From Nostoc carneum NIES-2107 (GTDB taxonomy: Bacteria > Cyanobacteriota > Cyanobacteriia > Cyanobacteriales > Nostocaceae): DNA of 64,000 bases. Shown piece by piece: positions 1 through 64,000 of this stretch; the stretch's first letter is position 1, and every line of letters starts with the position of its first letter. Made by a program: the position numbers and the translations under genes. Below the pieces are notes generated by a model. That model saw nothing but the letters and a program-made list of their open reading frames with translations, did not search any database and was not told the DNA's origin. The DNA lies in contig AP018180.1 in the NCBI GenBank assembly GCA_002368155.1, positions 6,094,908 to 6,158,907 of the forward strand, read 5' to 3'.

Positions 1-142
1 TTAGTATAAAAGTACTATTTTGATAGCGATCTCACTTTGTAACCATCATAAAATAGCGAAAACTTAAGTAATTATTAAAAATAAAATATAGGTATCTATT
101 TTATTTATGAAAAAATCTCAGTAACATATAGCAGTGCATTAA

Positions 143-526
143 TTAAATGAAATCGATTGGATATTTGAGGATTTCTGGATCAACAGTTGCAATTTTTAAA
201 CCATGATGTAACGCTTGACAGATAAGCATTCTATCAAAAGGGTCTTTATGCAATCCTGGTAACTTAGCAAGTTGAGTAACACTACCTTCATCTAGATCAA
301 GATTTGCAATTTGATGGCGCTTGCGTTGTTTGGGAAGATATATTTCTGGTGACTCTGGGAATGGTAGCTTTCCTAATTGATATTTAATGATGCACTCCCA
401 TATTGAAACAACACTCAGGTATACCTGGTTATCTAGATCGCAAATCGCATCTCTAACATCTGTTGATAGCTTAGGATCACCACTGATAAACCATAAAAAG
501 ATATGAGTATCTAGAAGAATCTTCAT
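143..526 (-). CDS. VapC-like PIN-domain toxin
   Basis: A 127-aa single-domain PIN ribonuclease, the toxin half of a type II toxin-antitoxin pair. The sequence opens with the typical MKILLDTHIFLWF, which carries the first acidic residue (D6). Later acidic positions include the E in SIWECIIKY, the KDPFDRMLICQA block and the closing TVDPEI. PIN toxins of this type cleave RNA with a metal bound by such a cluster of acids. Its ATG overlaps the end of the upstream antitoxin gene by 4 bp (523-526), so translation is probably coupled. The Phd/PIN pairing is common in cyanobacteria. RNA target unknown. Confidence 0.9.
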   Translation of the reverse strand: MKILLDTHIFLWFISGDPKLSTDVRDAICDLDNQVYLSVVSIWECIIKYQLGKLPFPESPEIYLPKQRKRHQIANLDLDEGSVTQLAKLPGLHKDPFDRMLICQALHHGLKIATVDPEILKYPIDFI

Positions 527-762
527 CCGCCCTCAAATGCACTCAGAATTTCGTCAGGTAAAGGTGCATCAAAATCATCAGGTACTTGAAATTCTCCTGC
601 ACACAAACCAAAAGGTCGCTTTGCCTTATTATCAATTTTAATAGGTTTTAGTTCAGCAATTGGTTTATCTGCTTGGACAATAACAAAGCTTTCACCAGCC
701 TCAACTTGATTGAGGTACTTTAATGGATTTTGTTGAATTTCTTCAGATGTGACTTTTTGCAT
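523..762 (-). CDS. Phd/YefM-type antitoxin
   Basis: A 79-aa antitoxin preceding the PIN toxin in one operon. The N-terminal half (VTSEEIQQNPLKYLNQVEAG, then SFVIVQADKPIAELKP) is the Phd/YefM DNA-binding fold. The acidic, Pro-rich C-terminal tail (PDDFDAPLPDEIL) is the likely toxin-neutralising segment. These proteins normally bind and repress their own promoter, which here would lie in 763-862, shared with the divergent gene at 863. Stop and toxin start overlap by 4 bp. Confidence 0.88.
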   Translation of the reverse strand: MQKVTSEEIQQNPLKYLNQVEAGESFVIVQADKPIAELKPIKIDNKAKRPFGLCAGEFQVPDDFDAPLPDEILSAFEGG

Positions 763-862
763 CGAAGTATTGTGGTGTATTATTTATTATGGTTATACAG
801 CCATAGTTTAATTTTAATGCTATTTCGCTCCAAAACTATCATAAAAATAAATATTAATTATA

Positions 863-1465
863 ATGGAAAGCTCAGAAATTACTTCACAAACAACTGATAT
901 TTTAGCTGATTTCGGAGAAGTAGCATTAGATTCTGTATTAGAAGGCGTTATAAAAGATATTCCAATTTTAGGCTCTGCTGTCAAGCTGGCTAAATTATCA
1001 AAAACTATTACCGATAAGATTTTTCTGCTAAAAATTCAGAAATTTCTTTTAGGGCTAGGCAATATAAGTAATGAAGAAAAACAAGCTTTCCTTAGAAAAT
1101 TAGATAATAATCCTGAGAGCAAGTCAAAAATTGGTGAATGTTTAGTTCTGATTATCAATCGTTTAGATGATCTAGAGAAAGCTCAGATATTGGCTGAAAT
1201 ATTTTTAAACTTAATACAAGAGAAAATTGACCTAGAAACATTCAGACGATTATCTTCTGCTATAGATATTGCATTTATAGAAGACTTAAAAAAGTTGATT
1301 AAAGATAGTCGAGATAGTACTTGCCTAAATAATTTAATTCGCTCTGGACTTGCAGAAATATCGCCTACTGGAGTAATTCTAGAAGGATATGGTCTAGCTC
1401 ATATAAATGTGAATATTTCTGAATTAGGAGAATTATTTGTGAGTTTAATGAATGGAAATCATTAG
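863..1465 (+). CDS. Uncharacterised helical protein
   Basis: A 200-aa protein of unknown function, transcribed divergently from the toxin-antitoxin pair. It has a short hydrophobic, Gly-containing segment near residues 25-45 (IKDIPILGSAVKLAKLS). A long predicted alpha-helical region follows, rich in Lys, Leu and Ile, with a pattern I recall from a widespread unnamed bacterial family (KDIP...KxxKFL...ISxEEKxxFLxKL). There is no signal peptide and no catalytic motif I recognise. The gene is AT-rich relative to alaS next door and sits beside a toxin-antitoxin module, which suggests accessory DNA. It ends just before a shared terminator hairpin. Function cannot be stated. Confidence 0.75.
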   Translation: MESSEITSQTTDILADFGEVALDSVLEGVIKDIPILGSAVKLAKLSKTITDKIFLLKIQKFLLGLGNISNEEKQAFLRKLDNNPESKSKIGECLVLIINRLDDLEKAQILAEIFLNLIQEKIDLETFRRLSSAIDIAFIEDLKKLIKDSRDSTCLNNLIRSGLAEISPTGVILEGYGLAHINVNISELGELFVSLMNGNH

Positions 1466-1487
1466 GAATCTCGTACGGTTTCCTAAG

Positions 1488-1518
1488 TTTTAAGGCAGGC
1501 GTTTTGCCTGCCTTAAAA
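1488..1518. terminator. Bidirectional intrinsic terminator
   Basis: A perfect 13-bp inverted repeat (TTTTAAGGCAGGC ... GCCTGCCTTAAAA) with a 5-nt loop GTTTT. It lies between the convergent ends of the unknown gene (stop at 1465) and alaS (stop at 1528). The A/T ends of the stem give a U-run on either strand, so it can end both transcripts. Confidence 0.85.
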
Positions 1519-1527
1519 TTAATAGAA

Positions 1528-4170
1528 TTAACTCAACCCAGCTTTTAAATCGCTCAGCGCTTGTGTCAAAGCCTCTGGTAACTTACTCGCATCACGTCCG
1601 CCAGCTTGGGCTAAATTTGGTCTTCCCCCACCGCCACCGCCGCAAATTTTGGCAATAGCACCGACAAATTTACCTGCTTGCAAACCTTTCTTGTTCACGT
1701 CTGCACTAAAGGCTGCAACTATACTCACTTTGCCAGCTTCGGGAACTGAACCCAATACTACCGCACCGTTACCGATTTTTTGTAATAAGCGTTCGGCTGC
1801 GGTTTTCAAGGATTCTGGATCGACATCATCTAGTTGGGCGACGATGATTTGATAATCGCCTACAGATTCAGCTGTTTGTAGCAAGCTATCAGATTTGGCG
1901 ATCGCTAATTGTCCTTTCAATACATCCAGTTGTTTTTGGCTGGTTCGCAGTTCGTTTTGCAGAGTTGTGATTCTCTCTGGTAATTCTTCGGGTTTGACTT
2001 TAAAGCGATCGCTTAAATCTTTGACGACTTTATCCCGTAGGTTCAGATAATCTAGCACCGCTGGGCCGGAAACCGCTTCAATCCGTCGTACCCCTGAAGC
2101 CACGCCAGCTTCGGAAATAATCTTGAAAACGCCTATCTCAGCAGTATTACTGACATGAGTCCCACCGCACAGTTCCATTGATACCCCTGCGAAATCAATC
2201 ACCCGCACTTCTTCACCATATTTTTCGCCAAACATGGCAACAGCACCCCTAGCTTTGGCTTCTGCTAAAGGCAAAATTTCAACTTTGCCTGAGTGTGCTT
2301 CGGCAATCCAAGTATTTACCTGTTCCTCAACTTGCTGGACTTCTTCTGCTGTTAAAGCGCGGGGACAGTTGAAGTCAAAGCGCAATCTGTCGAAGGAAAC
2401 CAAAGAACCTGCTTGGGAAATACCTTCATCGACAATTTTCTTTAACGCTGCTTGTAACAGGTGAGTTGCAGTGTGGTTAGCTTGCAAACGACGACGACAA
2501 GCGCGGTCAATTTGAGCAGTTACAGTATCTCCTACTCGGATTGTACCGCGTTCGATGCGCCCGAAGTGGATAAAGAAATCAGATTCTTTTTTCACGTCAT
2601 CAACGCGAATCACCACGCCATCACCGGAGATATAACCGCGATCGCCTATTTGTCCCCCAGATTCGGCATAGAATGGGGTCTGATCCAACACCAGTTGTAT
2701 TTCTGTGCCAGCTTCGGCTGCTTCTTGAGCTACACCAGCCACTAACAGCGCTTCGACTTTGGCGGTGGCTGTAGGTTGGGTATAGCCTAAAAATTCGGTG
2801 GCGTGGATATGTTCTGCGAGTTTATCCAGTGAACCTTGTACCGTTAAATCGATGGTTTCATGGGCTGCTTTGGCACGTTCCACCTGTTTTTGCATTTCCG
2901 CATCAAATCCAGGTTCATCAACGGTGAGGTTGTTTTCTTCAGCAACTTCTTGGGTGAGTTCTAGGGGGAATCCGTAGGTGTCATACAAAGTAAAGGCACT
3001 TTCACCACTAATTTGGGTTTGTCCCTGCTGTTTCACCTGTTGAATAATTTCTTCCAGCAGTTTTTCCCCTCTATCGAGAGTCCGCAGAAAATTAGCTTCT
3101 TCCCGTTGCAGTTCGGCTTTAATTGCTGCTTCTCGTTGCCGCACATTGGGGTAAGCTGATTCGGAAAGTGCGATCGCAGTTTCGGCAACTTGGGTAGTAA
3201 ATTCTCCCGAAATACCGATTAATCGCCCATGACGCACTACCCGGCGAATTAGTCTCCGTAATACATAACCCCGTCCCACGTTGGAAGCGCGAATTTCATC
3301 AGCAATCATGTGAACAACAGCACGCACATGATCGCCAATTACTTTTAAGGAGACTTTGGTTTTCTCGTCGCTGCTATGATAATCAATCCCTGCGATTTTG
3401 GCTGCTGTTTGAATAATCGGGAAAATTAAATCTGTTTCGTAGTTATTCGGGACTTTTTGCAGGATTTGAGCCATGCGTTCCAAACCCATACCCGTATCAA
3501 TGTTTTTGTTTTGCAGCGGTGTTAAATTCCCTTGTGCATCCTGGTTATATTGCATGAAAACCAGGTTATAAAACTCGATAAACCGGGAATCGTCTTCTAA
3601 ATCAATGGTGTCGTCGCCACGTTCTGGGTGGAAGTCGTAGTATATCTCAGAACAAGGGCCGCAAGGGCCAGTGGGGCCAGAGTTCCAAAAGTTATCATCT
3701 GTACCCATACGCTTAATACGTGCTTCGGGAACACCAATTTGATCGCGCCAAATTGCATAGGCTTCGTCGTCTTCTTCAAAGACGCTGACGACTAGGTTAT
3801 TGGGGGAAAAGCCAAAAACTTGTGTGGAGATTTCCCATCCCCAAGCGATCGCTTGTTCTTTAAAATAATCACCAAAGCTGAAGTTACCCAGCATCTCAAA
3901 AAACGTGTGATGGCGTTTGGTACGGCCGACGTTTTCGATATCGTTGGTGCGGATGCATTTTTGGGAAGTAGTAGCGCGGTTAAAGTCCGGCGTACGTTGT
4001 CCCAAGAATATCGGTTTAAATGGTAGCATCCCCGCGATCGTCAGCAGCACAGTTGGGTCTTCAGGCACAAGGGAAGCACTTGGGAGAATCTGGTGTCCCC
4101 GTTGAGCAAAGAAGTTAAGGAATTGTTGGCGAATTTCGTTACCGCTGAGGTTTTGGGGATTGGAAGACAT
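1528..4170 (-). CDS. alaS: Alanyl-tRNA synthetase
   Basis: Charges tRNA-Ala with alanine. At 880 aa it has the usual bacterial length. The class II catalytic domain fills roughly residues 1-260 ([48 protein letters not shown]). A tRNA-recognition helical domain follows. The editing domain carries the zinc-binding HTATHLL and CGGTH motifs that hydrolyse mischarged Ser- and Gly-tRNA. The C-Ala domain ends with the Gly-rich [15 protein letters not shown]. It appears single-copy and monocistronic here, with its promoter in the 578-bp space upstream. Complete, no anomalies. Confidence 0.99.
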
Positions 4171-4748
4171 GGATTTTTACAAGGTGAGTATCAATAAACT
4201 GGGAAGGTAGACAGAGGATCTTGCTTCGCTTTTACAGACAAAGTATGCCGCAATCCAGGACATCTGTGCTAAAAGTTTGTCACTCCTCATATCTAGCACT
4301 ATTCTCATTAACCTTCGGGTGGAATGTTACAGGACTTAGGCACTCCCATTAAAAAATATCCCATTGCTTTTGCAGATTGGGGAGAAAAATCTATATCGTG
4401 GCGTATCCAGATTCATGGCATATATCTCTTTATGCTTATATATTTTTTCATTTTCAGGAATCTGGGAGGTAGCCAATTACAGGAAAATGCTCCTGACCTA
4501 GCCTCATTTTTAATCTATTCATTACACCCTAGGTTTGGGCACAACCAAGCATAAAACTCTGTCTTTCCCTTGCCCCATGCCCTATGCCCATTGCCCATTT
4601 TCAACCTAGGAACCTAATTTTAGAAGCAGCTATGTACTACAATTGTCTACCCGCAAAATCACCTAACTCTAGTAGGATGAACAATTTTTACAGAGACGAT
4701 AATATTAAACCTTAAGAAGATATTAAGATTTTTTTTGAGGTTAGATTA
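4171..4748. other. Gene-free spacer alaS/HMA gene
   Basis: No supported gene. It should hold the alaS promoter (minus) and the HMA gene promoter (plus). A phrase beginning TTACAGGACTTAGGCACTCC at 4329 resembles a dispersed intergenic repeat I recall from Nostoc genomes, and 4565-4606 is a short CCCATGCCC-type repeat tract. An open frame at 4324-4554 has no ribosome site and no protein-like composition. Confidence 0.5.
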
Positions 4749-4949
4749 ATGGCATTAAAACTGAAAGTACCTAACATAGCTTGTGAAGACTGTGCAGCCA
4801 AAATCAGTAAATCCATTCATGTCATGGAACCTGATGCCAAGGTAGATGTAGATGTTAACGACAAAACTGTTACTGTAGAATCTGCTGCTTCAGAGGAATC
4901 GATCAAACAGATTATTGTGGCTGCTGGCTATCAAATCGAAGGTTATTAA
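4749..4949 (+). CDS. HMA-domain metal-binding protein
   Basis: A 66-aa stand-alone heavy-metal-associated domain of the CopZ/Atx1 type. The metal-binding pair is CxxC in ACEDCAAK (C12 and C15). The beta-alpha-beta-beta-alpha-beta order fits (MALKLKVPNI, then KVDVDVNDKTVTVES, then the helix EESIKQIIVAAGY). Proteins like this carry Cu(I) or a similar soft metal to P1-type ATPases, in cyanobacteria on the route to plastocyanin. The usual Met before CxxC is Ile here (NIACEDC), so the exact metal is uncertain. A GAGG lies 9 nt before the ATG. A hairpin terminator follows at 5019, so it is probably monocistronic. Confidence 0.88.
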   Translation: MALKLKVPNIACEDCAAKISKSIHVMEPDAKVDVDVNDKTVTVESAASEESIKQIIVAAGYQIEGY

Positions 4950-5018
4950 TCCTAAGATTGACCTTCAGATAAATTTGCATTTCATAACTTTTGCAATTCA
5001 AATAATTTGTTGCTGTTG

Positions 5019-5045
5019 TTGTCCGTCTCCCATCGAGGCGGACAA
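5019..5045 (+). terminator. Intrinsic terminator of the HMA gene
   Basis: Stem TTGTCCG-T-CTC pairing with GAG-G-CGGACAA (one G-T wobble) around a 5-nt loop, 70 nt after the HMA stop codon. The following TCTGCTATTT is only moderately T-rich. Confidence 0.6.
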
Positions 5046-5889
5046 TCTGCTATTTAAGGACACATAACTAGGAAGTACGTAGGTGAAATAGTTTTTTGCA
5101 AGATTCTGCGCTGGTTAAAAGTTCCAAAAATGACCATTAATCCTTGACTCTTGACCATTAACCCTTGACTCTTGCTAGGCTACCCTCATAGCATATGATA
5201 TATGTACTTGTTACCTAAATCATGATAAATTTGAGTATAGTCACTGTTTTTTTGGTTATTTATGTAAAATTACTGATAGCTTTTGCAAATATTTCATGAA
5301 GATGTAACTAATCAACTATATACTAAATACCAAGACTTTTAATATAAAAAGACTATGACTGACTTTGTGCTATCTCATGCTGTAATAACAGCTTTATTAT
5401 CAGGAGATACTGATTCAGTATTTCAATGGAGATAAGATTTTATCAAGTTAGTAACTACATCGGTTTTTACTAGTAAATAAAAATTTTCACATTTTTTTAA
5501 ATTTTGGATGTCAGTAAGCTTTTAACTTTAGAATATGCTGGTTTTTATCAATCACAAAATTACATATTTGTGTACCAATGCTTAATACATGGAAAATACA
5601 TAAACAATTTTCTCATCCCTAGTAATATTCAGTAATTATACTGTTTGAAAATTATTAGGTAAAAGCTGAAAGTATTTTCATCACACATTTCGTTGTAACT
5701 ACAGTTGAGGTAAATTCTTAAAAGGAGATTAAAGTTAGAAGAAAAATTTAAATTAGGTAGTAAAACAAACAAATACAGGGTGAAAATCCCTAACCGAAAA
5801 TACTGATGTACTCAGTATTATTTAAGTAAAAACATCAAGTTTTATCAAATCATCCTTTTGAAAATTTAAATAGGGTAAAAAGCAAAGCA
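5046..5889. other. Gene-free AT-rich spacer
   Basis: About 840 bp with no supported gene. It includes a repeat tract at 5130-5178 (CCATTAA and CCTTGACTCTTGA units). Near the GGDEF gene there are two small hairpins: CAGGG(TGAAAAT)CCCT at about 5776, and AATACTGA-TGTAC-TCAGTATT at about 5797. The latter is a perfect 8-bp stem in the likely 5' leader of the cyclase gene. The rest looks like unstructured AT-rich DNA. Confidence 0.5.
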
Positions 5890-6915
5890 ATGAATATTTC
5901 CATTCTGGTCTTTGGGTGCCATAAATTTCTAAACACACTTCCAGATCAGATCCGTTATGCCAAAGCTTTTAATGTAGAAGTTATTGACAATTTTGATCGG
6001 GCAGTTTCCTATCTTCAAAGCACACCACCAGACATCATAATTGTGCAGGCTAGTATTGATGGCAGTATAGAATTATGTACCTGGTTGAAAGACCAAGTAA
6101 AATTATCTTGGATCTACTGCATTCTCTTGGAAGACCGTTCTCAGCACATCCTTGAAAGAGCTAACTATGGCTGGGAATGGGATTTAGAAATGACTTCCGC
6201 AGCTTTAAAACAGGGAGCCGATGCTTATATTTGGCAAGTAAATGCAGAAACAACCACCGATAATTTGTCAGAAGTAACTGCTAATCACAGGCTCATATTA
6301 GCTCAATTGTCAGTTGGCTTACGCAAGGCAGAAAAGTATCGCGATTTGATGCGGAAAAATGATTTATTATCATCAATTGCTTTAGCAGATCCCTTGACAG
6401 AACTAAATAACCGTCGCGCTTTAGAATGGGATTTACCAAGACAAATTCAAAAAGCTCGCGATCAGCAACTTGCGTTGAGTTTAATTATTTTTGATGTAGA
6501 TTTCTTTAAGAAAGTCAATGATACTTATGGACATTTAGTAGGCGATCGCTTGTTGCAATTATTGTCTACTCGTGTCAAAAACAATTTACGCTTCCAAGAT
6601 ACAGCCTTCCGCTATGGCGGGGAAGAATTCGTAATTCTGTTAGCTAACACCTCTGGCGAAGAAGCTGCAATTGTGGCGCGTCGTCTGAATCGCATAGTTA
6701 GCGAACAACTATTTGCGATTAACAATCAACTTAGTATTAATATCACCATTAGTTTGGGTACTGCTTCACTCCAAGCTGACGATGACGCGCAAGGAATGAG
6801 CCTATTGCATCGTGCAGATCAGTGTCTGTTGGAAGCTAAAAGCAGCGGACGTAATCGTGTCATTAGCTGGGAAAACCTCTGTCGTATCCCATATTTACAA
6901 GTCGCTTCTTCATAG
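5890..6915 (+). CDS. Diguanylate cyclase with N-terminal receiver-like domain
   Basis: Makes the second messenger c-di-GMP from two GTP. Residues 1-125 look like a degenerate CheY-type receiver (TPPDIIIVQASIDG in the place of the phospho-acceptor strand). A helical linker covers about 125-165 and the GGDEF domain 165-330. The active site GGEEF is at residues 243-247 and intact. The product-inhibition I-site RFQD (234-237) lies exactly five residues upstream, so feedback control is expected. LADPLTELNNRRAL and FDVDFFKKVNDTYGH are standard GGDEF landmarks. No transmembrane segment, so cytoplasmic. Monocistronic, with a long leader. Confidence 0.93.
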   Translation: MNISILVFGCHKFLNTLPDQIRYAKAFNVEVIDNFDRAVSYLQSTPPDIIIVQASIDGSIELCTWLKDQVKLSWIYCILLEDRSQHILERANYGWEWDLEMTSAALKQGADAYIWQVNAETTTDNLSEVTANHRLILAQLSVGLRKAEKYRDLMRKNDLLSSIALADPLTELNNRRALEWDLPRQIQKARDQQLALSLIIFDVDFFKKVNDTYGHLVGDRLLQLLSTRVKNNLRFQDTAFRYGGEEFVILLANTSGEEAAIVARRLNRIVSEQLFAINNQLSINITISLGTASLQADDDAQGMSLLHRADQCLLEAKSSGRNRVISWENLCRIPYLQVASS

Positions 6916-7006
6916 CATCAAGATTTAATTTTGCTATTGCCATTTGGTATTGGACATTTCTTTTTAATAATTTTATTCCCACCACTTAGTTCCTAGTTTG
7001 TGTTCC

Positions 7007-7717
7007 CTATTTCCCAGCACTGGGTAACTCATGGACTCCAAGTTGAGTATGATCAATCGCAATTTGACACTCTGCTATTGATGCTTTTTGAGCCATAGCA
7101 TCAACTAAAGCTTTGTAACTAGACCAATTTTCTTGTAGTAGGGTTTTGGCTTGGAGAGTATGAAAGCGTTGTTTCTGTTGAGCATTAGCAGCAGAAAAGC
7201 CGATATTTGCCAATACACCTAAAAGCTTAGTGCGATCGTCAGCACCACCTTGAGCATTTTGGAAAACCAAGGTTTCTGCCGCAATCCCCGCCATCCAAAC
7301 AGTGCAGTAGCGATCTAAGATGTGTGCGCTAATTTTACCCGCTTCAAGTTGAGATACTAATTCCGCATCATTAAAGGTGACACCACCTTGTCCTGGTTGT
7401 CCCTGTTTCCAAGCTTCCCACGCACTGAGAGTATAAGCACTAATTGGGATACCCAGCAGGTGTGCAACCAGAAAATGCCCTGCTTCGTGATGCAGAATGC
7501 GATCGCGATGTTCGCTGTTAAAACCAGCTAGCCAATCTAAAAGAATAGTACCGCCTTTTCCCTGCAAGCTAAAACTGTCGAAGGTAGCTAACCCCAAAAT
7601 AGTAAAAGTGGCAACTGCGGGGATTGCAGGCGAAAGATTCAGCAATGGCCCCAACAGCACCGATAGAGTCATTAAAAAGATAGATATAGCAATTAAATTC
7701 AGGGCAGTTTGGCTCAT
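7007..7717 (-). CDS. Membrane zinc peptidase of M41 (FtsH-protease) type lacking AAA domain
   Basis: A 236-aa protein. Two hydrophobic segments at residues 5-45 would anchor it in a membrane. A zinc-protease domain with HEAGH at 77-81 (HHEAGHFLVAHLLGIP) follows. A candidate third metal ligand is the Asp in QGGADDRTKLL, matching the FtsH arrangement. The AAA ATPase domain of FtsH is absent. Such ATPase-free M41-like proteins are widely conserved in cyanobacteria and annotated as ATP-dependent Zn protease, though the motor is missing. Substrate unknown. It is convergent with the GGDEF gene (91 bp between stops). Confidence 0.85.
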   Translation of the reverse strand: MSQTALNLIAISIFLMTLSVLLGPLLNLSPAIPAVATFTILGLATFDSFSLQGKGGTILLDWLAGFNSEHRDRILHHEAGHFLVAHLLGIPISAYTLSAWEAWKQGQPGQGGVTFNDAELVSQLEAGKISAHILDRYCTVWMAGIAAETLVFQNAQGGADDRTKLLGVLANIGFSAANAQQKQRFHTLQAKTLLQENWSSYKALVDAMAQKASIAECQIAIDHTQLGVHELPSAGK

Positions 7718-7777
7718 ACTAAGTTTTATGAATGCAGCTTAATCTTTCTTTATTATGAGCCGATCTGCAAATGATAT

Positions 7778-8104
7778 TCAGTTTTTCCAGGTATTAGGCA
7801 CGTTAATTTTTAAACTTCCATAAATTTTTTGCACAACACCGTCTAAGATTCTCCACAAAGACGAGGCATTCAAAAAACTAGGAAACAATACAGGTTCAAT
7901 CTCAACATCTGACATCACGGCATCTAGTTCAGCCTCACTCAGATGTTCCTCCCATAATCCTTCTTCAACCAAGTTATTGGACAGAAAAATAATCCGTTCG
8001 CGCAATAACTTTAATTGTTCATGCCGGGGTGCAGCAGGTAGGCGAATGGTACAAGGACAAGTCCCAAACAACACAACTACTTTTCCTGGGAGATATGGCG
8101 GCAT
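7778..8104 (-). CDS. Hypothetical protein downstream of InsA-like gene
   Basis: A 108-aa open frame that I do not recognise. It starts with an ATG 24 bp after the InsA-like gene, so it may be co-transcribed. It has one Cys pair (GTCPCTIRLP), an acidic middle (EEGLWEEHLSEAELDAVMSDVE) and no membrane segment or signal peptide. The composition is protein-like, but there is no strong ribosome site before the ATG. It could be a passenger of a degraded insertion element or an ordinary small gene. Confidence 0.5.
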   Translation of the reverse strand: MPPYLPGKVVVLFGTCPCTIRLPAAPRHEQLKLLRERIIFLSNNLVEEGLWEEHLSEAELDAVMSDVEIEPVLFPSFLNASSLWRILDGVVQKIYGSLKINVPNTWKN

Positions 8105-8128
8105 ATTTTCAGAGTCTTGTAATAGCGA

Positions 8129-8539
8129 TCAATTTTGTAATTCTTCTTCACCTACGTTAATTGTACGCTCTTTCTTGTTGGCAGCATGAACAATCTTGAC
8201 TACAGTGTTGTAGGCTAATCCACTAATGCGGCTAATACCTCTTAAACTAATACCATCAGCATAGGACTGGAGCACAATTTGCACGTCTTCTTGATTCACT
8301 TGCCGACGGTAGTAAAACGTATTAAAAGTTTCGCTGAAAGTTTGCCGACAACTGAGGCAGAAGTAGCGTTGACTACCTTTACTTGTCTTGCCGTGTTTAC
8401 GAGTATGAGGATGATTACATAAAGGACAGGGTACTGTCTGTTTAGCAAAACTTGTCTGCTTTTGATTTGGGAAATTACCGTTTCTATAGGAAACTATCAA
8501 GTTACTAGATACTTTGTCCATTTCTAACTGAGCTGGCAT
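8129..8539 (-). CDS. Orphan IS1 InsA-like zinc-finger/HTH protein
   Basis: A 136-aa protein resembling InsA, the DNA-binding part of IS1-type transposases. It has a zinc finger (CPLCNHPHTRKHGK, then RYFCLSCRQTF) followed by a helix-turn-helix (SLRGISRISGLAYNTVVKIVH). InsB, the catalytic DDE half normally produced by frameshifting, is not downstream, and I see no IS1-like terminal repeats. It may therefore be a remnant or a domesticated regulator. The frame also opens at a TTG (8560), but the ATG at 8539 has GGGAG 10 nt upstream and is preferred. Confidence 0.7.
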   Translation of the reverse strand: MPAQLEMDKVSSNLIVSYRNGNFPNQKQTSFAKQTVPCPLCNHPHTRKHGKTSKGSQRYFCLSCRQTFSETFNTFYYRRQVNQEDVQIVLQSYADGISLRGISRISGLAYNTVVKIVHAANKKERTINVGEEELQN

Positions 8540-8852
8540 AAATTTCAAACTCCCTGGCAACAGAATTGAATAGTACGTATTCCTCTAGTGGATTTTATTG
8601 CTTGGCTGTTTTCTAAAGAAAACAGTGAAAGCAACGCTCCACTGCTCATACAAGAACCTGAAGAGTTAGATACCAATTCGGCACTACACTCTAGTACAAA
8701 CACTAGTTAAGAATTCTGAGGAAATTCTGAGGAAGCAATATTTTTGGCACAATATTGGTCATCACCAGTATTTTCATCAAAGTACTGAAACCATTGCATA
8801 GCCCTTGGCAATCTTGATTTCAGCCTTTTGTGTTTAAGGAGAAATCACCCAG

Positions 8853-11800
8853 ATGGATATTCATCAACCTTTGCTGACAGTTACAAAAAATATGCCAGTG
8901 TTGGAGGTGATTCAATTGATGAATCATTCTCAGACAAGCTATGCACTGGTTTTTGATGCCGAAAACTTAACTGGTATTTTCACAAGTCAAGACGTAATCT
9001 CTGCCACTAGTAATCAATCTGCATTGGTAAAGACAACTGTTGCTGAATTCATGAGTCAACCTGTGATTACCTTGAGCGCAGCAGAGGCAAAAAATTTATC
9101 CACTGTGATGCAAAGATGTAACCAGTATGGAGTCAGCCACTTACCTGTATTAGATAATTACGGGCAAGTATTCAGCGTGGTTACCAAGGATGAAGTGATT
9201 GAGAGACTCTGTCAAACTCTCGATCGCAAAACAGCAGAGTGGGAACGCGAAGTAGCTCAAACAGAGCAAATGAGCAAATTGATCGCCTACAAAGAAAACT
9301 GTTATCAAGCATCACAAGCCATCATCCAAGATATTCTTGATAGTGCGATCGCTACTTCGATTACCAGTTTGCGCGTATTTTCCAACCGTGAATGGCAATG
9401 TGACTATCAATCACCCGGTAGTGAAGCGCTATTTGGTTATACACCACAGGAAATTCTTACCCAACAACACCTGTGGATATCGCGAGTGCATCCAGAGGAT
9501 CGAGAAAAAGTGATCGAACCTTTATTTGAGGATATTTTTACTGGGCGCACAGTCCATGTAGAGTATAGATTTCATCACAAAGACGGTTCGCTACGCTGGA
9601 TTTGTGCTACTTATACTTCCCGTTATGATGCTAGAGCCAACTGTTGGATAGTCACAGGTACTAGTGGCGATATCAGCGATCAAAAACTGGCACAAAAAAC
9701 TTTATTAGAGCAAGCAAAACTTTTAGAACTGTCTCATGATGCTATCATAATTCGCAATCTCGATAATCAAATTACATTTTGGAACCAGGGAGCAGAGAGA
9801 ATTTACGGTTGGACAGCATCAGAAGCAATGCACAAGAATAGTTCCACTCTGCTTGCAACTCAGTTTCCCATCCCTTGGGAGGAAGTCAACGATTGCCTAA
9901 TTAATGAAGGATATTGGGAAGGCGAATTAGTCCATTTTCGGCGAGATGGTCAGAAAATTGTTGTAGAAAGTCGCTGGGCATTATTCAAACAAGCTGATGG
10001 TACACCAATATCTGTGTTGGAAATTAATCGAGATATTAGCAAGCGCAAACAAGCAGAACTTACTTTGCAAGAACGAGAAGCGATGTTGCGCGGGATTGGA
10101 GATAATTTACCGAATGCAGCACTTTATCAAGTAATCCGCGAACTCGATGGTAGCGATCGCTTTTCTTACCTGAGTGTAGGATGTGAAAGAATCATGGAAA
10201 TCAGTGCAGAGGCGGTGCTACAAGATTCTAGTTTGTTGTATAGCCAGGTAATTGCAGAGGATGTACCTCGCTTACAACAAGCTGTTGAGCAGTCGATGCA
10301 GAATATGTCTGTATTTGATATGCAACTGCGGATCAAAACCCCTAGCGGTAAACTGAAATGGTTAGATTTATGTTCTACACCACGCAAGTTGCATGATGGT
10401 TGCGTCGCTTGGGATGGATTGATGGTGGATGTCACCGATATTAAACAAACTGAAGAAACCCTACGCAAGAGTGAAGCCTTACTAGCAGAATCTCAACGAA
10501 TTGCGCGTCTAGGTAACTGGGAGTGTGATGTAGCTACAGGTAAAGCCACTTGGTCAAAAGAACTTTTCCGCCTATTCAATCGCGATTTAGACGCGGAACC
10601 CAACTATCAGGAATTATTCAGCTTATGGGATTCTGAAGGCGCAGAAAAATTGCAGCAAGCCATTGAAGAAGCGATCGCTACGGGTAAATCCTACCACCTA
10701 ATTCTGCGTGTACCCCAGTCTGATGGCTCTCATATCTATTTAGAGGTGATTGGCCATGCACAATCGAACGCCGAAGGTAAAGTAGTTCGCCTTTATGGAA
10801 CTGCTCAAGATGTTACCGCCAGAGAAAAAGCACTCAAAGAACGCCAACGAGTAGAGCAAGCACTGCGCGAAAATGAAGCCTTTTTACGCAGTATCTACTA
10901 TGGAGTAGGACTGTCGATTTTTGTGATTGATGTTGTCGATGGTGATTTTCGCTATGTGGGTTTGAACCCTACCCACAAGCATCTTACAGGACTCACAGCC
11001 GATGAATTACGTGGCAAACTACCTGAGGAAATCTTTCCTCCAATTGCAGCTGCGGCTGTACGACAGCATTATCAGGATTGTATCCAAGCGGGGGAAACTA
11101 TTACCTATGAAGAATGCTTACCTTTTCAAGGTAAGGATATTTGGTGGATTACTAGCCTCACTCCTTTAAAAGATGAAAATTCTCGCGTATACCGCATTAT
11201 TGGCAATAGCCTTAATATTAGCGATCGCAAACATACTGAACAGATATTAGAACTGCAAGCAATCATCACTCGCAATATGGCCGAGGGAATTTCCTTAATT
11301 CGAGCCAGTGATGGTGTTTTTGTCTATACTAATCGCAAATTTGAGCAGATGTTTGGTTATGAAGCTGGGGAATTAATTGGTCAGCATATATCTATTGTTA
11401 ATTATGCAGATGCACAAACAGCTCCTCAAGCAGTATATGAAGCTATTACTGCCAAGATTAGGCAAAATGGTGAAACTACTTATGAAGTTCACAATGTTAA
11501 AAAAGATGGTACTCCTTTTTGGAGTTCTGGCGCTGCATCGGTGTTTGAGCATCCTGAATATGGAACTGTGTTTGTGACTGTGCAACAAGACATTACAGAA
11601 CAAAAAAAAGCTGAAGACAAACTTAAAGCATCCTTGAAAGAGAAAGAGGTATTACTTAAGGAAATTCATCATCGTGTAAAAAATAACTTAGGAATTATTA
11701 GCAGTTTGCTACAAATGCAATGTAGGCGCATCCACGATTCTCAAGCAATCTCTATCCTACACGATAGCCAAAACCGCATTGCTTCCATTGCTTTAGTGCA

Positions 11801-12284
11801 TGAAAAATTATATGCTTCCGATCATCTGAGCGATATTGATTTTGCTCAGTACATTCTCGATTTAACAACTCATTTATTTAAATCTTATAATTTTAGTTCC
11901 AATAATATCCAACTAAACATTCAAGTTGAACCTGTGCATCTAGATATTGAAACTGCCATTCCCTGCGGATTAATTATTAATGAACTAGTTTCAAATGCTT
12001 TAAAATACGCCTTTCTAGACCAGAATTCAGGTGAAATCCAAGTAAAATGTTATCAAAATTATGAATATTGCTCAAAGATTCCGCTTCAGGCCGATTTAGT
12101 TCTAATTATCCGAGATAATGGTGTTGGACTACCTGCAGATTTTGATAGCAAAAAAGCAAGAACACTGGGAATGACCCTTCTTCATGGATTAGTTAAGCAG
12201 CTGAGGGGAACAGTTCAGATTCACAACCAGCAGGGAACAGAGTTTAAAATTATTTTTCCAAGAAGTAAGGTAGAAAAGCAATGA
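8853..12284 (+). CDS. CBS / multi-PAS sensor histidine kinase (HisKA_2 type)
   Basis: A 1143-aa soluble sensor kinase. Two CBS motifs at about residues 1-125 (FTSQDVISATS, VTKDEVIERLC) suggest adenine-nucleotide sensing. About six PAS/PAC domains fill 165-925, each ending in the usual D-I/V-T/S motif (GDISDQK, RDISKRK, VDVTDIK, QDVTARE, LNISDRK, QDITEQK). The HisKA_2 box EIHHRVKNN holds the likely phospho-acceptor His near residue 939. The HATPase domain has the N-box NELVSNALKYAF and G-box RDNGVGLP. There is no membrane segment, so signals are cytoplasmic. AAGGAG precedes the ATG. The stop overlaps the next start by 4 bp (ATGA), indicating a coupled phosphorelay pair. Confidence 0.93.
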   Translation: MDIHQPLLTVTKNMPVLEVIQLMNHSQTSYALVFDAENLTGIFTSQDVISATSNQSALVKTTVAEFMSQPVITLSAAEAKNLSTVMQRCNQYGVSHLPVLDNYGQVFSVVTKDEVIERLCQTLDRKTAEWEREVAQTEQMSKLIAYKENCYQASQAIIQDILDSAIATSITSLRVFSNREWQCDYQSPGSEALFGYTPQEILTQQHLWISRVHPEDREKVIEPLFEDIFTGRTVHVEYRFHHKDGSLRWICATYTSRYDARANCWIVTGTSGDISDQKLAQKTLLEQAKLLELSHDAIIIRNLDNQITFWNQGAERIYGWTASEAMHKNSSTLLATQFPIPWEEVNDCLINEGYWEGELVHFRRDGQKIVVESRWALFKQADGTPISVLEINRDISKRKQAELTLQEREAMLRGIGDNLPNAALYQVIRELDGSDRFSYLSVGCERIMEISAEAVLQDSSLLYSQVIAEDVPRLQQAVEQSMQNMSVFDMQLRIKTPSGKLKWLDLCSTPRKLHDGCVAWDGLMVDVTDIKQTEETLRKSEALLAESQRIARLGNWECDVATGKATWSKELFRLFNRDLDAEPNYQELFSLWDSEGAEKLQQAIEEAIATGKSYHLILRVPQSDGSHIYLEVIGHAQSNAEGKVVRLYGTAQDVTAREKALKERQRVEQALRENEAFLRSIYYGVGLSIFVIDVVDGDFRYVGLNPTHKHLTGLTADELRGKLPEEIFPPIAAAAVRQHYQDCIQAGETITYEECLPFQGKDIWWITSLTPLKDENSRVYRIIGNSLNISDRKHTEQILELQAIITRNMAEGISLIRASDGVFVYTNRKFEQMFGYEAGELIGQHISIVNYADAQTAPQAVYEAITAKIRQNGETTYEVHNVKKDGTPFWSSGAASVFEHPEYGTVFVTVQQDITEQKKAEDKLKASLKEKEVLLKEIHHRVKNNLGIISSLLQMQCRRIHDSQAISILHDSQNRIASIALVHEKLYASDHLSDIDFAQYILDLTTHLFKSYNFSSNNIQLNIQVEPVHLDIETAIPCGLIINELVSNALKYAFLDQNSGEIQVKCYQNYEYCSKIPLQADLVLIIRDNGVGLPADFDSKKARTLGMTLLHGLVKQLRGTVQIHNQQGTEFKIIFPRSKVEKQ

Positions 12285-13957
12285 GCATCTCATCAGCAGT
12301 CGAAACAGCAAATATGATTCAAGTACTGGTTGTTGAAGATGAGTATATTCTTGCTATCAACCTCCAAGAAAGTTTAGAAGGTTTGGGCTACACAGTTGTA
12401 GATATTGTAGATTCTGCAACCGAAGCAATTGAAAAAGCGAATGAGCTACGCCCAAACTTAATTTTAATGGATATCCGCTTGCGTGGGGAAATGGATGGGA
12501 TTCAAGCAGCGGAAGAAATTTGGAGAAAATTGCAAATCCCAGTAATTTACTTAACAGGACTTTCTGATAAAAATACAGTAGAACGAGCAACTTTAACATC
12601 ACCTTTTGGATTCATCCTCAAACCTGTTAGCGAACAAGAACTTTACGTTGCTATCCAAACAGCACTAGAACGCTATCAACGCGAGCAATTTTTAAGTACA
12701 GTTCTCCGGGGAATGGGTGAAGGTGTAATTGTGGCTGATTCTCAACTGCAAGTACAATACCTCAATCAAGTAGCCGAAACTTTAACTGGTTGGCGATTGG
12801 AAGAAGCTAAAAACCAGATGTTAACCGAAGTTGTGCAACTGATTGAGGAACAAACTCAGCGTCCCGCCGAAAATCCCATCGCCATAGCTTTACAAACACA
12901 AACAACTATCTATCTCAAAAATCGTATTTTACTAGTTACCAAAAATGGGGCGAAAATTCCTGTGGCGGATAGTGCTACACCTGTGAGAGATAGAAGCGGA
13001 ACAATCACTGGTGCGGTGATGGTTTTTCGTGATGACACACAACGCAGACTCAACGAAGAACGCAGCCTTGCAGCTGAAAGAGCTAGACAAATAGAAATTC
13101 AATTAATAGAATTACAACGACTCAATCAGTTGAAAGAAGATTTTTTGGCAACTACTTCGCATGAAATGCGAATGCCTTTGTCAAATATTAAAATGGCAAT
13201 TTCTCAGCTAGAAAATGTATTAAACCAACTGGGAATATTGAATCATGAAGAAATGTCAGCCGCTGAGTCTGTGGCTAAATACTTAACGATTTTGCGTAGC
13301 CAGTGTGAGCGAGAGCTAACTTTAATAGATAATTTACTCGAAATGCGGATGATTGATGCAGATGTCTATCCATTACAATTAACTCAAATTAATCTGCACA
13401 GCTTTTTACAGCAAATTATTGATAGCTTTCAAGAGCTAGTGCAAGCGCAACAACAAATTTTAGAAATTAATATTGCTGCAAATTTACCACCTTTACTTGC
13501 CGACCTCAATCTTTTAACTCGGATATTGACAGAACTGCTAAATAATGCTTGCAAATATACACCTTTACGGGAAAAAATTACCGTCAATGTCGAATATATA
13601 TACTCAGTAAATAGTCACACAAATGAGCAGAGACAATCTGAGATATTAAAGAGTTCTCAAGCACCGATACTACAGATAAAAATTAGCAATTACGGTGTGG
13701 ATATTAAACAAGAAGACCAAGCTTTAATCTTTGAACCTTTCTATCGAATTAACAAAAATAAAGCCAAACAGAAAGCAACTATCTTTGATCCAGATTACCA
13801 GATTAACATCAGGAATCCTTTACAAGATAGCGGTGCTGGCTTAGGTTTAACCTTAGTTAAAAAGCTAGTAGAACATCTGCAAGGCAGCATTACAGTTACT
13901 AGCAGTCATCTCTGCACAACATTTACCGTCTCACTACCGTTTATGCTGTCTCAGTAA
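12281..13957 (+). CDS. Response-regulator/PAS/histidine kinase hybrid
   Basis: A 558-aa hybrid. The N-terminal receiver (about 12-130) has the acidic pair VVEDE, phospho-acceptor D64 in LILMDIRLRGEMDG, and K in FILKPVSE. A PAS domain lies at 140-255. The HisKA box TTSHEMRMPLSN (His near 290) and the HATPase domain (LNNACKYTP, then DSGAGLGLTLVKKL) follow. The upstream kinase probably phosphorylates the receiver, which then tunes this kinase. No DNA-binding output is present, so another regulator must act downstream. The H-box reads HEMRMP where HELRTP is usual; His is kept. Translation is coupled to the gene before it. Confidence 0.92.
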   Translation: MSISSAVETANMIQVLVVEDEYILAINLQESLEGLGYTVVDIVDSATEAIEKANELRPNLILMDIRLRGEMDGIQAAEEIWRKLQIPVIYLTGLSDKNTVERATLTSPFGFILKPVSEQELYVAIQTALERYQREQFLSTVLRGMGEGVIVADSQLQVQYLNQVAETLTGWRLEEAKNQMLTEVVQLIEEQTQRPAENPIAIALQTQTTIYLKNRILLVTKNGAKIPVADSATPVRDRSGTITGAVMVFRDDTQRRLNEERSLAAERARQIEIQLIELQRLNQLKEDFLATTSHEMRMPLSNIKMAISQLENVLNQLGILNHEEMSAAESVAKYLTILRSQCERELTLIDNLLEMRMIDADVYPLQLTQINLHSFLQQIIDSFQELVQAQQQILEINIAANLPPLLADLNLLTRILTELLNNACKYTPLREKITVNVEYIYSVNSHTNEQRQSEILKSSQAPILQIKISNYGVDIKQEDQALIFEPFYRINKNKAKQKATIFDPDYQINIRNPLQDSGAGLGLTLVKKLVEHLQGSITVTSSHLCTTFTVSLPFMLSQ

Positions 13958-13987
13958 TTAAAAAAACAAGAAGACAAGGGATAAGAA

Positions 13988-14842
13988 TTATTCAAAGACT
14001 ACAGTTCTATTAGCATAAACTAAAACCCGATTTTGTAAATGTAAGCGTACTGCTCTAGCTAACACAACTCGCTCTAAATCCTTGCCTTTTCTCACTAAAT
14101 CTTCAACGTCATCGCGGTGGCTGACTCTGACTACATCCTGTTCAATAATTGGGCCAGCATCTAACTCAGGCGTGGCATAATGTGCCGTGGCTCCAATAAT
14201 TTTAACTCCTCTTTCAAAAGCGCGGTGGTAAGGGTTTGCGCCTACAAAAGCAGGTAAAAATGAGTGATGAATATTAATAATTTGCGGAAATTTAGTAATA
14301 AAATCAGCACTGACAATCTGCATATATTTTGCCAATACAACTAAATCAATTTTGTATTGCTGCAATAATTCTAGTTGTTTAATTTCCTGCTCTGCTTTGT
14401 TTTCTTTACTGATGGGAATATGGTGATAATCAATGCCGAATTGTTCGGCTACTTTTTGCAGATGAGGATGATTACTAATAATTAACGGAATCTCAGCCGC
14501 AAATTCTTGAGCACGATGTCGCCAAATTAAGTCAAACAGACAGTGGTCTTGTTTACTCACCCAGATAGCAATGCGGGGTACAGTATCCGAAAAGTTTAGT
14601 TCCCATTTCGCACCCAAAGGTTGAGCGATCGCATTAAATGCTGGCCCTATTAAATCTCGTGGCAGGTTAAATCCCTCTAGTTGCCATTCAATACGGCTGA
14701 GAAACAACCCAGCACCAAAGTCTGTATGCTGATCGGCATGGATAATATTGCCGCCATTAGAGTAGATAAAATTCGCAATTTTCGCCACTAATCCCCGCTG
14801 ATCGGGGCAGGAAATAAGCAAGGTTGCTGTTGGTTTGGTCAT
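13988..14842 (-). CDS. purU: Formyltetrahydrofolate deformylase
   Basis: Hydrolyses 10-formyl-THF to THF and formate, balancing one-carbon pools. The N-terminal ACT domain (about 5-80, LLISCPDQRGLVAKIANFI) is a regulatory module. The formyltransferase domain follows, with LVVLAKYMQI, NIHHSFLPAF and ATAHYATPELDAGPIIEQ, which holds the catalytic His and Asp. The open frame runs 13 codons further upstream, but that part (MPNAPCPMP...) is just translated intergenic repeat. I place the start at the ATG at 14842, giving 284 aa, the family length. It lies downstream of the ABC operon on the same strand, separated by repeats. Confidence 0.95.
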   Translation of the reverse strand: MTKPTATLLISCPDQRGLVAKIANFIYSNGGNIIHADQHTDFGAGLFLSRIEWQLEGFNLPRDLIGPAFNAIAQPLGAKWELNFSDTVPRIAIWVSKQDHCLFDLIWRHRAQEFAAEIPLIISNHPHLQKVAEQFGIDYHHIPISKENKAEQEIKQLELLQQYKIDLVVLAKYMQIVSADFITKFPQIINIHHSFLPAFVGANPYHRAFERGVKIIGATAHYATPELDAGPIIEQDVVRVSHRDDVEDLVRKGKDLERVVLARAVRLHLQNRVLVYANRTVVFE

Positions 14843-14848
14843 GTCATT

Positions 14849-14945
14849 TGTAATGGGCATGGGGCATGGGGCATTGGGCATTGGGTAATTGGTGATGGGT
14901 AATTGGTAATGGGCATTTTTCCCTTTTCCTCTTCCCCTTTTCCCT
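14849..14945. repeat. Short tandem degenerate repeat tract
   Basis: GGGCATGGGGCATGGGGCATTGGG units followed by GGTAATTGG and pyrimidine-rich CCCTTTTCC units. This is the heptad-like (STRR-type) filler common between genes in Nostocales. It supplies a false upstream start for purU. Confidence 0.8.
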
Positions 14946-14960
14946 TTTCCCCTTCTCTCC

Positions 14961-15566
14961 CTATTTACTGCTGGGAGTTGGTAAAGGTGTTTTATCGCTA
15001 TTAACTACTGGTTGTTTCCACTCGGATATATCGCGATTGACTGCGTTTTCAAAATCTGTGGAAACCAACAAAACATCTATATTACCATCGGGTTTTACAG
15101 ATGGGTCAGCTTGAGCATACAATAAACGACGGTTAAAGTTAGTCGTACCTAAAAGCAATTGATGGCTTTGCTGATTTTTCAGGGTGATATTAATTGTCGC
15201 TTGGGGGTTGTCTAAGCCAAAATCGCCTTTTTGATTAGCTGGGATAGATAAAGAGCGATCGCTCTTGCCTTTGACCAGCAAATCCATTAAATAAGAAACA
15301 ATAGCATCATTTGCTGGCTCTGACACCGGTGATTTTAACAACCACTTGGGCGGACTATCCTGCGGGTTTCGTTCCAAAGCTAAAGAGAGTTTTGCCGTTG
15401 CGATTTTCAAAGACTGCACATCATCAGCAGTAAAAGCGAAAATTTGCTGTTTTTTCTCCTTTACTTCCTCCCGCTGAGTCGCCCCCCGAATTTCATAGAA
15501 ATAAACAAAGCTACCCAAACCCAGGGCTAGCAATATCAAAATTAAAGTTGCGCGCGAAAATTTCAT
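14961..15566 (-). CDS. DUF4340-domain membrane-anchored protein
   Basis: A 201-aa protein with one N-terminal transmembrane or uncleaved signal segment (ATLILILLALGLGSFVYFYE), then an extracytoplasmic DUF4340 region. Landmarks are FTADDVQSLKIA, WLLKSPVSEPAND, FGLDNPQATI and LLLGTTNFNRRLLYA. DUF4340 proteins usually accompany Gld-type ABC exporters, as here, where it is the last gene of the ATPase-permease-GldG set. Molecular role unknown; a periplasmic accessory of the transporter is the best guess. A repeat tract separates it from the GldG-like gene. Confidence 0.88.
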   Translation of the reverse strand: MKFSRATLILILLALGLGSFVYFYEIRGATQREEVKEKKQQIFAFTADDVQSLKIATAKLSLALERNPQDSPPKWLLKSPVSEPANDAIVSYLMDLLVKGKSDRSLSIPANQKGDFGLDNPQATINITLKNQQSHQLLLGTTNFNRRLLYAQADPSVKPDGNIDVLLVSTDFENAVNRDISEWKQPVVNSDKTPLPTPSSK

Positions 15567-15573
15567 GTTTTAG

Positions 15574-15716
15574 TCATTTGGTAATGGGCATGGGGCATGG
15601 GGCATTGGGCATTGGGGGATGAGTAATGAGTAATGAGTAATGAGTAATGAGTCATGGGTAATGGGAATTTGCCCCTTGTCTCCCTGCCCCCTGCCCCCCT
15701 GCCTCTTCCCCAATCC
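15574..15716. repeat. Short tandem repeat tract
   Basis: GGGCATGGGGCATTGGG units, then five TGAGTAA heptads in a row (TGAGTAATGAGTAATGAGT), then CCCCCTGCCCC units. Intergenic filler between the GldG-like and DUF4340 genes; no gene. Confidence 0.8.
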
Positions 15717-15717
15717 C

Positions 15718-17442
15718 TCACCTCCTCCGCCACCAAATTAGAAAGGCGGATACTAACCCAATTAAGGGTAGAAGCAATAAAGATGACAATGTTAAAAGAT
15801 TGGCTTGGGCGGCTGTGATGTTGAGGCGGCGGTTTTTGGCTTCTTTGGGGCGAATTGATAAAGGTTGCTGATCCTCTTGTTTACTTAGCCAGGTGACTGA
15901 GTTGAGGAAGACATCACCGTTTAATTGCTGTTGAAATAAGCCATCGGTAGCAAAGTCGGAATTTCCGATGACTACTAACCGGGATTCACTAGCAGTTTTT
16001 TCACCTTGCTGATTGTTTAAGGTTGCAGCAGTTGTAGGAGTTGGTGAAGGTGTAGCTGTTGGGGTGACTTGATTATTGGTTGTGGGTGTAGGCGAAGGGC
16101 TTGCTTTTGGTGTCGCCTGTCCTTGAGTTGTGGGTGATGGTAATGGTGAGGGTGTGGGGTTAGGCTGAGTTGAGGATGGGGCTGGTAGTTTTTTCTCTAA
16201 AGCTACGCCCAAAGTTAAAGGCCCTTTCAGGTCTTTGTCGGCATTAAACTCTAATTTTTCGCTTTGCAGGTCGCTTTCTGCCCAGCTGTTAGGATAAGGT
16301 TTGGTTCGCAGCAAGGGTGTAGACTGAACACCAGCAACAGGATTAATTTGCAACGGTCTTGCTAACCGATAAAAAGAAATGTTGTTACCAAATTCTTTAG
16401 TAATTGGATGTTGACCATAGTCTGTAATGATGGGAACTGCTGGCCCTTGTTTTGCACCTTGTCCAGAAACATCAACAGCTAAACGACTATCCAGGGTCAC
16501 ACCCCACTGTTTCAACAAGTTCTCGAGTTTGGGATCTGTACCAGGGTCAATCATTAGCAGTAAGTTACCGCCACGATTGAGGTATTGTTCTAAAGCTTGA
16601 ACTTCACCTGCAAATAGGGCTTCTTTTGGCCCTGCTACTACTACCGCTGCTGCATCATCAGGTACTTTTGCGGCTTCTGCTAAATTTAAGGGCGAGGTTG
16701 TGAAATTTTTATCAGTTAATCCCTGAATAGCTTGGGACATTCCACTTTCAGCTGCTGTCAATGGATGTTCGCCATGACCTTGGAGGAAGTAAACTTTGGC
16801 GGCGTTAGCAGTAGTAATTTGTTGCAGGCGATTAGTTAACCGCACTTCGGAAAGTCGTTCATTTTCCTGATTAACTACTTGTACTAACTGCCTTTTATCT
16901 TGATATTCTAAATAAACTTCTCCATAGTCTTTGTAACCAAACTTTTCAGCTAATCCTGGTCTAGCATCTGGATCGACATACTCAAATTGAAACTTAGAGC
17001 TTTGCCGACGATAATTTTCCAGTAAATCTCGGTCTTGGGGATTTTGATTGACATCAAAAATCCAGACTTTAACGGGCTGATTTAGATTATGTAATAATTC
17101 CTGAGATTGGGGTGCAAGGGTAAATAATTGCGTTTCTGTTAAATCGGCGCGGTAATGGTAGCGAACACCCAAAAAGTTAATTAGCCCTAAAATTGCTAAT
17201 ACTGCTAAGGTGGCAACTAAAGCATTAGTACCGGCTTGGGTAGAACGGCTTCCTAACCATTGATTGTTTTGGCTTTGTAAGATAATCCATATACCAATAA
17301 CTGCAATTCCGGTAATGAGAAATGCTAAGGAAATTGGACTCCAATATGATGAAATTAACCTAGCAGTTAAGCCCGCCACTAAGAAGAATGGGCCTAGCCA
17401 AAACAGATATTTCCAAAGTTTCTTTTTAGCAACGATTTTCAT
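15718..17442 (-). CDS. GldG-type ABC transporter auxiliary membrane protein
   Basis: A 574-aa protein with N-terminal hydrophobic segments (about 10-90), a large extracytoplasmic GldG/ABC_transp_aux region and a C-terminal TM helix ending in WWRRR. Landmarks are LFTLAPQSQELL, VKVWIFDVNQNPQDRDLL, VYFLQGHGEHPL and GGNLLLMIDPGTDP. A low-complexity Pro/Thr/Ser insert (about 415-475, PSPLPSPTTQ type) looks like a linker. GldG works with GldA/GldF in gliding Bacteroidetes, but homologues here belong to a general, poorly understood exporter. The frame opens at a TTG (17454) inside repeat sequence; I prefer the ATG at 17442. Confidence 0.88.
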   Translation of the reverse strand: MKIVAKKKLWKYLFWLGPFFLVAGLTARLISSYWSPISLAFLITGIAVIGIWIILQSQNNQWLGSRSTQAGTNALVATLAVLAILGLINFLGVRYHYRADLTETQLFTLAPQSQELLHNLNQPVKVWIFDVNQNPQDRDLLENYRRQSSKFQFEYVDPDARPGLAEKFGYKDYGEVYLEYQDKRQLVQVVNQENERLSEVRLTNRLQQITTANAAKVYFLQGHGEHPLTAAESGMSQAIQGLTDKNFTTSPLNLAEAAKVPDDAAAVVVAGPKEALFAGEVQALEQYLNRGGNLLLMIDPGTDPKLENLLKQWGVTLDSRLAVDVSGQGAKQGPAVPIITDYGQHPITKEFGNNISFYRLARPLQINPVAGVQSTPLLRTKPYPNSWAESDLQSEKLEFNADKDLKGPLTLGVALEKKLPAPSSTQPNPTPSPLPSPTTQGQATPKASPSPTPTTNNQVTPTATPSPTPTTAATLNNQQGEKTASESRLVVIGNSDFATDGLFQQQLNGDVFLNSVTWLSKQEDQQPLSIRPKEAKNRRLNITAAQANLLTLSSLLLLPLIGLVSAFLIWWRRR

Positions 17443-17582
17443 GTGAGATGTCAAGAGTCAAGGGTCAAGAGTTGGAGAGACGCGATTAATCGCGTCTGTA
17501 CTCAAAGGTCAAAGGTTAAGGGTCAAGGGTCAAGAGTGGGGGATTTTGACTTTGGACTCTTGACTTTGGACTTTGGACTCTT
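17443..17582. repeat. Repeat tract with 20-bp palindrome
   Basis: GGGTCAAGAG and TTTGGACTCTTGAC heptad-like units surround a perfect 20-bp palindrome at 17478-17497 (AGACGCGATTAATCGCGTCT). The same palindrome occurs at 29614-29633. It lies in the mRNA between the permease and GldG genes and could fold as a hairpin. Confidence 0.8.
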
Positions 17583-17584
17583 AT

Positions 17585-18397
17585 TTATTGACGCTGAAAG
17601 CGTAGGGCATCAATTGATTGAGATGTGAGGAAGATGCCTAGAAAGATGTAACTGAGAAATAATAGTAGGGCGCTAGTATCAAAAATGCCTTCGATAAAAG
17701 TATTAAAATGTTTGAGTAAGGAGATATAACTCAAGGCTTCGCCAATGGGGCCGGGGACAGTTTTAGCAAGTAAATCAACGAATAACAGTAATAAAATCAC
17801 TGCAAAAGTGAACACAGCAGAGAGAATTGTACTATCTGTTAACGATGAAATAAACATTCCCAAAGACAAAATTGCGGCTGCTAGCAAGATTAATCCCAAA
17901 TGACCAAATAACAGCATGGTTGGTGCCATAGGTGGGTTTGATTGTTGAATCACAAACGCTTCCAGTGCCAGCAAAGGTACAACCATTGTGATGAAAAAAG
18001 TTAGCACGCCCAATAACTTACCCACAGCTACCGCCCAATTTGTAACTGGTGACGTGGCTAATAGTTCTAAAGTGCCGCGTTTACGTTCTTCGGCATAAAG
18101 TCCCATAGAAAGAATGGGCAGTACAAATAATAATAGCCATCCCATCCGGTCTAGAAATGCCCTTACAAATTCATAAGGAACATCAATCGGCGGTACTGGT
18201 ACTCCTAGTTGTTGTCCTTGTAAATCTAAGGCGGTGATTGTCGGCAAAATACCGCCTGGCCCTAGCAAAATCATTACTAAGAATAAGCCAGAAATAAACC
18301 AAAATATGCCAGCAATCACATAAGCCAAAGGTGATACAAAATAACTCTGCAATTCTCGGCGATAAATGGCAATAATATTACTCAGTACTATACCCAT
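17585..18397 (-). CDS. ABC-2 type permease (GldF-like)
   Basis: A 270-aa inner-membrane permease with about six hydrophobic segments and no soluble domain. The family motif EERKRGTLELLATSPVTNW sits after the first periplasmic loop, and the N-terminal YRRELQSYFVSPLAYV is typical of ABC-2/NosY/GldF permeases. Its ATG follows the TAG of the ATPase gene with no base between (18398/18397), so the two are translationally coupled and form one transporter with the GldG-like and DUF4340 proteins. Substrate unknown. Confidence 0.92.
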   Translation of the reverse strand: MGIVLSNIIAIYRRELQSYFVSPLAYVIAGIFWFISGLFLVMILLGPGGILPTITALDLQGQQLGVPVPPIDVPYEFVRAFLDRMGWLLLFVLPILSMGLYAEERKRGTLELLATSPVTNWAVAVGKLLGVLTFFITMVVPLLALEAFVIQQSNPPMAPTMLLFGHLGLILLAAAILSLGMFISSLTDSTILSAVFTFAVILLLLFVDLLAKTVPGPIGEALSYISLLKHFNTFIEGIFDTSALLLFLSYIFLGIFLTSQSIDALRFQRQ

Positions 18398-19402
18398 CTA
18401 CGCTGCTTCTCCTTCTTTGGGGGCTGAGTCTTGGATAGATTCTAAATTCTTTTCTTCTGTTGTTAACTGCAAAAACACATCTTCTAGGGTAGCGCTGACA
18501 CGGCGCATTTCATATAAAGCAAATCCTGCACGGACTATTGTGGCAGCAATATCTTTTCCGGGTTCTGTTCCTGGTTGCGATATTACTCGTAAATAGGCGC
18601 GGTTTGCTGACACTGGGTGATGACTCCCAGATGTAGGAATTGATTCTACCAGACTCACACCGGATATGTTTTGCAATACTTGTTTTGCTAGGCTAGCTTC
18701 GCCTTCAATTTCTAATTCATAACCAGAGCCACCTGTCAACTGTGTCATGAGATTTTCTGGTGTATTGGTGGCGACGACTTTACCGCGATTAATAATAGCA
18801 ACGCGGCTACAAGTCATGCTCACTTCTGGGAGAATGTGGGTAGAAAGAATAATGGTATGAGTGCCGGCAAGACTTTTAATTAAATTCCGCACATCAATAA
18901 TTTGCCGGGGGTCAAGTCCTACCGTTGGTTCATCTAAAATAATCGCTGGTGGATCATGGACTATCGCCTGAGCAATCCCCACTCTTTGACGGTATCCTTT
19001 AGATAGCTTGCGGATCAGTACTTTGCGCTTATCTTCTAAATTACACCGGGCGATCGCATCTGTTACTTTATGATTGCGATCGCCTGCGGATACTCCTTTA
19101 ATTCTGGCAACAAAATGCAAAAACCCCTCCACCGTCATATCTGGATATAACGGCGGCGTTTCCGGTAAATAGCCAATCCGCTGACGCACAGCCAGAGAAT
19201 TCTCATGGACATCAAAGCCAGCAATCTTCGCCGTCCCCTTCGTCGCTGGTAAATAACCAGCTAAAATCCGCATAGTAGTAGTTTTACCAGCACCATTAGG
19301 GCCTAAAAACCCTAGAATTTCCCCAGGTTCGACATTAAAAGTCACATCAGTAATCGCTGGAGTCGAACCGTATATCTTACTTAGATGCTCAACTTCAATC
19401 AT
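18398..19402 (-). CDS. ABC transporter ATP-binding protein (GldA-like)
   Basis: A 334-aa nucleotide-binding subunit, first gene of the exporter operon. Walker A is GPNGAGKTT, the signature loop LSKGYRQRVGIAQA, Walker B AIILDEPTVGLD, and the switch His lies in ILSTHIL. The extra C-terminal 100 residues (about 220-334) match the DUF4162-like extension of ABC-2 ATPases and end in an acidic tail. It energises the GldF-like permease immediately downstream. Upstream is a 1-kb repeat region with no other gene, so the promoter is probably just before 19402. Confidence 0.94.
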   Translation of the reverse strand: MIEVEHLSKIYGSTPAITDVTFNVEPGEILGFLGPNGAGKTTTMRILAGYLPATKGTAKIAGFDVHENSLAVRQRIGYLPETPPLYPDMTVEGFLHFVARIKGVSAGDRNHKVTDAIARCNLEDKRKVLIRKLSKGYRQRVGIAQAIVHDPPAIILDEPTVGLDPRQIIDVRNLIKSLAGTHTIILSTHILPEVSMTCSRVAIINRGKVVATNTPENLMTQLTGGSGYELEIEGEASLAKQVLQNISGVSLVESIPTSGSHHPVSANRAYLRVISQPGTEPGKDIAATIVRAGFALYEMRRVSATLEDVFLQLTTEEKNLESIQDSAPKEGEAA

Positions 19403-19473
19403 CAGTCTCAGGCGATCGCGTTTTTATAGAATACCCAACAATATTAGATCACGACGTTGGGAAAAGAGGGATT

Positions 19474-19618
19474 GATTCGGGGGATTGGGGACTGGGGATT
19501 GGGGATTGGGGACTGGGGATTGGGGACTGGGGAAGGGGGAAAGGGAAAAGGGAAAAGGGGAAATTATTATTACCAATTACCAATTACCAATTACCCATTA
19601 CCAATTACCAAACCCCAG
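19474..19618. repeat. Short tandem repeat tract (GGGGATTGGGGACTG)
   Basis: Alternating GGGGATT and GGGGACT heptads, then GGGAAAAGGGAAAAG, then ATTACCAATTACC units. The same repeat class separates other genes in this window. Confidence 0.85.
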
Positions 19619-19621
19619 TTT

Positions 19622-19936
19622 GAGAAAGCAATATCGACTTTGGCTTGCTAAATATACTGAATGGAGAAAGCAAAAGCTGCTGGTGAGAAAACAATATTTA
19701 CTTTGGCTTGCTAAATATACTGAATGGAGAAAGCAAAAGCTGCTGGTGAGAAAGCAATATCGACTTTGGCTTGCTGAATATACTGAATGGAGAAAGCAAT
19801 AGCTGCTGGTGAGAAAACAATATCTGCTTTTGCTTGCTGAATATACTGCATGGAGAAAGCACAAGCTGCTGATGAGAAAGCAATATCTGCTTTGACTGAC
19901 TAAATATACTAAATGGAGAAAGCAATAGCTGCTTTA
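19622..19936. repeat. 5 x 63-bp tandem array with 21-bp sub-period
   Basis: Five direct copies starting at 19622, 19685, 19748, 19811 and 19874, each about 63 bp and diverging by a few bases. Each copy contains GAGAAAGCAA twice, 42 bp apart, so the basic unit is 21 bp. Both strands stay open across the array, but neither frame has a ribosome site or a natural start and stop. Not a CRISPR: there are no unique spacers. Confidence 0.9.
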
Positions 19937-20105
19937 GCTTACTAAATTCGACTTGATGTATTTTTTTGGTGAAGTGATGAGTTATAGCGATCGCCAACAG
20001 AAATACTAGTATAATTAAACACAGTTAGGTTAAGAAAATTAATTGATAACAAAACCAAAAAACTATTTACTCAACAAAAAACAGATCAATCATTTTGGAG
20101 GGGGT

Positions 20106-20156
20106 TTGGGGGACGCAACCGTCCCCCAATCGGGGGTTTGGGGGAGAATCCCCCAA
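20106..20156. repeat. G-rich double-hairpin repeat element
   Basis: Two adjacent inverted repeats: TTGGGGGACG-CAAC-CGTCCCCCAA (20106-20129) and TTGGGGGA-GAA-TCCCCCAA (20138-20156). This is a palindromic intergenic element of a kind scattered in Nostocales. Whether it acts as a terminator or is just a mobile palindrome cannot be told; there is no T-run next to it. Confidence 0.75.
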
Positions 20157-20410
20157 TTGAGCTAGCTTTTTACCCAACTGATAAATCAATCACCAAGGAT
20201 TTTATCTGAACTGTATCATAGTTAACTTTAGAATTTGCTAGTGATTGAATGACAAGGCGGTAAGGCATTGTGCTTGAGGAAAACACCAAAATTGAGAAGG
20301 CTGTAATTTTTAAGCATTAGCAACAAGTATTAAATTAGACTTGACAAACATTCTCTTAGGTAACTCTCTCAAGTAAAATATCTGATAAAACTGATACAAG
20401 GTTGCAGCAG

Positions 20411-23400
20411 ATGCTCCAGCGGCTTTGGCTATTAATTAAGGATTCGATTCAGCAATTATCCGGCAATGAACAGTCTATTTATAATTATTTAACAGAAGAA
20501 AAACTAGCAGAAATACGCAGAGAGTTAGAAGATACGGAGTATGAATCGTTATTTATTCATTTATTGGTAAGAGTCAATGATGAAGGCTGGAGTCGAGGAC
20601 AAGTCACAAGTTTTTTGGATGCAAATCGCATCAATCAGAGAAATTTAGCCAAATGGTTGCGTGGTTTTGGTGAAACCTTGTTAGCTTCGTCCCAAGAGAA
20701 TGATGCATTAGCGAGTCGCATAGTGCGCTTAGGGGAATTGGGTGCTGGGGAAATTAGTGATATTGCTTATGATATTGGTGTGCGCTTATTAGGGTGTGGG
20801 AAAGCAACGAACCAGGTTTTTGTAGAATCTCACCCAGCAGATGCAGAGGAAGCAAAGGAACAAGGGGACGCAGCAGCTTGGTTTAACCAAGGTAATCAAC
20901 AATTGATGTATGGTGATTTTGCAGGTGCGATCGCTTCATTGAAAAAAGCTACCAAAATCAACCCTAACTTACATATAGCTTGGTTTAACCAGGGAGCAGC
21001 ATTTTATCAATTACAGCAATTTGAGCAAGTAATTATTGCTTGTGACAAAGCCATAAAAATCAAATCTGATTTTTACCAAGCTTGGTTTAATCAAGCTACA
21101 GCATTAGAACAGTTAGGAAGGTTTGATGAAGCAGTTACTTCATTAGAGAAAGCCATAGAAGTAAAATCTGACTTCTATCAAGCTTGGTACAAACAAGCTG
21201 AAATTTTGAGCCAGTTAAAACGATTTCCGGAAGCGATCGCCTGCTGTGATCAAGCTGTAAAAATTAAACCTGATTATTATCAAGCTTGGTTCCATTGGGG
21301 CTATATATTAAATCAACATGGGCAATTTGAACAAGCAATTATTTATTACGACACAGCTATAGCCATCAAACCAGACTACTATCAGGCTTGGGTAAATCGC
21401 GGTGCAGCAATGCACTCGTTAAAGAAATTGTCAGATGCACTCATATCTTATGAGCGAGCGATAGAAATTCAACCGCAAGCTTATTTAGCTTGGCATAATC
21501 AAGGAAACATTCTCACTGAATTAGAGCAGTTTGCAGCAGCACTAAATGCATATAATCAAGCCTTAAAAATTGAACCAAATTATTATCAAGCTTGGAATAA
21601 TAAGGGTTTAGTATTAAGAAAATTGCGGCTATTTCAAGAATCAATTGCTGCTTATGATCACGCTATAGCCATCAAACCTCAAAATGACTTAGCTTGGAAT
21701 AACCGGGGTTTAACGCTGAGTGAGATGGGAGAATATAAAGCAGCGATCGCCTCTTATGACAAAGCTATCAAAATCAACCCCAACAATAAATTTGCTTGGA
21801 ACAACCGAGGCGCAGCCTTATCCGATCTCCAACTATTAGAAGAAGCGATCGCCTCATTTGACAAAGCCATAGAAATCTCATTTGACTTCTACGAAGCTTG
21901 GCTGAACAGGGGGATGACAGCTGGTAATTCTGTGAATTGCGATCGCTTGCTGGCTTTGTTGAGTACAGTAGCTATACAAAATCCTCTGCTTAACCAACGG
22001 GGTTATGAGGGAGAATTAGCCAGTTATGAGGAAGGTTTAAAGTACTGCGATCAAGACACCCACCCCAAAGGTTGGGGAAAATTATATCAAGCAATTGGTA
22101 ATGCTCTCTACTTCCGCGGCAGAGCCGATTCTCGTCCCCACAGCTATTGGTACAAAGCTGTTACCAACTACAATGAAGCACTGAAAACTCTCACAGCCGC
22201 AGATTTTCCCCATTTGCATCTAGAAGTATTACAGAATTTAATTCGCGTGCAGTTGAATTTGGGGGAAAAAGCTAAAGCCGAAGAACTCAAGCGACGGGGA
22301 ACCGATATTTTACGGCGTTTATTGGATGAGTGTAAAAGTCCTGAAAAGAAAAAGCAGTTAGCGTTGAAGTTTGCAGGCTTTCAACAGTTAACTGTGGATT
22401 TAGCCGTGCAGTCAAGAAACTTAAGTACAGCCTTGGAATTAGCAGAACAGGGAAAAAATGCTTGTATGTCTTGGCTGCTAGATGGGTGGAGTGATGAATC
22501 TCCTAAATGGGTGGAGATGAAACAATTACTCAGTCCCCATACTGCCATAGTTTATTGGCATCTCAGCCCAGCCGCCTTACATACTTTCATCTTCCAGCAC
22601 AATACCCCATCACTCATTGTCTTAGGAGCAAAATCTCTAACACCAGTGCAACGTCTGCGTGATTTTGAAAGCTGGCTGAAAATTTGGAATGAACAATACG
22701 CCAATTATCGCCAAGGTAAAGACAAGCATAGCGAAGATGCAAAAACTTGGCGCGACAATTTACCCGCAATGCTGAATCAACTGAGTGAAATTCTCGATAT
22801 CAACGCTATTGTTTCCCAGATTTCAGATATTACTCAGCTAATTCTGATTCCTCACCGCGACTTACACCGCTTTCCTCTGCATACCCTATTTCCCCCAAAA
22901 TTTACCATCAGCTATTTACCCAGCATTCAATTAGGCTTAATCTCCCAAACCCGCAATGAAAATAATCAGCTACTCAGTATCGAACATCCCAACAGCGCAG
23001 GTTATCCCGAACTAGAATTTGCACAAGTTGAATCGGAAGCGATTTGTCGCATTTTTACCCACAACACCCGCCAGCGTTCTGAGGAAGCGACAAAAGATGC
23101 ACTCATCAATGCTTTGCCTCAAGGCTACGGTATTCTACACTTTACCGGACATGGCGAATACAATTTCCACAATCCAGCTTTATCTTACTTAGCCTTAGCA
23201 GATGAGGATAAACTGACTCTCACAGATATCCGTGATTTTGATTTACGCAGCTATCAACTCGTTAGCCTAGCTGCTTGCGAAACGGCGATTACAGGGAATC
23301 ACACCATCACCACTGAATATGTTGGACTTGTCAGTGGTTTTATGAGTTGTGGTGTTGCTTCTGTTGTCAGTACCCTGTGGACAGTAGAATCAGCCGCTAG

Positions 23401-23677
23401 TGCTTTAGTGATGATTCAGTTTTACCAACGATTACAACAAGGTAAATCAAAGGTAGTAGCTTTAGCTGAAGCTACCCAATGGCTGCGGAATGTCACTCAC
23501 GATGAACTAGCACAATGGTATGCAGAGGAAATTGCCAAACTTCCAGAAGAAGAAGGTATTTTACGCCGTTTTTTATTACGTCATTTAAATAACCTTAAGA
23601 ATCAACTAGAATCCATTAATCAACCCTATAATCACCCATACTTCTGGGCAGCTTTTACAATTACTGGTATCTTTTAA
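20411..23677 (+). CDS. TPR-CHAT caspase-like protease
   Basis: A protein of about 1088 aa. Residues 1-135 are an N-terminal helical domain (SIYNYLTEEKLAEIRREL, LAKWLRGFGETLL) that may be an adaptor or effector-associated domain. Ten TPRs with the AWxNxG consensus span about 150-500. A spacer region follows, and the C-terminal CHAT peptidase covers about 790-1088. The catalytic pair is intact: His914 in HFTGHGEYN and Cys956 in LAACETA. CHAT proteases are clan CD relatives of caspases, used in bacterial immunity and programmed death. The frame opens at TTG 20402, but ATG 20411 has AAGG 10 nt upstream. It was probably once followed directly by the gene now at 26533. Confidence 0.92.
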   Translation: MLQRLWLLIKDSIQQLSGNEQSIYNYLTEEKLAEIRRELEDTEYESLFIHLLVRVNDEGWSRGQVTSFLDANRINQRNLAKWLRGFGETLLASSQENDALASRIVRLGELGAGEISDIAYDIGVRLLGCGKATNQVFVESHPADAEEAKEQGDAAAWFNQGNQQLMYGDFAGAIASLKKATKINPNLHIAWFNQGAAFYQLQQFEQVIIACDKAIKIKSDFYQAWFNQATALEQLGRFDEAVTSLEKAIEVKSDFYQAWYKQAEILSQLKRFPEAIACCDQAVKIKPDYYQAWFHWGYILNQHGQFEQAIIYYDTAIAIKPDYYQAWVNRGAAMHSLKKLSDALISYERAIEIQPQAYLAWHNQGNILTELEQFAAALNAYNQALKIEPNYYQAWNNKGLVLRKLRLFQESIAAYDHAIAIKPQNDLAWNNRGLTLSEMGEYKAAIASYDKAIKINPNNKFAWNNRGAALSDLQLLEEAIASFDKAIEISFDFYEAWLNRGMTAGNSVNCDRLLALLSTVAIQNPLLNQRGYEGELASYEEGLKYCDQDTHPKGWGKLYQAIGNALYFRGRADSRPHSYWYKAVTNYNEALKTLTAADFPHLHLEVLQNLIRVQLNLGEKAKAEELKRRGTDILRRLLDECKSPEKKKQLALKFAGFQQLTVDLAVQSRNLSTALELAEQGKNACMSWLLDGWSDESPKWVEMKQLLSPHTAIVYWHLSPAALHTFIFQHNTPSLIVLGAKSLTPVQRLRDFESWLKIWNEQYANYRQGKDKHSEDAKTWRDNLPAMLNQLSEILDINAIVSQISDITQLILIPHRDLHRFPLHTLFPPKFTISYLPSIQLGLISQTRNENNQLLSIEHPNSAGYPELEFAQVESEAICRIFTHNTRQRSEEATKDALINALPQGYGILHFTGHGEYNFHNPALSYLALADEDKLTLTDIRDFDLRSYQLVSLAACETAITGNHTITTEYVGLVSGFMSCGVASVVSTLWTVESAASALVMIQFYQRLQQGKSKVVALAEATQWLRNVTHDELAQWYAEEIAKLPEEEGILRRFLLRHLNNLKNQLESINQPYNHPYFWAAFTITGIF

Positions 23678-23681
23678 CCAT
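23659..23681. repeat. 23-bp direct repeat, left copy
   Basis: Identical to 26512-26534. It covers the last codons and stop of the CHAT gene plus four bases. Together the two copies bracket the caspase-GUN4 cassette. Confidence 0.9.
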
Positions 23682-23805
23682 ACAAAATTTAAATCTATTG
23701 AAAATGTAGTTTTCCCGTGTCACTGTCTTCTCAATTTGAGAACCCTACAGTTTACTGGGATCTAGCAGCAGCAATGCTGTTAATGGCATTCAACATTGTT
23801 AAAGT

Positions 23806-25734
23806 TTACAAGTCTCGGCGCGAGAGAAGAGATGGCACACACACCCAGCCCCCACCAAAGTCATGATGTTCTCCCTCCCCTCTAGCTAGTGTTGCAGGAA
23901 GGTGTCCTTCGGGAGCATGAATATCAAAAGTGAGGTCTGTGTAGTAAAGCCATTTCGCACCCATCGTCGTTACGGCTTTTTCTTGGAATCCCAGCTTTTT
24001 ATTAATTTCCTCTAAAAAGTCTCCGATATTCTTCTGTATAACTGTCTCATATGTCGTCTCATACGTTCGCCAGCCGATGCGATCGCCTAACTTTGTGTAG
24101 TCTTTTGCTACACTTTCCCAAATGCGCTTCTGCACACTAAAGCCAAAGCGTCCATCACTGTATTTAACCCACAGTTGGTCAATGGTGCGTAAGTCAGTGG
24201 AAGGAAAGTTTTTAATCGATTCGGGATCAAGCCAGAGTTTTTGTTCTCTGTCAACGACTTTGAGCATCACTGCCAGAGTTTCTTGATCTGCTTCTTCCCA
24301 CTTTCTAGCTTTAAGTAAATCGCGCAACTCCGTATAGTCTATACCCTTCTCTGAACTGAGATCATTATTTTGCTGCGTTGATTTTGTTGTGGTTGTTTGA
24401 ATAGATTGTTGTTCTTGTCGCTGCTTCTTGGCTTCTTGTTGTTGTTTCTGGTACTCTGCTTGTTTTATGGTTAAAAGTGGTGCTTCAATTCGCTCTACAT
24501 CTTCATCATTGAGTCCTAATGACTGCTGAAACTGTTTTAATCCATTGCGGACATATTCATCTAGCGGGTATTGCACTTTAACTGCTTTTGTAAATTCCTG
24601 CTCATAATAGCGTAGGCTATTTTCATACTCTTCTTTTTCTTGTTGTTTCTGTATCTGAAGCTGTTTTCGATATTCCGCTTTTTTAGCAGATGTAATCTCT
24701 AACTCAATTGGTGCTACATCCTCATCTCTAAGACCTAAAATATCCTGCTGATAATCCTTCAGTATCTTACGAGTATGTTCATCCAAGGGATATTTTTGCT
24801 CAACTACCTCAACAAAAGCTTGTTTGTAACTTTCCAAGTTTGCAAAGCGTCTGCGTAAAGGTTCTAATACTTCGTTTTCTATTTGCTCAGCTTTTTCATC
24901 TGTAATTCCAGATGTTTTTCGTTTCGGCTTTAATATTAAGTAAGAAAGTTTACTAAGTTCACCATTTTGGGCATATTGTTCAACCAGTTTGCGATACTCT
25001 GATTCTGGATTTTTGGGGGCATAAGCCAGTAATATATTGAATCCTTCCCTATCCAGAATGATGTCTGGTGTCATCTTCGGCTTTACCGCTTGGACTTTTG
25101 CCTTAGCGTAAGCGTGCAGTTCTTGTACATGAATATTTCCATCGTTATCTGTATCTGCTGCGCCTGTCTCAATTCCTTCAACTAGATATTGAGTGTAGAG
25201 CGAAAGCGGTAAACCTTCTTGTTCAAACGAAGTTTGAGTTGCACTGGAAGATGTGAGAACAACTCGTCCCTCCGCGCCTAGCTGCTTTTTGATATCGACA
25301 CCAATACTTTTTGCTCGCCAACCTTGAGCGATCGCACCACTGTAGCAAGCATCTAAAATCAAAACTTGCCGTTTAGCATAGCAATTGTTTGATTGCCCTC
25401 GAATAAAACTTGCGTCTACAGCAGTAGCTTCAAAATCCTCTTTAGCTGTATTTCGAGTTGCTAAATAGAGATGATCTTCATCATTAGTAATACCATGACC
25501 AGAGAAAAAGAATAATACTAAATCATCTTTAGAAGCTTCTCTAAACAGCTTTTGAATTGCCCTTCTCATGGCGATCGCATCGGGATTCAGCAGCCGTTCT
25601 ACCTGTTCAAAACCTCCCAGGTTTGGATCTTGTAAAACTCGCTGCATAGCTTCGACATCATTGAGCGCAGATGACAGGGGAGGAATACCTTGACCGTACT
25701 CACTGACTCCAATCAGTAGTGCTATCTTAGCCAT
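23806..25734 (-). CDS. Caspase-like protease fused to GUN4 domain
   Basis: About 642 aa. The N-terminal metacaspase-type C14 peptidase (about 1-235) keeps its dyad: His in FFFSGHGIT (residue 80) and Cys in LDACYSGA (residue 130). A linker (about 240-450) holds two copies of a unit with YPLDExxR and LGLxDEDV in Gln/Glu/Lys-rich coiled-coil sequence. The C-terminus (about 470-642) is a GUN4 domain (LRDLLKARKWEEADQET, DLRTIDQLWVKYSDGRFGFS, LYYTDLTFD, GHLPATL). GUN4 binds Mg-porphyrins and stimulates Mg-chelatase; here it may be the sensor that gates the protease. The ATG at 25734 overlaps the upstream gene by 8 bp; a GTG at 25743 is possible. Confidence 0.93.
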   Translation of the reverse strand: MAKIALLIGVSEYGQGIPPLSSALNDVEAMQRVLQDPNLGGFEQVERLLNPDAIAMRRAIQKLFREASKDDLVLFFFSGHGITNDEDHLYLATRNTAKEDFEATAVDASFIRGQSNNCYAKRQVLILDACYSGAIAQGWRAKSIGVDIKKQLGAEGRVVLTSSSATQTSFEQEGLPLSLYTQYLVEGIETGAADTDNDGNIHVQELHAYAKAKVQAVKPKMTPDIILDREGFNILLAYAPKNPESEYRKLVEQYAQNGELSKLSYLILKPKRKTSGITDEKAEQIENEVLEPLRRRFANLESYKQAFVEVVEQKYPLDEHTRKILKDYQQDILGLRDEDVAPIELEITSAKKAEYRKQLQIQKQQEKEEYENSLRYYEQEFTKAVKVQYPLDEYVRNGLKQFQQSLGLNDEDVERIEAPLLTIKQAEYQKQQQEAKKQRQEQQSIQTTTTKSTQQNNDLSSEKGIDYTELRDLLKARKWEEADQETLAVMLKVVDREQKLWLDPESIKNFPSTDLRTIDQLWVKYSDGRFGFSVQKRIWESVAKDYTKLGDRIGWRTYETTYETVIQKNIGDFLEEINKKLGFQEKAVTTMGAKWLYYTDLTFDIHAPEGHLPATLARGEGEHHDFGGGWVCVPSLLSRRDL

Positions 25735-26122
25735 TTCCACCACCCATTGCGGCTAACAGGTCTTTTGCTATTCTTTCACCTTCCAGTAGCTCTTGTCGGC
25801 TTTTAGCCTCAATGTTGACTTCTTTATCTCCCGCTTTGACAGTAATTTTCATTGGTTTGTCACCCAAGCGATCGCCCAGAAAGCTTAAAAACCCTTTGAC
25901 ATTCTTTATACTAACCTCAGCCGTCAGCACGCCGATTAAAGTGGCAAACCCTGGCTTGCTTCCTGCTTCTGGGTTCATATCTTCCGCACGATCAGCTTTC
26001 TCCACCTCATCCAGTTCCCGAATTTCCCGCAGCAGCTTGCTAGCTATTTTGTGCCGTCTCTCATCATCTAACTCTGGGTCATCAACAGCAAAAGTAAATT
26101 TAATCGTGGGTTCGCCTGTCAT
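25727..26122 (-). CDS. EACC1-like effector-associated constant component
   Basis: A 131-aa protein first in a two-gene unit with the caspase-GUN4 gene. The pattern fits the EACC1 family of bacterial conflict systems: a beta strand (PTIKFTFAVDD), an acidic helix region (DDERRHKIASKLLREIRELDEVEKAD), a Gly-rich middle (GSKPGFATLIGVLTAEVSI), then a helix and beta hairpin (MKITVKAGDKEVNIEAKS). EACC1 accompanies variable protease effectors, including caspase-like ones, as a shared core component. The frame extends to a TTG at 26215, but ATG 26122 has GGAG 6 nt upstream. The family call is by eye and would need a profile search. Confidence 0.68.
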   Translation of the reverse strand: MTGEPTIKFTFAVDDPELDDERRHKIASKLLREIRELDEVEKADRAEDMNPEAGSKPGFATLIGVLTAEVSIKNVKGFLSFLGDRLGDKPMKITVKAGDKEVNIEAKSRQELLEGERIAKDLLAAMGGGNG

Positions 26123-26236
26123 CGTCAACTCCAAGGTTTCGTTACCTACGCGGTGATAAACTACACCTTCAAATTTTAAGATTCTGTAACCGAATAATCC
26201 AATTAAAATTAACAAATTACCGTGCTCTGGTTACTG

Positions 26237-26304
26237 TCAGTTTGGGTATAGGCTTGATTGTTGATGCACTAACATATATGGCTCTTCGCATCTTTCGCTG
26301 CTAA
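26237..26304 (+). pseudogene. 3' fragment of a second copy of the 2-TM membrane protein gene
   Basis: Nearly identical to the last 23 codons of the intact gene ending at 28413. Both contain AGTTTGGGTATAGGCTTGAT, TCTTCGCATCTTTCGC and a TAA at the same place. The similarity continues about 25 bp past the stop (GCGGTTA). Only the C-terminal transmembrane part is present. It is convergent with the EACC1 gene and inside the inserted cassette. Confidence 0.88.
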
Positions 26305-26339
26305 ATTACTGAAAGTACCAACGCGGTTAGTAAACGAGG

Positions 26340-26470
26340 TGTGTTGTCGTGTAGTGCAACGCACCCTTTGGGTTCAGTAGTAGCCTGCGGAGGGAAACCC
26401 ACCCGCAGCACTGCTTCACTGTCAACAATTCTCGGTGCGTTACCCTACGGAATAACATACCCTACGTTAA
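26340..26470. repeat. Inverted-repeat intergenic element (MITE-like)
   Basis: Ends carry CAACGCACCC at about 26358 and GGTGCGTTACCCTACGG at about 26434, in inverted orientation, around a central CCTGCGGAGGG / CCCACCCGCAG stretch. This class of GGTGCGTTA palindromic element is common in cyanobacterial spacers. It sits at the edge of the cassette next to the truncated gene copy. Confidence 0.6.
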
Positions 26471-26511
26471 ATTTATATTTTGTGATAAGTATCGAATTTT
26501 TTTGTTGACTG

Positions 26512-26534
26512 AATTACTGGTATCTTTTAACCAT
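26512..26534. repeat. 23-bp direct repeat, right copy
   Basis: Identical to 23659-23681. In this copy the sequence runs straight into ATGCAACC, the start of the 140-aa gene, so the ancestral junction was CHAT stop codon, CC, then ATG. Confidence 0.9.
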
Positions 26535-26955
26535 GCAACCAATAGAAGTATCTGAACTGAAAGCCTTTATTTTGGCACTATCCCAACTTGATGCACCATT
26601 ACCAAATGATATCCAAGCCAAGGTAAATACAATTAAGATTCCTGGGGATATTAGTAAACTGTATGCGATCGCCTCTAGTTATCCACCCCTAGCTACAGCA
26701 TATAACCAAGTCTGGGATAATTTAGATGCGATCGCCAAAGTTCGCAGTAAAGGCGTTGATAGCATACCTGAGTATGTTCCTGAGCCTCTCAATACAGAAA
26801 TTGACAATTCTTCTATAGAAGTTGCAGCAGCGTTAGTGCAGTTAGACAAAAAAGTAGATCGTAATAAATTGGCAATCATATCTAACCAAATATTTCAAGC
26901 TTTAAATTCTGTTAAAACAGCAAAAGATGTCATCTCAACTATTCTTTCTCAATAG
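26533..26955 (+). CDS. Small unknown protein of the CHAT locus
   Basis: A 140-aa, probably all-helical cytoplasmic protein I do not recognise. It starts with PIEVSELKAFILALSQLDAPLP and ends VKTAKDVISTILSQ, with no membrane segment or catalytic motif. Its ATG lies within the 23-bp repeat that duplicates the end of the CHAT gene, so it was originally two bases downstream of that gene. It is now about 2.9 kb away and must use a promoter in 26216-26532. It is probably a partner or regulator of the CHAT protease. Confidence 0.78.
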   Translation: MQPIEVSELKAFILALSQLDAPLPNDIQAKVNTIKIPGDISKLYAIASSYPPLATAYNQVWDNLDAIAKVRSKGVDSIPEYVPEPLNTEIDNSSIEVAAALVQLDKKVDRNKLAIISNQIFQALNSVKTAKDVISTILSQ

Positions 26956-27003
26956 TTAAGCATTTTGAACTACAACTTATTGCAGGTTAATAAAATTCAC
27001 AGA

Positions 27004-27030
27004 TAAGGGCACAACAATGTTGTGCCCTTA
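27004..27030. terminator. Perfect 12-bp hairpin between two genes
   Basis: TAAGGGCACAAC-AAT-GTTGTGCCCTTA, a perfect inverted repeat with a 3-nt loop, 48 nt after the 140-aa gene. No T-run follows on the plus strand (TAATCATCTG). It may act as an attenuator or RNA-stabilising hairpin rather than a full terminator. Confidence 0.6.
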
Positions 27031-27066
27031 TAATCATCTGTACTTCAGGGAGTGAAAATCTTTTAT

Positions 27067-28413
27067 ATGAGTCCACAATATGAGTTAATTTACCCGACTA
27101 TTGATTTATTTCTATATAACCTGAAAGAAGGTTTAGGACAAGATGAAGCCAAAATCGCAGAAAATCGTCAACTATTTTGGCAAAAAATTTATGGTAGCCA
27201 GTTAGATAATCGGCAACTAGAACAACTCCAACAAGCTGAAATTGATGGTTCTGATTATCATGAGTTAATTAGTAATCCTAAAATTATTCCTTTTAAATCC
27301 CCATTAGATGGTTATTATTACCCGGTACAATTAGGCGATACTTACGGACTCCAAATAGACTGCACTGCAAATTACATCAAAGATTATAAATACTCACCTC
27401 AACCTGTTAGCTGTTTACAAAAAGTACAAACAGAAATATTCTCGAAAATTAATACCCAAGAAGGTAAACTGGGTCAAACTTGGTTCGTTTGGGGTCAACT
27501 GGCGATAGATAACCAAGATGCAGCAGCTACTGCTCAAGCTTGCTACGAGCAATTAATACTAGCTTCAGAGCAAAATTGGCAAGCTGATTTGCGAGGACAA
27601 GGAGAATTTTTTGGTGGAACTATATTTGAACTTTGGCGGCTTCCTTCCGAAGCCCAGCAAAGCGAAGGTTATCACCTATTAATTTGTTTATTTCCCTATC
27701 AACTGAAAACCGATGCTATCAGAGAAGCCAATCAAAAGCTATATCCAGAATTGATGCAATTATTTAGATATAGAAATAAAGGTATTTGGGCTTATAATCA
27801 AAGTCGCGCTATTAAAAGTAATTTAAAAACAGTAGCGCAAGTCTCTCAAGGCATAATTAGTAATTTAAATCAAGAATCTCAAAATTCCAAAATTGATATT
27901 AGTAATTTACAAAATATCCTTAAACAAACACCAGAAATATTGTTAAAATATACCAATAACTTAAGTTATTTAAATGACCAATATAGAACTGTTGAGATTA
28001 ATATAGGCAATTATCAAAAACGCTGGCAAAAGCTGCTAATATTAGAAGCTAATAGTGATTGGCAATTTTTGCAAGCATTCAGTGAATTTGCTCACGAGAA
28101 ATTTTTAGTCCAAATCGAAACAGACCAAGCTTACTACAGCCCAGGCTTAAATTTAGTCGAGAATTATATCAAGACCATCCAAGGAATAATTGACCTAGAA
28201 CAAACCAAAAGCGATCGCACTCTCAACACTACTATTGCGATCGCAGGTATCGGTCTCGCAACCAGCCAAATCGCTTCTGCTGTCATCTTGGCAGAAATCC
28301 CCAAAGACCAAAACCCTACTTCCTACCAAACCACAGCCTTTAGCCTCAGTTTGGGTATAGGCTTGATTTTTGCTGCACTAACCTATATAGTTCTTCGCAT
28401 CTTTCGCCGCTAA
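27067..28413 (+). CDS. Membrane-anchored unknown protein of the CHAT locus
   Basis: About 448 aa. A large soluble part (residues 1-385) includes a Trp-rich stretch ([35 protein letters not shown]) and coiled-coil-like helices (about 245-310). Two C-terminal transmembrane helices follow ([21 protein letters not shown] and [20 protein letters not shown]) with a short basic tail. This plan, a cytoplasmic domain on a C-terminal helical hairpin, would put a death or defence effector partner at the membrane. I do not recognise the family. A GTG at 27052 is an alternative start; ATG 27067 is chosen though its GGGAG is 14 nt away. A 3' fragment of a paralogue lies at 26237. Confidence 0.82.
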
Positions 28414-28577
28414 ATTACCGAATGTCCCCATGCGGTTATTTCACCTTCTAATACTTTTCGGTTAAGAGGGAAAAAGCGAAAGGAAAAAGGAAAACAAAAT
28501 ACCTTTAACCCTTGTCCCTTCCCCTTTTCCCTAAACTAAATTATGAATTCCAAATACTTAACTGGATAGTATTGCTT

Positions 28578-29483
28578 ATGTCCCAACGCAGAATCCAAAG
28601 TATCTACACCGATGGCGCTTGTACAGGAAATCCTGGCCCTGGGGGTTGGGGTGTAGTCGTTTATTTCAATGATGGCTCAATTCACGAAATCGGCGGCGCA
28701 TCATCCCACACCACCAACAATAAAATGGAAATGCAAGCTGCGATCGCAGGTCTGCAATTTTTGCAAACATCTGGACAAACTCAACCGATCACCCTTTATA
28801 CCGATAGCGAATATTTAATTAATTCCGTTACCAAGTGGATCAAAGGCTGGAAACAAAGAGGTTGGAAAAAAGCAGATGGTAAACCCGTGCAAAACCAAGA
28901 CCTGTTAGAAACTTTGGACGAACTTAATAGTTATATAGTAAAGTGGGAATATGTCAGGGGTCATTCTGGTAATGTAGGTAACGAGCGCTGCGATGTCATT
29001 GCTCGTACTTTTGCTAGTGGTAGAGTTCCAGATCTTAAACAATCTTTTACCACAGATGCCGATCAATCTTTACCACAAACTAATCAAATAAATGTAGCAA
29101 AAGTAACTGAATCTTCAGCAACCTCTACAATAATTGACACAGGGACACCAGAAAGCAGTACTCTTGCATCAAATATAACAACTATGGAGCCAACTATCAC
29201 AAACTCTACTAATCCAATTGAAGATAAGCCGCCTGGCCTCCGGGTAACACAGCTGCGTGACCTAGTTGAAACCCTACGGATTGCTGATGAAATCGCCACC
29301 AAAGGCTACCTCATCACCAGTTCCGAACTTGCAGACCTCATGGATGTTCACGCTAGCGCCGTCACCAGTCGCGGCGACCAATGGCGCTGGCGTAACTGGA
29401 TAGTTTCACGGGTAAGACGCGAAGGTAATCAAATTCTCTGGGAATTGGAACGCGGCGATCAAGTAGGAGGTGAGGAGGAGTAG
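28578..29483 (+). CDS. rnhA: Ribonuclease HI with C-terminal extension
   Basis: A 301-aa protein that degrades RNA in RNA-DNA hybrids. The RNase H fold occupies about 1-150, with the acidic catalytic set in IYTDGACTGNPGPGGWG, KMEMQAAI, LYTDSEYLI and NERCDVIAR. A Ser/Thr-rich linker (about 165-225) leads to an added C-terminal domain (about 225-300: GYLITSSELADLMDVHASAV, WRWRNWIVSRVRREG) that looks like a helical nucleic-acid-binding module. The usual length is about 155 aa, so this is a fusion. The frame opens at a TTG (28512) in a repeat tract; ATG 28578 is the natural start. Confidence 0.93.
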   Translation: MSQRRIQSIYTDGACTGNPGPGGWGVVVYFNDGSIHEIGGASSHTTNNKMEMQAAIAGLQFLQTSGQTQPITLYTDSEYLINSVTKWIKGWKQRGWKKADGKPVQNQDLLETLDELNSYIVKWEYVRGHSGNVGNERCDVIARTFASGRVPDLKQSFTTDADQSLPQTNQINVAKVTESSATSTIIDTGTPESSTLASNITTMEPTITNSTNPIEDKPPGLRVTQLRDLVETLRIADEIATKGYLITSSELADLMDVHASAVTSRGDQWRWRNWIVSRVRREGNQILWELERGDQVGGEEE

Positions 29484-29646
29484 CGGGGGTTGGGGATTAG
29501 GGACTGGGGACTAGGGATTGGGGACTGGGGACAAGGAAGAAATAATTGTGACCTTTGAATACTGAGTACAGATGCGATTAATCGTGTTTCTCCAACCCTT
29601 GACCCTTGAGTAAAGACGCGATTAATCGCGTCTCTCCAATTGACCT
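29484..29646. repeat. Repeat tract with the 20-bp palindrome (two versions)
   Basis: GGGGACTGGGGACTAGGGATT heptads, then a diverged palindrome (GATGCGATTAATCGTGTTTC, about 29571-29590), then CTTGACCCTTGA, then the perfect palindrome AGACGCGATTAATCGCGTCT at 29614-29633. It separates the convergent rnhA and cruG genes and may serve as their terminator. Confidence 0.75.
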
Positions 29647-30828
29647 TTAACTATACTTCCTTCCCCGCCACTCCTTAGGAGTGCGGAATGCAGATAGAAA
29701 GATTCGCAGTACAGCTAGAGGATCGGCTAGGGGTGAAAGCCAGAATAACCAGCCGCCTTTAGCAGTTGTGCGATCATAGGAAGGTGCGATCGCCAGCAGC
29801 ATCGCAAAGCGAATCACTAGCAGAAATATATTTAGTCCTAATAATAAATTCAAGGGAAGCAGGGATGGCTGGGGAAAGAGGAGAGCCAGCAAACCGTAAC
29901 TAAGTAAAATTATTAGGGGTAAACCTTGGACTGCTGAAAGTAGCCATAAATCTCCCCAAATCTGGGCGCGGGGTGATGCATCTTTTAAGTCGAGGCTGCG
30001 TCCCCATTCTTTCCAGGTTTCAATCGCGCCTTCATACATCCGCACCTTTAGCACCTTCGCCCCATCTAAAAAGCCTACTTTAAAACCTTGAGCAGCAATA
30101 TATCGAGCTAAGGTAACATCATCACAAAAAGAACCACTGGCGCTGGTATAACCATCTACAGCAGCTAGAACCGAACGCCGACATAAAAAGCATTGACCAT
30201 TAGCCATGACCCTTTCTGGCTGTTCTGTATTCACACCAGCCGGATCGAATCGATACAGCAGAGTCATTAACAAAGCAGGCTGTAACAAACATTCCCCTGG
30301 ATATTTAAGAATAAACTGAGGTGAAAGCGATACCAAGTCATAACCTTGGGCTTTGGCTGTCTGCACTAAACCAGCAACTAAACCAGGATGGGGTACAGTA
30401 TCAGCATCCATCCCTAAAAACCATTCACTCTCTGAGGAACTCTGCAAAAAGCCATTATGTAACGCCCAAGGACGACCAACCCAACCAGGGGGTAAAGGGT
30501 CATCTGTAAATACACGAAAGCGCGGGTCTTGCTGTTGCGCGGCTTTGACTAATTCTGGCGTACCATCTTGCGACCTGCTGTCTACAACGATCGCTTCCCT
30601 AACTTCATAACTTTGTTTACTTAAGCCAGTTAACAACGGGCTAATACGTGCAGCTTCATTTAATGTTGGCACCACAACGCTGACATTACCCAAAATATCT
30701 GGTGTAGGCTGTTGCGGTTGAATCGGCGGATGGCGTGTCGGCCCCTTAAATAATCGTGAAAGTAGAATCGCCGTTGCTGGTATTTGCAGTAATAGTAATA
30801 ACAGCGATAAGTTGCTAACTAAAATCAA
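29647..30828 (-). CDS. cruG: CruG, glycosyltransferase of myxoxanthophyll synthesis
   Basis: A family 2 glycosyltransferase of about 393 aa, directly after cruF. CruG adds the sugar to the 2' position in myxoxanthophyll (myxol glycoside) biosynthesis. The GT-A fold has SVVVPTLNEAARI, VVDSRSQDGTPELV, the metal-binding DMD-like GMDADTVPHPG and the acceptor loop CDDVTLARYIAAQG. There is one N-terminal TM helix and two to three C-terminal ones. An upstream ATG at 30855 lies in repeat sequence (MPHALGDDA). A TTG at 30828 with AGGAG 8 nt upstream is my preferred start; this is uncertain. Confidence 0.88.
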   Translation of the reverse strand: MILVSNLSLLLLLLQIPATAILLSRLFKGPTRHPPIQPQQPTPDILGNVSVVVPTLNEAARISPLLTGLSKQSYEVREAIVVDSRSQDGTPELVKAAQQQDPRFRVFTDDPLPPGWVGRPWALHNGFLQSSSESEWFLGMDADTVPHPGLVAGLVQTAKAQGYDLVSLSPQFILKYPGECLLQPALLMTLLYRFDPAGVNTEQPERVMANGQCFLCRRSVLAAVDGYTSASGSFCDDVTLARYIAAQGFKVGFLDGAKVLKVRMYEGAIETWKEWGRSLDLKDASPRAQIWGDLWLLSAVQGLPLIILLSYGLLALLFPQPSLLPLNLLLGLNIFLLVIRFAMLLAIAPSYDRTTAKGGWLFWLSPLADPLAVLRIFLSAFRTPKEWRGRKYS

Positions 30829-30839
30829 AGCATCATCTC

Positions 30840-30954
30840 CTAGGGCATGGGGCATTGGGCAGTGCTGAGTTCTGAGTTCTGAGTCAAAAGTTATAGCTTC
30901 TTTATTTCATTCCCCAGTCCCCAGTCCCCAGCCCCCAGTCCCCAATCCCCAACA
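30840..30954. repeat. Short repeat tract between cruF and cruG
   Basis: GGGGCATTGGGCAG, then GAGTTCTGAGTTCTGAG, then CCCCAGTCCCCAGT heptads. Same class as the other tracts; it overlaps the false ATG of cruG. Confidence 0.8.
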
Positions 30955-31860
30955 CTACTTCAAAGCAACTTTGACATTTGCTACTGAAATTTCCTGAGTT
31001 GCAGGTTCGATCGCCACAGGTTGTCCATTTGAACCTTGCCACCAAAGTGCTAAAGCTGGAGCCACACCTGTTAACAAGCCAAGCAATACAGGAATAGAAA
31101 AGCCAGCAGCCAAACTCATCACAGTAGCAAAGGTGAAATTGCCTAAATAAACTATCAAAGGCAAATTGAGTTGCGATCGCTCTAATTTAATGGGGTTGTT
31201 TCTCCAGAGGAATGCTGCCACAGTCATAAATAGCGAACCGGTTCCCAGCCAGCCAGCAAAGTTTTGGTAAGGCATACCAAAGAATGGGCCTGGTTGTTGC
31301 CAATACCAGAAGGGGAGAGAGGTTTGGCTCATTGCTGGATCTAAGACAAAATCCCAAGAGGTTAATAATAAAGCACCTAATGCGATCGCACCTATATGAC
31401 GCAACAAGCTAGGCTTTTTGTCTACTTCTAAGCCAGCACGTGCTAACAGGTAAGAAACACATCCCACATAAAACCACGATAAGGGAATTGTGAAGGGAAC
31501 TAAACCAGCAATTTTATAGCCCAGTCCACTGAGGTAACTATAGTGCCCAAAAGGAAAGCCAGTGCTGGTTCCTGACAGTTCGCTTCCTAAGGAAATAAAC
31601 ACTGATGGCAGCAAAAATGCCAAAGCGCGACCCAATCCCAACGTCCGGTAGGCATACAAAAAGACAGCCGCTGCGCCCAAAATCATATAAACAACACCGC
31701 CTCCAGCCATACTCCACTGCATGGCGGTTTGTCCAACCTCAGTGAGGTTCATAATAATTTCCGCATTCGGCACAACTAGTAGTATGCCTACAAGTCCAAA
31801 CACCATCGACACGATATGACCAATCAGGCATACGCGCTCAACAATAACAAGTTGTCTCAT
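30955..31860 (-). CDS. cruF: CruF, carotenoid 1',2'-hydratase
   Basis: A 301-aa polytopic membrane protein (DUF422, about seven hydrophobic segments) that hydrates the psi end of carotenes, an early step to myxol glycosides. Family landmarks are GSELSGTSTGFPFGHYSY, PFTIPLSWFYVGCVSYLLAR and SWDFVLDPAMSQTSLPFWYW. AAGGA lies 8 nt before the ATG. It is followed on the same strand by cruG. The cruF-cruG pairing is known from other cyanobacteria and supports both calls. Confidence 0.93.
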   Translation of the reverse strand: MRQLVIVERVCLIGHIVSMVFGLVGILLVVPNAEIIMNLTEVGQTAMQWSMAGGGVVYMILGAAAVFLYAYRTLGLGRALAFLLPSVFISLGSELSGTSTGFPFGHYSYLSGLGYKIAGLVPFTIPLSWFYVGCVSYLLARAGLEVDKKPSLLRHIGAIALGALLLTSWDFVLDPAMSQTSLPFWYWQQPGPFFGMPYQNFAGWLGTGSLFMTVAAFLWRNNPIKLERSQLNLPLIVYLGNFTFATVMSLAAGFSIPVLLGLLTGVAPALALWWQGSNGQPVAIEPATQEISVANVKVALK

Positions 31861-32400
31861 GATAATTCCTTAACAAGATGTGACACGCGGCTACTCGGCT
31901 GCTAACAGTTTACAAATGTTTAAGAAAAAATTTAACTAGTTTGTCTGCAAATTCTCTGTGAACTTGCTGGAATGTGTTGGCAACACCATCATCAACAATG
32001 GCTGGAAGCCAGAAAATACAAGCAATTTTGCAGGTTTTGCACCTGCTAACCTTTTATTCAAATCCTGATGATTATATTGTGGACACTACCCAACCTCAAG
32101 TTATGGCAATGTTACAAGATGTCAGCCAGAGCATAATCAAAGATTGTTAACAGCTAGAAAACATCAGATGATAGAGTTATAGTCTACGGCATGAGATTAA
32201 CAATCTATACATTTGACTCAAATGTTTCTTGATTGTAAGGTGCGATCGCTCCCAACCATAAACCCATACAGTCTTACCATCAAGGAGCAAGTTCGGGAGA
32301 TATATCTGTAAAAAACTGCCAAAACCTCATTCCATTAAGTCTTTTGTTATTGCATTTAGTTGAGTAATAATGGTTTAACTTGCTACCAAAAACCTAACCC
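31861..32400. other. Divergent spacer cruF / small membrane protein
   Basis: 540 bp with no established gene. It should contain both divergent promoters. A 50-codon open frame at 31998-32150 is the only protein-like stretch and is listed separately. One HIP1-like GTGCGATCGC occurs at 32241. Confidence 0.45.
31998..32150 (+). CDS. Possible 50-aa small protein
   Basis: Open frame MAGSQKIQAILQVLHLL... ending QSIIKDC, with helix-like spacing (QVMAMLQDVSQSIIKD) and balanced composition. It has no clear Shine-Dalgarno, but possible GTG and TTG starts lie just upstream. It could be a real short gene, a remnant or chance. I do not recognise it. Confidence 0.3.
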   Translation: MAGSQKIQAILQVLHLLTFYSNPDDYIVDTTQPQVMAMLQDVSQSIIKDC

Positions 32401-32847
32401 ATGTCGATTTTGCAACGCATACCTTGGGTTTCCCTCACACTATTATTACTGAGCTACAGCACCCTCGGCTGGGTCATATCCGAGACAAAAGCCCCTTTGT
32501 TTGTCTGGGCAATAACTGTGCTTGCTATCTTGCTGTTTGTGGGAAGCTTAACCGTTCCCTGGACAAATTTGGCAAGATTTTCGAGTACTGTATTTAAATC
32601 TAGTACTAGGACTTTTGTATTTTCAGTTTTCGCAGCATTCCTGTTTTTTGTCATGCTTGCTTGGTTTCGGATGTTCCTTGACACTTTGCTAATTATTGCT
32701 GCCGCTATCTTAGCGAGAATAGATTTTCAAGCAGCAGGTGTAAAGGAAGGGCAAGCTTTCTGGCTGACATCTCTACTTTCATTGGCGGGTGTCGCTTTAG
32801 GTGCCGCAATGCAAATGCTATTTGTGCGCCACGTGTTAATTAGTTAA
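32401..32847 (+). CDS. Small four-helix membrane protein
   Basis: A 148-aa integral membrane protein with four hydrophobic helices (about 8-28, 32-50, 70-100, 117-143) and the motif LARIDFQAAGVKEGQAFW between helices 3 and 4. This plan is conserved in cyanobacteria without assigned function. No catalytic residues or signal peptide are seen. Its transcript ends at the strong hairpin at 32895, immediately before the convergent rpmA. Function not assigned. Confidence 0.82.
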   Translation: MSILQRIPWVSLTLLLLSYSTLGWVISETKAPLFVWAITVLAILLFVGSLTVPWTNLARFSSTVFKSSTRTFVFSVFAAFLFFVMLAWFRMFLDTLLIIAAAILARIDFQAAGVKEGQAFWLTSLLSLAGVALGAAMQMLFVRHVLIS

Positions 32848-32894
32848 GTTGGCTCAGTTAAACAACTTCACAGTTCATTCAGTATAAATTTTCC

Positions 32895-32920
32895 AGGGTG
32901 GGCATTGCCCACCCTTTTTT
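32895..32920 (+). terminator. Intrinsic terminator
   Basis: AGGGTGGGC-ATT-GCCCACCCT followed by TTTTTT on the plus strand: a 9-bp GC-rich stem. It ends the small membrane protein transcript. The rpmA stop codon is directly adjacent (32921), so the stem can also protect the rpmA mRNA end. Confidence 0.9.
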
Positions 32921-33202
32921 CTAGCTAGCGGTTGCTTCAGCAGCCGCAGCGGGTGCGTAAACACTGACTTTTTTACGGGTTTTACCTTTTCTTTCAAAAG
33001 TAACAACGCCATCAATTAAAGCAAACAAAGTGTCATCACTACCAATGCCAACATTGTTACCAGGGTGGAATTTGGTACCGCGCTGGCGCACGAGAATGTT
33101 GCCTGCACGAACAACTTGACCACCGTAGCGTTTTACACCTAGACGCTGAGCATTAGAGTCACGACCGTTGCGTGTACTACCTGTTCCTTTCTTATGAGCC
33201 AT
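32921..33202 (-). CDS. rpmA: 50S ribosomal protein L27
   Basis: A 93-aa ribosomal protein next to the peptidyl-transferase centre. It starts [22 protein letters not shown], the unmistakable L27 N-terminus, and includes [18 protein letters not shown]. There is no N-terminal propeptide of the firmicute type. It follows rplU by 30 bp, the classic rplU-rpmA operon. The C-terminus has an Ala-rich tail. Confidence 0.98.
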
Positions 33203-33232
33203 AATTTCCTTTTGTGACCTAACTGTTATTGA

Positions 33233-33619
33233 TTATTCAGCAGCGGTTTCTTCAGCAGAAGTCTCTTCAGCAGCTTTTGCTTCTTCCGCTGCTAGGACTG
33301 TACCATTGAGGTTAATAGAATTAATCAACAGTCTAGTGATTTCCTGGCGATGTCCGCGTTTTTTGCGGGTTTTCTTTTTCGGCTTCATTTTGTATACCAG
33401 GACTTTACGACCTCTGAGATGTCGTAATACTGTCCCTTCTACAGTCGCCCCTGACACTAATGGTTGTCCAATGTTGACTTCGCCATCGTGCTGTATGAGT
33501 AAAACCTTATCTATTGTAACTTTCTCATCAGGTTGGGCAGTCAGTAACTCGATATCGTAAAAGCGACCAGCCTCAACTTTAAGTTGTTTGCCGCCAGTTT
33601 CAATAATTGCGTAAGTCAT
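33233..33619 (-). CDS. rplU: 50S ribosomal protein L21
   Basis: A 128-aa early-assembly 23S rRNA-binding protein. [18 protein letters not shown] and the basic [21 protein letters not shown] are diagnostic. The C-terminus has an acidic Ala/Glu extension of about 25 residues, longer than in E. coli (103 aa), as is usual in cyanobacteria. First gene of the rplU-rpmA operon; a strong promoter is predicted 130 nt upstream, leaving a leader of about 120 nt. Confidence 0.98.
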
Positions 33620-34091
33620 GAAATTGTCCTTGAGGTTGCCGTACAGGTATCTGGCTAATCTCTGTTGTGGAGATGCGATTTAGCGCTTTTGCCAGCTTTT
33701 GTAGGATGTCTACCTGATCCGAGCAGGAATTAGACAGACAATCTAAAATCATATTTGATGAACTGCTATGGAGTCAACACCCTAGAAAGATTTTAGATTT
33801 GCGATTTTGGATTCAAAGTATTGTCTGCAAGGACTTTTGACTAATTGCTGTGTAGGTAAGCCAAAAAATATCAGATTTTTTCCAAAAATTTTGAGTTAAT
33901 TGTCGAAATTGAGATTTGTGCTGCTGTAGTTAGGTGAGACACAGAACAGCACCGACAAGTCTGAGTAACTAGAGATGTTGCTCAGATTTTCTCTATGTAA
34001 TGGCACTTTATTTAAATTTTGAATGAGTAACTAAAATTTGGGGTATCTTTAAATGCCCAAATTATGCAATTTAAATGTGTGAAACATTAAT
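33620..34091. other. rplU leader and spacer
   Basis: 472 bp without a gene. On the minus strand it holds the predicted rplU promoter (33748-33777) and a leader of about 120 nt that may be autoregulatory. The remainder, toward the membrane protein at 34092, is AT-rich with no recognised element. Confidence 0.5.
33748..33777 (-). promoter_or_regulatory. Predicted sigma70-type promoter of rplU-rpmA
   Basis: On the minus strand, -35 TTGACT (33777-33772) and -10 TATGAT (33753-33748) are separated by 18 nt, close to consensus. Transcription would begin near 33741. Confidence 0.6.
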
Positions 34092-34412
34092 TTAACGATT
34101 AGCAAATACTAACAAGAAACAACTACCATTTAATAAAGCTGTAATCACAGCAGCAATAATTACACCTTTCATCATTGCTAGGCGCTGTTGTCTTCTGAGT
34201 AAAATGCACAAAGGGATGACATATAAAAGCTGCCAAATAAAAAATCCCCAACCGCCAATCAGCCAAACACCTAAATAACTATAATTAGCATAGCCAAATA
34301 TTTGACCAGCAAGTAAACCTACACCAAATATGATGCCTACTGCTATCAAATGCAAACCAAATAAAATTAATATTCCTAAAATAATTTGTAAACTTTCATT
34401 CCTTTGAGACAT
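34092..34412 (-). CDS. Small membrane protein of the Lgt-like/radical SAM operon
   Basis: A 106-aa protein with three hydrophobic segments (about 8-38, 45-72, 80-102) and a basic loop LLRRQQRLAMM before the last helix. I do not recognise it. It starts 36 bp after the radical SAM gene on the same strand, so it is probably the third gene of that operon. Last gene before the rplU spacer. Confidence 0.7.
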   Translation of the reverse strand: MSQRNESLQIILGILILFGLHLIAVGIIFGVGLLAGQIFGYANYSYLGVWLIGGWGFFIWQLLYVIPLCILLRRQQRLAMMKGVIIAAVITALLNGSCFLLVFANR

Positions 34413-34448
34413 TAACTGAGTCCTATAGATGACACTGGTAAATTAGAT

Positions 34449-35867
34449 TTACGAATTACGATTATTCACTAAATGGTAGCCAGCGCTGCCTTCGCGGTAA
34501 AACATATTAAATGTATCAAATGGGATAATCCTACCATCTGGATGAACAATATGAATACAAGACCGCTTGACAGAACGGACATCAAAGTTAAAAGCATCAA
34601 GAAACTGCACAATCATTACCCGAAATACATTGGAGTAGTTAATACCTTCTGGCACAGCAATCATTGGCAAACAACACAAAAGCTGCTTGAGCGATAAAGC
34701 CGCAGAATTGGGTGAATGACTTGTTGAAAATAATTCAAATATTTGTTTTTTCAGTTCTTCGTTTTGTTCATAAAGTACGCTATTAGGCATAATTTTTACA
34801 AAAACATCTGGATTAATTAACCCAGTTAACGGTATTACTTGACCATTTAGCTTTAATGCATAAGCCATTGCTAAAGAATCAGGATGGCAGGGAACAGGGA
34901 GAATATCTTCAGGTTTAAAATAAGGACTCTGTTCTAAAATAGAGCGTCTGACTTCTGTTAAAGTATATCTATCTTGTTTAGGGTCAAATCCTTCTAATCT
35001 TCCTGCTGCTTGTATGGGTTGAAATGTCACGCCTCGAATACATTTCTGCTGCAAAGCATACTCGATAATTTTGCCAATCTCACCATCATTGAGACCTTTT
35101 TTGACAGTGACAACCAAAGTTGTGGAAATATTATATTCATTTAGATGCTCAATTGCTTTTTGCCTAACTGCCCGTAAATCTGCACCGCGTAACTCTTTTA
35201 ACGCCTCTAATTCAAAGCTATCAAATTGCAAATATATTTCAATTCCTGGCATATATTGGCTGAGGCGATCGCAAAAAGATTTATCCTTAGCAATCATTAC
35301 GCCATTGGTATTGATCATTAAATGCTTAATTGGCTTTGTTTTGACAATATCAAGAATTTGAAAAAACTCAGGATGAATCGTAGGTTCACCACCACTTAAC
35401 TGCACTATTTGCGGTTCTCCTTCGTTGGCGACAACCGCATCAATCATTTTTTCAATTTGCGCTAGACTCCTATGCAGTCTTGGTTGATGTGAGATTTCTG
35501 AAAACTCTTCTGCACCTGAATCGGCGTAACATATTGGGCAAGAAAGATTACATTTATCTGTAACTTCAATTAATGTTAAACAGCTATGCTGTTCATGATC
35601 TGGGCAAAGTCCGCAATCGTAAGGACAGCCATATTTTATGGGTGTATTAAACTTTAATGGCATATCTCCAGGTTTAATAAACTCTAGAGATTTTTTATAA
35701 TATTCAATATCATCTGCGATTAAAACTTCTTCGCGTCCGTGGGTGGGACAGTGTTTTACTAAGTAAACGCAATCATCCTGAAATATAATTTTTGCTTCTA
35801 CCTTGACTAAACATTTGGAACAAACGCTATTAGTTAAGGCATAAAAGAGATAATTACGAGTAGGCAT
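34449..35867 (-). CDS. Radical SAM enzyme of the MJ0619/tetraether synthase (Tes) type
   Basis: A 472-aa iron-sulfur enzyme. The SAM-cluster motif is CNLSCPIC (C106, C110, C113). Before it lie a rubredoxin-like site (C16xxC19 ... C40PTHG) and a second cysteine set, GCPYDCGLCPDH plus HSC (C81, C85, C88, C96). Together these give the cysteine-rich N-terminus seen in archaeal Tes, which joins lipid chains through sp3 carbon-carbon bonds. SGGEPTIHPEF and LQFDSFE are standard radical SAM landmarks. With an Lgt-like protein upstream, a lipid substrate is the best inference. A generic MJ0619-like enzyme with another substrate cannot be excluded. Confidence 0.85.
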   Translation of the reverse strand: MPTRNYLFYALTNSVCSKCLVKVEAKIIFQDDCVYLVKHCPTHGREEVLIADDIEYYKKSLEFIKPGDMPLKFNTPIKYGCPYDCGLCPDHEQHSCLTLIEVTDKCNLSCPICYADSGAEEFSEISHQPRLHRSLAQIEKMIDAVVANEGEPQIVQLSGGEPTIHPEFFQILDIVKTKPIKHLMINTNGVMIAKDKSFCDRLSQYMPGIEIYLQFDSFELEALKELRGADLRAVRQKAIEHLNEYNISTTLVVTVKKGLNDGEIGKIIEYALQQKCIRGVTFQPIQAAGRLEGFDPKQDRYTLTEVRRSILEQSPYFKPEDILPVPCHPDSLAMAYALKLNGQVIPLTGLINPDVFVKIMPNSVLYEQNEELKKQIFELFSTSHSPNSAALSLKQLLCCLPMIAVPEGINYSNVFRVMIVQFLDAFNFDVRSVKRSCIHIVHPDGRIIPFDTFNMFYREGSAGYHLVNNRNS

Positions 35868-35988
35868 GATAAATAAATTTATAAGTAGTTAGAAGGGCAG
35901 GAGAGAAGCCAAACAAGCAAGATTTATGGATTTTATATAGCCTACGGAAAAAGTATTTTTATTAGGAGTTACTGAATTTAAATGTAAA

Positions 35989-36732
35989 TCAGTTTTGCAA
36001 TTGAAATATCTGAGAGATGGTGCGGCGATAATACACAATAGTTAGTAAACAAGCCACTTGAATTGCACTTAAACCCCAAAACGGGTGAAAATCAGGTTTA
36101 ACGAACTCTACCAAAAAACGGAAGCTAAAATAAGAAATTAAATAAAATTTAAATAAATCGCCATTTTGATATTGATAGCGGCTGCGAAATTGCAAAAATA
36201 TAATTAGCAATCCTAAAAATAGGATTTCATATAACTGTGTGGGATGGCGAGGAATACCATCGCCAAAATCTACACCCCACGGTAGTTTTGTGGCGATTCC
36301 ATAAGTGCGATCGCTCAATCCCGTGAGAAAGCATCCAATTCTACCAATGGCTGTGCCAACAATCAGAGGATAAACAAATACATCACCTGTAGACTGATGA
36401 ACTCCAATAATTTTTTTGGTGAGTTCTACGCCAATTAATCCACCTAAAAGTGCCCCTACAACTGTTTTACCCTGGAGTAAAAGTAATAGAAACTGCTGTT
36501 GATTTTGCCGAATCAAGTCAATATGTTCCAGCCCTACCAGCAGTTTTGCGCCAATTAAAGCACCTATCATACCGCCAACAATTACAGAACTGCGCTGACT
36601 AGGTGCGATCGCATCTTTGCGAAGCCGAAATATTAACAAACGAAATGCTATGGCATAAGCTAAAGATTCAAATAAAATATGAGGATGAATTCGCAACGAA
36701 CCCAACCAAATATAAACAGGAAAGGTCAACAT
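35989..36732 (-). CDS. Lgt-like membrane protein lacking the canonical catalytic His
   Basis: A 247-aa polytopic protein of the prolipoprotein diacylglyceryl transferase family. Lgt signatures are present: GRIGCFLTG (the Lgt Arg motif), PWGVDF, RHPTQLYE and RFLVEFVKPD. The HGG motif that holds the catalytic His of E. coli Lgt (H103) aligns with VVGALLGG, so that His seems absent. This suggests a paralogue that binds phosphatidylglycerol-type lipids but does other chemistry. It is 121 bp upstream of the Tes-like radical SAM gene, same strand. The housekeeping lgt is presumably elsewhere. Confidence 0.85.
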   Translation of the reverse strand: MLTFPVYIWLGSLRIHPHILFESLAYAIAFRLLIFRLRKDAIAPSQRSSVIVGGMIGALIGAKLLVGLEHIDLIRQNQQQFLLLLLQGKTVVGALLGGLIGVELTKKIIGVHQSTGDVFVYPLIVGTAIGRIGCFLTGLSDRTYGIATKLPWGVDFGDGIPRHPTQLYEILFLGLLIIFLQFRSRYQYQNGDLFKFYLISYFSFRFLVEFVKPDFHPFWGLSAIQVACLLTIVYYRRTISQIFQLQN

Positions 36733-36945
36733 AATTTGTAATTATATTCGGCACTTATGCCATAGCTTTTACACTGATAAATATAGCGTTTCCCCGTCTC
36801 TTGATGTACAAATTTATCCGCGTTCATCTGCGTTTATCTTCTTCCATCTGCGGTTAATTTTTGATTTAAAACACTTCTATCTAACAGATTAAATTCTCTA
36901 ATTCCCTTGTAAATGGGGCAAGATGCCCATCTGAGAGTGCAACGC
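36733..36945. other. Spacer with dispersed repeat
   Basis: Contains TTATCCGCGTTCATCTGCG and CATCTGCGGTTAATTTTTG at 36812-36865, a degenerate direct repeat of a type frequently found between Nostoc genes. No gene. Confidence 0.5.
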
Positions 36946-37488
36946 CTACTTCAGCAATACCATGATTTCGTCACACCAAGCTAGCCAGCCCATTTCGTAG
37001 TGAATTCCTTTCAGCAACGTCATGTACTGGAACTTGAAGGTGTTGGACAACTCTTGCGGCTTCTGGAAGTACTGGTTCTGAATTTCTTGATAGATTGCTA
37101 ATCGCTGCTGATGTTGCCGACGATGCATTTCTAGCTTGGCTACTATCGTTTGCTGAGGTACTAAATGCCCAGCATAAAGTTTTAACAGCAATTCATCCTT
37201 GAGAGGTGCCATTTCCTCAGATTCAGCAATCCACTCACATAAATGCTGTTTACCTAAAGGAGTCACACTATATATCCGTTTGTCGGGTCGATTTTCTTGC
37301 TGTATAGATTCAGCTTGCAGCCATTCCTTTTGTTCTAAGCGGTTCAGTTCTCGATAAATCTGTTGAAAACTGGCACTCCAGAAAAAACCAACCGACCCTT
37401 CTACCGATGGGTTGAAACGCTTGGCAAGGTCATAGCCGCTACTAGGGGCGCTAACTAAGACCGACAGAATGGCATAGGTAAGAGACAT
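36946..37488 (-). CDS. PadR-family transcriptional regulator
   Basis: A 180-aa repressor. The N-terminal winged helix (about 1-85) has the PadR signature SLTYAILSVLVSAPSSGYDLAKRF and FFWSASFQQIYRELNRLEQKEWL. The C-terminal helical dimerisation domain (about 95-175) is of the Vir_act_alpha_C type. It is divergent from the DUF4188-like gene, with a 48-bp inverted repeat between them that is probably the shared operator. PadR proteins typically repress the neighbour until a small ligand or stress signal binds; the ligand is unknown here. Confidence 0.92.
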   Translation of the reverse strand: MSLTYAILSVLVSAPSSGYDLAKRFNPSVEGSVGFFWSASFQQIYRELNRLEQKEWLQAESIQQENRPDKRIYSVTPLGKQHLCEWIAESEEMAPLKDELLLKLYAGHLVPQQTIVAKLEMHRRQHQQRLAIYQEIQNQYFQKPQELSNTFKFQYMTLLKGIHYEMGWLAWCDEIMVLLK

Positions 37489-37505
37489 GGGTGATGGGTT
37501 GACAT

Positions 37506-37553
37506 ATTCACTTAGTTGAATATAACTTAGAATTTATATTCAATTAAGTGAAT
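37506..37553. promoter_or_regulatory. Probable PadR operator palindrome
   Basis: Two 20-bp arms, ATTCACTTAGTTGAATATAA (37506-37525) and TTATATTCAATTAAGTGAAT (37534-37553), are inverted repeats with one mismatch around an 8-bp centre. Each arm is itself a smaller palindrome, ATTCA-N6-TGAAT. This suggests two repressor dimers between the divergent genes. Confidence 0.75.
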
Positions 37554-37620
37554 AATATATTAATTGAGTATTTAGCTGCCACAAAGCAACACCATCAACC
37601 AGTTTCAAGAGGGTAGTGCA

Positions 37621-38013
37621 ATGAGTTACTCGATTTACCAAATAAATTTGCCAGAAAATCCCGAGGCTGTTGTCTTTGTCAACGGCATCATAGCGCGCGA
37701 CCATACCGGGTTTTTCTGGATGTGGAAAAATCTATTTTGGATAGGTAGTTCAACTACCAAAGCTGAAGGCTGCGTACAAGTCAAAGCAGGAATTTGTTCC
37801 GCCAACGAAGTGATTATGGTTAGCTACTGGCGTTCCGCCCATGACTTGAAACAGTTCTTCCGCGGTGAACCCCATCGGCGGATGATGCAGTTTGTCAGCA
37901 AAAATCCCAACAGTTTGTGTTTGTATAACGAGACATACCAACCACAGCACAGTGGCAAATACAGCCATGAACCGCAAGCAATGGCAAGGCTGTATCCAAG
38001 TGCAGCGAAATGA
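37621..38013 (+). CDS. DUF4188-like alpha/beta-barrel protein
   Basis: A 130-aa protein with a monooxygenase-like dimeric ferredoxin fold by pattern: VVFVNGIIARDHTGFFWMWKN, then VMVSYWRSAHDLKQFFRGEPHRRMM, then LCLYNETYQPQHSGKYSHEP. The YWRS and NETY...G.Y parts recall DUF4188 proteins. Probably a small-molecule-binding or modifying enzyme controlled by the divergent PadR regulator. GAGGG precedes the ATG by about 9 nt. Family by eye, function unknown. Confidence 0.72.
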   Translation: MSYSIYQINLPENPEAVVFVNGIIARDHTGFFWMWKNLFWIGSSTTKAEGCVQVKAGICSANEVIMVSYWRSAHDLKQFFRGEPHRRMMQFVSKNPNSLCLYNETYQPQHSGKYSHEPQAMARLYPSAAK

Positions 38014-38188
38014 AAAATAGAAAATGGGATATGGGAAAGAAATTACCAATGCCCAATGCCCCATCCCCAATGCCCAAAGCGGCGGGGCGCGCACCTTACG
38101 AACCCAAACGAGAATGGAGTTTCCCGCCGCTTTCAAAAAAAGAGGTGGTTAACCCACCTCTATCATCTAACCAGGAAACCCAAACTTT

Positions 38189-40402
38189 CTAAACTAGAAC
38201 CTTCGCTAAAATTGGTTCTACACTCTTAGCAATTTCTGGGACGTAAACCTGGGAAACATAGTCAGCAATCATCCTATCGGTGTTGAATAATGGTGCATTG
38301 GTTTTAATTGATGTCTTCATCATCTGCACCCAACCTGAGGAAACACCTTGAGCATTTTGGTTATAGTACAAGGGTACAATTTCTTGTTCTAAGAGCTGAT
38401 AAAGCGATTGAGAATCTATGCGATCCTGTAATTCTTGATCGCTAGTGTGAGCATCTTCACCGATAGCCCAACCATTAAGTCCTTTACCATCGCTTCCAGC
38501 TTTGTAGCCTTCACACCACCAACCATCAAGGACGCTTAAATTTAGTCCACCGTTAAAGCAGACTTTTTGTCCACTGGTACCAGATGCTTCTAGAGGACGA
38601 CGGGGGTTATTTAACCATACATCAACACCTTGAACGAGTTTTTGTCCGGTGTAAATGTCGTAATCTTCAATAAAGGCGACTCGATTACTCAGCCCGGAAT
38701 TTCGGCACCATTCCATCAATCGTTGGATAATCCGCTTACCTTCTTCATCAGCTGGGTGAGCTTTTCCTGCGAAGATAATTTGGACTGGATGTTGGGCATT
38801 GCTAAAAATCTTCTTCGCCCGTTCTGCATCTCGTAAAATTAAATCCCCGCGTTTATACGGGCTAAAGCGGCGGGCAAATCCAATCGTTAATACATCGGGA
38901 TCGAGGAGGGTATTAGTAGATTCAATAAAGTGGTAATCTTCTCCTCGTTGTTCCCTGGCGTTCCTGATTTTATAACGGGTATAAGCAATGAGTCTTTCTT
39001 TAAGGACGCGATGTCGCCACCACAATTCTTCATCAGGAATCTCGTCAACTTTTGCCCACATTTCTGGCAACATGGCGCGAGTTTTCCAATCTTCGCCCAA
39101 ATACTGATTGTATAAGTCACCTAATAAAGGCGCAGTCCATGTGGGTGCATGAACACCGTTAGTAATGTAACCAATGGGAACCTTATCTTCTGTATGTTGC
39201 GGATAGAGGACAGTCCACATTTTGCGGGAAACTTGACCGTGTAATTCACTGACACCGTTGCAAGCACGAGTCATCCGCAAAGCTAAAACCGTCATTCCAA
39301 ATGGTTCCCAAGGATCGCCCAATCTCCTTGCACCTAATGCCAAAAATTGCTCGCGGGAAAGTCGCAACTGGGGCCAGTATTGAGCAAAGTAGGAGTCAAT
39401 TAAATCCGGAGAGAAGACATCATGTCCGGCGGGAACGGGGGTATGGGTGGTGAATACACAACGATTCCGCACCGTTGCTTCTATGTCATAGAAAGATTTG
39501 CCAGTCTTTTCGATTTCTAAACGGGCAACTTCTAATGTACAGAAAGCAGCGTGTCCTTCGTTAAGGTGATAAACAGATGGTTGAATACCTAAAGCATTTA
39601 AAGCACGGACACCACCAATGCCTAATACTACTTCTTGGGCGATACGGGTTTCTAAGTTACCACCGTAGAGATGTCCAGTTAGCCAGCGGTCAATGGGGTC
39701 ATTGTCTTCGCGATCGCTATCGAGTAAATATAAAGTTACCCGCCCGACTTTTACCTGCCAAATCTGGACTTTTACTTGCCGTTGACGAACATCTAGTTGA
39801 ATAATTAACGGTTCCCCATTTTGAGTTTTTACTAACTCAATGGGCATTTGCTGGAAAGGGTTATCAATATAATAATCTTCTTGCCAGCCCTGACGGTTCA
39901 AGCGTTGGCGAAAGTAGCCTTGGCGATATAGCAAGCCTACACCCACCATCGGCACACCCAAATCTGATGATGATTTGAGGTGATCCCCAGCTAGAATTCC
40001 TAAGCCACCTGAGTAGACTGGTAAGGATTCATGAATACCAAATTCTGCACAAAAATAAGCAATAGGATTGTCTTTGCTAAGTTGTGGTGCAACACCACTT
40101 ACCCAAGTATCTTTTTGCAGCAGATATTGGTCAAACTCTTTTGCCAAGGCAGAGATTTGCTTCAGATAAAAAGGGTCTTCTGCTAATTGAGTCAGACGTT
40201 CGTAGCTTGCTGACTCTAAAATCGCTACTGGATTATGCCCACAGCGTTCCCATTCTTGGGGATCGATAGTTTGGAATAGGGCAATGCGATCGCCACTCCA
40301 ACTCCACCAATAGTTATAAGCCAAATCTGCCAAACGCTTTAATGGAAAAGGTAACTTTTCGCTTAAGCGTAGCGCTGCGGTCATTGCACTACTATTAGCC
40401 AT
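38189..40402 (-). CDS. glgP: Alpha-glucan phosphorylase
   Basis: A 737-aa GT35 phosphorylase releasing glucose-1-phosphate from glycogen. It is of the shorter alpha-glucan phosphorylase type: the N-terminal DUF3417-like part LAYNYWWSWSGDRIALFQTI, then PVYSGGLGILAGDHLKSSSDLG, YITNGVHAPTW and RFSPYKRGDLI. The pyridoxal-phosphate site lies in EASGTSGQKVCFNGGLNLS. In cyanobacteria it mobilises glycogen at night and under stress. Monocistronic, with a 770-bp gene-free region upstream. No truncation. Confidence 0.95.
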   Translation of the reverse strand: MANSSAMTAALRLSEKLPFPLKRLADLAYNYWWSWSGDRIALFQTIDPQEWERCGHNPVAILESASYERLTQLAEDPFYLKQISALAKEFDQYLLQKDTWVSGVAPQLSKDNPIAYFCAEFGIHESLPVYSGGLGILAGDHLKSSSDLGVPMVGVGLLYRQGYFRQRLNRQGWQEDYYIDNPFQQMPIELVKTQNGEPLIIQLDVRQRQVKVQIWQVKVGRVTLYLLDSDREDNDPIDRWLTGHLYGGNLETRIAQEVVLGIGGVRALNALGIQPSVYHLNEGHAAFCTLEVARLEIEKTGKSFYDIEATVRNRCVFTTHTPVPAGHDVFSPDLIDSYFAQYWPQLRLSREQFLALGARRLGDPWEPFGMTVLALRMTRACNGVSELHGQVSRKMWTVLYPQHTEDKVPIGYITNGVHAPTWTAPLLGDLYNQYLGEDWKTRAMLPEMWAKVDEIPDEELWWRHRVLKERLIAYTRYKIRNAREQRGEDYHFIESTNTLLDPDVLTIGFARRFSPYKRGDLILRDAERAKKIFSNAQHPVQIIFAGKAHPADEEGKRIIQRLMEWCRNSGLSNRVAFIEDYDIYTGQKLVQGVDVWLNNPRRPLEASGTSGQKVCFNGGLNLSVLDGWWCEGYKAGSDGKGLNGWAIGEDAHTSDQELQDRIDSQSLYQLLEQEIVPLYYNQNAQGVSSGWVQMMKTSIKTNAPLFNTDRMIADYVSQVYVPEIAKSVEPILAKVLV

Positions 40403-41173
40403 AAAACTCTCAGTTCTCTACTATTTTTTCTATTTCACTTCACATCTATTGAGGCGCAACTGCTCTTCAAGTCGATGGCAACGGCAACTTCATCGATCAA
40501 TCGTTCTCTGAAGTCGGAGCAGTTTATCACAAATTCAATTCAATTCTATTGAATGGTTTTTATTGCTTTTAGGATTCCAAAATTATCTCTGTTTTTGCGA
40601 ACTTTTTCTATCAATTTCAATCACGTTTTTTTAAACTGATTTTTTAATACTTAATATTTATTTGAATATTGCAATAATCAACTACAAATATTATTAAGTA
40701 AAGTTAAAAGCTAAACTCAGCAAAGATTGTATGAGTTATAAAAATAACTTTTTTGTAGTGGGCAACTGTAATTTTACTGTAATTCAAGTAAAAATAATGG
40801 CTTTTTAAGTGAAATAGAACAAGAAAAATATCTTCAGAAATATTTTTATATTGATATGAGAAAAATATAGAATGTTGGTTAAATAAAATTTAAGCGAGAC
40901 TGTAAGCCAGATTGTCAGGACTCAAGCACTGACTACCTAGCAAGCAATTAGCTGTATTTCTTTTTTTAGACTGCAAACTGATACTGTCTCATCAGCTGAT
41001 TACTTAAGTAACAATACTGATTTTTTTGCAGAAGAGATGATTTGAAATTGTCACGAAAGCTTAATGCTTAAACAGCCTTTCGTTAAAATCCTCTGATAAA
41101 AATGATGCGATCGCCTTTACAACCCCATCATTGCACCTCAGAACCGGAATATTATAGCTTTCAGCCTGTAGAT
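40403..41173. other. Gene-free spacer upstream of glgP
   Basis: 771 bp without a supported gene, AT-rich from 40560 to 40880. It carries the glgP promoter (minus). The right end, 41107-41200, overlaps the TPR gene end and is homologous to the edges of 45481-45785. Confidence 0.55.
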
Positions 41174-41200
41174 TTAGTTTTCTGAGGCGAGGCGATCGCA
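41107..41200. repeat. Repeat copy 1 (related to 45481-45785)
   Basis: GCGATCGCCTTTACAACCCC at the left and TTTTCTGAGGCGAGGCGATCGC at the right occur again, slightly diverged, at the two edges of 45481-45785. The right part codes for the last residues (CDRLASEN) of the TPR protein, so the shared sequence is a gene 3' end plus flank, not a free transposon. Confidence 0.65.
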
Positions 41201-42958
41201 AATATATGCTAAATTTTCACGAGCAGTAACAGTCCGAGGATGATTTACACCCCAGATTTGCTGACAAATATCTAAAGCTTGCTGATAAAGGGATTCTGCT
41301 TCACTATAACGCCCTGTTAATCGGTAAATTTCTGCTAAATTATTCAGACTTTCCGCAATATAGGGATGATTATCTCCTAATAGTTGTTTATCAAGTTCTA
41401 GCGCTTGTAAACACAAAGATTCTGCTTCATTAAACCGCCCTTGCTCTCTGTACATATAGCCCAAAGCGTAAATCGTATCTGCTAAAAGAGGATGCACTTT
41501 TTGTAATAGACTCTGCTTGATTTCTAAAGATTGTAAAAACAAAGCTTCAGCTTCCTCATAACGTCCTTGAGCACGGTAGATTAAAGCTAAATTGTGAATA
41601 TCCGTAGCAACTTCGGGATTTTCTTCTCCTAAAAATCGCTTGTCTAACTCTATTGCTTGTAGTGATAAAGATTCAGCTTCTTTATAACGTTGTTGATGAT
41701 AATAAAGTAAGGATAAATTATTTAAAATTATCGCAACAGAAGGATGATGTTCGCCAAGTAGATGCTTTCTAATTTCTAATGATTGCAGATAAAGAGGTTC
41801 CGCTTCCTGATAACGTTCTTGTTGATCGTATAGTAGCGCTAAGTTATTCAGACTAGCAGCCACATCGGGATGATTATCTCCTAGTAGGCGTTTTCTCAAC
41901 TCCAAAGCTTGTTGATAGAGAAGTTCTGCTTTGCTATATCTTGCAGTAGCTTTATAAAGCCCAGCCAGATTATTTAAGCTAGTAGCAAAAGCAGGATGAT
42001 GTTCTCCTAAAATATCTTTTCTCAGTTCCAAAGCCCTTTTATATAAAGATTCCGCCTCACTGTAGCGTCCGATTTCTCGATAAAGTCCAGCTAGATTATT
42101 GAGATTATTAGCTAAGTCTATTTGCAAACCCAATTCATTATATAAATCTATCGCTTTACGCCAATACTTAATCGCCAATTCTTGTTCTATTTGATAATTC
42201 TGAAACTCACCACGCTCTAAGCGACTGCGGTAAATATCACCTAATCTGGAATATAAATTAGCTAAACTGGGGTCTTTCTTTCCCTTTTCCTTTTCAACTT
42301 GATCAATTAACCTTTGTAAATCTTGAATAGGTAAAAAAAAGCAGTCATTGTCATTAGTATCAATGCTAGCTAATTCCGTATCTCGAAAAACAAAGTTTAT
42401 AGGTTCTAATTCTTTCCCAGCAATAGCATTAGTCTTTTTAGAAATAAATCGAAAAACTCCATTACGCCAACTCCAAAAATCAGGAGCTTTTTTAATTAAG
42501 TTAACTAAAATTTGATTAGTCACCCAAATCACAATACTAAAAGGAAAATCCCGTAACCCTTCCCTTGTCCATTGTAAATAACCAAAAAACTTTTCCTGTT
42601 CTGATTGCTTTTCTCCCAACTTGAGAAAATAAAGTTGTTCAGCACCCATGATAGTTATCACTGCTGGGTGACGTTGACGGAGATATTCATCTTGCTGCAC
42701 TAATTGATTCAGAGCCGCTTTTAGGCTCGGTTCTTGTCGTGCTAAAGTTATCCGATATAAACGAAAATTATCTTGAAGTTCAGCTTCATACTTAGAAATA
42801 ATTTCATCACGAAAATTCCCATCATCGCAAACAGCAATCAATAAATTTAATCCGCGTGTTTGAGCTTCAATAGAAACAATTAAATCATCATAAGCATCTT
42901 GATTAGCTTGCTCTGGCTCTAAAAAATCCTCATCATCTCCAAATTCCTCATTCAGCAT
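41174..42958 (-). CDS. TPR protein with degenerate STAND-like N-terminal domain
   Basis: 594 aa. Residues 1-215 resemble a P-loop-type domain without a Walker A motif (LNLLIAVCDDGNF, PAVITIMGAEQLYFL). It includes the segment FPFSIVIWVTNQ ... APDFWSWRNGVFRF, which recurs in STAND-like TPR proteins. A short linker follows, then about eight 42-residue kinesin-light-chain-type TPRs (about 255-590; AESLYxxALELRKxxLG...HP consensus). Probably a sensor or scaffold. It overlaps the upstream ATPase gene by 11 bp (42948-42958), so the two products likely act together. Conflict or signalling role inferred only from architecture. Confidence 0.85.
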   Translation of the reverse strand: MLNEEFGDDEDFLEPEQANQDAYDDLIVSIEAQTRGLNLLIAVCDDGNFRDEIISKYEAELQDNFRLYRITLARQEPSLKAALNQLVQQDEYLRQRHPAVITIMGAEQLYFLKLGEKQSEQEKFFGYLQWTREGLRDFPFSIVIWVTNQILVNLIKKAPDFWSWRNGVFRFISKKTNAIAGKELEPINFVFRDTELASIDTNDNDCFFLPIQDLQRLIDQVEKEKGKKDPSLANLYSRLGDIYRSRLERGEFQNYQIEQELAIKYWRKAIDLYNELGLQIDLANNLNNLAGLYREIGRYSEAESLYKRALELRKDILGEHHPAFATSLNNLAGLYKATARYSKAELLYQQALELRKRLLGDNHPDVAASLNNLALLYDQQERYQEAEPLYLQSLEIRKHLLGEHHPSVAIILNNLSLLYYHQQRYKEAESLSLQAIELDKRFLGEENPEVATDIHNLALIYRAQGRYEEAEALFLQSLEIKQSLLQKVHPLLADTIYALGYMYREQGRFNEAESLCLQALELDKQLLGDNHPYIAESLNNLAEIYRLTGRYSEAESLYQQALDICQQIWGVNHPRTVTARENLAYICDRLASEN

Positions 42959-44240
42959 GAATCACACCTTTCCTCTTCAAGCTTTCTATCAGGATGGGAT
43001 GGACATCATACCAAGTTTCCTCAGTGCGGTATTCTAAAACATAAAGCCCATGCAGTAAATCTAAAAACTCAGGCTGTTTCGGGTCATTGGGCATAAATTG
43101 CTCATAAACACTTTGTAAAATCTCTATGTCAACTTTTCCTAAACGTATCGAAAAGTCATTACGAATTTTATTAATTGCCTGAGCTAAAATTTTATCATCA
43201 ATAATAATCTCTTCTGCTGGATTTCTGCGGATAACTCGCAAACAAATACGACAGCATTCCTTTGCAATCCGAATTAACTCTCGTAAGACTCCGCCGCTGT
43301 AAATAACGATATTTTCAGCAGTTTTATCTGCTATTAATTCCTGAGAAATCCGCTTTTGTAAAACCTCACTCAAAATATTAATTGCTTCATGACGAGGTTG
43401 GGCATTAGACAGCCGATTTTTACCCTTCTCAAATATTTTCAGTACAGGCATAACCACAATTTGGTCATTAGTTTCAGTTGTCAGAATAGTGCTGATAAAT
43501 GTTTCCCGTAGCACAGCAATGGGGATAGTATAAATTATCCGAAAGTTCGGCTGACACAGTGCTTTAATATTATCCTTATAAATTTCGTTAACTCTACCCA
43601 AATCAAGTTTATCTAAATCATCAATAATCACTAAAACATCTTGTTGAGTAGCAGCTTGAATCAGCGCCGCAATTTCATTAATTCTTGCCACTAAGTCTGA
43701 TATTTTACGCTCAAATTCTTGTTTAATTTCATCCCTAACTGTAGCATCAGCCTTTAATTTCGAGCTAATCAGCTTTAGCAAATCAAAGCCTATTTCAGCT
43801 TCTGCGTGCCAATTTAATTCCTCAGTCCGAGTGCGAGTAGCGAACCATTTATACAGAGCTTCTTTCGTCGATTTAGGAATTTCAACCTGACGCGCTTCCG
43901 CCTCAGCCATTAAATTAACTGCGATCGCAAACAGGATATTAATATGATTAACAGCCGACATTTCAATTTTGTCAGCAATAGAAAACAATACGACAAAATA
44001 TTTATTTTGAATTTGTCTGCTAAACTCAGCTAACAAAGTTGACTTACCACATCCGCGATGTCCCGTAAAAATAATCTTACTATCACCATTAGGGCTATCT
44101 TCAACTAACTGGTTAAGGTCTGCAATTAAATCATCGCCATATTCAACCCTAAACTTTTCCATTTCGTTCTTTTCCATCAACGGAAATAGTTCGAGATTGC
44201 TATATGCTTCCTGAAACAAATTTAATAATTCCTTAGACAT
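42948..44240 (-). CDS. P-loop ATPase (AAA/STAND-like)
   Basis: A 430-aa ATPase. Walker A is GHRGCGKST (residues about 60-68) and Walker B VLVIIDDLDKLD, with an arginine-rich C-terminal half (RELIRIAKECCRICLRVIRR) typical of a helical lid and winged-helix region. It has no membrane segment. The next gene, a degenerate P-loop/TPR protein, overlaps it by 11 bp, giving a coupled ATPase-sensor pair. The frame opens at a TTG (44246), but ATG 44240 has GGGA 8 nt upstream. Related pairs occur in many Nostocales genomes. Function unknown. Confidence 0.85.
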   Translation of the reverse strand: MSKELLNLFQEAYSNLELFPLMEKNEMEKFRVEYGDDLIADLNQLVEDSPNGDSKIIFTGHRGCGKSTLLAEFSRQIQNKYFVVLFSIADKIEMSAVNHINILFAIAVNLMAEAEARQVEIPKSTKEALYKWFATRTRTEELNWHAEAEIGFDLLKLISSKLKADATVRDEIKQEFERKISDLVARINEIAALIQAATQQDVLVIIDDLDKLDLGRVNEIYKDNIKALCQPNFRIIYTIPIAVLRETFISTILTTETNDQIVVMPVLKIFEKGKNRLSNAQPRHEAINILSEVLQKRISQELIADKTAENIVIYSGGVLRELIRIAKECCRICLRVIRRNPAEEIIIDDKILAQAINKIRNDFSIRLGKVDIEILQSVYEQFMPNDPKQPEFLDLLHGLYVLEYRTEETWYDVHPILIESLKRKGVIHAE

Positions 44241-44823
44241 TCGCAATTCCCGTAAAAGTGCCAGATATTCATATAATGGCTTATTTTTTTACGGTAAAAT
44301 TCCAGGTGATCGCACCTGAAATACAATGTCAATCAATAACTACTAAGTAACCACTATATTAGATAATTCAAATAATGCGTTTAACCACTGAATCAAAAAC
44401 TAAAAATCAGCAATAGAGTTCAAAAAACAAGAATTATAAATTACGAATTATACATTGAATTAACAAGAATCTACTTTAGGTTATACATTTATAATAGTGA
44501 AATCACTCAACAAATTAATAAATAAGATTTTTGGTGAAAAGTTAACTTTTAAAATTATTTTAGCGCTTCAAAACTTATATTGACGGATGCTGCATTATCC
44601 AAATCTATGCAATTCAGCGGCAATCTTTATGAGTAGAATTTTTGCGATCGCCTTTATTCGTCCAAATTACAATATCAAAATATAACACTTTGAGTTGAGA
44701 AGTAGGAATATGGAGTTTAGGTTATAGCTGTGGTAAACCTCGGTAACAGACTTATCAATTTTATTGACAAATTCAGCGAACCATTATTAGCATTGAATTA
44801 AATGCTAATCAAATGCTAATACT
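44241..44823. other. Divergent spacer ATPase / toxin-antitoxin
   Basis: About 580 bp, AT-rich, with no gene. It contains the promoters of both flanking units; the last 30 bp repeat AAATGCTAAT twice just before the antitoxin ATG, a possible autoregulation site. Confidence 0.45.
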
Positions 44824-45114
44824 ATGATTAACCTTTCGCAAGATATACATTCCCTCACCGAATTTAAACGTAATACAACCGAGTTTTTGCAGCGTCTTAA
44901 GCAAACCAAACATCCTTTAGTTCTAACTGTTAATGGCAAAGCAGAGTTAGTTGTTCAAGATGCAGAATCTTATCAGGAACTTTTAGAAGCGGCTGAGTTA
45001 GTAGAAACCCTCAAGGGTATTAAACTTGGCTTGGAACAAATGCAAGAAAGAAAAGGGAAAAAAGCCGAAGATTTCTTCAATGAACTGTTTGATAAATTAG
45101 ACAGTTCCCAATGA
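44824..45114 (+). CDS. Phd/YefM-type antitoxin
   Basis: A 96-aa antitoxin: DIHSLTEFKRNTTEFLQRLKQT, then HPLVLTVNGKAELVVQDAESYQELLE is the Phd/YefM fold. A charged helical C-terminus (LEQMQERKGKKAEDFFNELF) would wrap the toxin. It is first in the operon, overlapping the toxin start by 4 bp. The family normally represses its own promoter; the AAATGCTAAT direct repeat directly upstream is a candidate site. Confidence 0.9.
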   Translation: MINLSQDIHSLTEFKRNTTEFLQRLKQTKHPLVLTVNGKAELVVQDAESYQELLEAAELVETLKGIKLGLEQMQERKGKKAEDFFNELFDKLDSSQ

Positions 45115-45440
45115 ATCAGAAATATCAAGTCATCATACAACCCTCAGCACAACAGGCAATAGAAGAAGCCTATTTTTGGTTGAGTAATGTTTCTGCTGGC
45201 AAAGCTAGACAATGGTTAGAAGGATTATATAAAGCTATTTTATCCCTAGAAACAATGTCTGCTCGTTGTTCTTTAGCATTTGAGAATGATTTTTTTGAGC
45301 AAGAAATCAGACAGTTGGTTTATGGAAAGGGACGAAATACTTATCGGATTATTTTTACAATAGTTGATGATACTGTTCAGATTCTCTTTGTGCGACACGC
45401 TGCTCAAAAACTGATAATAGATGAGCTTGATGAGGAATAA
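45111..45440 (+). CDS. ParE/RelE-family toxin
   Basis: A 109-aa toxin of the RelE/ParE superfamily: YQVIIQPSAQQAIEEAYFWL, ARQWLEGLYKAILSLETM, then EIRQLVYGKGRNTYRIIFTI and VQILFVRHAAQK. Members either cleave mRNA on the ribosome or poison gyrase; the sequence alone does not decide. Coupled to the antitoxin through ATGA. Confidence 0.9.
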   Translation: MNQKYQVIIQPSAQQAIEEAYFWLSNVSAGKARQWLEGLYKAILSLETMSARCSLAFENDFFEQEIRQLVYGKGRNTYRIIFTIVDDTVQILFVRHAAQKLIIDELDEE

Positions 45441-45480
45441 TTGTGTTTGGTAAAGCAGTAATTTGCAGTTCTCAAGTCAA

Positions 45481-45785
45481 GCGATCGCCTTCACAACCCC
45501 ATCACTCCACCTCAAAACAGGAAATTTCTCGTTCCAAAGTCAAGCGATCGCACTCAGAACAACATCATTCCCCCTCAGAACAAGAACATTCTCGTTTGGA
45601 ACAAGAAAGTTCTCACTGGGAACAGAAACGTTCTCATTTGAAATAAGAACATTCTCACTTGAAATAGAAACGTTCTTGTTTGGAACAGGAAACTTTGAGT
45701 TCAGAACACGGAACTTGGAGATTAAAGCTTGATTGATGAGGCTGAGAACTTGAATTTTACTTTTCTGAGGCGAGGCGATCACATA
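45481..45785. repeat. Repeat copy 2 with expanded 21-bp array
   Basis: The edges match 41107-41200 (GCGATCGCCTTCACAACCCC left, TTTTCTGAGGCGAGGCGATC right). The interior has a tandem duplication of about 60 bp (AGTCAAGCGATCGC twice) and a 21-bp array. The right edge, read on the minus strand, would code for the end of a TPR protein like the gene at 41174, so this may be the footprint of a deleted or duplicated TPR gene. Confidence 0.65.
45557..45724. repeat. 8 x 21-bp degenerate tandem array
   Basis: Units of exactly 21 bp start at 45557, 45578, 45599, 45620, 45641, 45662, 45683 and 45704. The consensus is GAACAAGAAC(A/G)TTCTC(A/G)(C/T)TTG. Most units contain an imperfect GAAC...GTTC dyad. 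The period is two helical turns. There are no unique spacers, so it is not a CRISPR. Confidence 0.88.
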
Positions 45786-45809
45786 TTTACTTATATACAG
45801 TGATTCTAT

Positions 45810-47138
45810 TTAGCTGTTATTGGTTGATAGTAGAGAAGATAATGAATGACTTTGCAGCCATACACATAATTTTATATTTGCTGGATGTTTTGGGGTTAAT
45901 TTAGATTCATCTCTTTGAATTTCTTCTATAGTGCCACCAAACCTTGATTTTTCCTTCATTAGGTCTTCAAACATTCCCAGTGGTAATAGTACTACACTTT
46001 CAACCTCTACATCATCTTCACTGAATACAATAGTCTCAAATCTAAACCTATAGCCAGACCATCTGATAGTAGGTAGTCTATCTACTGCACTTTTTAAATT
46101 TTCCAGGATGCAATCATACTTTGGATCAGGAGTTTTCTTTCTGCCTTCTATCCACCAATAAACATTGTGCCTAACAAAATGCTTCCCATTTTCGTTAGCG
46201 CACACCTCTATTTCCACATCATCCACAAATAAAAATTGACGAGTCATTACTCTAGCTTCACCTTCAGCCATTGGTTCTAATTCCTCCCAAGGTTCAACTT
46301 CTACTACACTTTCATTATTAGTATTGCTCTGATATTTTTTATCAACTAGTTCTATGGGAATAGGGTCATCCTCTAAAGCTTCTAAACCGGAAGCTTCTTC
46401 CTTAAACTCTGGTGTATTTTCTAGAAGTATTTCTAGTTGCTCACTACTAAAAGCCATAAATTCAACCCCTGCAATAGTGCGACGAGTCGAATTATCCATA
46501 AAGTGAACTAAACTCTGAAACGGAGCTACATCTATTCGTATACCGTTGTATTCAGTCTCCCAATATCCGAATTTTCCTAAACGCTTAGGGTCTGTATGGT
46601 ACTCTTTCCACTTCAGTGTGCTAGCTTTTTTATTAATATTTTTCAGTGCAGATCGTATAGTGCCTGATACACCGCGCCTATCGTAAACAGGATAAACCAA
46701 ATATATTGTTGGTGGTTCTTTATCAGCAATTGGATCGAATCCAAATATCATAGTGTTACAGTTAGCCAATTGCTGAAGACTCTGCTGTAATGCTGTCTCG
46801 GCTGGAGTTATTCTTCTAATTGGTGCAACCACTTTCGACCAATTCAGTGGCGGCTTATGTAAATTGATTAGTTCATTTTCGATAGTAGTAAGAGCATTTA
46901 TCTGATTACTACAATTTACCCAACTAATATTAATAGGGTCTTTGCGATTAAATCTTTTTAGCTGTTTAAATCTATGATGTTCTCGCCACCGAGCAGCTAA
47001 GTTGATTGTTCTGCCAATATAAAGAATCTGACCTTTGCTATCAGAAACAAAGTAGATAGCTGCACAATTTGGTAACTTGTCTTTATCTAATAAATAAACC
47101 GATGGTAGTTCAGATAAGTTGATGTTTTTTAATAACAT
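45810..47138 (-). CDS. GIY-YIG nuclease-domain protein
   Basis: About 442 aa. The N-terminal GIY-YIG domain (about 15-100) has AAIYFVSDSKGQILYIGRT, then NLAARWREHH and the late IENELINLHKPPLNWS, where the catalytic Arg and Glu fit. The remaining 340 residues, with strands such as ESVVEVEPWEELEPMAEG and VFSEDDVEVESVVLLP, match nothing I know. Stand-alone GIY-YIG proteins of this length are not UvrC. The frame opens at a TTG (47183); ATG 47138 is preferred though it lacks a clear ribosome site. Could be a restriction-like or repair nuclease. Confidence 0.8.
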   Translation of the reverse strand: MLLKNINLSELPSVYLLDKDKLPNCAAIYFVSDSKGQILYIGRTINLAARWREHHRFKQLKRFNRKDPINISWVNCSNQINALTTIENELINLHKPPLNWSKVVAPIRRITPAETALQQSLQQLANCNTMIFGFDPIADKEPPTIYLVYPVYDRRGVSGTIRSALKNINKKASTLKWKEYHTDPKRLGKFGYWETEYNGIRIDVAPFQSLVHFMDNSTRRTIAGVEFMAFSSEQLEILLENTPEFKEEASGLEALEDDPIPIELVDKKYQSNTNNESVVEVEPWEELEPMAEGEARVMTRQFLFVDDVEIEVCANENGKHFVRHNVYWWIEGRKKTPDPKYDCILENLKSAVDRLPTIRWSGYRFRFETIVFSEDDVEVESVVLLPLGMFEDLMKEKSRFGGTIEEIQRDESKLTPKHPANIKLCVWLQSHSLSSLLSTNNS

Positions 47139-47372
47139 CTCATGACTTAAGAAAAAAATGAGTAATTGAAATTTATCAAACAATTAGCCCTTTAAACTAT
47201 AGATATAATCACTCCATATTTGCAGATAAAAGAGTGACATAATCTCATTGTCTGGAGGCTACATTTATAGATTTCCCTCAAATTATCTCAAAGTAACATT
47301 TTCAAATTATTTTAAAAAGCAACCTGAAAATAGGTGAAAAATTGCGCTTTTGTGAAACATCCAAAAAACAAT

Positions 47373-47398
47373 ACCCCTCTCCGCCGCCGGAGAGGGGT
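47373..47398 (-). terminator. Probable ndhCKJ terminator (palindromic repeat)
   Basis: A perfect 11-bp inverted repeat ACCCCTCTCCG ... CGGAGAGGGGT with 4-nt loop. On the minus strand it is followed by ATTGTTTTTTGG, a T-run, 52 bp after the ndhJ stop. The stem belongs to a frequent cyanobacterial palindromic repeat type. Confidence 0.7.
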
Positions 47399-47450
47399 TA
47401 GGGATGAGATATCACACTTCTCACTGCTGACACTCAGCAATCAACACTGT

Positions 47451-47978
47451 CTAATAAGCGTCTTGCAACTCGTAGAAATCAGGCGAGATGTAATCCTTCC
47501 TTAAAGGCCAACCTACCCAATCTTCAGGCATCAAAATCCGCTTCAGGTTAGGGTGTCCTTCATAGACAATGCCGAACATATCATAAGACTCGCGCTCTTG
47601 CCAGTCTGCGGTCTTCCAAATCCAGTAGACTGAAGGCACTGTAGGGTTTTCCCTTGGGAGGAACACTTTCAATCTTACTTCTTCGGGGCGATCGCTATTA
47701 TCACCTACTTTAATTAAGTGATATACACTCACCAACTCTTGCCCAGGGCCGAGGTCAACACCGCCTTGGAACTGGAGACAATTAAACCCGTAAGCATACA
47801 ATGCTGTAGCAGTGGGAAGTAAGAAATCTCGTTCTACCTTGAGTATTTCTACTCCGTTTACGTCGGGTGCTAAAACTTCATGGTCGAAGCCATTTTCGCT
47901 CAACCACTGGGAAACCTTTCCGGCTTTTACCAGAGACTCTTCGGCTGCTGGTACTGGCTTAGATTCTTCATCAGCCAC
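47451..47978 (-). CDS. ndhJ: NDH-1 subunit J
   Basis: A 175-aa peripheral-arm subunit of the thylakoid NDH-1 complex, used in respiration and cyclic electron flow. The 30-kDa signature [36 protein letters not shown] is clear. It starts with GTG (MADEESKP) and overlaps ndhK by 8 bp. Third gene of ndhC-K-J, the standard cyanobacterial and chloroplast order. Confidence 0.97.
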
Positions 47979-48708
47979 GGTTTGTTTCCTCCTTTTGTTT
48001 CTGGGATGTCAATAAAGCAGGTGGAACTGGTAAACCAATCGCTTCCGCCAATTCTTTGGGTGGTGTAAAGCGAGTATCTGACTGCATATACTTACCAGTC
48101 AAAATTTGCTCTACTGGCTTGAGGTTATGAGTCGTACTGTAATAGCGGTGAGTTTGCTTAATTTGATCCCGTTCTTGGATGGAATCGTTGGCAATCTTCT
48201 TCCGCAGCTTAATAATTGCGTCAATAATCGCTTCTGGACGCGGCGGACAACCAGGCAAGTACACATCTACAGGAATGAGTTTATCAACTCCACGCACAGC
48301 CGTGGGGGAATCAACGCTAAACATCCCGCCTGTAATTGTACAAGCTCCCATCGCAATTACATACTTTGGCTCAGGCATTTGTTCATAAAGACGTACCAAT
48401 TGCGGTGCCATCTTCATGGTAATTGTGCCAGCCGTAATAATTAAATCGGCTTGACGCGGGCTGGAACGGGGAATTAGCCCAAAGCGGTCAAAGTCAAACC
48501 GAGAGCCAATTAAAGCTGCAAACTCAATAAAGCAGCAAGCCGTACCAAATAGCAACGGCCACAAACTAGAAAGCCGCGCCCAGTTGTAAAGGTCATCAAC
48601 CGTAGTCAGAATCACATTTTCTGAAAGGTCTTGAGTGACAGTGGGACGCTCAATAGGGTTGATGATGCGTTCTTTGTCCTGAGTTGGTAAATTAGAATTC
48701 AAGACCAT
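47971..48708 (-). CDS. ndhK: NDH-1 subunit K
   Basis: A 245-aa subunit that binds the last iron-sulfur cluster (N2) before quinone. Ligands are seen in [10 protein letters not shown] (CC), [12 protein letters not shown] and [30 protein letters not shown] is the family block. It has the usual cyanobacterial N- and C-terminal tails. It overlaps ndhC by 10 bp and ndhJ by 8 bp, so the three are translated together. Confidence 0.98.
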
Positions 48709-49061
48709 TCCAAAGCTCCTTTACGCCATGCGTAAACTAAGGCGATTACAAGAATTGCAATAAAAATTAGCGCTTCAATGAATGCCAATAGCCCTAGACG
48801 GTGGAAAGCTACCGCCCAAGGATACAAAAACACAGTCTCCACATCAAAGACGACAAAGACCAGCGCAAACATATAGTAGCGAATGTTGAACTGAATCCAG
48901 GCTCCGCCAATGGGTTCCATCCCGGATTCGTATGTGGTGCGCCGTTCCGCACTTTTGCCGCTGGGTCGTAGGAGCTTGGACGCTGAGAGCGCCAGGGCAG
49001 GCACTAGGCTACAGATAATGAGAAAGCCTAGAAGGTACTCGTAACCGCTGAGAACAAACAC
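48699..49061 (-). CDS. ndhC: NDH-1 subunit C
   Basis: A 120-aa membrane subunit with three TM helices and the conserved [22 protein letters not shown] and [17 protein letters not shown] loops near the quinone site. It starts with GTG ([12 protein letters not shown]). First gene of ndhCKJ; divergent from the rubredoxin gene with 196 bp between. Confidence 0.97.
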
Positions 49062-49257
49062 AATGGATATCTACCGCTTATGGTGTAAATAACGCCGTAA
49101 CTTTCTTTTACATTATATCTTTTAGGCATTTCTGAAATCTGGGAAACAGATGCACTGAAGGTATTTGATTCGTTTTTAGTTGTGATAGAAAAATCTAACA
49201 GTTATGTCATAATTTGTAACGTATATTTAATATTTGCCCCTCTGCGAGGCCTAAGCA

Positions 49258-49602
49258 ATGAGCGAACAAAGCGAACAAGCTGTTGAAACTCAAGTATTAG
49301 ACCGCTATGAGTGTCGCTCCTGCGGTTACATTTATGAACCTGAGAAGGGAGATGACAAATATGAAATTCCCCCTGGAAGACCCTTCGCAGAACTGCCCGT
49401 AAATTGGCGCTGTCCTGTATGTAGTGCAAAGAAGCAAGCTTTCACCAACATCGGCCCAGCAGGTCAAGCATCAGGCTTTCGCGAAAATCTTGGTTATGGC
49501 TTAGGTGTCAACACCTTGACACCTACCCAAAAAAACCTGCTGATTTTCGGTGCTTTAGCACTAGCTTTCTTATTTTTCCTCAGTCTCTACGGGTTACAAT
49601 AG
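49258..49602 (+). CDS. rub: Membrane-anchored rubredoxin (PSII assembly)
   Basis: A 114-aa protein. The rubredoxin domain binds one iron through C19xxC22 (YECRSCGYIYEP) and C52xxC55 (RCPVCSAKK). A C-terminal TM helix (LLIFGALALAFLFFLSLYGL) anchors it in the thylakoid. This form (RubA) is needed for photosystem assembly in cyanobacteria and algae. It precedes ycf48 and psbEFLJ, a conserved cluster for early PSII assembly. Confidence 0.96.
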   Translation: MSEQSEQAVETQVLDRYECRSCGYIYEPEKGDDKYEIPPGRPFAELPVNWRCPVCSAKKQAFTNIGPAGQASGFRENLGYGLGVNTLTPTQKNLLIFGALALAFLFFLSLYGLQ

Positions 49603-49719
49603 ATACTATTTGTTGCCCAGTCTCGGTATTTAGCAGCCACCACTCAATTTTGAGGTTGGTAAATCTTTTTCCCAAACCCGTACACAAATTTAGAAACAAC
49701 TAAGAAATAAAAAATACTG

Positions 49720-50742
49720 ATGCACGCAATTTTGAAAAGTTGGCAACGAATATTTGCCGTATTGATAGTTGTCTTGATGTGTATAGGTTGTAGCAAAGTT
49801 CCTTCTACCAGCTATAACCCCTGGGCAGTTATTTCTGTCCCCACAGAAGCAAAGCTGTTTGATATTGCTTTTACAGAAAATCCTCAGCATGGCTACATAG
49901 TCGGTAGCAATGCCACCATTTTAGAAACCAATGATGGTGGAGATAGTTGGAAGCCCTTAAACCTAGCACTAGATGACGCTAGGTATCGCTTTGATTCTGT
50001 TAGTTTTGCAGGTAAAGAAGGTTGGATTGCTGGTGAGCCTGGTTTGCTACTGCATACTACAGATGAAGGCCGTTCTTGGTCGCGCATTCCCCTAAGTGAA
50101 AAATTACCTGGTAATCCTATTAGTATCAGTGCATTAGGGGCAGATACCGCTGAGATGGCTACTGATGTAGGCGCAATCTATCAAACCAAAGACGGCGGTA
50201 AAAACTGGAAAGCCCAAGTAGAAGCAGCTGTTGGTGTGGTACGTAACTTAGAACGTTCCACTGATGGTAAATATGTTGCGGTTTCTGCCAAAGGTAGCTT
50301 CTACTCCACTTGGGAACCAGGGCAAAATGCATGGGTACCCCATAACCGCAATAGTTCTCGCCGCGTAGAAAACATGGGCTTTGCTGACAATGGGCAAATG
50401 TGGATGCTGGCGCGGGGTGGACAAGTGCAATTTAGCGACCCCACCAAACCAGAGGAGTGGCAAGAAGCACAAAATCCCGAATTATCTACCAGTTGGGGTT
50501 TACTGGATTTAGCTTATCGCACGCCCAATGACATTTGGGTAGGTGGCGGTAGTGGTAATTTACTGCACAGCCCTGATGGTGGTAAAACTTGGGAAAAAGA
50601 CCGGGATGTAGAAACAGTAGCTGCCAACTTTTACAAAATTGTGTTCTTCCAACCCAACCAAGGATTTATTATTGGCGATCGCGGCGTTTTACTGAAATAT
50701 AACCCCAACGTGGCCACAGCGTCCCAAGCAGAGCCAGCTTAA
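49720..50742 (+). CDS. ycf48: Ycf48/HCF136, PSII assembly factor
   Basis: A 340-aa lipoprotein of the thylakoid lumen. The lipobox is in VVLMCIGCSK (Cys near residue 24). The rest forms a seven-bladed propeller with repeated DGGxxW blades (ETNDGGDSWKPL, TTDEGRSWSRI, QTKDGGKNWKA, HSPDGGKTWEK). It binds precursor D1 and helps make the PSII reaction centre. It sits between rub and psbE, which agrees with that role. Confidence 0.96.
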   Translation: MHAILKSWQRIFAVLIVVLMCIGCSKVPSTSYNPWAVISVPTEAKLFDIAFTENPQHGYIVGSNATILETNDGGDSWKPLNLALDDARYRFDSVSFAGKEGWIAGEPGLLLHTTDEGRSWSRIPLSEKLPGNPISISALGADTAEMATDVGAIYQTKDGGKNWKAQVEAAVGVVRNLERSTDGKYVAVSAKGSFYSTWEPGQNAWVPHNRNSSRRVENMGFADNGQMWMLARGGQVQFSDPTKPEEWQEAQNPELSTSWGLLDLAYRTPNDIWVGGGSGNLLHSPDGGKTWEKDRDVETVAANFYKIVFFQPNQGFIIGDRGVLLKYNPNVATASQAEPA

Positions 50743-50793
50743 GGTAACACTAGCCTCTGTAATTATCCAGATTTCTGAGAAGGACGTTGCAAG

Positions 50794-50821
50794 TTGTAAC
50801 TCTTTCTAAACTTTGTAGGAT
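50794..50821 (+). promoter_or_regulatory. Possible psbEFLJ promoter
   Basis: TTGTAA and TAGGAT separated by 16 nt, 40 nt before psbE. Plausible sigma70-type elements, not strong; psbE may also be read through from ycf48. Confidence 0.35.
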
Positions 50822-50860
50822 AATAAACTCAATAACTGTCTTTGTGAAGGTAGGAAATCA

Positions 50861-51109
50861 ATGTCAGGTACCACTGGAGAACGTCCGTTTTCGGACATTA
50901 TTACCAGCGTTCGTTACTGGGTAATTCACAGCATCACCATCCCAGCATTATTTATTGCAGGTTGGTTATTTGTCAGCACCGGACTGGCTTATGATGTTTT
51001 TGGCACACCCCGCCCTAACGAGTACTTCACACAAGTACGCCAAGAAGTACCCATTGTGAATAACCGTTTTGAAGCTAAAAAGCAAGTAGAAACTTATATC
51101 GGAAAGTAG
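50861..51109 (+). CDS. psbE: Cytochrome b559 alpha subunit
   Basis: An 82-aa PSII core subunit with one TM helix. The haem-ligating His lies in [19 protein letters not shown], and the lumenal [10 protein letters not shown] is invariant. First of psbE-F-L-J. AGGT(A)GGAA before the ATG. Confidence 0.98.
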
Positions 51110-51118
51110 TTTGAGATT

Positions 51119-51256
51119 ATGACTAGCGGCAACAACATCAATCAACCAGTTACCTATCCCATCTTTACAGTTAGATGGTTGGCAGTTCACACTCTAGGTG
51201 TACCTACTGTCTTCTTCTTGGGCGCGATCGCCGCAATGCAGTTTATTCAACGCTAG
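51119..51256 (+). CDS. psbF: Cytochrome b559 beta subunit
   Basis: A 45-aa PSII subunit with one TM helix; the second haem His is in [19 protein letters not shown]. Starts 9 bp after psbE. Confidence 0.98.
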
Positions 51257-51265
51257 GAGCAACTC

Positions 51266-51385
51266 ATGGAAAGAACGCCCAATCCCAATAATCAGCCGGT
51301 TGAATTAAACCGGACTTCACTGTACCTGGGACTACTACTGATTTTTGTTCTGGGTATCCTGTTTTCCAGTTACTTCTTTAACTAA
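51266..51385 (+). CDS. psbL: Photosystem II protein L
   Basis: A 39-aa single-helix PSII subunit ([20 protein letters not shown], then [18 protein letters not shown]), important for the quinone site and dimer. AGGAG precedes the ATG; it is 9 bp after psbF. Confidence 0.98.
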
Positions 51386-51456
51386 CTGGCAAAATCTTTG
51401 TTAATCATTTGTTTATTCAACTTGTGTTGATTTGTTGTTAAGGGAGGAGAAAAGCT

Positions 51457-51576
51457 GTGTCAGGAAGTGGGAGAATTCCCCTGTGGGTCGTCGCTACGAT
51501 CGCAGGATTAGGTGTAATTACAGTTGTAGGCATTTTCTTTTACGGAGCCTATGCCGGAATCGGTTCTTCACTTTAA
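51457..51576 (+). CDS. psbJ: Photosystem II protein J
   Basis: A 39-aa single-helix PSII subunit ([18 protein letters not shown] ... [13 protein letters not shown]) near cytochrome b559 and the quinone channel. It uses a GTG start with a strong AGGGAGGAG 8 nt upstream. Last gene of psbEFLJ. Confidence 0.97.
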
Positions 51577-51648
51577 TAGTAGCTGGAGCCGAATAGCATA
51601 ATAATGTAGATTCTCTAGCAGTTGTTTAGAAATCAACATCATAAAAAA

Positions 51649-51675
51649 ACCGCCCGTCTCATAGAGATAGGCGGT
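51649..51675 (-). terminator. Terminator of psaI (possibly also psbJ)
   Basis: ACCGCC-cg-TCTC-ata-GAGA-ta-GGCGGT: a 6-bp plus 4-bp stem with one internal loop. On the minus strand it is followed by seven T residues, giving an intrinsic terminator for psaI. On the plus strand the T-run is weaker (ATTAATTATTTG), so it may partly end psbEFLJ. Confidence 0.78.
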
Positions 51676-51759
51676 ATTAATTATTTGTGATTTGTCATTT
51701 GTCCTTGGTCAATAGTTTACCAGTATCGGAGTACTATTGACTAATTGCTGTAGCACAAA

Positions 51760-51900
51760 TTAAGCAATATCTTCGCGTTCAATATAGATAAACAAAAACG
51801 CAAATACGGCGATGGGTACACCCCAACCAATAATGGGAACGAACAGAGCAGGCAAGTAAGAAGTACTAGCCAAGATTGAAGGAAAAAGTTCAGTTGTCAT
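51760..51900 (-). CDS. psaI: Photosystem I subunit VIII
   Basis: A 46-aa single-helix PSI protein: MTTELFPSILAS, then YLPALFVPIIGWGVPIAVFA and FLFIYIEREDIA. The PxxGW and C-terminal FxYIERED pattern fits PsaI of Nostocales, which has this longer N-terminus. PsaI helps bind PsaL and form PSI trimers or tetramers. Convergent with psbJ across a shared hairpin. Confidence 0.9.
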   Translation of the reverse strand: MTTELFPSILASTSYLPALFVPIIGWGVPIAVFAFLFIYIEREDIA

Positions 51901-52012
51901 AGCTAATTATTCCTGTTGAATTACACTTCAATTCAAGATGAGCTTACTGCAAATTCTGTCCCATTTTTGAAAATCTAAAGATTTTTAACACAGCAGGATT
52001 TAGCGAGAATGT

Positions 52013-54829
52013 CTAAATACCTAAGAGTTCATCTAGCTGCAAATTCGGCAAATCAGGAGGAATTACAGAGCGTGTTAGGGAGATTTTGTCACTTTCCTGT
52101 TGAGTTTCCTGATTAATTGCGATCGCTTCTACGCGCATTTCTAAGCAGCCAAAAGGTACGTGTAATTGCGTTTTTACTTCCAAGACTCCCGAAGAGTTTG
52201 GTAGTAAATCTTTCAGGATATAGGGGCCGTCTATTAACCAACGTGTTTGGCAATCCTTAATCCATAACTTCACCACAACTTCTGGCGGTACTTCAGGTAG
52301 TTCGATGCGTACTCGTACAGATGTACCAGCAATTAATTCTCCTTCTGGTAAATACAGTTGCGGAATTGGCAAAGACTCAACAACTGCTACAGCCATCAAC
52401 GGTAATGGCGATGGTGGTGCTATTAATGGTACTTCTTCTTGCTCTTCCTCTTCTTCTTCAGGAATGCTCGGAACTATCTCTTCTTCCGGCTCAATGTAAG
52501 TATCATCTACAATAATTTCTTCTGTAACCCGCACTAGGGGTATCTTCGGATAACGTGGTGGCGGGGGAGGTGGCTCTGGTACTGGTAGCGTTAATTCTAT
52601 TTCTGATACATTTTCTACTGTCTCTAGCTCCTGTTGGGCAAGCTCCAACTCATCTGCAACTATTCCTATGTCAGCATCTAAGTTGAATGACAAGTTGAGT
52701 TCAATATCAGTGCTTTCAGGGTTAAAAGCATCACTAATTTGCTCATCGGGCGTTGTCTGGTTGGCGACAACATCCATTTCATCATCTTGATCTAGCAGAT
52801 GGATCGGTTCGGGTAAAGAGAAGCCTTGGCTCTGCAACCACTGCGTAATCAGTGGGGATGAGTAGGGGTTTCCCTCTATAACTAATTTGGGACGAGTTGG
52901 TGTAGCTGTTTGTGCAACTGCATCATCAATTAATTGCGAATCAGGTGATGTAGTTGGTTGTGCAGCATCATCAATAAATTCGAGAGATGGTATCGCAGGT
53001 TGTGCCACCGCATCATCAAATTCTGGCAAAGTTGGTGTAGCTACTTCTGCAACCACATCATTAATTAATTCAGGAGGTGGTGGCGTAGCAGGTTGTGCCA
53101 CCGGATTATCAAACCCCGGTCGAGTTGGCGTAGATACACCAGCAATATAGGCATCGATTAATTTAGAGCGACGTGGTACAGTTTCTTCGACAACAGGTTG
53201 ATTTTGAGATTGTGGATAGCTACGTAATAATTCAGCGTTCAATTCCAGATCAGGTAAATTGACATCTAGTGCTGTTGATGTTTTTGGAGATTGAGAATCT
53301 GAAGAAACTGCCTCCTCACCACCGGGTAAAGCTGGTAACGGTTTCAAGAATGGAAATGTACCGCTCATCATGGGTAATCGCCGATTTGTAATTACCAGCT
53401 CATCCATGTTGATCGCGGCTAAAGTGTCAACCTTGTCGAGACTTTCTTCTTGTTGCGGCGACTCTGCTGCCAGTGATTCTGCCACCTTAGCAGGTATAGG
53501 AGGTAACGGTGGCATATTCGGCAATTGAATCCCACTATGAGACTCTACAGATTTTTTTGGCGATCGCGTTTTAATTTCTGGGGGAAGAAATTTCGGTACC
53601 GATGCACCGAGAGCTAAAGAATCGTCGGGTTGGATCGTTTTCACTAAATTCAACAGCGACAAATCAATACCAGGTGATGACTCAGAGGTTGCAGGTGCAG
53701 GTATTTCTTCGACAATCTCTGGTTTTTTGGCTGTGAGTTCGGCTTTGATGACCAGTAATTCGCTCACATCTGCTGTAATTGTGAAAGACTGGCTAGCTAA
53801 TAAAACTACTTCCCCACCCTCATTAACTGCACCATATAAATTGACATCCGCCAAAATTAACTTAGATTCACAATCAGCCGGAATATCAATTGTCGCTGGG
53901 ATATTAAAAGGTACCACTTTGTTAGGCAAAGCTTGCCGTACCTGATGCAAGGTTTCTAAACCTAGAGGTGAGCGTAAATCAATTTTTAATTCTAGAGAAT
54001 AGAGCGTTTGTTTCTCAGGAATCTCAACTTCTTCATTTTCTGGTTTTAGCTCTAATTGCCCATTAATTGTGAAACTTTCCCCCCAACGAGCAACATAGGT
54101 TTCCCGATCAAGCTTCAGCAAAAGAGGTGGTAATCCTAGAGTTGGCGGATCTGCCAACATTTCCTCATCCAATAGCGGCTCAGAGGTAGGTAAGGCTAAT
54201 TCTATTAAGTTTTGTAAAAGTTGTTCTGCCGTTACTCCCCTCACCCAAACTGGGCTGACAGGCTGATCGATAATGGCATCTTCTAAAGATTCAATTGGAA
54301 CTTCGCTTCTGGCAGGGCTAATTTCTATTGTAGTTATTGTGGCTGGGGCAGTATTAACAGTTTCTGGTGGTGCAATGCTAGTGTCTGTCTCTTCAGGAAC
54401 AGCATGTGCGAGATCATTAACAGGAATATGAAAAGAGTCTGGAGGTGAATCTAATACTGGATTTATCTCATCTGCTTGCTGAGATAAAACCCGCACATAG
54501 AGGTTGTATTGCCAAGATTGACCGCCGAGAATATCAGACATTAAGTCGCCAGAGCATTGCAGTTCCCAAATTCCTGCTTTGAAATAGGTATAGGGAATTA
54601 CCGCCATTAAACCTTCTGCATTAGTGCGACGTGATCGCTTCTGAATTCGCCGCTTGGGCGGGACTTCTTGCGTCGATGAGTGAATTACCCGTACTTCCAC
54701 ATCCGTATTAGGACGGTTAGAACGAGCCAAAACTCTATACCGACCTTCAATAATTTCTACCTTTGGCGATTCCAGGGTATGCCAAGCGCGATCGCCCTGT
54801 CTCTGTATCAGAAATTGCCAGTGTTCCAT
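52013..54829 (-). CDS. Large acidic Pro/Glu-rich protein of unknown function
   Basis: 938 aa with no signal peptide or TM helix. An N-terminal beta-rich domain (1-115, WQFLIQRQGDRAWHTLES, WELQCSGDLMSDILGGQSW) precedes a second folded part (about 220-360, LLLKLDRETYVARWGESFTI). The long low-complexity middle (360-800) includes four to five units of about 25 aa such as DNPVAQPATPPPPEL and DDAVAQTATPTRPKL (about 560-650). A last beta domain follows (820-935, LYLPEGELIAGTSVRVRIELP). The folded parts look like Ig-like or carbohydrate-binding sandwiches. I recall orthologues only in cyanobacteria. Perhaps a structural scaffold. Confidence 0.85.
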   Translation of the reverse strand: MEHWQFLIQRQGDRAWHTLESPKVEIIEGRYRVLARSNRPNTDVEVRVIHSSTQEVPPKRRIQKRSRRTNAEGLMAVIPYTYFKAGIWELQCSGDLMSDILGGQSWQYNLYVRVLSQQADEINPVLDSPPDSFHIPVNDLAHAVPEETDTSIAPPETVNTAPATITTIEISPARSEVPIESLEDAIIDQPVSPVWVRGVTAEQLLQNLIELALPTSEPLLDEEMLADPPTLGLPPLLLKLDRETYVARWGESFTINGQLELKPENEEVEIPEKQTLYSLELKIDLRSPLGLETLHQVRQALPNKVVPFNIPATIDIPADCESKLILADVNLYGAVNEGGEVVLLASQSFTITADVSELLVIKAELTAKKPEIVEEIPAPATSESSPGIDLSLLNLVKTIQPDDSLALGASVPKFLPPEIKTRSPKKSVESHSGIQLPNMPPLPPIPAKVAESLAAESPQQEESLDKVDTLAAINMDELVITNRRLPMMSGTFPFLKPLPALPGGEEAVSSDSQSPKTSTALDVNLPDLELNAELLRSYPQSQNQPVVEETVPRRSKLIDAYIAGVSTPTRPGFDNPVAQPATPPPPELINDVVAEVATPTLPEFDDAVAQPAIPSLEFIDDAAQPTTSPDSQLIDDAVAQTATPTRPKLVIEGNPYSSPLITQWLQSQGFSLPEPIHLLDQDDEMDVVANQTTPDEQISDAFNPESTDIELNLSFNLDADIGIVADELELAQQELETVENVSEIELTLPVPEPPPPPPRYPKIPLVRVTEEIIVDDTYIEPEEEIVPSIPEEEEEEQEEVPLIAPPSPLPLMAVAVVESLPIPQLYLPEGELIAGTSVRVRIELPEVPPEVVVKLWIKDCQTRWLIDGPYILKDLLPNSSGVLEVKTQLHVPFGCLEMRVEAIAINQETQQESDKISLTRSVIPPDLPNLQLDELLGI

Positions 54830-55167
54830 TGTGAGTGATGCCCAGACCGCAGACCAGCTGAGTAATATTTTGCATTACTTGCTTGCAAGTTTACCTCAGC
54901 AACTTACAATTGCATAATCTTAGGCCATGTTTTGATAAAGATACTGTTAAAAGGTAACTCTTCACAGTGAAATCATCATCAGTAAAATTTACATTACGGC
55001 CAGCAATTAATAGAGACTGTTTTTCTAGTATGACCCTTGATAATGCTCTCTCTGCTGATTTAGAGCCAAAACTAATCCTGGAAACACTAAAGTACCAGAC
55101 TCTTCAAGCTGTCAGTAGCCACCTAGATTGGAGATAATAATTCCAGCGCAGTAATTCTCTATTATCT
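54830..55167. other. Divergent spacer with tiny open frame
   Basis: 338 bp without an established gene. A 35-codon frame at 55030-55137 (MTLDNALSADLEPKLI...) has no ribosome site. Holds promoters for both flanking genes. Confidence 0.4.
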
Positions 55168-55788
55168 ATGACTCAGTCCATAAGTAAGCTAGTAACCTTT
55201 GAGGAATTTGTCGATTGGCTACCTGAAAACTCAGGGTTACGCTACGAATTACATAATGGAAGTATTGTAGAAATGGCACAACCAGTAGGGGAACACGAAG
55301 AAGTAAAGGGTTTTATAGCTAGAAAAGTAACAGTTGAGTTTGATCGCTTAGACCTCCCCTATGTTATCCCCAACCAAGCTATAGTCAGACCACCTGAAAA
55401 AGATTCTGGTTATTTTCCTGATGTTTTGGTGCTAAACCGTGCCAATTTAGCCAATGAACCTTTGTGGAAAAAAGAATCTACCGTGAGTTTAGGTGCATCA
55501 ATACCTTTGGTAATCGAGGTTGTATCAACCAACTGGCGGGACGATTACTACTTAAAATATGCTGATTATGAGGAGATGGGAATTCCCGAATACTGGATTA
55601 TAGATTATGCAGCTTTAGGTGGACGCAATTTTATTGGCAACCCCAAAAAGCCAACAATCTCTGTCTGTAACTTGGTTGATGGAGAATATCAAATTAGTAA
55701 GTTTCAAGATAGCGAGCCTCTTATCTGTCAAACATTTCCCGCGTTAAATTTGACTCCAAACCAAATTTTTCAAGCAAGTTTGCTGTAG
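55168..55788 (+). CDS. Uma2-family (DUF820) restriction-like nuclease
   Basis: A 206-aa PD-(D/E)XK-fold protein, a family greatly expanded in cyanobacteria. Motifs are VTFEEFVDWLPENSGLRYELHNGSIVEM, then the catalytic strand PDVLVLNRANL and PLVIEVVSTNWRDDYYLKY, and IPEYWIIDYAAL. The biological role of the family is unsettled; some act on DNA, many are carried by mobile elements. A 58-bp inverted repeat that could be a terminator lies at 55906. Confidence 0.9.
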   Translation: MTQSISKLVTFEEFVDWLPENSGLRYELHNGSIVEMAQPVGEHEEVKGFIARKVTVEFDRLDLPYVIPNQAIVRPPEKDSGYFPDVLVLNRANLANEPLWKKESTVSLGASIPLVIEVVSTNWRDDYYLKYADYEEMGIPEYWIIDYAALGGRNFIGNPKKPTISVCNLVDGEYQISKFQDSEPLICQTFPALNLTPNQIFQASLL

Positions 55789-55905
55789 TCTTTATTATTC
55801 GTCATTAATTCTGAAGCTATACTTTGCTAGCTATAGTTTTTTATAGCAATTTTCTGCGTTATCTATGGCATAGTTATTTTCAAAAAAAACTAATTTAAAA
55901 ATAAA

Positions 55906-55962
55906 GACTAGAGACTGGGAACTAGGCAGGAAATAATCTTGCCTAGTCCCTAATCTCTAGTC
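55906..55962. repeat. Long imperfect inverted repeat
   Basis: GACTAGAGACTGGGAACTAGGCAG at the left pairs with CTTGCCTAGTCCCTAATCTCTAGTC at the right with few mismatches, around a short AT centre. It lies 117 bp after the Uma2 gene. Probably a heptad-repeat-derived hairpin working as a terminator. Confidence 0.7.
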
Positions 55963-56027
55963 CATATTTTCTTTTTCATGTGTCCTAATGTACACAGTTA
56001 CTGAGGACGACTTCTTAGTTGAAATCA

Positions 56028-56273
56028 TCAAACATTATAAAGACTTCGATAGTAAGCCAAAATTTGCTGAACACGGTGTCGACTTGAAGACTTAGGGTTG
56101 GAAACCCAAGAAATCCATAAACCTTCAATTTGACTTTGATAATAATCAAACTCTAGAGACGACTGAGGTATAAAACCTACTTCTACCCCTTCAACTTGAC
56201 GCAAATGAGCCGCTATCTCTCGATAGACAGCTAAAGGCAAACCAGCAAATTCAATTTTTTCCTTCGTCTCCAT
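56028..56273 (-). CDS. Small conserved hypothetical protein
   Basis: An 81-aa soluble protein (LPLAVYREIAAHLRQVEGVEVGF, then YYQSQIEGLWISWVSNP, QQILAYYRSLY). Its pattern is typical of short cyanobacterial proteins of unknown role. It starts 30 bp after the PilP-like lipoprotein gene on the same strand, so it is probably co-transcribed. Confidence 0.78.
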   Translation of the reverse strand: METKEKIEFAGLPLAVYREIAAHLRQVEGVEVGFIPQSSLEFDYYQSQIEGLWISWVSNPKSSSRHRVQQILAYYRSLYNV

Positions 56274-56303
56274 TGTAATGAAGCTCCGACAGCAACAAGA
56301 TTG

Positions 56304-57161
56304 TTAAGATGGCGTTGTCTGCGAACCAGGATTTACACCGGGATTCGTAGTTGTTGTTGCTGAGTTGGTAGGCGCATCTCCCACCATTCTGGCAACTTCA
56401 ATTCCATATTGTTCCACAATCACAATAGGATTGGAGCCTTCATTCATTTCAATACGCTTAATTAAAAGACCATTGGCTAGTCGCTGTCCGGCTTGCACAT
56501 AGCGACTGGTTGGCTCATTTGGTACTTTAATAATCGCCTGTAGTTGTTTACCAATTAAAACTACACCCGTTACAAAAACTGACCTGGCTAAATCAGGTTC
56601 TGGTGGTTTAGGTAATACAGATACCAGATTTGGGCTAGGAAGTACTGGCGGCAGAACTTTTGGCAAAACAGGAATTAGCTTAGGAATGGCAGCAGTTTTT
56701 TGGATTGCTATTTTTCTGGGTTGGATAGTAGCTGCTTTAACTGCGCTCTTAGGTGGTACTGTTGTTACTGCTACTGTTACTGCTGGCGGTTTAGGAATAG
56801 GCAGAGGCGGTAAATTAGGAACAGGTCTTCCTGGTGCGTTAGGAAGTATGCCATTAGCTCCCTGTGCGATAATTTCCGCAAATGGGTCTGTTCGTCCTTT
56901 TGATACCAAAACTAACCGCTCTGTAGCATTAGTAGGCTGAATCAAAGTAGAAGCAGGACTGTAAGTTGCGGCGGCAACTTTTGAGGACTGTTTTCCAGGG
57001 ACGAGTGGATTATTAAAAGTTTGCTTAGCTGGTGGCGATTTGAGTGCTGGTTTGGCAACCGGGCTAGAATTAGTAGCTTGCGGTGTTTCTTCTGTGGTAC
57101 ATCCAGCGATCGCCAACGCTAAAATGGCTGCACCTGCGATTGTGAAATTTTTTCTATCCAT
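56304..57161 (-). CDS. PilP-like lipoprotein
   Basis: A 285-aa lipoprotein with lipobox ALAIAGCTT (Cys near 21). A long Pro/Ala/Lys-rich linker (about 25-185) leads to a C-terminal small beta domain (about 190-265: FVTGVVLIGKQLQAIIKV, GLLIKRIEMNEGSNPIVIVEQYG). The KGRTDPF motif before the linker and the C-terminal domain recall PilP of type IV pili, but similarity is weak. It lies 163 bp downstream of a SigF-type sigma factor gene on the same strand; SigF controls pilus genes in several cyanobacteria, which fits. Confidence 0.72.
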   Translation of the reverse strand: MDRKNFTIAGAAILALAIAGCTTEETPQATNSSPVAKPALKSPPAKQTFNNPLVPGKQSSKVAAATYSPASTLIQPTNATERLVLVSKGRTDPFAEIIAQGANGILPNAPGRPVPNLPPLPIPKPPAVTVAVTTVPPKSAVKAATIQPRKIAIQKTAAIPKLIPVLPKVLPPVLPSPNLVSVLPKPPEPDLARSVFVTGVVLIGKQLQAIIKVPNEPTSRYVQAGQRLANGLLIKRIEMNEGSNPIVIVEQYGIEVARMVGDAPTNSATTTTNPGVNPGSQTTPS

Positions 57162-57324
57162 TAGCCGTTCTCAAAAGCTATAGGAAAATTTGTTTAGGAA
57201 AATTAACCAGCCTTAAATTTGTATTAAAGACTAAGTCTGTTCCCTTTATAACCTAATTTTTTGCAATTGCATGGTTATTTTTATACTGTCAGTACAGCAT
57301 AAATGCGGAGTGGATATTTGCTAG

Positions 57325-58101
57325 TTACTCGTCTACCACACCCATAAGCTTTTTCAACAAGTCCAGTCCTTTCTTGACTCTCCGGGAAACCGTGACTACA
57401 CTAATCCCTAAATGTTCTGCTACTTGTTTTTGTGTCAAATCATGTAAAAATACACATTCCAAAACATCACGGGTGCGCTGTTCCAACTGAACCAATGCTT
57501 GTTGTAGACGAATTTGATCTTCTTGCGCTAATTGAAAACTGCGATAGTGAGGATCTGGAACTAATTCTCCTAGGCTTGTAGAACCTTCTTCTCCATCTTG
57601 TATTGGTACATCCAAGCTCAAAGGCGCACGATTAATCCATGCTAATTTAATTTCCTGCCATTCATTAGGGGAAATTTCTAGTGCAGCTGCTAGTTCAGAG
57701 TCAGTCGGTTGGCGATTATATTGTGCACGCAAAGAACGCGAAACTCCTATCGCTTGCTGTTGCAGTGCTAAGTAGCGTCGGGGAATGCGTACAGTTACAC
57801 CTTTATCTCGGAGGTAATGTTGAATTTCACCGCGAATATAAGGAACAGTAAAGGAACTAAAAGCATGTCCCTTAGAAATTTCAAATTTCTCAATTGCCTT
57901 AATCAAACCTAAACAGCCGACTTGGAGTAAGTCTTCATAGTTTTCATGGCATTGATTCATCCAATAGTGAGCTTCTCTTCTCACTAGTCCAAAATTGAGT
58001 TTAACTAGCTGATTGCGAATGGTTTCTGAGCGCGATTGCTGATATTCTCGCAACAATTGCCAGGTTTCATGCTTCAGTTCAGTGGTGACAGTGGTAGGCA
58101 T
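57325..58101 (-). CDS. sigF: Group 3 sigma factor, SigF type
   Basis: A 258-aa alternative sigma factor. Region 2 is at about 30-100 (YEDLLQVGCLGLIKAIEKFEISKGHAFSSF), region 3 at 105-165 (RDKGVTVRIPRRYLAL), and region 4 at 195-250 (LTQKQVAEHLGISVVTVSRRVKKGL). No region 1.1, as expected for group 3. SigF governs motility, pilus and stress genes in Synechocystis and Nostoc. The open frame starts at a TTG (58122); ATG 58101 is preferred. Transcribed toward the PilP-like gene. Confidence 0.88.
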   Translation of the reverse strand: MPTTVTTELKHETWQLLREYQQSRSETIRNQLVKLNFGLVRREAHYWMNQCHENYEDLLQVGCLGLIKAIEKFEISKGHAFSSFTVPYIRGEIQHYLRDKGVTVRIPRRYLALQQQAIGVSRSLRAQYNRQPTDSELAAALEISPNEWQEIKLAWINRAPLSLDVPIQDGEEGSTSLGELVPDPHYRSFQLAQEDQIRLQQALVQLEQRTRDVLECVFLHDLTQKQVAEHLGISVVTVSRRVKKGLDLLKKLMGVVDE

Positions 58102-58122
58102 AGCACCGAGTTTATTGAGCAA

Positions 58123-59049
58123 AGCAAATAAAGCGTGAAGTAATTGCTTGTAAACTTAGATGCGATTGAGCGATATGAACATAAATATCAAACTAAATTA
58201 CCCAATAGATTTATGACACATAACAAATTTGTTATGACAGAACCTAAGATGGGTAAACAATCGAGCTAAGTGCAAACAAGCATATTTGGTATTTTGTTTG
58301 TTATCTAGCTTTGGTATTACCTAGAGCCAAAAAACTATATAGACACAAAATATAAAACTTTCTATTGTTTTTCAAACCGAGATTGTACCTAAATTTGCTT
58401 ATTAAGTATCAGGTTAGATGGTCAACAAAAACTTTGATTATCTGATGATGAACTTGGAGTTTTTAACCTTGATTGGCTCAGTAAAAATACGACATTAACT
58501 ACCAAAAATCATCATTATTTCAAGTTTGCTAAATATATAGGCAAAAATATACGTACTTGTTATTAACGATTAATTAGTTAACATCAATTACAGTTTTTAT
58601 CAAAAATGAGATTTCGGATGGATGCGGTTGATTATAAAAATTTAAAAATACACTTTTAAGATTTTAAATTTCGTATTCAAATTTGAAATAAAAAATTTCA
58701 AATATAAAAATTTTATAAGTATGATAAATGTTTGAATAAATTAAGCCTAATTATAATTGAAGTTTAAATTAAAGAATAGCAAATAGCGCTGTGCTGAACA
58801 GAGACACTGAGCGCCCAAAAAGTAGCTTCTCTAGATAATTTCATCACTCAGCCAAATCTCAAAAGCTTTCTTGCACTGTCTTTGCCTACGCCAGTAAATA
58901 AAAAAATATAGAGATTAGCTGATTTGCAAAAAAAACACATACCCCCTTAAATTAAGGGCGTATGTGGATTAAATTTTGCATTCAAGCCTAATGCATACAG
59001 AATTGTTGTGACTATCTGAGTGCCCGTAATTTGCGGTACTCAAGCTAAC
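58123..59049. other. Gene-free spacer sigF/psbO
   Basis: About 925 bp with no gene, very AT-rich from 58560 to 58790 (long A/T runs, AAATTTGAAATAAAAAATTTC). It contains the sigF promoter region and, at its right end, the psbO terminator. No other element seen. Confidence 0.6.
58928..58966 (-). terminator. psbO terminator
   Basis: On the minus strand, CACATACGCCCTTAA and TTAAGGGGGTATGTG pair with one mismatch in the stem, followed by eight T residues. It lies 84 bp after the psbO stop codon. Confidence 0.9.
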
Positions 59050-59883
59050 TTAGCCTCTGTTGGGTTCAACTCGAGCGTAGAAAAGCCCACGAATCTTAAC
59101 TTCTTTAGGTTCACCAGCACCTAAATCAGTATCAGATGGCTGTTCACTATCGAAAGTACCTGCAATTTCACCAGTAGAGTTATCAACTTTAGCTACTTGC
59201 AGGGAAATTTTGCCGCTCAGACTTTCAGCACGCTTAACGTTAGTGCGAGTCAGTTCATCATCATCCGCTTGGGCAGGCAGCGCTACAGCGTTATCATAAC
59301 CAGTAACCACACCCCGTCCTTTGGGATCTAAGAAAGCAGCACCACGATATGAAGGTACTTTGAATGTACCTTCAAAATCTGTAGAGGTATTCAAGCTGAT
59401 TGAACCAGGTTGTGTTTGAGCAACTAAGTTCTTGATAGTAAACAGGAAAGGTACTCGCTCACCACCAGGGAGTTGCACAGTGATGGCTTGAAAGTCTAAA
59501 CCATCTTTTTCTGCAAATGTCAAGCTGCTGTCTGAATTAATTGTCAGATCGCCTTGTACTTGGTCAATAGTGGATGTATACCTGGTTAGCAGCTTACCAG
59601 CAACAAATTCTGCTTCTTGGCGTTTATTAGCTGGTTCTTCTTTGACAAAGAAATTGGTTGGTTCTAAGCAAAGTTCTTTAATGGTGTAGGACTGGCTAGA
59701 ATCCAAGGGAATGGAACCACGGCTTGTTTCTGCCAATTGAGGGCACTTGTTAGCCAAACCAGTGCCACGAATTTGTTCGTATGTAAGTATGTCTCTACTA
59801 CTAGCAGAGGAACCATCACTGCAAGCAGTTATTAGCCCTAGGCACAAAGCCAAGAATGCAACAATTAAAGCGCGATACCTCAT
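59050..59883 (-). CDS. psbO: PSII manganese-stabilising protein PsbO
   Basis: A 277-aa extrinsic subunit that stabilises the oxygen-evolving Mn cluster on the lumen side. LTYEQIRGTGLANKCPQL, FVKEEPANKRQEAEFVAGK, ERVPFLFTIK and SYRGAAFLDPKGRGVVTGYDNAVALPA are diagnostic; two Cys form the usual disulfide. The leader ends LGLITACSDGSS, a good lipobox, so the mature protein may be a lipoprotein, which is not the case in plants. The frame extends to a TTG at 59901, but ATG 59883 has GAGG 6 nt upstream. Confidence 0.97.
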   Translation of the reverse strand: MRYRALIVAFLALCLGLITACSDGSSASSRDILTYEQIRGTGLANKCPQLAETSRGSIPLDSSQSYTIKELCLEPTNFFVKEEPANKRQEAEFVAGKLLTRYTSTIDQVQGDLTINSDSSLTFAEKDGLDFQAITVQLPGGERVPFLFTIKNLVAQTQPGSISLNTSTDFEGTFKVPSYRGAAFLDPKGRGVVTGYDNAVALPAQADDDELTRTNVKRAESLSGKISLQVAKVDNSTGEIAGTFDSEQPSDTDLGAGEPKEVKIRGLFYARVEPNRG

Positions 59884-59949
59884 GATCAACCTCAATTTCA
59901 AAAATTAATATCTAACGTTGTAAAACTGCACTTAAGTTTCGATCTCTGG

Positions 59950-60345
59950 TGAGAAACCGCCCTAATATAGGGGCGTTGACGGTAGTTTACCCTTATGCCT
60001 TTCCGTTTTCGGTTGGGCACAGTTCCTTCCCTACGGGTAGGGTTAGGTAATTGCCGCTCAAACTTATGTTTGCTAAACGTATTTAAACGTGTCGCTCTTT
60101 TGACTCGGGGATAGAAACCCCAGGCTAGCTAGTACACCGCATCCATTACGGATGTGTGGCCCAAAACGGGCAAAAACCAGCAGTTTTACTATTGTCGGCA
60201 TTTGGTAGAGTTTGGGCGCATCAATGATTGTGCCCTGACACAGAGCGGCATCAGCGCTTGCCTCTGAGGACACGAAGAGCAAGATTCTCTTCGTACTTTC
60301 CTCTAGCGTATGGCAAAAGTGGCATCGCTTTAATCGTTCTGTATT
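59950..60345 (+). ncRNA. Highly structured region, candidate non-coding RNA
   Basis: About 395 bp with many stable hairpins: CGCCCTAATATAGGGGCG (59958), GGGGATAGAAACCCC (60107), CATCC-ATTAC-GGATG (60140), GCCC-AAAAC-GGGC (60159), GGGCGCA...TGTGCCC (60214), and ACGAAGAG-CAAGATT-CTCTTCGT inside GAGGA/TCCTC (60266-60303). It is GC-richer than its surroundings and has no convincing gene. Loops are A-rich on the plus strand, which favours that strand. The size and the GGTGAGAAACC start recall HEARO/IscB-type omegaRNAs of cyanobacterial IS200/605 elements, but no nuclease gene follows. Class unproven; it could also be a psbO upstream element. Confidence 0.5.
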
Positions 60346-60594
60346 ATGTATGTGTCGCCACTACATACAGCCCATTGTTTAAATAGGGAAATCAGCCAGA
60401 TCATACGATTTTTTGAAACTCAAAATCAAAGCACTCTCGTATTAACCCAGAATATCCCGAGTAGATTTAGCTCACGTTTAGGCTCTAATGAACGTAATTG
60501 GGTTGTTGTAAAGGCGATGTCTAACACTGACTATGCCTACGCAATTGTGTTCAATGAGGAGATAAATGAGCAGCCTGTAGCTTGCTTCGCCTAG
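60346..60594 (+). CDS. Doubtful small open frame
   Basis: 82 codons after the structured region. The second half (ERNWVVVKAMSNTDYAYAIVFNEEINEQP) reads like a protein, the first half less so. No ribosome site at the ATG. It may be the remnant of a gene once linked to the structured element. No family recognised. Confidence 0.3.
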   Translation: MYVSPLHTAHCLNREISQIIRFFETQNQSTLVLTQNIPSRFSSRLGSNERNWVVVKAMSNTDYAYAIVFNEEINEQPVACFA

Positions 60595-60853
60595 GGAGTA
60601 AGATTTAATGTCAGATGGGTAACGAAGGAGTAGAGGCAGGAAATATAGTTTATTGATTTGGTGAAATCGGATAATTTATGTTTTCCGAGTTTTCCCATCG
60701 GAAAGTTTTCAGACAGTTAAGGCTGGATAACCAAAAGGCAGCAATCCTCAACAACCGTATAAAAGGCTATTGAGAAGATATAACACTGCTAGCCAATAGA
60801 AAGCCAAAAATGTTGGGTAAATTTGATTAGGCCATTTATACGGAAAAGCTGGC

Positions 60854-61204
60854 ATGAGTAACGAGAGAAGCTTGGAAGCAGAAAATCTGTCTTCTAAACT
60901 ACAAATAATTTCAAATACTGTGTATGAGGCAGCAAAAAGTTGCCAAGGAGATGCGATCGCGCTTTTAGCTTTACTACGGCAGTTAGAACAGTTACACCGC
61001 GAGATTCGGGATGGAGCTTTTCAAGCAACTTTACCTGAAAACCGTCAGCAACTCTACTCATTGCTTAAAGATATTGAATCTGAGGGAGGCTGGCCTTACA
61101 TTGAGCGCATGAGACTACAAGCCTTTTTAGCAAACTTGGTAGAAGATGCTAATGAGGATAATAGCGGCGGTGTAGTCAACAGCGATCGCTCTTGTGGTTG
61201 GTAA
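60854..61204 (+). CDS. Conserved hypothetical helical protein
   Basis: A 116-aa, probably all-helical soluble protein (SSKLQIISNTVYEAAKSCQGD, LLALLRQLEQLHREIRDGAF, SEGGWPYIERMRLQAFLANL). The plan is typical of short cyanobacterial proteins without assigned role. It is convergent with the WD40 gene, only 7 bp between stops. No signal peptide, membrane segment or catalytic motif. Confidence 0.78.
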   Translation: MSNERSLEAENLSSKLQIISNTVYEAAKSCQGDAIALLALLRQLEQLHREIRDGAFQATLPENRQQLYSLLKDIESEGGWPYIERMRLQAFLANLVEDANEDNSGGVVNSDRSCGW

Positions 61205-61211
61205 ATTTTGG

Positions 61212-64000
61212 TTATTTGCTGTTGGGAATGTCATCACAAAGCCAGCGATCGCGCGGATCAACATTATGGTTGTGCTTGATGTAATCATCAACCCAGCTGC
61301 AACCACGAACCAGCAGGTCATCAAGGTTTAAATTCCACAACATGATTGTGTTGTCGTCACTAGCAGAAGCCAATGTTTGACCATCAGGACTAAAGCTGAC
61401 ACTAAATACAGAACTCTGATGTCCAGTGAGGGTTTTAATCAGTTTGCCCTCACGGCTCCAGAGTTTGACTGTTTTGTCATAACTAGCAGCAGCAAGCAAT
61501 TCTCCATTGGGGCTGAAGGTAACAGCATTAACACTATCGCTATAGCCTTTTAACATGGTTTTCAACAACTTTCCATCTCGCCGCCACAACTTCACAGTGT
61601 TATCCCAGCTAGCAGAAGCCAATAACTGGTCAGTGGGGCTAAAGCTGACACCTAAAACCCAGCTGTCTTGGGGCGAAAAAGTTTTCAACAAAGTCCCATC
61701 CCTACGCCAGAGTTTGATGGTTTTGTCATCGCTAGCAGTAGCTAACAGTTGACCATCAGGACTGAAATTGACACTATTCACCCAACCGTTATGTCCTACC
61801 AAAGTTGTCAGCAAGCGACCATCACGATGCCAAAGTTTCACTGTCTTATCTTTACTTGCTGAGGCTAACAACTGTCCGTCTGGACTAAAATTGACACTCA
61901 AGACGCTATCAGTGTGCCCCTGCAGTGTCTTGATTAGAGTCCCATCACGCCGCCAAATTTTGACAGTTTTGTCATAACTGGCTGAAGCTAATATTTCACC
62001 TAAGGGATCAAAACTTACACTGGGAACTTTATCTGTGTGACCCAGGAGAGTTTTGTAGAGTTTAGTTTCTACCTCTCCATTTCTATTCTCACGTCGCCAC
62101 AGTTTCACAGTATGATCGCGACTCCCAGAAGCCAACATTTGACCATCTGGACTCCAAACTACGCTTAAAACTCTACTCTTATGACCTTTGAGGATGGGTA
62201 TAGTTGAGTCATCTAAACGCCACAACTTGACGCTTTTATCATAACTAGCTGATGCCAGCAGTTTGTTATCTGGGCTGAAAGCCACACTAGCAACAGCATC
62301 GCTGTGTCCCTTAAAAGTATTTAGTAGATTGCCTGTGACACTCCAGAGATTGATGGTGTTATCGTCACTGCCAGAAGCGAATTTTTGACTATCGGAACTG
62401 AAATTCAGGCTCCAAATTGTCTTGTGATGCTCTAATAAGGTTTTGCTGGGACGAAAATCAAAGCTGTTTTTGTTACTATGACGCTCTCTGCGCCAAAGTT
62501 GTATGGTCTGATCTCTACCACCAGACACCAGTACTTGACCATTGGGGCTAAAAGCTACAGCAGTTACACCCTTGCGATGTCCCTGCAAGGTGGTGACTAA
62601 ACTCCCATCTCGTCGCCAAATTTTGACAGTTTTGTCTTCACTCGCTGAGGCAATAAATTTTCCATCTGGACTGAAGGTTACCCAGTTCACCCAACCCTGA
62701 TGTCCCCTGAGAATTTTTAATAAAGTACCATCCTTACGCCAGAGCTTAATTGTTGCGTCCTTACTACCAGTAGCTAACATCTCACCATCTGGGCTGAAAC
62801 TGACGCTATAAACCCAATCTCCATGCCCTTGTAAGGTTGTGTATGGTTCTGTGTCGAATAAGCCTGTAAGCGCATTTTTATGCCAGATTTTTACAGTTTT
62901 ATCCAGACTGGCGGAAGCTAAGGTCTGACCATCTGGACTAAAACTTAAGCTAGTGACAGCGTTGCTATGACCCCTGAGGGTTTGGAGTAAAGTTCCATCT
63001 CTTCGCCAGATTTTTACAGTCTGATCTGTACTACCTGAAGCCAACAATTGACCGTCTGGGCTGAAAGTCACACCCCAGACGATATCTTCGTGCCCCTCTA
63101 AGCGATTTTTCTCTTTGATGCCATAAACAGCCTGTTGTAAGGCGGTTACGACTCGTATCTTCGTATCAGCTTGAATACTATCATCTGCTTGTTTGAGTCT
63201 TTTCCAAGCCCGCAAACCTTCTAATAGGGCATCAAACTCTTTATTAGAAGCAAATAAGGCTTCACTAGAAGCTGCGATCGCGCTGATTTTGAAATTTGTT
63301 TCGCTGCGTTCAGCTCTTAATGCTTGCCGCTCAGCTGCTCTTTTTTGTAAATCTGCCTGCCACCATAAGACTGCTATTGTCCCTGCCATTGTTGCCAAGG
63401 CCACACCTGCTAGACGTGCTTCTCGCAGTCGCCGTTGTAAAACTAAATTCAGTTGCTCTTGAGAGAGTTTTTGCGCTACTTCAGCGCGATTTTTTTCCGA
63501 TCTGACTTTTTCTAATTCGACAACCATGCCATAGTCGTTTTTTTGGCGGATCGGTTCAACTAAATAATCATGAACTAACTGGTAGCGATCGCCTAATTCT
63601 TCTGGTTCTCGTAATACTAACCCTGACCCTACCAAAATTTCTAAAATAAATTCCCACTCTGAATTCAAATTAGATATGGCATTTTGATTCTTTTCCAGGC
63701 CAACCGCTAAATCAGCTTTAGTTTTGAGGGGTCTAGTTCCTTTTTCATCTGTTAACTCAAATAATAATTTCCAACTCAGCGCTTCGTTTTCTTCCCCACA
63801 ATCCTGAATCACTTCCTCCAGCCAGCGCTCCACTAATTTTGCTGAACCACCACACAGGTTATATTGTGCGAGCGTCGTAATATTTTCTGCTTGCAGTTGA
63901 GCGCCAACTATTTGTAGTTCAATCGGATGTACTTCGTTAATTTCTCCTGCTAAATCCTTAACTAACTGATGAATTAATTCTTCAGTAATTTCATAATGGG
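61212..64000 (-). CDS. STAND NTPase-WD40 repeat protein (5' end outside window)
   Basis: Partial: the frame stays open to 64000, and the apparent start at 63833 is only an internal GTG. The visible 928 residues begin with the C-terminal helical part of an nSTAND1-type NTPase (VHPIELQIVGAQLQAENITTL, GGSAKLVERWLEEVIQ). A coiled coil with a TM helix follows (LAGVALATMAGTIAVLWWQ), then an alpha-helical spacer. Fourteen WD40 repeats (GHxDxVxSVxFSPDGQxLASAS.DKTVKLW consensus) form two seven-bladed propellers. Such proteins act as sensors or scaffolds in signalling and conflict. The P-loop would lie beyond the edge. Ligand unknown. Confidence 0.9.
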   Translation of the reverse strand, partial: HYEITEELIHQLVKDLAGEINEVHPIELQIVGAQLQAENITTLAQYNLCGGSAKLVERWLEEVIQDCGEENEALSWKLLFELTDEKGTRPLKTKADLAVGLEKNQNAISNLNSEWEFILEILVGSGLVLREPEELGDRYQLVHDYLVEPIRQKNDYGMVVELEKVRSEKNRAEVAQKLSQEQLNLVLQRRLREARLAGVALATMAGTIAVLWWQADLQKRAAERQALRAERSETNFKISAIAASSEALFASNKEFDALLEGLRAWKRLKQADDSIQADTKIRVVTALQQAVYGIKEKNRLEGHEDIVWGVTFSPDGQLLASGSTDQTVKIWRRDGTLLQTLRGHSNAVTSLSFSPDGQTLASASLDKTVKIWHKNALTGLFDTEPYTTLQGHGDWVYSVSFSPDGEMLATGSKDATIKLWRKDGTLLKILRGHQGWVNWVTFSPDGKFIASASEDKTVKIWRRDGSLVTTLQGHRKGVTAVAFSPNGQVLVSGGRDQTIQLWRRERHSNKNSFDFRPSKTLLEHHKTIWSLNFSSDSQKFASGSDDNTINLWSVTGNLLNTFKGHSDAVASVAFSPDNKLLASASYDKSVKLWRLDDSTIPILKGHKSRVLSVVWSPDGQMLASGSRDHTVKLWRRENRNGEVETKLYKTLLGHTDKVPSVSFDPLGEILASASYDKTVKIWRRDGTLIKTLQGHTDSVLSVNFSPDGQLLASASKDKTVKLWHRDGRLLTTLVGHNGWVNSVNFSPDGQLLATASDDKTIKLWRRDGTLLKTFSPQDSWVLGVSFSPTDQLLASASWDNTVKLWRRDGKLLKTMLKGYSDSVNAVTFSPNGELLAAASYDKTVKLWSREGKLIKTLTGHQSSVFSVSFSPDGQTLASASDDNTIMLWNLNLDDLLVRGCSWVDDYIKHNHNVDPRDRWLCDDIPNSK

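Follow-up and report, generated by a model that had tools for sequence, protein, structure and literature searches.

An exact 23-bp direct repeat around a caspase-GUN4 cassette in a Nostoc CHAT operon seems older than the cassette it encloses

In the stretch of the Nostoc carneum NIES-2107 genome analysed here (64,000 nucleotides, termed the window), an EACC1-like gene and a caspase-GUN4 gene are nested on the opposite strand inside another protease operon, between two identical copies of a 23-bp sequence. The original prediction read this repeat as a target-site duplication made when the cassette was inserted. Comparative analysis indicates that the repeat seems older than the cassette and is not its landing scar, because two relatives without the cassette at this locus, G003 and G035, carry the separated genes together with copies of the junction. 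The explanation that accounts best for the locus overall, and which is considered probable, combines a split that existed before the cassette, arrival of the cassette by recombination and a protease-controlled membrane effector as the host system. The locus thus warns against trusting a convincing scar seen in a single genome, given that the exact repeat enclosing this cassette appears older than the cassette itself, and it exposes an unnamed gene pair that swaps partners between two caspase-fold proteases in cyanobacteria. Throughout, G000 denotes the genome under study, the other G numbers denote the genomes of relatives and L numbers denote the compared loci. The features of the locus are as follows.

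20402-23677, plus strand: TPR-CHAT protease gene, 1091 aa, with TPRs and Pfam CHAT (164.9 bits); orthologue of G003 CHAT1 by tree
23659-23681, plus strand: left repeat copy, covering the final codons and stop of the CHAT gene
23682-23741, plus strand: native CHAT 3' flank, outside the cassette; 98% identical over 59 bp to the DNA after G003 CHAT1
23742-26219, no strand: the cassette as common to other genomes, with limits drawn from genome comparison
23806-25743, minus strand: caspase-GUN4 gene, 645 aa, with Pfam Peptidase_C14 and GUN4; caspase of the EACC1-associated type
25727-26215, minus strand: EACC1-like small gene upstream of the caspase, 162 aa from a TTG, start uncertain
26237-26329, plus strand: truncated second copy of the 453-aa gene's 3' end, 88% identical to 28346-28438
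about 26339-26480, no strand: old repeat-rich spacer with pieces of dispersed repeats; its right part is common to G003, G004 and G006
26512-26534, plus strand: right repeat copy, which extends into the 140-aa gene's ATG, with an intact counterpart in L164
26533-26955, plus strand: 140-aa gene, coding for a small all-helical protein (model pLDDT 79.7) and conserved as the partner of the 453-aa gene
27052-28413, plus strand: 453-aa gene beginning with GTG (an ATG at 27067 would give 448 aa), predicted CorA-like membrane protein (model pLDDT 84.2)

The 23-bp repeat is real, exact and beyond chance. Both plus-strand copies of AATTACTGGTATCTTTTAACCAT agree at 23/23 positions, as had been claimed for the CHAT end and the ATG of the 140-aa gene, and the match stretches to 27 bp when one mismatch is allowed. 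Two matches with up to three mismatches occur in the window, whereas 100 dinucleotide shuffles gave none. The possibility that the 23 bp is a common dispersed repeat, which the original prediction had raised against itself, was ruled out since the 9.36-Mb genome holds only these same two copies of AATTACTGGTATCTTTTAACCAT. Both copies in G000 carry TTTTAACC, which is absent from the six relatives compared, and the identity between the two copies is 23/23 in G000 and 19/23 in G002.

The predicted content of the interval was borne out, namely the EACC1-like and caspase-GUN4 genes on the opposite strand, repeat debris and a truncated gene copy; Pfam and NCBIfam matches identify the caspase-GUN4 gene, and self-comparison the truncated copy. 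No Rfam match was found within 19400-28600. The edges of the cassette proved to lie elsewhere than at the repeats, where insertion had been proposed, and instead fall near 23742 and 26219. On the left, the limit is 23742 by comparison with G002 and 23797 by most of the matches in other genera; on the right, it is mostly 26183-26184 in other genera and 26219 in G005. Neither copy of the repeat is flush with the cassette: between the left copy and the cassette there are 60 bp of CHAT flank, and on the right about 290 bp made up of the truncated gene copy and old spacer. The part of that spacer which recurs in G003, G004 and G006 does so in genomes without the cassette. A short stretch of DNA with which several caspase genes end (23797-23832) was also considered as a recombination signal and set aside; at most of the loci sharing it, it codes for the end of the caspase protein, which resembles a GUN4-type C-terminus.

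The make-up of the locus differs among relatives. The uninterrupted form anticipated by the original prediction was found, as 25 of the 43 loci that could be measured have CHAT and 140-aa genes that overlap or lie no more than 2 bp apart; in L164 the CHAT gene runs into the 140-aa ATG across the intact junction AATTACTGGTATCTTTTCCTCATGCAACC. G003 has the order CHAT1-CHAT2-140-453 and holds no cassette at the locus; an exact 14-mer of the junction occurs on both sides (L029:7350 and 7533) of the 170-bp gap between the end of CHAT2 and the start of the 140-aa gene, and over the full 23-mers the two copies agree at 16/23, no better than chance. G035, likewise without the cassette here, has a gap of 304 bp between junction copies that are alike at 18/23 positions, as against best values of 11-16 in 300 random 400-bp windows. 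Such duplication is not general, because the other 17 loci with a gap between CHAT and the 140-aa gene show no duplicated tail (10-15 of 23). A duplicated tail of 23/23 in L212 was an artefact of overlap. By the 453-aa gene, the unsplit L164 (75%) is closer than the split G035 (70%), and the splits in G035 and in the genus of G000 could consequently be separate events. Against itself, the original prediction had named relatives in which the cassette is always present and the repeat absent, and this came about only in part, in that junction copies are present where the cassette is absent.

The view that the cassette is a mobile unit, which landed at the CHAT/140-aa junction and duplicated 23 bp, draws on the exact repeat enclosing the interval, on the intact junction known from other genera and on the pair standing alone elsewhere. 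A repeat made by transposition would lie flush with both ends of the insert and be single where the insert is absent; native flank, 453 tail and spacer separate the cassette from the repeats here, and the junction copies of G003 (14-mer) and G035 (18/23) occur without it. The copies in G002 have diverged, the two genes tested between the copies matched no transposase, integrase or recombinase family in Pfam or NCBIfam, and an extra gene in G002 matches DUF4351 only, so that this view is judged highly improbable. Somewhat less improbable, though still unlikely, is the proposal that the right copy is the last remnant of a deleted CHAT2, whereby a tandem CHAT1-CHAT2 was ancestral and CHAT2 was excised, save for its last codons, when the cassette arrived. 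G003 does have the tandem, and the cassette occupies the place of CHAT2. The CHAT of G000 is orthologous to G003 CHAT1 with CHAT2 sister to both (support 100/98 and 100/100). Nevertheless, the end of CHAT2 and the start of the 140-aa gene are themselves 170 bp apart in G003, with the junction 14-mer on each side, and in G035 the right copy occurs downstream of a single intact CHAT. As the second CHAT occurs in G003 alone, it may be a gain in G003 and not a loss in G000.

A further alternative would have the caspase pair placed for function, the divergent caspase being a normal substitute for CHAT and the cassette serving the 140-aa and 453-aa genes. Fifteen of 73 assessable 453 loci do carry a divergent caspase upstream of the 140-aa gene, in the orientation of the cassette, and the caspases come from related families. 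Those examined are nevertheless caspase-STAND fusions which score 64-81 bits (four scored) against the NF047832 cut-off of 140, whereas the cassette caspase scores 171. Moreover, 20 cassettes of other genera have no 140, 453 or strong CHAT match in the stretches compared (8 to 15.6 kb, several ended by the contig; CHAT matches weaker than 1e-15 were left out), and G005 keeps the cassette yet has only the tail of the 453-aa gene. Functional placement is accordingly considered improbable.

Replacement by recombination is the likeliest route and fits better than simple insertion, because the position of the cassette in G000 and G002 is taken by a second CHAT in G003. In the ancestral host operon, the CHAT gene would have overlapped the 140-aa gene, with the 453-aa gene next in line. 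A spacer rich in repeats would then have parted CHAT from the 140-aa gene, leaving a junction copy on each side, without any involvement of the cassette. The EACC1-like and caspase-GUN4 pair would have come in within the lineage that includes G000 and G002, between CHAT and this spacer and next to a stray 3' end from a 453-aa gene. It stands where G003 has its second CHAT, which may have been lost here. Probably this took place by homologous recombination with an allele arranged as in G005, where at the same locus the pair abuts the 453 tail upstream of rnhA. The two junction copies of G000 would later have become identical, probably by gene conversion. A single event shared by G005 and G000 is not proved, because their joins to the 453 tail diverge beyond AACAAATTA. 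The likeness of the truncated tail hardly differs among the tails compared (71.7-83.2%; G005 83.2, G003 82.3, its own 80.2). Seven columns set the two tail types apart; the truncated tail agrees with G001/G005/G007 in three of them and with neither type in the other four, and these columns fall where the aligned tail ends or beyond it. Tail type was hence dropped as support for a G005-like donor.

The 140-aa and 453-aa genes are a conserved pair, whose protease partner switches between CHAT and caspase across cyanobacteria. Among the best 80 of 151 loci of the 453-aa gene, 65 have a 140-aa relative; protease neighbours occur in 66 of the 73 assessable loci, with a same-strand CHAT in 51 and the divergent caspase in 15, which was a caspase-STAND in the six examined. 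Of the sets analysed, A1 omits L124, L132 and L137, A2 comprises 61 long 453 proteins out of 72, some few of which start later, and A3 comprises 61 of the 64 of suitable length.

Neither protein had a match above cut-off in Pfam, NCBIfam or PADLOC. For the 140-aa protein, the fold search of PDB with its model gave a best E of 0.54, and the PDB sequence search with the 453 alignment gave nine weak matches (best E 0.0036). With the 453 model, all 10 Foldseek matches in PDB at E<=0.001 are CorA and the top 20 are all CorA or Mrs2; the best has E 2.1e-4 and probability 1.00 with a TM-score of only 0.22, and TM-scores by query length are low throughout the top 20 (0.11-0.27). The 453-aa protein shows two hydrophobic peaks, as do, at the threshold applied, 38 of 61 rows. 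The modelled fold together with the two predicted C-terminal transmembrane helices is suggestive of the CorA group. CorA/Mrs2 magnesium channels likewise have an alpha/beta domain, long helices and two C-terminal hydrophobic helices. CorA proteins are marked by a GMN motif where the first membrane helix ends. By contrast, GMN occurs in 0/61 rows within the last 130 residues of the 453-aa proteins (two rows have G[VILM]N there, and one, L228, has GMN elsewhere), and their neighbours are mostly proteases.

The TPR-CHAT protein has a CHAT domain with GHG and AACET motifs, whose His and Cys we take to be the catalytic dyad. TPRs followed by CHAT also make up Csx29, the TPR-CHAT protein of Craspase in type III-E CRISPR, and the Csx29 model matches at 2.1e-17; the protein here, however, scores 63.3 bits against a cut-off of 300 and is accompanied by the 140-aa and 453-aa genes. 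CorA-type effectors belong to some type III CRISPR systems, and bacterial gasdermin systems have a protease gene beside a membrane-acting effector. The CHAT-140-453 trio would resemble the latter by analogy, as a protease with a candidate membrane effector, and differs in the predicted CorA-like fold of the 453-aa protein, no gasdermin being among the 50 PDB matches listed of 745 for its model.

The three genes may make up a protease-triggered membrane system not described before. The TPR-CHAT protein would sense a stress or phage cue and then cut or release the 140-aa protein, the 453-aa protein or both, whereupon the CorA-like protein would alter membrane permeability and growth would stop. 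A broader and more tentative proposal, for which we would claim somewhat less than even chances, is an undescribed conflict system in which the 140-aa protein and the GMN-less, CorA-like 453-aa protein would be run by interchangeable caspase-fold proteases, either a same-strand TPR-CHAT or a divergent caspase-STAND-WD40 protein composed like an apoptosome. Cutting one or the other small component would then open the membrane protein and kill or arrest the cell. If the CorA-like protein is the target of the proteases, this would be bacterial protease-triggered membrane killing on a non-gasdermin fold. Open-licence PubMed Central searches on nested cyanobacterial defence cassettes and on CorA with CHAT gave no description of the trio among the papers listed. 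The words CHAT and CorA are absent from the main text of Kaur 2020 (PMC7159879), and CorA from Kaur 2021.

The nesting of two protease systems, as originally read from the window, is upheld by the uninterrupted CHAT/140-aa forms and by the independence of the cassette, both of which had been suggested for checking. Other genera gave 27 loci, and of the 20 sites examined among them 18 have the small gene and the caspase together; the first exception is cut short by the end of a contig, and the second lacks a caspase match. The small 5' gene followed directly by the caspase gene, here as at those 18 sites, agrees with the two-gene EACC1 conflict system of Kaur et al. 2020 (System 4, PMC7159879), in which the gene after a small 5' gene encodes a caspase at the N-terminus and a variable domain, here GUN4, at the C-terminus. 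The cassette caspase has SGHG and DACYSG motifs and passes NCBIfam NF047832, the EACC1-associated caspase type, at 170.9 bits (cut-off 140). The pair would form a second, separate switch, in which GUN4 would sense tetrapyrroles. Its small protein may differ from the EACC1 described there, as it matches no Pfam or NCBIfam family above cut-off and shows no clear central glycine-rich transmembrane helix; its hydrophobic peak is N-terminal only (1.69) and hinges on the uncertain TTG start. A 114-aa antisense frame lies within the same 162-aa gene.

Both copies of the 23-bp repeat lie where the original prediction had placed them, are identical and are the only two in the 9.36-Mb genome of N. carneum (G000), which speaks against the possibility of a common dispersed repeat; with up to 3 mismatches allowed, such a match arose in 0 of 100 shuffles of the window. 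Besides pieces of dispersed repeats, the stretch between the copies holds two minus-strand genes and a truncated gene end, arranged as follows:

23659-23681, left repeat copy, end and stop of the TPR-CHAT gene
about 23742-26219, minus strand, cassette of a 162-aa EACC1-like gene and a caspase-GUN4 gene
26237-26329, stray tail, a partial duplicate of the 453-aa gene from its 3' end
26512-26534, right repeat copy, running into the ATG of the 140-aa gene

The host operon, comprising the TPR-CHAT, 140-aa and 453-aa genes, was compared across loci of the 453-aa family, the best 80 of 151 relatives being kept, and the distance from CHAT stop to 140-aa start was measurable in 43 of them. The two genes overlap or lie at most 2 bp apart in 25 of the 43, and are separated by 13 to 1,409 bp in the other 18. 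The intact junction in Tolypothrix FACHB-123 (locus L164) reads AATTACTGGTATCTTTTCCTCATGCAACC, a nearly letter-for-letter match to the right-hand repeat copy of the window, and it was therefore correctly predicted that this copy resembles an uninterrupted operon. All three of the 43 loci with a gap above 1 kb carry an Rpn-family gene inside it (L207:4399-5502, L208:4638-5489 and L214:2166-2972; 106-136 bits against a cut-off of 52.1).

The proposal that the 23 bp are a scar of cassette insertion was not supported, as junction copies occur in two relatives free of the cassette at this locus and the cassette is not flush with the repeats. In these relatives, G003 (probably Nostoc linckia FACHB-104) and G035, the CHAT and 140-aa genes stand 170 bp and 304 bp apart respectively. 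The copies flanking the gap in G035 agree at 18 of 23 bases, the best agreement in 300 random 400-bp windows being 11 to 16, and those on both sides of the G003 gap have an exact 14-mer in common. As 23-mers the G003 copies agree at 16 of 23 bases, no better than chance, and no duplicated junction tail was found in any of the 17 further loci where the two genes are separated, which indicates that the duplication is limited to a few relatives and is not family-wide. From these sequence comparisons the repeat appears to predate the cassette.

Dispersed repeats are found in the spacer between the CHAT and 140-aa genes. At its right end, the spacer has TACGTCAAATTTAT, or a close variant of it, in G000, G003, G035 and three further relatives (G002, G004 and G006), likely by shared descent. 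Separate insertion of the same type of repeat in different relatives is a possible alternative, since the junction of L164 is unsplit even though its 453-aa gene is more similar. The perfect identity of the two copies and the earlier CHAT stop in G000 are probably due to a late conversion between them within this genome; TTTTAACC is present in both G000 copies and absent from all six relatives compared, and in G002, which has the same cassette, the junction copies agree at no more than 19 of 23 bases. In G006 and G004 (L054:7767-7806 and L055:8657-8696) the 140-aa gene is reduced to roughly its first 29 bp, joined to the 453-aa gene's 3' part as a deletion scar of the module.

With regard to the cassette edges, the left copy is followed on its inner side by 60 bp, 59 of which align at 98% to the sequence after CHAT1, the first of two tandem TPR-CHAT genes in G003 (L029:833-7370), and these 60 bp therefore belong to CHAT; 27 of them also match the sequence after CHAT2, and a search of 58 genomes gave matches only in G000, G003 and, weakly, G063. 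Similarity starts again at 23742 with G002 and at 23797 with most of the other-genus cassettes matching there. On the right it ends at 26219 with the relative G005 and at or before 26186, mostly 26183-26184, with other genera, and 93 bp of the 453 tail followed by about 180 bp of old spacer lead to the right copy. In G002, a 1,155-bp stretch carrying a DUF4351 gene (L028:5542-6366), which gave no Rpn match, separates CHAT from the cassette. Together with the Rpn-family genes in the three long gaps, this makes the junction between the CHAT and 140-aa genes look like a recurrent insertion point.

The cassette is an independent system. Its caspase domain, with both His and Cys motifs present, scores 170.9 bits on the NCBI model of EACC1-associated caspases, above the cut-off of 140, and the 162-aa gene plus 21 bp beyond has DNA matches, many of them short and weak, in 61 of 217 family genomes (E<=0.001). 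Twenty other-genus sites, out of 27 loci, were fetched with their flanking sequence. The small gene precedes a caspase gene in 18 of these; of the remaining two, one is cut by a contig edge and the other is without a caspase match. Within the 8-15.6 kb stretches fetched, several cut by contig ends, none of the 20 gave a 140-aa or 453-aa match (E<=1e-5) or a CHAT match (E<=1e-15). This occurrence of the pair alone elsewhere supports the predicted nesting of two systems. The layout, small gene then caspase, fits the two-gene system of Kaur et al. 2020 (PMC7159879), but the small protein differs from the one described there in having no clear central membrane helix, and no family model in the libraries searched scored it over cut-off.

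In a tree of 18 proteins, the CHAT gene of the window is orthologous to CHAT1 of G003, with CHAT2 as sister (support 100/98 and 100/100), and the position of CHAT2 is that of the cassette in G000 and G002. At the same locus in G005, the cassette lies against about 230 bp around the 453-aa gene 3' end, followed by rnhA, and no nucleotide match to CHAT was found within the 13 kb fetched. Since the G005 cassette already abuts this 3' end, recombination with a G005-like allele is the route we prefer, with moderate confidence, for how the cassette may have been brought in. The stray tail does not decide on the donor, because its identities to the compared tails are all close and the columns that discriminate tail types (three in the G005 state, four in neither) lie at or beyond its end. 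Relatives differ strongly in what lies between the ABC genes and rnhA, and at this locus (L053:5305-10712) G001 carries two long genes in tandem whose starts are signal-like.

Of the two nested systems, the host operon is of greater interest. Its 140-aa and 453-aa proteins are named by none of Pfam, NCBIfam and PADLOC, and no description of the trio appeared among the listed results of searches in open-licence PubMed Central. In a profile search of open frames, a 140-aa relative accompanied the 453-aa gene in 65 of the 80 loci. Upstream partners were counted in 73 loci, 7 having too little upstream sequence: a same-strand CHAT gene in 51, an opposite-strand caspase gene facing away in 15 with distant 453-family members (L221, L223, L224, L229 and L231-L241; L221 and L223 seem to be duplicates from a single organism), neither in 7, and both together in none. 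Unusually, CHAT and a caspase pair are both present in the window, one on either side. All six divergent caspase genes examined are STAND fusions, five with nSTAND1 and WD40 repeats and one with NB-ARC and TPR; in the five, caspase was not among the 25 families listed and was assigned by caspase profile search, plus family scoring for three. A simple pattern detected both protease motifs in 4 of 7 divergent caspase genes. The window caspase belongs to the EACC1-associated group, but the four divergent caspases that were scored reached 64 to 81 bits, below the cut-off of 140 for that group. Genes of the 453-aa family also occur outside cyanobacteria, in gammaproteobacterial metagenome bins (L225 and L228), one named Parabeggiatoa.

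Modelled from the ATG (448 residues) on an alignment of 61 sequences, the 453-aa protein gave a mean pLDDT of 84.2; the model combines an alpha/beta domain with three long helices (about 50 residues each) and a C-terminal pair of helices. CorA accounts for all ten PDB matches at E<=0.001, and the 20 top-ranked matches are all CorA or Mrs2. Their TM-scores by query length are low (0.11 to 0.27), as would be expected if the domains were placed differently, and the predicted fold match is suggestive only. The CorA signature GMN appears in none of the 61 alignment rows over the last 130 residues, by which motif the protein is not a CorA family member; perhaps it works like a CorA channel. The 140-aa model consists of helices throughout and matched no PDB entry at E<=0.001. 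In the proposed mechanism, TPR-CHAT would act as sensor and protease, the 140-aa protein as adaptor or substrate and the 453-aa protein as membrane effector, and the swap of CHAT and caspase upstream of a constant 140-453 pair supports a protease-triggered step. As general background, PMC10811720 describes a Nostoc substrain resistant to phage and mutated in the CHAT gene all2170, a mutation that the authors connect with loss of nitrogen fixation.

Upstream of CHAT lies a dispersed element of about 200 bp (20010-20217) with runs of G and C, for which more than 100 places are listed in the genus at about 84-93% identity, and window positions 19620-19990 hold an array of 63-bp units that translate into 21-aa repeats and have relatives at other places in the genus.
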